Below are positions 1-64,000 of a DNA stretch of 64,000 nt, piece after piece; within the stretch, counting starts at the first letter, position 1; each line of letters starts with the position of its first letter. The DNA lies in contig JAIGNY010001813.1 in the NCBI GenBank assembly GCA_020152595.1, positions 793,501-857,500 on the forward strand, in the 5' to 3' direction. A program made the position numbers and the translations under genes. Below the pieces are notes generated by a model, which did no database searches, was not told the origin of the DNA, and was given only the letters and a program-made list of their open reading frames with translations. The DNA is from Chiridota heheva. Its lineage: Eukaryota; Echinodermata; Holothuroidea; Apodida; Chiridotidae.

Positions 1-440
1 ATGACTTGTGGGATAAGATGGCATGTAATGGAATGTCATCTGGATTTCAGGTTGAATGGCGTATGGGACAGGGTGAAATAGCATGTGGGATAGGATGGAA
101 TGGCCTGTAGGACATGGTGGGATGGCACGTGGTAAAGGAAGGGATGGAATGTGGGATAGGGTAGGATGGCACGAGGTACAGGAAGGGATGGCATGTGGGA
201 AACGGTGGCATGGTATATGTGACAGGGAGGGATGGCATTTGGGACAGGGTGTCATGGTATATGGGACAGGGTGGCAAAGCATATAGTGGGATGTCATCTT
301 GATTGCAAGTGTGATGGCATATGGGTCACTGGTAGAATGGTATCTAGGTTGCATGTATGATTTCCTGTAGGGAGGAATGTATGATAGGACGTCACATGGA
401 ACAGTGGGTGGGATAGAAGTTGGGACAGTAGGTCGAAAGC
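1..440. repeat. Degenerate GGGAYRGxATGGCATGT minisatellite
   Basis: Short phrases such as gggacagggt, ggatggcatgtggga and ggtatatgggac recur about every 20-25 bases through this stretch, with many substitutions. The open frames on both strands here are low-complexity by-products of the repeat, so no gene is called. Confidence 0.7.
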
Positions 441-1909
441 ATGTTATTAGCGGCGAGGGGATTTGTATCGTTTGCGATGCCTGGTCTCTCAAGTACAAAC
501 AACCGATATCTTCGCAATAATAAACAGGGCACATTATTTCAAAAGACTGGGACTTGATATTGAACCTTCATCATGCCTCAGAGGAGGCAACTGGGCCGAA
601 CTTTTCCTCACAATGTGTTGAGCAGAAGTGTTTTAAAACTGTTTCCTTTCCCCCTTGATAGTGGGGGACACATCCCTTGTCCCTCGGGAAGTTGTCACCC
701 AAGACTAACCCGCACTTCATTTCTAGAAAGGAGGCACTTTTCCAATGGGGACATATTCCTCTCGTGACTGACAAATGTCGCCAGTTTCCTACTAATTGTA
801 CAGTAATTGAGAGACACTTTTCATTTTCAAAAAATGCACGTTTGTCATTTGTCGGAAAAGTGGGGGACGAGCCACCCCCCCCCTCCCCTTGATTCTTATA
901 CCTATGTTCACGAGTCTTTTTGTATTTGCTATGCCTGTGATATTCTAAGTTCAATATTAGTGATACACTTTTATGAACTTGCTTTGGGTTAATTATCTAT
1001 CAACATGTACAATTAACGTATGGCAGTCCTCTACATCGTTGTGTCTGTATGGCGCAGCTTCCGGTGAGGTAAACTGTTCTCATCATACATGCGCTAGGAT
1101 GGCTGTGAAGAAGAACGACCTTCGATGGTGTTCGATCTGTCAGTGACAAACAGAGGTCTACATCCATCGATGTCACTGCCCACCGTGACTTTTCCTAGAG
1201 TAAGGAATAAGAGGTGCCCTTTTGAAAGTCATATGGAACCTCATTATTGACAGTAATTGTTCATAGTTAAGAATTATATATCTTACAGACATGTAACACT
1301 TGACTGGAACCAGAGATACTGGAACCGGGGGAAGGGTTGGGGTAAGAGGATACTGCACGTGAGTGCCCTCACTTTCTTGAACAAATACTACTTTAGGGCC
1401 AAACAAACCAACATTGGACTTTTCATACCGTAAAAAGCAAGTCAACACATCTGCCAACCTTTATTTTCCCCGCTTATAATTTTGTAAAAACTATTTATAA
1501 AAAAAGGAGAGTTAGTCTTGCTATAGTGTGCGAGTCACTCTAACTTCATTATTCTGTTAGTGGCGCATCTTTGAAATAGGGTTAAGGGCAAACTTAGGAT
1601 GTAAATCGAGCCCCTTGTCATAGGACTGACACGCCCTCCTCCACGAGTGGCGTATTAAGCTTTCGCGAGGTGGAGGAGGGGGAGGGGGGGGGGGGGAGAC
1701 AAACGGTAATTATCAGAAAATATAATTTATTCAGTGGCGTGTCTAATAGGGAGCCATTTGGGGCATAGCCACCCCCCTCCCCCCCTCCCTAAAAAAGTGC
1801 CATAGCCCCAAAACATTTTAAATCATCAAACTGGCCAAACAAATGCTTCACTGACATATCAAATGAGTCATATACTAATGGACAGGGATGTTGGCATTTT
1901 TATCTACTG
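441..1909. other. Non-coding stretch, no gene seen
   Basis: I see no conserved coding frame. The stretch contains a long G run near 1680-1695 and a 'gtggcgtgtctaatagggagcc...ccccctccccccc' phrase near 1735-1790. The latter looks like a fragment of an old dispersed repeat. The open frames at 571-954 and 1173-1457 have no recognisable domain and no splice context. Confidence 0.5.
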
Positions 1910-2092
1910 AATAATTGTTAATTTTTGACCGAGATTATTCAATTTTGAACCAAACATCTTCAATTTGGGACCGAAAATCGTCTTCATTTTTCCAAACCTC
2001 TTCAAGTTTTGACCAAACATCTTCAATTTTAGAATAAAAGTCGTCAATTTTGGAACAAAATTTACAATTTGGAACCAAAAAGTTTGGACCAC
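1910..2092. repeat. Degenerate tandem repeat, about 20-25 bp unit
   Basis: Variants of 'ttttgaccaaacatcttcaattttggaacaaaa' recur several times. Translated on the minus strand, the unit yields a spurious KLKMFG-like repeat. It looks like a diverged minisatellite rather than a gene. Confidence 0.55.
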
Positions 2093-2304
2093 AATCTAAA
2101 GCTTGGGCCCCTCAAAACACTTAAAGCTAGACAGCTAGATATGCCCCTGAATTGTATTAATCTCAAAAAACAATGGGAGCCATGGCCCTGACTCGCTAGA
2201 GACTGAGCGTGAATTTGGATTCTGCAGACTTGATTTTTGATCATGTCCAATATATCAAATGATACCGAGTTCAATTTATTTCATGCAACTACGAAAATGA
2301 TGAA

Positions 2305-2496
2305 ACGACGACGACGAGTGAACACACAATTACAATGACGGGTCGTCGCCTGCGTATTCGGTTATGATAGTAAAATGCTATCACGAAACGCCTAATACGA
2401 CCCGGACGAGAACGCAGGTACGACGTACGGACAGACATAACATCGACAACCAAGTCAATGTCCACGGCCTTTGATAACCAATTGTGGTGCACTGGC
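2305..2496 (-). repeat. SINE copy 1, tRNA head missing
   Basis: About 190 bp closely match 62301-62494, including the phrases gtgaacacacaattacaatgacgg, acgtacggacagacataacatcgacaacc and tccacggcctttgataa. The (CGA)n tract at its low-coordinate end fits the 3' tail of a minus-strand SINE. The other copy continues into a tRNA-like head. This one stops at 'actggcg', so it is truncated at its 5' end. Confidence 0.75.
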
Positions 2497-5190
2497 GAAA
2501 TGATGAAAAACACCCTACACCATTTTAACGACCCTTTACAGCCTACATCTTTATTTGCTTTTCACATAGTTTGGGGCATTGAATATTCAAATTCATGATC
2601 AATACAATTGACTGATCGTGATGTAATTATTTCCGATTTCGAGACTTTGTCCTAAATATCTTGATATAAAATATAAAAAAATTCGTGGCTGCAAAATCTA
2701 CCTGTTTAAAAAGAGAAGGAGAAAAACTTCACTAGCAATTTTCTGATCGTTAGAAGTTGAGAAATTTTCGGTGAAAATGGCGGCACATTTCCCCTAAGTT
2801 ATATATTGCTGTCGTTATACCGTACATGCTCAGTTTCAAATTATGTCAGCATGCAGAACTAAATACTTTTTCTTGGTTCGAATCTTCATTAGAAATCGTA
2901 AATGAAGAAAATGCCACCACTGGATTTCTTCTCCTAGTCCCCCCACCCCAACACACACATTGCTCGAGCACCTTCCGACACTCATGTCTATGTCCGTTTT
3001 CTATTGCAGTAAATTCGGAGTTTGTAAGGCTTTGGGTGATATACCCCACCCCCTCCGTCTGTCTGTCGGTGATCTCTATCTCGTGAGGATATTTGTAAAA
3101 TAATGTCCTCACACTTTGTGGAGGAAAAGTATGGCCCCGTGTATCCCCTCCCCTCCCCAACCCCAATCTCCCTCATCCCACACTTTGTGAATGAGAATTA
3201 CGGCCCTGGTAGCCAGTCATGTCTCTCTAAACATTAGTCTTTTTTTCCCTTCTGTTTACCAGGACATTATTTCTGATCTGACTTACTTTATAAATCAAAT
3301 GATCAGTCAAATCCAAATAGCAAATCATTCTCCCCTGCCAATTGAGCTATATTTAAATTACCTGGCAAAGGATAATGAATTTCCACTGACTAGACTGATT
3401 CATTCACTTAGGAAAGCTCGTCCCTTTGTATGTATGTGCATGGTTTGTGGAAGAAGTGAAAAGTATCAGACGTAACAATGCGTCAACCTATTCACTGAGG
3501 CATGCCAGATTTTGCATTTACTTGTAGTATTTGGATTATTATCGGCTTTACACAAGTTCTAGTTACTATTTCCTGCTATTCTGAGTGCATGTTGAGTTAA
3601 ACGGCCATACCGTGAGTGTGTTGAACGGAGGCAGGATGATTGGATAAAATATCTGTAAAAGGTAGTTATATTTCATGTATACAAATCTTTCTGATATCTA
3701 TTTTAGGGTACATATATCAAAGGGTATATCAGGAATGTAGACAAAACTGATTTAAAACGTAATTTTGGGGAATGTATTTTAGTCGCAGCTTAACCCTCGC
3801 ACAAGCTAAGCTATTCTGTACCAGAGTCCAGCCAATATATCAGTTGAAGTAGTCAAAGCTGAATATCCATATTATGTTCAAAACCCTCTTTTTATACTTA
3901 ACCCTAATCTTCTTTACCGTGTAAATCTGTTCATGATATTTTGCAAACAGTTCAGAGGCACATTCTCCTGGCTATACGTGCTTCATGAATATATACTTTT
4001 TCAAACCGAGTTTAGCCGTACGTGATTTCTTCAGTACTTCTATCATTCGAATGCTGGGGGAACTTTTCCTTTGTTTCCCAACCAATCAGGTGCAGGTTTG
4101 AGCGAGAAAAAAAAATGTAAACAGCAATACGCGCGCGTATATATAACTCACGTATGATACGTGCGCTTGAAAACATTTTTCATACACTTGGTCCCATACC
4201 GTGGGTGAATTGTGCAGACGGCCAAGAATCCTCCAGTATTTTATTGGTCAATAAGATTCCTCCAGTAAACGATTGTTCCATTATGGACACTTGAATCTCG
4301 ACCATATGACATTATTTCCATTTACCCGGAGATTGCCGATTCAGATTTGAAAAAGGTCTATAAGATGAAATTCCAGTAACTACTGATCGATTCATTGCAT
4401 TGATGGATTACATGACAATCTAGCATATAAGGCATACTCATTTCATTTTAGTTTTCTCGTATCTGGGTGCGATTCACCCATTCTTTTGTTGCGCCCCTAT
4501 ATGTATAGTTGCGCCCTTTTATTTCATATCATGATGTATTGCTTGCGTTCGTATTTGTGGTACATTCATTATCTCGTAGTAAAATGATCAGCCATAAATC
4601 ACAATTCTGTCTGAGAGATGGCAAATTGGTCCCACAATGCAAACGGAATTTCGAATATTCAGCCCATGTTCTTTTGCCACTGGCAGATATCAGATGGAGA
4701 ATCGCCGCTTAGACTGTCATTCTTTTTTAACTGCACACATGTACAAACAGTTGAATTGTGATATTGAACATTTACCTTATTTACGTTTTTTTTATTGTTA
4801 TTTGATATACCCGGCTCAGAGACATAAAATAGCCTACATACAACTGTACAAAAATATGATAAAATACATAAGAGATAATTGAAAGTAAATTAAAAAAAAA
4901 AAATACAAAACAGATTGAGTAAGATGCTATAACGTGGCGGGAATCAGTTGCGTAACGAGCCGCCGAATATATCCTGGAGGCCATTTTCGCGAGCGCAGCG
5001 AGAATTACCATTCGCTGGGGCAATGGGGCCGCGTAGGCTCCGGTAACCCTCTGGCGCTAGAGCGTTTTTAGTGGGAAACAGTTTCCAAAACGTTCGTATT
5101 TGTTGGATAACTTGAAAACTGTTAGAGATACACAAACAATTGTTGATGGCCGTAGAGATCAGCACCCGCCGCTCTGAGCCGGCATGTGCT
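2497..5190. other. Non-coding stretch with short repeats
   Basis: No supported gene is seen. A short direct repeat beginning cacactttgtg occurs at about 3111 and 3180. An alternating purine-pyrimidine tract (gcgcgcgtatatata) lies near 4130, and a poly-A tract near 4890. The open frames of 60-106 residues here show no domain. Confidence 0.5.
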
Positions 5191-5350
5191 CGAGCGTTAC
5201 GCCATGGGCCCGAGCGTTACGCCATGACCCCGAGCGTTACGCCATGGGCCTGAGCGTTACGCCATGACCCCGAGCGTTACGCCATGACCCCGAGCGTTAC
5301 GCCATGACCCCGAGCGTTACGCCATGACCCCGAGCGTTACACCATGGGCC
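5191..5350. repeat. 20-bp tandem repeat, eight units
   Basis: Eight consecutive 20-bp units begin at 5191, 5211, 5231 and so on. They follow the form cgagcgttacgccatgaccc or the variant ending in gggcc. There are no spacers between units, so this is a satellite-like array and not a CRISPR array. Confidence 0.95.
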
Positions 5351-5782
5351 CCGAGCGGAAATCCAAGGCGTATGACCAGAAGCGAGCAAAAACAAGATGA
5401 GTTTACAAATGACAAGTATAGTGACCAGGTGACATAGAGTTAAACCAAATGGGTACAAAGAATGCGGAACCTAAGAGCAGAAAAGGGAGAAGAAAAGGAC
5501 AAGTGAAAAGGTTATTTGTTGCAGTCAAACAATTTAAACAGAAATGGGGTTAAAAGAGGAATCCATATAGGCGTAGGAAATACGGGGTTGGGGTTTCAAC
5601 CTCCAGTAAATGTTAGGGCTGAAATATACTACAGCCACCACCATTTGTTTATTTAGCTATCAAAATACTTTTGCTACAATGAAGCAGGCTATATCTTATT
5701 TGTGTTGGTTGACTAAAAGCTCGGCGTGAACCTCCTCCAAGAAAAAGTTATCCACACAGCTGCACAGCTAGAACCTATTAAA
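5351..5782. other. Unannotated spacer
   Basis: Nothing recognisable lies between the 20-bp array and the (AT)n tract. The open frame from 5726 runs straight into the microsatellite and is not a gene. Confidence 0.5.
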
Positions 5783-6640
<858 letters not shown>

Positions 6641-7159
6641 GTTTCAAATTTAATCTAATTTTTATATCCCAAACTGGGTAGTAATTGCACTAATTTTCCC
6701 CTAGTTCCCAGCCCCTACACCTATGAATGCATATAATTGTGTCCAAAGTTCGTCATTAAATGTTACCAGCTGCTGATTGTGATACATTAATATATATACT
6801 TTTTTACTAATGATTTTTAAATGATAATGATATGATGAGAATATTTGTCGGTTTCAAAGATATTGTATGTCCTTGACAAATTATTGTGACGTCATCTGTT
6901 TTTTTTAATATCGTCTTTCACACACTTTGTATTCTTTATTTACCCTTTGCTTTTTTTTTTTTTTTTTTTTTTTTGCGTCATTAAATATCTTCGGGCATTG
7001 TCCTATTCAATTCACCAACTTGTTGTTTTCAGGTGAAGATTGAAGGAAGTTACAAAACAATAAAGCTATTCCGCCCGATTAGCTTTTTGTACAATTGTGG
7101 TGCGTCAGCAAGCGGTTTCGATGCAATAGCTATGCGATGTAAGTTATACTGTATGGATG

Positions 7160-7660
7160 TGTCTGTGACAAAAGCTTGTAAACACCATATCTCAAGAACC
7201 GCGTGGATTTATGTCATACTTGGTATATGGATATGTTGTGGTCTGTAGATGATCCTATTGTTTTTTTGGTGCTGATGTCATGAATATTAATAAGTAAACG
7301 TGTCTAAATGTACAATTCTGTTAACAAGCAAAAAAAGAAGGGGGGGGGGGGTGAACGTGCCCCTAGGGCCCCCAGTTCCACGATATCTCAAGAACCGTGC
7401 GGTGGTTTAATGTCATACTTGGCATATGGATGTGTTGTCGTCTATAGATGATCCCATATTGTTTTTAGTGAATATGTCATGAATATTATTTAGTAGGCGG
7501 GGAAAAATGTAAAATTCTGTTAAGAGGCTTGCAAACACGATATTTCAAGAACTGTGTGGTGGATTGATGTCATACGTGGTATGTGGATGTACTGTTGTTT
7601 GTAGATGAGCCCTGTTGATTTTGGTGCTGATGCCATCAATACTAAAGAGAATTCGGAACT
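7160..7660 (+). repeat. Three diverged direct repeats, 150-200 bp
   Basis: The block 'aaacaccatatctcaagaaccg...atgtcatacttggtatatggatgtgttg...tagatgatccc...gatgtcatgaatatt' occurs at about 7180, 7378 and 7534, with spacing of roughly 155-200 bp. The repeats differ by substitutions and by an inserted G-rich tract (about 7340). No coding function is visible. It resembles an old tandemly amplified dispersed repeat. Confidence 0.75.
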
Positions 7661-7759
7661 AACTGTTGAATTCTGTATATGTTCATTATTCCACAAACCA
7701 ATGTCAGATTTAATTATAACTTTGTATGATGCTGTTGATAAAAGCAAGGATGATACAGA

Positions 7760-8451
7760 ATCCCATAGAAGGTTGAGTTGTTGACTTCATCATTATCATT
7801 TCAGGTGGAGCAAAATACAATTTTTCATTGGTTGTTGTGATTGTGGCTTATAACTTCCGGCAAAAACCTTAACACTTTAACAAACGACAAAATATACACA
7901 ACTTACATGTTCCAGGATGCATAAATAAAACTAAACGTGTGAGAACACAACATTTAAAGATAGACGATAGCAAAAAATTGTTTGTAATCCAAGGTAAGCA
8001 TTGGAACCCCGTAGGATTTCACCCTCTGGTATTGTTTATGGACTTCTGTAACAATTTTATGCTTTATCTGCAATAAAAGTCTGAGCAAAAATCTTGCAAA
8101 AAAAGCAGCCTTTTCATCATTCAAAAAGGGATATTCCTGATATATTGCTGCTTATATGTAACAAGTTATATTCATAGGCGGGATTTGTTTACCGAAAGTG
8201 TATAGTGCGTGTATGTTTAGGAGGGAAGGGGGGGGGGAGTGGGGAGGGGGGTTGGCGTCGAAAACATACACATAAAAGAATATCCCGTGACCATATAAAA
8301 CGTATACGGGGTGCTCCTCTTACCCTCCCCTCACCCCCGTAATTCCGCCTGTTGTTATTATGGTTGATTAAACATTGGTAACGTATCGATTTTTGCACAA
8401 CTTGGGACGTATGTGGGCAGAAAAACAACATAATTCGTTATTTCATTTAAA
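7760..8451. other. Non-coding stretch
   Basis: No gene is supported. A G-rich patch at 8220-8250 and a C-rich patch at 8320-8340 are the only notable composition changes. Confidence 0.5.
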
Positions 8452-8604
8452 AGCCAGTTATCGTCTCTAACGTGGAGGTAAATATATAATCAAATCCGTG
8501 TGTTTTGATTGGTCAGACAACAATAGCCTAACGTGCATTTATACTGGTAGACAAATCAGAATCGTTTTGGAATCCAATGTACGCCGTCACATCTTAATCA
8601 CCAT
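8452..8604 (+). repeat. 150-bp dispersed repeat, copy 1
   Basis: This aligns with 12862-13013. Shared phrases in order are tctcgtct-type start, acgtg(g/a)aggtaaata, gtgtgttttgattg, caatcag(a/t)at(c)gtttgga and aatgtacgccg(t/c)cacat(c/t)ttaatca. It is probably a small non-autonomous mobile element. The following (CATAA)n tract starts exactly where the similarity ends. Confidence 0.75.
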
Positions 8605-8665
8605 AACGATAGATAACATAACATAAGATAACATAACATAACAAGATAACATAACATAACAAGAT
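8605..8665. repeat. (CATAA)n microsatellite
   Basis: Tandem ataacataacataaga units abut the dispersed repeat at 8452-8604. Confidence 0.85.
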
Positions 8666-8734
8666 TACGGGCTAAGAAACCCATAACAAAAAAATAAAAA
8701 AAAAATTAAAACCGTCACCACCTCAAAACAAAAC

Positions 8735-9256
8735 AAAAATCAAAGATGCCCAGAGTTAGTAAAGAACTTATCAATATTGACTTTGATATTGTGAACAAAA
8801 TTGGAGCTAACTACCCACGCAGGCAAACCATTCCACCCATTAACAACTCCTTGCGAAAGGCTAAAACGCCGAATATCTATCCGTGAGAACTCTTTGGTCA
8901 ACTTCAAACTGATACCACGTGTCACATGAGGATAAGCTGAAACATGCAAGATTTAACAGAAAGTCAAAGCATCACTACCAGATAGGAATTAAAAAAAAAC
9001 CTGAATCACATTGCCACGTACTCTTCTCAACTCAAGCGTGGTCAAACCAAGAATTTGCAACCTAGATTCATAAGAGAGATTCATAACTTCGGGAATAAGT
9101 CTAGTGGCTCTTCGCTGAGCCTGCTCCAAAATGAACTTATCTGCTCATAGAAGGGACTCCAAGCCCGAATAGCTTACTCAAGGTGAGGCCTGATTAACTG
9201 CTTACACAAATTAAGAACAACGTACCTCTCTACCAAGAAAAGACAAATTACTTCAA
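8735..9256 (-). pseudogene. LINE reverse transcriptase C-terminal relic
   Basis: On the minus strand, interrupted frames give the typical C-terminal end of non-LTR (CR1/L2/jockey-like) reverse transcriptases. The motifs are LIRPHLE, then EQAQRRATRLIPEV, then SRLQILGLTTLELRRVRGN, then FSLSQGVVNGWNGLP. They come in family order, but the frame changes between blocks and stops intervene, so the copy is dead. No endonuclease or catalytic RT core is present, making this a 5'-truncated relic. Confidence 0.8.
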
Positions 9257-9847
9257 ATGGCCTTTAATTTTTATCATAATGCATCTTGCGCTTACTTTTT
9301 AATAAGATGGACTATTATCAAGAACTTCGCCAAAATTATTAATTTTTAACAAATGCTCTGATAACACCAAAACAATGTGATACAGATCCTCATCTGCTCA
9401 TCAAAGAAATAATTATTCACACACCTCCCTTGTATAATTATGATGTACAAAGTGTTCCTAAATTCCTGTCTTAATTAACCATTTTATTAAACACTTCAGG
9501 ACTTAAATGAAACTCACGGGAATTTACAGAGGATACTACAACAACCCTTTTAAATCAACCTAAATTAGCTTCACTTCGAAAACGAAGTTTCTTCAGGATG
9601 GTTTTCAACTAAGTGTGTCATTTGAATGAATTAATCAGCGGAAGTGACCCCATCGACCTTATCTTTGAACGGATGTCAATGCGATGACTTTAAGTGATAT
9701 GTGAAATTAATTGTTTCAAATTGCTTTCACTGTGACAACTATTAGTGTGCAGTTTGTTCGAATCTCTGGAACAGATTGCATGCGCACAATGGCCTAATTC
9801 TTTTTTAATTTATTATTATTATTTTTAATTTTAGCTTATTGTGATCA
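9257..9847. other. Non-coding spacer between LINE relics
   Basis: This AT-rich sequence has no recognisable gene. It ends in an (AAT)n tract that belongs to the 3' tail of the next minus-strand LINE. Confidence 0.5.
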
Positions 9848-11090
9848 TAATAATAATAATAAATTGACATTTATATGGCGCCAAAATTATAAACATGTAA
9901 AACATACTTATGCTCAGTGGCGCCGTACATGAAAGAATACGTAAGACAAACAAAATACAAATTACAAACTATAGCAATATAGAAAATAAAGGACTTTAAA
10001 CCTTTTTTAAATGAGTCTAACCCTTCAACGCATCTCAGGTCTGTAGGATGAGCATTCCATAGAACTGGAGCAGAACATTTAAAGGCTCGTGGCCCGATAG
10101 TTTTTGTGCGAGAACAGGTTTTTTTTATATATAAATTTGTGTTAGAGGATCTCAGAATTCTTGTAGGTACGTAATCACTTAAAATATCTTTTAGATACTG
10201 AGAAGCAAGTCCATGCCTGGCTTTAAAGGTGAGTAATACGATTTTATATTCAATTCTTTGCTCAATTTTTAGCCAGTGTAGGTCCTTAAGTACTGGTGTA
10301 ATGTGCTCAAATTTATGCTTGTTTCTGACCAGGCTGGCAGCAGCGTTTTGAACATGCTGCAATTGATTAATTTGATGTTTTAATATACCATATAAAACAC
10401 TATTGCAATAATCCAAATTTGAAGTGATAAAGGCATGTACAAGAGTAATCATACATGTATTACTACATGTACTAACATATTGTCTAATTTGTTTAAGTTT
10501 AAATAATTGACCAAATGCTTTAGAGGGGATTTGTTTTACATGCAAGTTCATTGAAAGATTATTGTCAAAAACAACCCCTAGGTTTAAAACAGGTTTTATT
10601 TCAGAGTTTCCAACAGTTATACAATTAATGTTAACCTTTAATAACATTTGATTAATACCTATTAGCATGAACTCAATTTTTGAATAATTTATTTTGAGTT
10701 TATGAGTTAACATCCAGATTCTGATGTCGTTGATACATGTGTTTATAGTCTGAGCAGTTGATTGTTCATTTACATCTTTTCCAGGCTTAAAAGACAAATA
10801 AACTTGGTGGTCATCGGTATAGCCACCTACAGACGGTAGATGTCTATCAATAAAGCGAGCTGAGATAGCCTAAGAATATCATAGGGCCTACACAACTGCT
10901 CTGGGGAACACCATAATGCAGTGCGAAATGCTCAGACAATTCGTTATTTATTTGTACCTGAAGTTTACGATCGGAGAGATAGCTTTGGAACCATTTCCAT
11001 ACCTCATTACCTAGACCAAATTTGTTTCTGAAAATATCACTTAGAATACAAAAATACAAAAATCATCCACGGCAGCGCATGTTTCATTAA
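9848..11090 (-). pseudogene. CR1/L2-like LINE reverse transcriptase, 5'-truncated
   Basis: The minus strand carries the second half of a non-LTR reverse transcriptase. Positions 11059-10850 encode WFQSYLSDRKLQVQIN and a GVPQSS..GP block. After a frame break, the YxDD catalytic box appears as YTDDHQVYLSF at about 10830-10790. A long frame (10797-9871) then carries the thumb and C-terminal region, with LDYCNSVLYG, LQHVQNAAASLV, LHWLKIEQRIEYKI and FKARHG..SQYL. The 3' end, ggcgccatataaatg followed by (TTA)n, is typical of this LINE group. The endonuclease is missing and the frame is broken near the catalytic site, so it cannot be autonomous. It is of the same broad family as the plus-strand relic at 13.4-14.6 kb. 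Confidence 0.88.
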
Positions 11091-11616
11091 TTTTGCTTTA
11101 TATCCAGGTGGTGACAAACAGGAGGGAATGGTGGTAGGTTATTAGGCAGCTATTTCTCAACTGATTTTCTCCTAATAAAAAAGGACTATGAAGAAAAAAT
11201 AAGTTTAAAAATGCCTTTTAAACATATGGAGGGGGAGGGGAGGCGAGAATAAGGGAAAGGGGGGGGGGGGGGGCTACACTCTACACAAAACGCTCTAATA
11301 ATTCTCTTATCACTAATCCTAACTTCCTTCTGTTTGTCACGGGTTTATGAATCATATATGGCGTGTGTGGGCATGGTGGGCATTTTGCGAGGGAACTGTG
11401 TGTTGGCATTGTGTGAGGGATGCTCTTGTACAAGTAACCTGCAGTGTCAATAATTCCCTTATATCTTAAGATATAAAAGTTTGATCATAGAATATTTGTT
11501 TACATCACATTGCCTGTTCCTTTGCAACTTCCTCTTTTGCCCTTGCACCGGTCCTGACTCTTGAATTGGTCAAGTGATATGTATCATGACCATTTACACC
11601 GTTCATTATATTTGAA
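11091..11616. other. Non-coding spacer
   Basis: No gene is seen. A long G tract near 11258-11273 is the only notable composition feature. Confidence 0.5.
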
Positions 11617-12192
11617 GATAATTTCAGTGGTCGAGCATGTCAATCTTATATAAAGAGGACTTCAAAAGAAACAAAATGGAGAAAAAAGCATTTAAATATA
11701 TGATTCCATTAAGAAGATATTCAAGTTTAAAGCTCTGTCTTATCTGTGTAGAGATGACTGGTGTAGTAAGTCTACTATAAAAAGTTGGTGTCCTCATTCT
11801 CACATTCTTAACGTATGTTAATGTATTTTAAAGAAAGTTTATTTAAATTTCTTACTTTTTAAATTATTTTTCCTCAAACTTTCTTCAGGTGGTACATTAT
11901 AAACACCCTTCCTAGATTCAGTTTTACTACTTTTCTGACATATCCCATGGTTTTTAAGCCACACAATCGCAGAACAAAATGTGATGGAATACATAACGAC
12001 CTTCAGGAATCTGAGGCTATGACAGCACAACTAGTCTGATTTCAGTCGTTTCTACACAAATGATTATAAACTTTAAACTTCGATATCTCCTTAACGGAAT
12101 AAGAGTTTTGAATGATTTTTTCACTATTTTGTTTCTTTTGAAGTCCTTGTTATACAAGATAGACTTGTTTGACCACTAAAATTATCCTTTAA
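11617..12192 (+). mobile_element. TIR element, family A, copy 1
   Basis: This is about 575 bp, collinear with the copies at 56458-57031 and 57221-57791. It starts with a 'ttcagtggtcgagcatgt...gaggacttcaaaagaaacaaaatgg' arm and ends with its inverted complement, '...attttgtttcttttgaagtcc...gaccactaaaattatccttta'. Each arm is roughly 130 bp. The middle shares caggtggtacattataaacacccttcctagattcag and gacatatcccatggtttttaagccacacaatc. It has no coding capacity, so it is a MITE-like non-autonomous DNA element. Confidence 0.85.
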
Positions 12193-12861
12193 CAAAATTT
12201 AAATTTTTAATAAAGTTTCGTTTCAGCAGGGATGTACTATCCAAATAGCATATCCCTGATCTAATCTTGATATGAAATGAGGACATTGCTGATTTATAAT
12301 CAATGTGTATATCCTTCGTTGAAGATTATTGCTCGTTTCTAAATTATCGGAAACATGTTTTGTATACCTATGACTAACTGCTACATGAGTATCTGATCAT
12401 ATCTGGGTCCTGAGGAGTAAACACTTGTACTCTGATAGACATTATTGCGGATGCTAATGCTGCCAGTTTTAAGGTCTATATGGTAATAACTAGCCGACCA
12501 GTTGGCTAACCTGGTCATTTTGAACGAAAAGCTCCCTGAACAGACTGACTAACTAAAGACCTGAAACCAAAGATATGCTATTTCATTTTTCTAAATAGCA
12601 TATCCTTGATTAGATTTTTTTAGATTGGCCAAAGATTAACGTGTATTCATTACATCCCACAGAGACATGGGTTGTAAATGGTTAAGATGGGTGTAGGTTA
12701 TATATTACCGTTTCTTTTTCTTTGATAGAATTTGCATTTCCAATATCAATATTAATTTTAGCAGTTTAATTTGTAGATATTGAGAGCAATTCAAACTTGT
12801 GTAGGTTAATTTTGGTAAAAAAATTGTATCTTAAAATTTAAATACTATTTCAATTCTTTTA
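12193..12861. other. Non-coding stretch
   Basis: Nothing gene-like is seen. The phrase 'aaatagcatatcc(c/t)tgat' occurs twice (about 12243 and 12594). Confidence 0.5.
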
Positions 12862-13013
12862 AAGCTCAGTTCTCGTCTCTTACGTGAAGGTAAATAGATT
12901 TAATTTCGTGTGTTTTGATTGATTGAAATACAATTGTAAAATATGGATTTACGTTGATAGGCCAATCAGTATTGTTTGGAATAAAATGTACGCCGCCACA
13001 TTTTAATCACGAC
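12862..13013 (+). repeat. 150-bp dispersed repeat, copy 2
   Basis: This is the second copy of the repeat at 8452-8604, in the same orientation and about 4.4 kb away. It has many substitutions but keeps the order of conserved phrases, including gtgtgttttgattg and aatgtacgccgccacattttaatca. Confidence 0.75.
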
Positions 13014-13295
13014 TGTAGTGTCTTCAAATTTTGTATCAATTTACATGAAAAGTAGTACTTAGTGTTACCAAAATGATATATGATACAATGTTGGGTCATA
13101 TTCTTCTTACTTCCAGGCTAGTGCACACATTTTGGCGTACAAATTAGCCAATTTCAATCCATCAATCTTAAAGTCACGTATATCCCAAAGTCAACCCAAT
13201 CAGCCCAACCAACAACAATAGCTCCAGTCAACAACAATAGCTCTAACCTTGATGAAGAGTTCGTTGCTATGGTGAATCAACTGGGTATCGTAAAT

Positions 13296-13392
13296 GATTA
13301 GTTCAGTGTTCTACGTGCTTATCTTATATGAAAGAAGACTTCGAAAGAAATAAAATGGTGAAAAAACATTCAAAAATCTTCCATCTATATGT
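13296..13392 (+). repeat. Solo left arm of TIR element family A
   Basis: The stretch 'attagttcagtg...tcttatatgaaagaagacttcgaaagaaataaaatggtgaaaaaacattcaaaaatctt' matches the left arm of the three complete family A copies. The rest of the element is missing, and LINE-derived sequence follows from about 13.4 kb. Confidence 0.7.
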
Positions 13393-13439
13393 TCTCACGA
13401 GACTTTCATTCAGTTTTTTGAGATTCTTGAAGAGGCCAT

Positions 13440-14479
13440 TAAAGAATGATAAGACTTTCAAATCCTACGCAGTGCTACCATGATCCCATACCAACTTCAC
13501 TGATAATAGAACATGTCAATGTAGGTCTTGTTAAAGCTGTAAACATCAGCCATCAAATAGGACAATTCGCTGAGCAATGGAAATGTGCTGCTGTTGTCCT
13601 ACTGTTCATTGTTTTTAAATGGTAGTGACCGTGAACTAAAAAACTACAGACCTATCAGCCATTTGAGTTTCATCTCTAAAATATGTGAAAAGGCTGCCTT
13701 AGACCAATTTTCTTATCACATGAAAACGCTGCTTTAAACCAATTTACTTATCACATGAAAACAAATGATCTTCTTCCTTCATATCAATCTGCGTACCGCA
13801 AACTGGTTTCTCAACCGAAATCACCTTGATCAAAGTTACAAACGACGTTTTGATGGATATAGTTAAAGGATTGTGTACCATGATAATCCCTATCTCAACA
13901 GCTGCTTTAGTTGGCTGGTTGGTGATTGTCTTTCACAACCGACCGTTCTTACTTACGGAGTTCCGCAGGGGTCGTGTATTGGTTCTTTTTACGCTTTACG
14001 CGATCACTCTAACCGAGACTAATTCCAGACACCTTCCCGATGTTATGGGTTATGCTGACGACCACGCCTTATATCTTGCCTTTCAACCCTAGAACTGAAG
14101 ACACGTCATTCCGATCAATGGAACATTGCCTATTTGATATTAAGAAATGAATGAATAGTAATCGATCAAAACTGAACGATATCAAAACTGAATTGAATAT
14201 ATTTGGCACGCCGACTCTTTTAAACAAATTGCAGAACAATTGGTTTTTACATTTTTTTCACGTATGTTATGCTTTTTTAACCCTTTTATTTTTACTCTTA
14301 TTCAATTCACTTTTTAATAGTTTCTTACATTTTATTTGCAGTTTAATATCGCTTATCATTTTCTGACATTTTTTGTATCTTTTTATGTAAATTCTTTACT
14401 TTTTGTTTTTATGTGTATATCTTACTCTTTAGTTGTACAGTGCCATAAAATATCTATATAGTTATGTGCGCTTTATAAT

Positions 14480-14491
<12 letters not shown>
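13440..14491 (+). pseudogene. CR1/L2-like LINE reverse transcriptase relic
   Basis: The plus strand carries ordered but frame-shifted RT blocks. These are LIIEHVNVGLVKAVNISHQIG..AEQWKCA, then ELKNYRPISHLSFISKICEKA, then LLPSYQSAYRK, then GVPQGSCIGSFYA, then the catalytic GYADDHALYLAF near 14049-14084. Stops separate the blocks, so the copy is dead. The 3' end (gtgcgctttataatg followed by AAT repeats) matches the LINE tail type seen at 9.85 kb. The open frames at 13826-14092 and 14151-14366 are pieces of this relic, not genes. Confidence 0.85.
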
Positions 14492-14622
<131 letters not shown>

Positions 14623-14624
14623 CC

Positions 14625-15011
14625 TCCTATACAGTCGCTACCGTAGAGATGATGTTATAATCACCCGTATTCATCTTGGACATTCCTTTCTTACCCACTC
14701 CTACCTCTTATCAGGCTTCCCAAACCATTCTGCCTCACCTAAAATACTGAACTTTTGATCATTCATATCCTCTTAAGCTGTCCTTTATAATCCAACTTCA
14801 GATCTATCCTCTCCCCCTCAATAGCAGCTCTCTTTAAGAAACATTCCTCCGACGACATCATTATCTTCCTCCGTTAACTTATTCCACTTGACCTAATCCT
14901 CGCCCATTCTTTTTTTCTTTTCTATCCTTACTTACCCCCTTTCTATTTCTTCTACTCTTCATACTCCTCTTATCAAAATTCTATCGGTTCCTCTTCCTCT
15001 CGTTACTCTTG
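14625..15011 (+). pseudogene. RNase H-type LINE tail, left piece
   Basis: Translation near 14640-14715 resembles the C-terminal RNase H-associated block of I-superfamily LINEs (VIITRIHLGHSFLTHSYLLSG). The better copy at about 29.77 kb reads VVTRIRLGHSPLTHSHLL. A pyrimidine-rich 3' region follows and is interrupted at 15011 by the TIR element. It resumes at 20408 with cacatttgactttgactgtcgcagtgccgtaaaacatcaacaaac, which matches 30127-30170 of the other copy. Confidence 0.75.
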
Positions 15012-15170
15012 CACTCTAAAAAAAGGTTGGTCAGATATCTGACCATTGTGCTTGGTCCGCTCAAATTTCCCGCGATCTGACCACAGTGTAGTCAAATATC
15101 TCACGTCCTGTGGTCATACCAAGGAGATGACGCTGACCACAGTACGTGGTCAGAAAATATACGTGTTTTC
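15012..15170. repeat. Left terminal repeat of the SAMD3-like element
   Basis: After the 14-bp TIR comes ggttggtcagatatctgacca, a near-perfect palindrome. Further TGGTC/GACCA half-sites follow at about 15055, 15080, 15110 and 15130-15150. The right end has the same half-sites in denser, tandem form. Confidence 0.8.
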
Positions 15171-16965
15171 ATTGGCTTAACTACGGGCACTTACGTAATA
15201 CTACCAAACCAGTACCGCTGACCATCGCCATCTTGGAGACTTAATGGAAACTCGCGTGAATTTCAACCTAAAGTAACAAATATCTAATGCAGATATGGTG
15301 GAAAACGTGGAAAACTTGAGGAATGTAACTTAAATGCGTTGAAAGAAACGTTTTCCGGTGAGTGGAATTTGTTCGTTGAATTTTTGAGCAGTTTCGTTGT
15401 TACTTATACACACTGCTAGTCTAATGTTGTTTTGCAAGGTAGCGCCAGTGCGGTATAGTACGTTAAGATACGTTAAGACTTCTTGAGTGTGACTTTCCCT
15501 TTGAAAAACTTTTCTGGAAGTATACTGACGAATGCAGGCACATTTGATAGTTTCGCGTACCTTAATTAGCATTGCTGCGGCATTTTTTTCGTATTATGCT
15601 TTTGATTTGGTTAAATTTGACCAAGTTTAAGCTATCCTGGATTTAGAAATAACGTTAGGAATTTGGTTCAAATTTCAAATCATAGTTATATTGATATTCG
15701 GCCTAGTTAGGTTCAAAATGAATTAATTACGACTGATCCAATGTAAACCAAATCTAAAGCTATTCATGAAATAGGCCTAGGCTTCTCGTTTTAACCACTT
15801 TTTGTACATCTGTAGTCATAATTTAGGCATGTCTGAGATAAAGTCAAATGCAGAAAATATACAAATCAGATTAGTTATAGGCTAACATCGTACCTCTTTG
15901 AATATGCAAATCATGCAACCCACAACAGTATCTTTGTTTCCTTGCCTTGTTGTTATGTATGTTGCTAGGTGTCGAGGAAGTCTTGGTAGTTTATATCCTG
16001 TTTACTTCGTTTGTTCTTTGTATATAATTGTACTGTGTGTGCAGCAATGGGAATGGGAATTTTGTAAAGCATTTTAAAAACAGTGGACATTTAAAAAAAT
16101 TGCACTGCGCAAAAAAAGAATTGGACAATTTTGCAAAGCATTTTAAAACAGTACACATTACGAATGGAATCTACTGTATGATGGCTGTCAAGGCTTAAAT
16201 TATACATTTCTTTTTCTTTTTGTGTTATTATTCTTTAAAGTAGAGTTTAGAAATAAAAATATGCAAACAATGTACGGTGTCACCTTAATTAAATCCAAAT
16301 ACTCTCACTAATGATGTCTGGAAGGGATGTTTTTATAGATTAAAAAAAAAAAAAAACAGTGGTATAGATTTGGAGAAAACCTTGTATAATATTTTGTCTT
16401 CAATTAAAATCTGTAATGATATTTTTTTCCAATAATTTATGAAATAGTTTTTCTACAGAATAAAAGTCGTAAAAATGCAATCAAGTTTTTGTTAATGAAG
16501 AAATGATTGTCTGTGTACTGATGTATTGCTTTTGTGGGAATTTACTCACAGAAGTTGCATGAATCTAATTTTATTGGGGGTGTGTGAAAAAAGGGGTCAT
16601 GTCTTTTTAGAGAAATAACAGAAAAACAATAAGAGACCTAAGGATAGCACCAAAAAGGCTGAAAAATTGCACATTTAAACTAGGGGTTGGGGGTGGGGGC
16701 GGCATTATTTCGGCATTTTCTTGAAATTGTTTTCTTGCTGGAATTTCCTTCGTATTTTTTTTTTTTTTTTTTGCGGGAATTTGATACTATGTGCGGAATC
16801 CCGCATCTAATTTAAACACTGCATTACAGGTAGGTGTTAAACTGTAGTGTGTTTTTCACATTTTAATCCTTCAATGTAGCTTACCATGCAGGCTTTGTCA
16901 TTCTTGTAAAATCAAAACTAAAATTATCTGGCCTACATTTTTGAGAATCTGTTTTACTTTAACAG

Positions 16966-17108
16966 GAAGCATGGTTTTCCAGAGGCAGAGGAAGCCATTC
17001 TTCTTCTGGATATCTCGAACAGCGGTTGAGAAATGTACGGAAGAAAACAGGGAAGAGTCAGGGCCGTTACATCTTAGAAGCAGCCAGTTGCCAAGATAAC
17101 CTTACCAG
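16966..17108 (+). CDS. SAMD3-like gene, internal exon
   Basis: This 143-bp block is bounded by a pyrimidine-rich acceptor (ttttactttaacag) and a donor (ccag/gtaaga). Its only open frame reads EAWFSRGRGSHSSSGYLEQR, then LRNVRKKTGKSQGR. This basic, Trp-containing segment is what I expect in the middle of SAMD3-like proteins. It ends in phase 2, and splicing to 18497 keeps the frame open into EHQPFILY. Upstream exons, including any SAM domain, were not found between 15.3 and 16.9 kb. The assignment rests mainly on linkage to the next exon. Confidence 0.55.
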
Positions 17109-18496
17109 GTAAGATAAATGTATATTTTACAGGTTGAGGTTTTGTATCCAGTGTGATATTTTCACAAGATTATTTTGACCTCACCATAAGAATGATTGAA
17201 TGATTCTGTCAAACCATGTTTATGCACTGTGTGAAGGTCAGCAGTCTACATAAATGGCAATGTTCCTGGAATAAGGCCCGAGTCAGATAGCAAAAAAACA
17301 ATGACACCGTGAACTGGACCCTATCCGGGTACCATAAAATTAACAGTAACAAAGATAAAAGAAAAGAAATATCAGCAAGTTAGTCTTCCCAGTTTTGTCA
17401 GTAACATATTAAGGTCAGCATTATGTCAGCATCGACTTCACATGTCAGCACAGTCTTAGAAAAGGGGAATGTACATTCAAAATCGAAGTCAGATAAATTT
17501 AAGATATGGGCACTTTGTCTTGTAAACTGTGAAACAAATGGTATGGTAAAACAATTTCTTAATTTTTATTTTCAAATTTGTGATCAGCGTCAGGTAATAC
17601 AAATACTACTGTACCAGGCCTAACTTCTAGTATCCAATTCCGGTCGAATTTTGTCTGCCCCTATCCATCAATATCTATTTTTGGGGGGGTAAAAGTTGTG
17701 CAAAATTTCATGATTTTTAGTCTTTTTGAGACAACTTTTTCAAGAAAATAACATAACTATGGATCGCAATACACTTACTGCACGACCAAGGTACTTTGAT
17801 GAAACTTACTTAACATATTTTTAATTAAAAACATGAAGAGCAAACCATTCTCCCTAATTCAACAAAGGACATGATTTTTTTCTTTACAAAAAAGGCATTC
17901 AAAGTTTTCAGATACCCGGTGGCTAGTATTGTATGATTCAATGCAAATTGGACTGTCTGTCCAAACAGGATTTACTCGATAACATATGGATGTCACTTAG
18001 TCTTGTCACCATATCACAAATATGAATAGGAAAAAAACACATTTAATTTGCAATTATTTTCATTTTATGTTTTGGCATATACAAACACTCAGAGGGATTC
18101 ACCTTTTCTAAATATCAAGGAATATTGGACAGCTACAGCATATTCTCTTGCACCTCTGTGATTAAAAGGAGCATAGATCAGTCTTCATCAGGCATTCTGA
18201 TTTTACGGATACAAATGATTGTACAATAAAATTAGGCTTTCTTAATTTAATTGTTGCTTCAAGAGAATCAATTTTGTTTAGAATTTTCTGCCACCTGGCA
18301 AGTGTATGAATATTCATAATCCAAAGCTGCACAACGTTTTTAAATCTTGGCAGAAGTGTTTGTTACTTGCATTGTTTTTATTCTGATTCAAGAGGTTTTA
18401 AGTTATGTTTCTTACATATTGGTCAGTATAGATTTCTACGCTTTTAGCATTTTACTCTGAATTCAAATTGTAACTAATTTTTCCTTATATTTACAG

Positions 18497-18817
18497 ATTG
18501 GAACCAACATCCCACACATCTGGAAAGGGTTCAAATTGTAAAGAGCATCAACCCTTTATTCTTTACTAGGATCGCGTTTCTCTCCAAGTCAAGTATTTTT
18601 GGTTGTTGACGGTCTTGCCTTAGAACAGCCCTCACTACTTAAAGCCGTTGATGTCTTTTTAAGGCTTTTTACGTGTTTAACCTCCACTACCCCAAGCAAT
18701 GTCACACCACGTGGGAATTTGTGCAGAAGTTTTTGTTTCAACTCACGGACGGTAAGGGGAAAAATAGTAACTTCCCCTGCAGTACGGACTCTTCGCACCT
18801 ATCTTGAAAAGGATTGA
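18497..18817 (+). pseudogene. SAMD3-like gene, last exon with three frame breaks
   Basis: An acceptor (ttatatttacag) precedes an exon encoding the conserved C-terminal part of SAMD3-like proteins. The frame enters as EHQPFILY. After a one-base shift near 18565 it continues as PSQVFLVVDGLALEQPSLLK and AVDVFLRLF. A shift in a T run near 18665 leads to YVFNLHYPKQCHTTWEFVQK and FLFQLTDGKGK. A compensating shift in an A run near 18760 gives IVTSPAVRTLRTYL and a stop at 18815-18817. The YP..C..TW.F.Q signature is what I recognise as typical of the family. Two of the three shifts lie in homopolymers, so assembly error is a real alternative to pseudogenisation. The molecular function of the family is not established to my knowledge. 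Confidence 0.75.
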
Positions 18818-20098
18818 ACATGCAGTTATTGTCTCCCTGGTGTGCTAGGTATTTTTTGCTTCTTTTATGTTAGCGGGTATTTTATGTTGGTTTATATTAA
18901 GAGTTTTAAATATCACTTTCATATATATGGTAAAGGACTTTTCAAAGAAATAAATTGATGTCAAAATCATGTTGACATATATTTCTCTATATTAGTTATT
19001 ACCTTTAAAAGATTTTAGCAGTGTGCTTAAAAAGCTTGATTAGTCACTTTTCAGCATGCTAGTGATATCTTTTAAATGAAGTAACTCATTTAATAAGACT
19101 TTCTGTGTAAACATCAGCAATAATTACATTTGTTTAAAGTCCTCATAGCTTAGTCAGCTTTAGCGTAGATATTCTGATTGCAAGATCTTGTTTTACTAAG
19201 CATTTGATGTGCTTTTTAGTATTAGATAAAAGAAAATTATTATGTTCTTTGTCCATACTACCTAAAAAAATATTTCAAGTTATGTTTAAAAGTTATTAAA
19301 TAGGACAAGTTTGAATGCAAGCTTCCAGTAATGCCTTATAAAATGCACGGATCGCTTGTTAAGGAGGGTATACCTGCTTTTTCTTTACAAAATTTCTAAC
19401 TTTATCTTGATCTAATTAAAAAATATTGCAATCTTCCCATTGTCACCTGGACGCCAACCTTTCAGTAAAATTTAGAAATCTCTGCGTCTTCATTCTCAGT
19501 GAAGGAGTGTTTTGTTCGAGAGCTTATTTCACCATTTGTCTGTCTTTCACAGTAGCTCTCAGAGACTTTGTTCATTTGATATTTTTCTTGTGCATATAAA
19601 GAATTTTTAACTATTTACTTTATGTATTTTGATGTTATTTTCAAATTTAAACTTGTCAATCCTCTGTTGCAATGCTAGCATTAAACCAAAAGTCTTCCAG
19701 AGAGTTTTTATATAGGGGTAAACAAGTTGGCATAATTTCACAGTTGCCATTCTTCCTTGTGGGCAATTTAAGTTACTATGCAGTTGTTGAGTAAAAGTTT
19801 TAAGAAGTATTTAAAAGTCACCTTGATGGTTTTAGCATGATTGTTTGCTAACTCTGTAATAATTTTGGTGTATCCAAAGTTAGTATTTATTTCCAAAGTT
19901 GAAAAGCCAGTGTATTTTTATGAGTTTCAGACCAAAAGGAATATTTTGTTGGCATAATTTGTTGATCTATTTAATAACATCGATTATCTCTTGTTTAATA
20001 ATACAATCCTCTGTTTTAATTCTGAGAAAAGAGTGTTACAAATAAAGTGAGCGTCAATCTGAAATTTCTTTGTTGTTGGTGTTTCTATTCTGAAAAGA
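18818..20098 (+). other. Probable 3' UTR of the SAMD3-like transcript
   Basis: This is AT-rich, with no domain-bearing frame. Candidate AATAAA signals occur near 18948 and at 20041-20046. The second is followed by a GT/T-rich stretch (tttctttgttgttggtgtttc), the usual downstream context for cleavage. The region would be the untranslated tail if transcription runs to the right terminal repeats. Confidence 0.45.
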
Positions 20099-20407
20099 TT
20101 TGACCAAGTATTAAGTCAAATTCACTATTTTAGAGTCAATTTGACCACTAAATGTTGTCAAAAGATTGACCAAGTTGTGTTGGTCAAATGATTTGACCAA
20201 CCTTGGATGGTCAAATTTGACCACTTATGGTTCGGTGCAGAATTGACTACCCAGTTGGTCAATTTGACCAAGTTGGCGTGGTCAAATGATTTGACCAAGC
20301 TTGGATGGTCAAATTTGACCACATATGGGTCGGTGCATAGTTTACTCGGCACTTGGTCAAAATTTGACCACATTGTGGTCAAATTTGACCATTCTTTTTT
20401 TAGAGTG
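20099..20407. repeat. Right terminal repeat: 98-bp units of TGGTCA/TGACCA
   Basis: Two 98-bp direct units begin at 20171 and 20269. Each contains tggtcaaatgatttgacca, ttggatggtcaaatttgacca and a ggttcggtgca-like phrase. A partial third unit runs into the 14-bp TIR. The unit is built from palindromes, giving open frames on both strands that are not genes. Confidence 0.85.
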
Positions 20408-20490
20408 TGCACATCAATTTTCAACACCCTGCTGACACATTTGACTTTGACTGTCGCAGTGCCGTAAAACATCAACAAACAAACAAATTA
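20408..20490 (+). pseudogene. RNase H-type LINE tail, right piece
   Basis: The phrase cacatttgactttgactgtcgcagtgccgtaaaacatcaacaaac is nearly identical to the 3' terminus of the LINE copy at 29720-30192. It is therefore the continuation of the tail interrupted at 15011. Confidence 0.8.
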
Positions 20491-21874
20491 GCAAGGTTTC
20501 GCAAGCTTGCTAATCCGGACTGGCTGATATGTCATATAAGCAATTCCATGACATTCAGCCCATTTGTATGGATTTCTTTGAAACTTAGTTATACCTCTCG
20601 CGAAATGATTGGGAAACAATTTTATCTCTCTCATTATTTTGGAAGGAGTTAAACATATATTTTACATAAAATGGTTTGTTTATCTATTTACGTACCCATA
20701 GGTGATTGACAATGTGCCAATAGAATTTTACTCCATGACTTTAGGATTGTGATGGTGTGATATCATGTATACTTAAACTTCTTATCAGCCGTTTGTACAC
20801 CACAATTCTTTCGAAAAGTGTGGATTCCCTCTTTGTTGGAATAAATTATCGACACGATTTTGCACTAATATGTTTCGTTAAATGGCCTATATGACAGTTG
20901 GAAGTGACGTGCGTATGTTTGACCACAGATATTCCATCTGGTAAACCGTTACATGCCCCACGTATTCAATGTATATTATAGCTACCGTCAGACAGTTGTA
21001 ACCACATAAGTGTTTCAAGTTGAAGATTAGGCCTACGTTTAGAAATAATGTTCGATTTGTATAAAGCCTTATTTTGAAATTTAGAGACAAAATAGTTTAT
21101 TAACACAATGTATATTAGGAAGAATGGACCACAGGTCCGGACATCCGTTAGGCCATGATGTGTTTAGTGAATTGTACAATTGTTGTAGTCTGATAGTCCT
21201 GGGTGGAAATATAAATTGATACTAAATTCCCATGTGTATTGTACTCATTATATAGGTACTAACACAGTAACATTTATCGTTCACATTCAAGTGACAAGCA
21301 TGATTTTATCTAAGGGGCATATGCCTATTACTGCTAGTACTCATAAAATGTCTGCTTATACATTGAGACCAGATTGCGAAAATAAAATTCAAATGATTAC
21401 TTTTATGGCAAATCGTCACCATCTCTCTTTGAAAACAAGCACGCAATAACATTATAGTGGATTACCTATTTTAGAAGAATGGGTTTAGAGACCATCAGTT
21501 TTTTATCACAACAATATTACCAGTATGTACGACAAGTTAGATTAGATAGCCCCTTTTCAACCTGTGGCCATTTTGGAGGATAACTTATGCAAATGAAGCC
21601 CAACTAATGCATATACGCTTACATGTGTGCGGTGCTACATCGTCAGAAGTACACTTCCGCGTATCTCCATCATTGCAACTTTGAGACTTTAAGTTGGTCT
21701 GTGGTATTGGACGAACATTATGCTGAATGAGCTTCTCAACTTCATGTTTGCCTATTTTCCGTGGACTCAGGGCCTCACACATGCACACATACAATTTCAC
21801 ATGAATTGTAGGGAAGGTATGTGAGATTTGCGTACGTTGGCGGTCCTGTGGACGCACCCGTTGCACACTGATTT
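20491..21874. other. Non-coding stretch
   Basis: No supported gene is seen. The open frames (for example 21216-21449 and 21585-21905) show no domain or splice context. Confidence 0.45.
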
Positions 21875-22228
21875 CGACGCGGCGAGCGATTTTTAAAAAA
21901 TACAAAATTGATTAAAACAAAGAAAAAGTAACATTTTAACCTCTTGTTTTCAAAGAAGGATCATTATCGCATGGCTATTCAGATAATAACTGAACATTGA
22001 TCGAAAGGGCCTTTCTACGCCCATCAAAGCAAACTTTGCGTCGCGACAGAAAATCGCGCCTTGCTAAAGCGAATTTCTCCACAGTTTGAACATAAGGGCA
22101 TTTCTAACAATTTTCCAGTATCATCAGAGTGCCTCAATTGTAAACTTCATCGTGTGTGAGCAAAAAGTCAAAGCATCTTATAATATTTGTTTCCTGTAAG
22201 ATTATCTAAACAATCGCTCGCCGCGTCG
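21875..22228. mobile_element. Candidate MITE with 16-bp inverted ends
   Basis: CGACGCGGCGAGCGAT at 21875-21890 is exactly complementary to ATCGCTCGCCGCGTCG at 22213-22228. The GC-rich ends contrast with the AT-rich, non-coding 320-bp interior. No clear target duplication is visible, so this is a candidate only. Confidence 0.55.
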
Positions 22229-22767
22229 CCTTAGGTGTGTTACGGTCTTTAGGCTCCCTACGGGCATGTCACAAACAGGTGGGTTAGTATAACTGATCAG
22301 GAGTGATACAGAAGTCAGATTTGACTCTAATGTCATTCATGCAGTGAAAGTCAAAAATAGTTATCGAACCAAAGTAGACACCGATTTTAGAAGCTCTAAA
22401 ATTCTGTTTATTATCAAATATATGGTTATGTACAGGAATTAAATTTTGGATGGATAAATTGTAGGATTTTGTTATGAAGAATCTTCTGATTGGGAGACCA
22501 AATCTGTCCTCCCGATTGGGAGTAGTAGAGTACGTAAACAAAACGAGCTGACATAGTCGCTAAAGTGACGTCGACCTAACTGCTGACAGGTTAAATTAAA
22601 GAGTTTGCTCTAAACTCCTTACCAGGCACAATGAGTTTATAGACAAGAGTTTTAACCGGTAGAAAAACTGCCTAAAAGTGACAAACACATTTCTATTTAA
22701 AAAATATATATATATATATATATTTTATCTATTTACATTTAAGATGTTGTAATTTTGACATAATTCG

Positions 22768-22821
22768 TTTTCTCTCTTTCATTCTAATATAGGTCGTTCA
22801 TCCTCCAATCTAAATTACAAA
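22768..22821 (+). promoter_or_regulatory. 5' UTR splice acceptor and leader of the Ig gene
   Basis: A pyrimidine-rich tract (gttttctctctttcattctaatatag) ends in AG at 22791-22792. The following 29 bases lead to the ATG with an adenine-rich context (ttacaaaatgg). This suggests that an upstream non-coding exon is spliced onto a single coding exon. The upstream exon was not identified. Confidence 0.55.
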
Positions 22822-24357
22822 ATGGAACTCAGGATGGGCCATGTGATCTTCTATTTCATTTTAGTATGCTTGCCTATTGGGGTTCACTGCAATGTTGGCA
22901 TATCTTTAAACACTTCACTGTATTCTGCTCTGCAAGACTTTCAATACTATGTTGCAAAAGAAGGCAATTCAGTTGCTATCACCTGTACGATAAGTTCGAG
23001 GAGCTTTAGTCCGCCATCTTTGCTTAAAGTAGCTGCTGATGTACCTGTATTGTTGGCGGACAGTGGAACTCCTGTTATTGAAAGTGCACGATATAGTTAT
23101 ACAATAGACAATTATGATTATACTGTCACGGTAAACGGAATAACTTCTGAGGATGCTGGCGAGTATTATTGTTGCTCGGAAAATAAAGCGCTGTGGTTTT
23201 ACGTCAGTTATTCATGCAGCAATGCGTATCTACACGTAGAGAAAGCACTTCCTGAACCTATGTGTGTTTTAAACAGTACAGGTGATGGGTTTTACATGGA
23301 AGGAGACCTTATAAAGCTCACATGTGTATTACCAGAAGAGATCCTTGATAATTTCAACGTCGCAGTGCTCAATGCAGGACGTACTTCAAAGCTGAAATTA
23401 GACGATGATTTTGAATTTGAAATTGATGGTGTAGCATACAGCGAAGTAGTGTATATTATCGAAAGTGCAAGCAAAAATAAACATGACGGGGCGACCTTCA
23501 TCTGCTATCTAGACACTGTAGCTGGGCGGAACTTTTGCGAATATTTACCGTCAATTCGAGTTATCGATGAAATAAACGTGGAATTATCTCCACGAGTGCT
23601 TTCAGTCGATGAAGGGGGTTCTGCAATATTTACATGCAGAAGTTCAACACCTGTAGGCGAAGATAAGTTTATGTGGAGTTTACTTAATGTTTTCACAGAA
23701 AGGAAACTAGCTGTAATGAAAACGACGACTTCAGAGACAGGACATTCGGTTCTAAGGTTGAGTGAAGTCATCAGCCACGACGGGCGAATTCCTTCACTAA
23801 CAGTGTCTTGCACAGTTTCAATTGCAGGGAGTGAAGCCACAGCCACAGCTATTTTATTAATCCTACAAAAAGAAATCTTGACAACAACTCCGACCGTACA
23901 GTTTCACCCAACAAAACTTTTTGATGAAAGTGGGCAGGAAGAACCTAGAAATGAGAACAACCAACCAGGAACTATAATCGCGATTATAATTTCTATTGTT
24001 TTTGTAACTTTGCTAATTGTGTTTGCAGCTTTCTTCTGGTGTATGGGAATTCACAAACCAAAACATCCTAACCTAACAAAGGAAGAGATTACCAATGCAA
24101 CAGTGATAAATCCTGGATATACAGATGATGACTTCATAAAACCAAGGAAGAATGTCAGAAATCAAAACAATCACAGGACGAATCAGTACATGCACGATGA
24201 AAAGTCGGTATCAAGAACTGATTCTGTGGCAAATCATGAATATACATATGTGACGTATGATCATCAAGAAAATAATACAACTACGGGATTAACTGTGGCG
24301 AGTTCCGAAGTTATTTATAACTCTGCTTATGAACCATTTAACGGAGATAATCCTTAA
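22822..24357 (+). CDS. Three-Ig-domain type I membrane protein
   Basis: This is an intact 511-residue frame in one exon. Residues 1-23 form a signal peptide (hydrophobic core IFYFILVCLPIG, cleavage near VHC/N). Three Ig-like domains follow, with disulphide pairs at about Cys55/Cys117, Cys168/Cys228 and Cys272/Cys330. The first has the classic DAGEYYC motif plus extra cysteines (Cys118 and one in SYSCSN). A Thr/Pro-rich stalk precedes a transmembrane helix at about 384-408. The roughly 100-residue tail carries an NPGY motif (NPxY type), YTYVTY and VIYNSAY tyrosine sites, so phosphotyrosine or PTB-adaptor signalling is plausible. No clear orthologue is recognised. It looks like a lineage-specific Ig-superfamily receptor or adhesion protein at the cell surface. 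Codon use is regular and there is no frame damage. Confidence 0.88.
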   Translation: MELRMGHVIFYFILVCLPIGVHCNVGISLNTSLYSALQDFQYYVAKEGNSVAITCTISSRSFSPPSLLKVAADVPVLLADSGTPVIESARYSYTIDNYDYTVTVNGITSEDAGEYYCCSENKALWFYVSYSCSNAYLHVEKALPEPMCVLNSTGDGFYMEGDLIKLTCVLPEEILDNFNVAVLNAGRTSKLKLDDDFEFEIDGVAYSEVVYIIESASKNKHDGATFICYLDTVAGRNFCEYLPSIRVIDEINVELSPRVLSVDEGGSAIFTCRSSTPVGEDKFMWSLLNVFTERKLAVMKTTTSETGHSVLRLSEVISHDGRIPSLTVSCTVSIAGSEATATAILLILQKEILTTTPTVQFHPTKLFDESGQEEPRNENNQPGTIIAIIISIVFVTLLIVFAAFFWCMGIHKPKHPNLTKEEITNATVINPGYTDDDFIKPRKNVRNQNNHRTNQYMHDEKSVSRTDSVANHEYTYVTYDHQENNTTTGLTVASSEVIYNSAYEPFNGDNP

Positions 24358-24970
24358 GGGTAATACTAGAAATATATAAAGCTGCGAGAATGCATTGTTG
24401 GGTTAGATGTGGTTGCTATATAAAACTGTAGATACTACAAGGAGGTGGTCATCTTTCCATAAGGAGGTTTTACTTCTGCACATTTTCTATTTTGTTACAT
24501 TTTTGAAGTTTATATTGAGAAATTTCTTCGCAACTTCCAAGAACAAGTTACACGTTTTATGATAATTTTATAGTATTCCTAAGCACGTGAGATGCCAATT
24601 TGAATACGCACTCATGCTGATAGCATTAGTAGCTTACATTACATGATGGAATGAAGTGGCAACAACAGTGTGGCCGCGTGTGGTTTCATAGTTGCCAATT
24701 TGGGAGACCGGAGGCGCCACAGTTCCACAGTGAGGTTCGCTGCAATAATGAACTCCTCCGTATAGCCTCTTCTGAAGTCGTTTTGTGTTGTTAGTATTTC
24801 AAAATGCTCCATTTCATCCAAAAAGGGTAAAATGAGAGTACAATTTAATTATAATATAATTTGTTACCATTAATGTCAACAAATTTATAATCGTTCTAAA
24901 GAAATTAGCTAAAGCACTACCTACGTTTTGGTCTTACGATTACATACAATAAAACATTTCTTGAACATTG
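24358..24970 (+). other. 3' UTR candidate of the Ig gene
   Basis: No further frame follows the stop codon. The first good AATAAA on the plus strand is at 24948-24953 (tacatacaataaaacat), giving a possible 3' UTR of about 600 bases. The real cleavage site cannot be fixed from sequence. Confidence 0.4.
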
Positions 24971-26909
24971 TATGGCTAACTTCAAAAATTAAAAGAGCTG
25001 GCGACGAAAAGTGAGGGCGTTAGTTCTGGCTAATTTATGTAGATTTTAACCAATAGAAGTCGCATCACACGGTCTGCTTTTACAAAAATATTCCACCCAT
25101 CGCACGCAAGCGAATAAATTAAAAAAGTCAATGGGAAAACACATACAAATTTCAAGTTTTCGGGTTGGCATTTAGTCGGGATGTTTATAATATTCCACAC
25201 AGCAACGGTATTCGATTTATTATGGGACTCCACTTAAATACACCCCACTTTCCAGCCGCCAGCTCCTTTAAGTGTGCAAAATCTATTAAAGTATGTAGAA
25301 TGATAATTCATATGTAATTATTTAATTTAAGATATTATTGGTTTCAAATATGTGAATCAGCTTAGTTTCTTTAACTCCCAATAGCTAAGTTTATGATATT
25401 GTACAGTTGTATATACATTTAAACTGGTGCGATGCTTCTATGAACGATCTTCTTTCGAGATTTCATATATACGTCAACGGTCAGCCCATCAGCACTCCGG
25501 ACTACAATCCAGACTGTGTTAAAGGACTATGGGCAGTTAGAAGTAACGTGGGCTTAATAGCTTGAAATTATCATTTAAACAATTAAAATAGCAACAAATT
25601 AGTTCAAAATTGACCGATTTACAGCATTTTAAATTTCTAGTTGTTATTGCGCAATAATATGTGACATCAAAGGAGGGAAGGATCTTTTATCGTCTTTTTT
25701 AAAACCTTTGTTTTTTATCTCTCTGTCAATGTTGTTTGAAATATAGCATTCGACTTCGGGCAAATATTTGCAGAATTTTGCCATACCTCGAATTATCATG
25801 CATCTAGAACAGACATTCTAAAATTCATAAGTAGCTGAATTTAAAAACAGAATTTACAGAATTACATACATTTGATTTTGTGATGCGTTCCTCTTACTAT
25901 ATCACAAATTCCGCACAAGTTAACAAATCTTGAAACTTTGTTTCATAACTTAAAAATTAAAGAGCACTAGATCGAAAAGTGAGGGTGCTCGTCTTTGCGA
26001 ATTTCACAGATATATGATCCACAACAGATCGATGAACTTTATGCCTCCATAGCCCACAGACGACATGAGAGCAATGGTTCACTTGAATATTCATATTACC
26101 CAGAAAGTTACTATACCGTTGCATGCTAAATAAGCCTTCAATTCTTGGGGGAGCCCCCTAAAATTACGCCCACATTTTTTGGTCTAAGTGCTCATTCAAA
26201 TAAGCTTTTCACAAATTCTAAAAACTATTCCACTCAGATTTTCATGCTCTGTCACATATCTTAAATATGTTAGATGTCCATAGTCCTTTAACAACTCTGT
26301 GTGGCGTTCTGTGTGGCGTTAAGGTGTTACATATAAGGTGGAAAAATTAGACTGATTATAAATCCAGGTCAGTGTTCAATTGTGAACTTAGCCATTAACT
26401 GCATTATCTTCTTTCACAAGTCTTTGAATGCGTATAGAAGCAAACTTTCCTCAATTTCTTCAAATGTTACTGAAATCCAAGCAATTTGAATGTCCAGTTT
26501 ACAATTTTTTGGAACACTGCCACATGCACAAGACTAACACTTCTCTTTTCACTCAGACCAAGCATCAAACATATATCATTTATATGTAATCTCTTGTGGC
26601 ACGTATCACTTTTACGAGTATGAATCTGTAATTTTTTGGTTTGAAATCACTTATTTCTGTACAATTTGGTAACTCTAAAGAAGATATTTTTACAAGCATT
26701 TATTTACAACCAAAGATAAACAAAATAAACATAATATAAGCAAGCGCAGAATAAAAAGGTACTTACAATTCTTGAAGGAATTTTTTGTGATATAATAATA
26801 ATGTTAATGATTATTATTATTATTTAATAATAAATGATAATTTATTATGATGATAAGCGGGAATCTCATCCCAGCAAGAGTGATTGACACGGCCCCAGTA
26901 AATCGTAAA
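24971..26909. other. Non-coding stretch with a weak internal repeat
   Basis: No gene is seen. The phrase 'aaaattaaa(a)gagc..g..cgaaaagtgagggcg/tgctcgt' occurs near 24985 and 25952 and suggests an old duplicated repeat. (AAT)/(TTA) runs lie near 26800-26845. Confidence 0.45.
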
Positions 26910-27172
26910 GGAAAGGTATCGTCCCATAAATGAATTACGAAGTGATTGCCGCCGTGATACTAACGTCACTTCCGGTTTTCAATTTTCCTTATTAACTGCA
27001 AGAAATCTAATGTTATCGATAATGACATGTAGGTCCCTATGTTCGACCTGGCGAATGTCTGATCGATAACATCGCAAATTTCTCGCGATCAATAGGGAAA
27101 ATTAAAAACCGGAAGTGACGGTACAAGCGTGGCGGCGTTAACGTCTGAATGTGTTATGGGACGTTACTTTTC
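26910..27172. mobile_element. Foldback element, arms about 125 bp
   Basis: The left arm (cgtcccataa...gccgcc...cgtcacttccggttttcaattttcc) and the complement of the right arm are alignable from 26910 to about 27035 and from about 27172 back to 27050. The core pair 26964-26988 and 27096-27120 is nearly perfect. The whole stretch would fold into one long hairpin, consistent with a foldback or MITE-type element. The open frame at 27129-27377 starts inside the right arm and is not convincing. Confidence 0.75.
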
Positions 27173-27239
27173 TGTTAAACATGTAAAGTCAATTGATTGC
27201 CGTTTCAGTATTTGTTTAAATATTTCAACATTACAGAAC

Positions 27240-27302
27240 TCGCCCCTTGAACAGAACTACATCCTCATTTTCTGTGCCTGTGGCATTTCAGTAACCGCAT
27301 GG
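27240..27302 (+). repeat. Dispersed repeat shared with 35335-35405
   Basis: The sequence 'ccccttgaacag.actacatcctcattttctgtgcctgtggcatttcagtaaccgcatg' matches the minus strand at about 35396-35334 with a few substitutions. Both copies give a translated FCAC-type motif by chance. Its full boundaries are unclear. Confidence 0.6.
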
Positions 27303-27987
27303 TCGGTTTGCAATTTCCAGTTTATTTCAAATAATTCCACTTCGCGTTTTAACAAAATTTGCCCTCTAAAGGTGTGAAATTTGTTTTATTTGGACAAATT
27401 GTTAGAAGTTTCAACCTTTGAACATTGAAATTGACGCTATATTTCGTATTTCCACGTCAATTCTTTTCGAAGTTAAACTTCCTCCCCGTATGGCAAAACA
27501 AGGGGAGTTTTTATTTGAATAACATCAATATGTGCTGTCTGTGGAGTTTTAGGCATAAACAGAAAGTGTATTCCTTGTATATTCATAAGTAACCAATGTA
27601 TAATTTCATTGAGTCATATTCAAAGAAGCATGTGTTTGCTTTACGTAAGTATGTTCGATGGTGCATAACTCCTGACCTCTGGAAACAAAGAGTCCTTATG
27701 CATATATTGCAGTGATAAATAGAAATGACGTTAACCGCATGATTGTTTATAGAAATGGTGTTAAGGGGAGAAGGTTACGCTAATGGGTCGGCAAGATTTT
27801 AAAAGTCACTCAGAATTACGCTGCTGAAAATGGTGCTATTTTTACGATTTCTGCACCAAATGAAATAATTAAACCAGTTTTCAGGGTATAATTGATCCAA
27901 GTAAGAACTCCCTGATGTTCAAATATTAAGTTTTTATAAATATACAGCTTTTTGTGTTGAGTTGTCTCAACAACCTGTGGGACCGAA

Positions 27988-28082
27988 CAATTGCGTAATA
28001 TCTTTTCAACTCGTTGAGAGAGTGTTCTTCGAACGGAATGAAAATGTTACTGGCAGTTTCATCCCGTCCATATTTCAAGGGG
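27988..28082 (+). repeat. 95-bp dispersed repeat shared with 34983-35077
   Basis: The plus-strand phrases attgcgtaatat, tcaactcgttgagaga and ggcagtttcatcccgtcc...tttcaagggg recur in the same order on the minus strand at 35077-34983. That second copy lies just upstream of an Ig exon of the Tie-like gene. Confidence 0.7.
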
Positions 28083-28157
28083 CGCTTTCTTCAAATGACC
28101 TTTTAGAAACTTTAAGTTGTATTATACATTATTCATTATTCATCTCCATGTTAACCA

Positions 28158-28276
28158 GTTAACAAGATAGCTGGCCTTTAAATTGATATGGTTTACTACT
28201 AAACGTGTTCTTTGCAAAAGTAACGGGGAATATCTTCATTAGATATTCAATAATAAAGGCCAGATATCGTGTTAAC
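28158..28276. mobile_element. Candidate MITE with GTTAAC ends
   Basis: The left end gttaacaagatagctggccttta is inverted at the right end, aaaggccagatatcgtgttaac. A related copy of the left arm occurs at 58622-58693 (gttaactcgacagctggcctttaaactgatatg). No coding capacity is present. Confidence 0.65.
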
Positions 28277-29439
28277 TATAAAAGTCAATATTTCTGATTG
28301 GTCATACACAAATGCCGACAATCAATAAATATCCACCGCGGTATATTTAATCTAAAAAAGATCCACAACCGGATGTGACGTGAAGTTATGAGCATCGCAC
28401 TTTTACGAATTTTACGGAGACGAAATTCCCTCATTAAGATTCCCCCTCAGCTCTATTCGACCAAATTATCTTCCTCATGTACATTCGTTTTGTACCGAAT
28501 CGTTTCTGCTTATATTGTATATAAAAAGAGTTGTAAAACATCAATTTGTAAGAATTTACACCTTAACACCTTCCAAAGAGAGAAATATAACTGTGTATAG
28601 CTTTGACAACGTTGTGGACATTAGTTTTGTAGACTGCAGCACTTTCCATTCAGCCATAATTTACATTTTCAGATTTTTTGTCTGTGTTTTGTCAAGGGAT
28701 TCCCCTCTCTTGCCATTCATTTAATTTAATTAAAATAAATATTAGTTATGAAAGAACTAACGAGGAAATCATTGTGAATAATTATTACTAATCATGACAT
28801 TTCCTGTGCCTAGTTACTCTCTTTGGGAATATGACATCCCGAGGAAGATCTATAGCGAACCATTCAACACGTCATTTCCCGCTGGTTATCTGATTTGGAC
28901 TGGAAATGATACTGTTGCGGCTTATTTTAAAGTTTATGGAACAGACAGTACTGTGAAAAAAGGGCTCTGAATTTTGCTTGTGTGCTTAAAATTTTAATTA
29001 TTTATTTCATTATTTTAGTTCATTTGTTAGGGTTTAGTTCGAGGACTGGTCTTACACATGACCCTGAGCAATAATAGACGATACAAAGTCAAAAGAATAA
29101 AAGAAATTAAACAATAAAAAACGATATGCAAATTATGTATAAAAAAACACAACAATAATAGTAAATAAAAAAGTTAACTTATAAAGCTGTAACTAGAGGT
29201 AAAAATGGAAAATGTGCAAAATAATTTTTGTTTATTTATTTGATTCAATTTTTTTGGATAAGATACAACTAAAACAACATAATAATATATATGCAAATGT
29301 AATAGAAACCATAATAAGCACTTAAAATGCTGATACAATGATGGTTCCTTTAAAAATAAATGTTAAACAGTTAAAGAAAGCTGAAAGATAAGACTAACAT
29401 GTTTAAAGATAAACGATATGATTGAACAATGTAAGTAGC
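28277..29439. other. Non-coding stretch
   Basis: I see nothing that can be supported as a gene. Small open frames at 28388-28724 lack domains. Confidence 0.45.
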
Positions 29440-29663
29440 CGTTGTTTGATTACAAAAAATCAAAACATGGCTAACGAATGGCAGCATTTCATATCTTTAT
29501 CTGCATTGCTCGAAACAAATTGACCAAAGGTTTGCCTTGTCTACAGCACCCGATTAAAAAAGCATGGTTAATTCGGTTAGAAAGATAGTTTGGTTCCATC
29601 TCCTGCATGATTTATACCTTTAATCATTATGAAAAATGTAGAGGCATTCAATTCAGTGATGTC

Positions 29664-29719
29664 AATAGATCATTGGAAGAGTTGTCTCATTTAGTGTTAC
29701 AAATCATTCTTAGCCATCA
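29664..29719. repeat. 56-bp target-site duplication, left copy
   Basis: The stretch from aatagatcattgg to cttagccatca is repeated at 30193-30248 with a single mismatch (ttagtgtt versus ttagtctt). The two copies bracket the truncated LINE exactly. Confidence 0.92.
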
Positions 29720-30192
29720 CACCGTCAAACCAAAAGTCGGGACCAACACCCTCGGCACACTCGCAACCGCCTGGAATACATCGTTGTCACTCGCATCCGC
29801 CTCGGCCACTCCCCTCTCACTCACTCTCATCTCTTATCCCCTATCCCAGAACTCCTGATCTTCTCTCTCTCACAATCCTCAATCTTAAACCTTTTCGAAA
29901 ACAATTCTTCCTCAAAGACCATCAACTTTCTACTCAACAACAACCTCTTTACCACATTTAACTTCCCTCTCCCCTCCCTTTCTACCCCTAACCTTACATA
30001 CCCCTTCCTTTTCAGCAAAGTTTTCATATATTTTTTACCGACATTCTGTTTCCCCCCTGATCTCCTTTACAATCCTTCCATCTCCTCACTATCCTTACTC
30101 TTACACTACAATTTATTAACACTCTCTCGGCACATTTGACTCTGACTGTCGCGGTGCCGTTAAACATCAACAAACCAACCAAACCAAACGTA
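29720..30192 (+). mobile_element. 5'-truncated RNase H-type LINE insertion
   Basis: This 473-bp insert begins inside the C-terminal coding region. It encodes RLEYIVVTRIRLGHSPLTHS and LL, the RNase H-proximal motif of I-superfamily LINEs, and then breaks off in stops. The pyrimidine-rich 3' region ends in cacatttgactctgactgtcgcggtgccgttaaacatcaacaaaccaacc. It sits antisense within an older LINE relic. The 56-bp duplications on each side prove retrotransposition with 5' truncation. It shares its 3' end with the split copy at 14.6-20.5 kb. Confidence 0.85.
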
Positions 30193-30248
30193 AATAGATC
30201 ATTGGAAGAGTTGTCTCATTTAGTCTTACAAATCATTCTTAGCCATCA
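30193..30248. repeat. 56-bp target-site duplication, right copy
   Basis: This is the second copy of 29664-29719, with one mismatch. Confidence 0.92.
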
Positions 30249-30660
30249 GGTTATTTTGTAATTTAAAAAGCTCATTACTTCTCATAAGAGAGGCACCCGA
30301 CCAAACAGGTGAATAAACACAAAACGTGAATTTATACGGAGCATTGAATAAAAAGGATAATTCATCAAGAGGTACAAATAATTTTATGTGCCTCAGAAAG
30401 GCCAATTTGACTTAATAGCCCATTTTTGAGGTATTATTAACATGGTTGTAGAAAATTCAAATTTGAATCAATCTCAACCCTTAATATCTTGGCGGATTCG
30501 ACAATACTGAGTATATTGCCGTAAAAAGCAAAACAACAACAACATGTATTGATCTGTTGGAATCCAGGGGAATATACTACTTCCATAATTTTTACCCAGG
30601 TTGGGACACTGATACCGTTGCCGTAATTCCTGTGCATGCTCTTGATTGCATGACAAAATA

Positions 30661-31354
30661 AAAAGAGAAGAAAGCTTTGACTTTAATCATATAAATACAA
30701 TGTTTGATTCATTGTTGTTTTCCATAAGATACGTAAGCAATATCAAACAAAAAGCGAGTCACGTCGATATGTATATGCGATAGGTACAATAATTCAATTT
30801 ATCACTACAGCCAAATCATTATACTCTATCGTATATACGTCATCGTCAGATAGTGTGTCTTCTTGCAGAAAGCAATGCCATGCGTGCTTTTGATCCTGAA
30901 GTGCATAAATGTGTTCTGTAATTTTGAAATTGTTCCCTGTTTACTCATCCAGAGCTTACTCCCGCCTGAATTCGCTCTTCACTTTCATATTTTTTTCTGA
31001 TGTAATATACTAAACTAATTCACTAACTAACTAAATTAAACTGACTGAAAATTTGCTCATATTTTCATTGGAAGTGTCAGGTGCGTAAAAATGGGGTGGT
31101 AGGAAGCGTTAAACCCACGATCCCCGAGTATGTTGATAATCCTGAACAATGACATTGTGACATGTCAGTTATGGTGGTCCAGACAGCCAAGTCCCACAGA
31201 ACTCTGGATGTACCGCTGCGAAGGATGAATGATTTAGGTTGTTTACATATAAAATATAATATCAGCTATTTGCTCAGGCTCCTCCTTCATTACCTAAATA
31301 TCACCGGAAAACCATCGTCCCAAAGTGTGTCATAAACATTGTCGACTCTTATAC
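30661..31354. other. Non-coding stretch downstream of the last Tie-like exon
   Basis: No minus-strand exon with FN3, membrane or kinase features is visible. I also saw no convincing minus-strand AATAAA close behind the stop at 31350-31352. Confidence 0.5.
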
Positions 31355-59269
<27,915 letters not shown>

Positions 59270-60530
59270 GATTTTGCATGTGAATCCTGGGTCAAACAAT
59301 TTTCCAATAATTTTTCGATCAAAACTCCTGTACCATAAAAGGGGTCTTTTTTGTCAAAATAGTTATATCAAGAAATGCAGAGGAAGTTACTACTGCTGTA
59401 CTGCAAAAATCAAACTCTTGGATACATTCCGTTTGTCTCAAAAAGCTAAAAGTTTCAATTCCACTACTACAAATCTTTACTGCAACATAATATATTGTTA
59501 AATTAAAAAATTTGAATGCGTTTTGCAATTCTTTTGAAAAGAGGTGTGCCAATCGAACCCTGAAAGTTCTTAAAAGTGCATAAAATCGTGATTTTAGTCA
59601 AGAAACAATGTTGATCTTAATCTGTTTACCTAATAAGTTGAATAATTTTTTATGAATTCTGAATCTAAATTTATCAATTGCTAGTAAATAGTAAAAGGGC
59701 AGATGTTTGTGCAAGAGGTGGATTGTACTAAATATTAGTCTAAGGTAAACATGTACTTGCGCTGCAATCTTTATTCTGAGAAATTATGAATAATGTAAAG
59801 GAATCGAAAAATTTGTTTTTATACTGAAATATCAACCTAGCTGGTCTTCAGCAAATTAATTTTAAAATTTCATACATGGTTTTCTATTGTTATGAGTTTT
59901 GAGTTTTTCGAATGCGTGAAACGTACCAAGTGTTGTAGAACGTAGTTAGTAATTTTGTTGTTCTGGTTGCTTGTTTTAGTCCAGAATAGGATTGTAGAAA
60001 GGAGGGTATTTGGGGAGGGTATGGGTGGTGTTAGAAATTGTACGGTAGAGTTGAGCCTAATATTTTCCTGGGGTGTTGGGATATTGTGTGATATATCCAA
60101 GAGTTGTACGTAATAGTTTTACGATAATTGGTTACCATTTTTATAAAAAAATAATATTAAGGCATAGACGAACAACAGCTGGTTCCATCATAGTGTAGCA
60201 CAATGTAAAAAGAAAAAGTGAATATATTGTTTAGTGATACACAAACATTCCAGGGATTCAAAATAGTTATCCACCATCGAGCAAATGTGTATTAAATGGC
60301 ATACATGTAATTTATTGATCCCTATTTTGGTCTTACAATAAAATTAAGATATCTTTTACAATACAATTTGTATCAATACGATTATTTTATAAGAAGATTT
60401 GGCCTAGATGTACTCCTGCAATCGGGTAAGTGTTGTATGATTATTTGTATTGTTCATCAACATAAATGTATTTTAATATTGAAGAAAAATAATGCTCATC
60501 CGTCGCAATCAATGATGGCCGAGGCTACAC
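59270..60530. other. Upstream region of the Tie-like gene
   Basis: The promoter should lie here or further right, but I cannot point to a core element. No other gene is recognised. Confidence 0.4.
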
Positions 60531-60838
60531 AATTTGTAGCTGGGGATGAATCTGTGGTTGGGGATGAATCTGTGGTTGGGGATGAATATGTGGTTCGGGA
60601 TCATGAATCTGTGGTTGGGGATGAATATGTCGTTGGGGATAAATCTGTGGTTGGGGATGAATCTGTGGTTGGGGATGAATCTGTGGTTGGGGATGAATCT
60701 GTGGTTCGAGATCATGATTCTGTGGTTGGGGATAAATCTGTGCTTGGGAATGAATCTGTGGTTGGGGATGAATCTGTGGTTGGGGATGAATCTGTGGTTG
60801 GGGATAAATTTGTGGTTCGGATGAATATGTGGTTGGGT
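60531..60838. repeat. 18-bp minisatellite (tggggatgaatctgtggt)
   Basis: About sixteen units are present, mostly 18 bp. Some carry an extra cat triplet (gggatcatgaatctgtgg). The unit is divisible by three, so frames stay open on both strands: repeated GDESVV on plus and HPQPQI on minus. No signal peptide, start context or flanking domain supports translation. Confidence 0.93.
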
Positions 60839-60879
60839 GCGGTGTGTACGTAGATGTCTCTTCCATACATTAGGAAAAG

Positions 60880-61112
60880 ATTCACTTGGTTGGTGTCACG
60901 TCACATCCAGGAAATGACGTCATTTGCTGGAGTGAAAATAAACCTTTGCGCGATACATGTGGGCAAATTCGTATGCGTTTACTGTGTGCGGTACGTATGG
61001 CATGTAAACAAACACAGCTGAACGCTTTGTTTTCATTCCAATGCAAGGTGAATGCGCACAGTTGCTATACCGTCTGATGACCCCAGGTCACATTTCCAAC
61101 CAATTGAATAGG
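60880..61112 (+). mobile_element. Candidate MITE with attca-ttggttgg ends
   Basis: The left end attcacttggttggtgtcacgtcacatccagg is mirrored by the complement of the right end (attcaattggttggaaatgtgacctggggtcatc). A related copy of the left half lies at 48466-48555 on the minus strand. It is non-coding. Confidence 0.6.
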
Positions 61113-61139
61113 TAGGTCTAGTGAAAGATGTTACACCAG

Positions 61140-61775
61140 CCTCTGACTTGCAAGCAGCACACTTCTCTTGCGCCTCAGGTAGTCTACATTGCACTCCTCA
61201 GCTTGCTACGACATTTGGTGCAATCATGGGCATACAACTCCCAAGCTGGTACGTCGATGCAGAAGCCTAACGGAGGTTTAACGAAGGTTGAAAGCATGTT
61301 CTTATAGTGTATTTCTAGCCGCCTACTGAGCGCCGAGTTTTATAGAGCTCACCATAGAATAGTTACTTTGGGATGTGATTATCTAAACCACTTGTTCTGG
61401 CCATCTGACTTGAGCCTTTTCGAGAAGGGACTAGACACTTGGGATACAAGTCCTTATGAGAACTTCATTGACTAGCACTGTGTCCTGCTACTTTATCCTC
61501 AGTATCCTCTGGAGACTGATCATGTGAAATTGGTTTAGTTGCTTGTCTTGCCTGCTGTACACAGTTCATGTTTCAAAAGCATACAGAAGGGAAGCGAGCA
61601 TTACTGCACTACAAACCTTTAACTTCTTGTTGAGGTTTATTCCCCTACGGTCCCATACATTATTTCGTAGTCTCCTAAAGGCAGAGCTCGCTTTGGCCAT
61701 CCTGTTGTTAACCTCTGCATCAATGTTCACATCTATAGATATATTAATACCCAGGTAAGCAAAAAGGTAACGTTC
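61140..61775 (-). pseudogene. LINE reverse transcriptase C-terminal relic
   Basis: The minus strand from 61765 reads FAYLGINISIDVNIDAEVNN, RMAKASSAFRRLRNNVWDRR, GINLNKKLKVCSAVMLASLL, YAFET..TVYSRQDKQLNQFH, WQDTVLVNEVL and KAQVRWPEQVV, separated by stops. This is the familiar YLGS...EV..RI.KA..AF..L...W tail of non-LTR elements. The plus-strand frame 61543-61758 is a shadow. Confidence 0.82.
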
Positions 61776-62300
61776 TCAACTGTTTTGAGATCATGCCTCT
61801 TTAATGTTATACAAGGGGCACGGTAATGATGTGTTCTTATACTGCGCTATATCCACCCAAAACGCATGCTCAATGCCCCATGATTAAAAAGACAGTTGTC
61901 AACAGAAAGTGTACAAACCTGTACTATTACCCTGGTTTATTCCCTTATGCTGAGCACCAAGCGAGAAGGCAACAGGTGCCAATTTCTGAATCAGGCTTTG
62001 GTATCACTCGACCCGGATTTCAAGCGACGACCATCCGGCTGGAAAGTAACGTAGGTGCTCTACCAATGAAACTAAACAGTCGGTAAGACTTGATTGTTTT
62101 CTGTTCCAAATATGATTAAATTTTGTATTCTAGGTAACATTCAGCAATTAAGAACAACAATTTCCTTTCTAAAATAAAAGTGGAATTTTGGGCTGATTTT
62201 GTAACCTTAGGCTATCGGTAAAATTGGCGCAAGCTGCTGTAACGTTGCTTCTTTGCTATTGGTAGAGAAATAGCAAATTTGTGATGCTTTTTGAGAGTTG

Positions 62301-62570
62301 CGACGACGACGAGTGAACACACAATTACAATGACGGGGTCTTCGCTTGCGTATTCGGTTATGATAGAAACAATGCTATCACGAAACGCTTAATACGACCC
62401 AGAAGAAAACACTGGTACGACGTACGGACAGACATAACATCGACAACCAAGTTAATGTCCACGGCCTTTGATAATCAGTTGTGGTACACTGGCGTGTCTA
62501 CCAAAGCCAGGCTTGAACCGAGGGCCTCGTGGTCTGTAGACAGGTATTATAACGGCTACGCCACAGTAGG
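62301..62570 (-). repeat. tRNA-derived SINE, fuller copy
   Basis: Read on the minus strand from 62570, a tRNA-like head (gtggcgtagccg...tctacagaccacgaggccctcggttcaagcctggc) carries A-box-like and B-box (GGTTCAAGCC) promoter elements. The SINE body follows (to 62301) and shares about 190 bp with 2305-2496. It ends in a gtcgtcgtcg tail. Polymerase III transcription would run right to left. Confidence 0.75.
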
Positions 62571-62601
62571 TAGATATATATATATATTTTGAGAGTTCAA
62601 A

Positions 62602-62722
62602 TCGCACGGGGTTTAGATATGCTGCACGGGGCTTACATATGCTGCACGGGATTTAATTATGCTGTACGGGGTTTAAATATGCTGCATGGGCTTTAAATAT
62701 GCTGCACGGGGTTTATAAACGT
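62602..62722. repeat. 20-bp tandem repeat (tgctgcacggggtttaaata)
   Basis: Six imperfect copies are present in sequence, with variants such as gggcttacata, gggatttaatta and gggctttaaata. It is non-coding. Confidence 0.9.
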
Positions 62723-63766
62723 TGAAATAGATCACTATAGGCCGTGTGAATAAGATTATTTGTATCATTACAAGTTTGTTGTAAATATTCAAGTTGCCGT
62801 AAACTTAACATTAGGCCAGGTCATTTTTGCCAATTTTCATTGCCTAAGGTTATGAAATTGAATATTCATGTTAGGACGACAAAGCTTTTTCCCGACGGCT
62901 TGATATTACCTAGAATACAAATCATTGAATAAATATTTGGAACAGAAAACATTTGCAGTGAATGTGTTTGATGGACTAATGGGGCCCATACACCTTTATC
63001 AAAAAATCCAAAGTAGGAGCTTTCAAAAATCTTTTTGACTCAATAATGCTACTCATATTATCTTAGACAACTGCATTATACTTCATGATCATAACATTTC
63101 CTTCGAGTGTTTATACTGCCGTAAGCCCATCAATCTGCGCGGTATTAAAGGCGCATTTTGTGTATCATTACATATATCCAGCATATACATATAATACAGA
63201 GTTAATAAATAAGGTACTATGCATTCGGTGCATGATAATGCTTATAGGCTGAGCACAGATCAGATTGAGCGATCCACTTAATAAATGGTGTAGCTCTTTG
63301 ATACCCCTTGTTTATAGAACCCAAATAGGTAAGAGTTATATCGTAATCATTAAAATGAAGGTTTCTTCAACAAAACAAAAAACGAAAAAGGCGATGAAGT
63401 GATTGCCTCCCATTGCGATGCATTTTTGGATCTTTGGTCATTTCCATAGTATATGATGAAAAGATTGCTGAAAACTGTAGTCATTTGACATGGTCATTTC
63501 CATAGACCATTGTACAAATAACATAGTTTTGTCGTATTTACTATTAATCTGTATCATGTGATCATTTTTGGTTTGTTCATAGAGTGTTTTAACTCTCGTG
63601 AAAACGATCGAAGAATGTCGTGGTGATAGCCTAGCTGTTTTGTATTTGCCTTTGTTGACTCGAAAAACCAATGATACCTGTATGGCCTCTATTACTGCTC
63701 GAAGAAAAAACTAAAACACTCAATAATGAAGTAAATTGATGACAAATAAAAAAACAGATTTAGATA
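62723..63766. other. Non-coding stretch
   Basis: No gene is seen. 'catttccatag' recurs near 63441 and 63495. Confidence 0.45.
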
Positions 63767-63988
63767 AAACAGCTTATATTTTCAAAATGGATTTCTATTA
63801 TCAAAATGGACTGGAATAAAGCCTTTACATTACCATTATAGTCTTTTTGGCACTTATTATACTCTGTACCAGAATAGCAAACAACAATTATGCTTGCTAT
63901 TCTGGTACAGAGTATGTTAAATACCAAAAAAAACTATAATGGTAATGTGACAGCTTTATTCTAGTCCATTTTGAAAATTGAAGCTGTT
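63767..63988. mobile_element. Long hairpin, arms about 95-110 bp
   Basis: The left arm (aacagctt...ttcaaaatggactggaataaagc...acattaccattatagt...actctgtaccagaatagcaa, ending 63880) is complementary to the right arm (63894-63988), around a 13-base loop (acaacaattatgc). The left arm has an extra internal duplication (ttcaaaatgga / atcaaaatgga). It is a foldback or MITE-type element at the window edge. Confidence 0.9.
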
Positions 63989-64000
63989 ATAAAATCAAAT

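Follow-up and report, generated by a model that had tools for sequence, protein, structure and literature searches.

Organization of the element

The stretch of DNA analysed here, 64 kb in length and referred to as the window, contains an interval (15012-20407) bounded by exact inverted ends, each followed inward by an array of TGGTCA/TGACCA hexamers. Between the arrays lie the remains of a SAMD3-like gene. The features are as follows:

15010..15011, no strand: TG left flank, possible 2-bp target duplication (read from the letters)
15012..15025, + strand: left inverted end, exact match to CACTCTAAAAAAAG; the 25-nt arms agree at 88%
15028..15224, no strand: left subterminal array of TGGTCA/TGACCA, whose first palindrome, TGGTCAGATATCTGACCA, occupies 15028-15045
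16966..17108, + strand: candidate internal exon with acceptor and donor signals (splice signals only)
18497..18807, + strand: last exon of a SAMD3-like gene, in a broken state, acceptor ending at 18496 (profile and tblastn)
20041..20046, + strand: AATAAA that may serve as a polyadenylation signal; a second lies at 18949
20094..20391, no strand: right subterminal array of TGGTCA/TGACCA, containing two direct repeat units of 97 nt
20208, 20306 and 20376: starts of the palindrome TGGTCAAATTTGACCA in the right array
20394..20407, - strand: right inverted end, exact match to CACTCTAAAAAAAG inverted
20408..20409, no strand: TG right flank, possible 2-bp target duplication (read from the letters)

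The 14-bp ends (CACTCT..AGAGTG) are exact and form 5′-CA..TG-3′ inverted termini, as in EnSpm/CACTA elements of the CMCT clade. A sequence-only reading of this DNA had described these ends and the palindromic arrays inside them, as well as an AATAAA toward the right arm, all of which are borne out. Inverted 14-mers are common here: 29 k-mer pairs in the window pass the same filter (overlapping ones counted apart), compared with 1 to 18 in 20 Markov-simulated windows. Because such a pair is by itself unremarkable in the window, the case for a single element rests on the contents inside the ends. The left end (15012-15512) holds 14 hexamers per kb and the right end (19900-20407) 33 per kb, compared with 0.5-1 per kb in the remaining sequence, and at least six hexamers occur in 17 of 1271 sliding 450-bp windows, every one of which overlaps either element end. 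On either side, base 17 of the element marks the start of the first palindrome. As single strands, the right end folds with a z of -10.4 and the left with -3.0, with none of 200 shuffles folding as well in either case. What is non-random is the combination of paired ends and hexamer arrays, not the 14-mer pair.

These observations bear on a chance neighbourhood, in which the ends belong to separate short elements, or one element fortuitously surrounds a host SAMD3-like pseudogene. The frequency of inverted 14-mers would suit such an arrangement, but the window has only two hexamer clusters, one immediately inside each end, the palindromes start at equal offsets on both sides, and an end search allowing 2 mismatches found no second inverted end close to either arm; we regard it as improbable. 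The matching TG flanks, expected by chance about once in 16 and seen here in one copy, may represent a 2-bp target duplication.

A GCCATCTTGG motif at 15222-15240, just inside the left array (read from the letters), is of the kind bound by YY1.

A broken SAMD3-like exon

When the exon was padded with X and compared with the protein database, 11 candidates were returned, none with E<=10. Since the window exon alone drew no relative, a fish SAMD3-like sequence not drawn from a database record served as the query; the proteins retrieved with it are database records. Of 7991 candidates scored against this query, 766 had E<=1. Named species among the 120 proteins listed are nearly all fish, and several clusters per species occur among the matches listed (e.g. 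six named Sarotherodon galilaeus). A profile of length 526 was built from 114 of the 120 listed proteins (450-620 residues).

Across the six frames of the window this profile has one significant match, at 18652-18804 (E 3.5e-6, 22.9 bits), whereas the best scores in 20 block-shuffled windows range from 1.8 to 7.1 bits. The match covers profile positions 479-512, a C-terminal conserved block. In a tblastn search of 239 fish proteins against the window, 26 of the 27 matches with E<=0.05 fall at this exon and one elsewhere. The resemblance runs in one frame at about 18584-18658 and in another at 18652-18804; bridging the two with an X gives an ordered alignment of the exon to profile positions 453-512 (25.7 bits). 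The copy is broken: the two signature peptides do not share a frame, and a stop stands between the acceptor (18496) and the SAMD3-like core. No significant match to the PB1 domain or the central core of the family was found elsewhere in the six frames of the window, and judged by these comparisons the SAMD3-like piece is a fragment.

The final exon proposed from the sequence alone is thus supported as a family member, but in a frameshifted copy, and the proposal that a whole gene lies within the element is not supported, a broken last exon being what is present. The proposed upstream exon retains its acceptor and donor signals at 16966-17108 but does not match the SAMD3-like profile (score -2.4), and it was dropped as part of that gene. 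The earlier remark that no transposase is visible stands: a profile of the fish transposase family described below gave no significant match in the window, the best (E 0.058) lying outside the element. This absence is compatible with membership in EnSpm/CACTA (CMCT), since non-autonomous copies lack the transposase.

A putative piece of mammalian SAMD3 ranks third of 115 against the exon, about level with the best fish members. By sequence, the fish transposon genes as a group do not resemble the exon more than this mammalian SAMD3 piece does, and the exon alone cannot separate a transposon gene from host SAMD3. This ranking, the lone recognisable last exon and the lack of a transposase in the window would all fit gene capture, in which a non-autonomous TIR element took the 3′ end of a host SAMD3-like gene as passive cargo. 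The fish proteins considered below weigh against that account.

The fish SAMD3-like proteins

A structural model of the fish SAMD3-like protein (pLDDT 86) consists of a PB1 domain and a mainly helical remainder. A domain scan of eight fish SAMD3-like proteins found weak PB1 matches in some and no SAM domain. Vertebrate SAMD3 has a SAM domain, and in this the eight scanned fish proteins differ from it. The putative mammalian SAMD3 sequence can be aligned with positions 111-505 of the fish profile. Fold searches of the PDB with the model returned no recombinase in the best 50 rows; these searches say little on recombinase likeness, because the PB1 end filled the lists.

A viral origin of the SAMD3-like protein was considered and set aside, as the two matches with E<=0.001 are ubiquitin-like, have low TM-scores and are explained by the PB1 end. 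Comparisons of the fish SAMD3-like protein and alignments with viral contigs returned 16, 12 and 162 stretches with no relatives in any set, and the exon itself returned 87 stretches, again with no relatives.

Fusions to a transposase in fish

Four predicted fish proteins carry a SAMD3-like part together with a part of a second family: P0017 (Collichthys lucidus), P0090 (Metynnis hypsauchen) and P0049 (Merluccius polli), all from the SAMD3-like listing, and P0193 (Mugilogobius chulae), from the listing of the second family. With profiles built without these four proteins, the order is the same in all of them, namely the C-terminal region of a transposase family of ~890 residues followed by the SAMD3-like protein. 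When residues 1-220 of P0017 were used as a query, 172 proteins had E<=1e-3 among 484 candidates, and 70 of the 119 new proteins among the 120 listed are 840-960 residues long. In P0193, the SAMD3-like part begins at profile position 116 and lacks PB1, as if splicing had joined the first gene to an exon further down the second.

More than 70 extra N-terminal residues are present in four of the 120 listed SAMD3-like proteins, and in three of these the extension belongs to the transposase family; the 87-residue extension of the fourth (P0009) is something else. The transposase part was undetected in 116 of the 120, as expected for a separate gene, but this is not evidence for one.

These predicted proteins suggest that the SAMD3-like gene belongs to the transposon itself, as its second gene, and was not captured from the host, which departs from the earlier description of it as cargo. 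With the same family sitting 3′ of a transposase in four fish species, capture becomes unneeded, and the exon in the window lies where a 3′ second gene would be expected; we consider capture unlikely. The data support a tie between the SAMD3-like family and mobile DNA in other animals (four fish species, one multicopy transposase family). The idea of a SAMD3-like gene that is mobile across animals therefore survives in part, by virtue of the exon inside paired ends and the fish fusions, but not for a whole gene.

The transposase belongs to a known clade

The fish transposase family (P0121-P0239) has a DDE triad, with C(2)C and H(3-4)H motifs between the second D and the E, and it has the RAG1/Transib core fold. 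In P0145, the corresponding residues (D371, D463, C483, C486, H693, H697 and E717), assigned by order in sequence and not by superposition, are kept in 67-68 of 68 sequences, and identity to RAG1/ProtoRAG in the core is ~10-11%. By motif and fold, the fish transposase belongs to the known EnSpm/CACTA-Transib-RAG clade. For this reason the earlier claim of an undescribed system is only partly right: what is new is the second gene with its exon in the window, and a possible connection to SAMD3.

The SAMD3-like protein might instead itself be a transposase, one that defines a new superfamily with CACTCT ends. Its abundance, both in the number of proteins retrieved and in the several listed clusters per species, would be in keeping with this, and the fold searches bore little on its helical part. 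A protein modelled as PB1 plus mainly helices, adjoined in four species by a separate DDE protein of a known clade, argues against it, and we hold it to be very improbable.

A contig search with the transposase alignment returned 75 stretches with one relative, contig L016 from an Epulopiscium genome bin, in which broken pieces of a fish-type transposase lie in several frames at 9824-10401. Within 11,649 bases of this contig there is no SAMD3-like match and no CACTCTAAAA end, and it is probably host-fish DNA. A further fish-type transposase (P0196), recorded in a genome bin of Candidatus Epulonipiscium fishelsonii, is probably host DNA as well. No CACTCT ends were seen in fish DNA, whether in this contig or with a putative fish end sequence, which returned 0 stretches and nothing in the literature. 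The left-end pattern occurs in 15 stretches of viral contigs, none of which has the opposite end, and we take these as chance.

A proposed two-gene CACTA-type transposon

We propose that 15012-20407 is probably a decayed, transposase-less copy of a two-gene cut-and-paste transposon of the EnSpm/CACTA type (CMCT clade). The window DNA contributes the CAC..GTG ends, the arrays and the possible duplication, and the fish proteins contribute the gene 3′ of a CMCT transposase; together they point to one kind of element, with the window copy presumably descended from a fish-type two-gene transposon. In its complete form, the first gene would encode a transposase that combines C2H2 fingers and a RAG1-like DDE core with a BAH-like C-terminus; the second gene, lying 3′ of the first, would encode an accessory protein that is SAMD3-like and has a PB1 domain. 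The window copy would have retained both ends, the palindromic arrays and the last exon of the second gene, now frameshifted. A transposase made elsewhere would pair and cut the CAC..GTG ends, and the SAMD3-like protein, oligomerising via PB1, could bind the subterminal palindromes or otherwise help. In plant En/Spm, TnpA plays such a part. An accessory role would be the likeliest one for the SAMD3-like protein, which may bind the palindromes. Against the two-gene reading stand the lack of a transposase in the window, the single copy, the exon's equal likeness to mammalian SAMD3, the failure to find CACTCT ends in fish DNA, and the ends of described animal relatives, given as CCC and not CAC (PMC1636069).

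Comparison with known elements

The EnSpm/CACTA superfamily has been placed within the CMCT clade (PMC12730594, partial text), and EnSpm-N families are known from zebrafish (PMC3485254; PMC9341512, partial texts). CACTA relatives in animals, including zebrafish, were described in 2006; in the available portion of that paper, three species show ends that begin with CCC together with 2-bp repeats, the others lack recognised ends, and ends of the zebrafish relative were not found (PMC1636069). Such TRC elements (SmTRC1 type) have a Transposase_21 domain, and 2-bp direct repeats flank 7 of 14 copies in S. mansoni (PMC1636069, same portion). The element resembles them as a probable animal CACTA relative, with 2-bp direct repeats if its TG flanks are a duplication, and differs in that their ends begin with CCC and that no SAMD3-like gene is mentioned in that portion (PMC1636069).

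The likeness to EnSpm/CACTA lies in the CA..TG termini of the window copy, its subterminal arrays, the short duplication, should the TG flanks be a true one, and the DDE, C(2)C and H(3-4)H motifs in the transposase of the fish relatives. Arrays of subterminal repeats are a CACTA trait. The differences are that the window copy lacks a transposase, and that a PB1/SAMD3-like second gene was not found in the descriptions of the superfamily that were consulted.

A two-gene transposon of CMCT type is represented by RAG1/RAG2 and ProtoRAG, from which the element differs in having a PB1/SAMD3-like accessory gene in place of RAG2. We tentatively suggest a comparable lineage that paired a RAG1-like, BAH-ended transposase with a PB1/SAMD3-like gene, in which the many fish genes annotated as SAMD3-like are the second gene and vertebrate SAMD3 is a domesticated descendant, matching the way RAG1/RAG2 arose from a two-gene transposon. 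Mammalian SAMD3 may be a domesticated relative. Searches of the open-access literature found no link between SAMD3 and transposons and nothing on a BAH domain with transposase and CACTA, and CACTCTAAAAAA gave unrelated matches only.

If this interpretation is true, many fish genes predicted as SAMD3-like belong to transposons and not to the host. A second gene would then be defined for an animal CACTA-type element, comparable to TnpA of En/Spm or RAG2 of ProtoRAG, and vertebrate SAMD3 would gain a testable transposon origin.

Other features of the window

Inverted repeat sets at 56507-57750 and 62095-62951, ~0.8-1.2 kb apart, may be short TIR elements. On the + strand, 22759-24357 holds a 532-residue open frame with immunoglobulin domains. 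A 332-residue open frame at 9871-10869 on the - strand gives the impression of a non-LTR reverse transcriptase and matches no Pfam family at the cut-off. Long simple repeats, open in both strands, occupy 5768-6689 and 54575-55107, and a minisatellite of tandem VVGDES-like units lies at 60509-60895.
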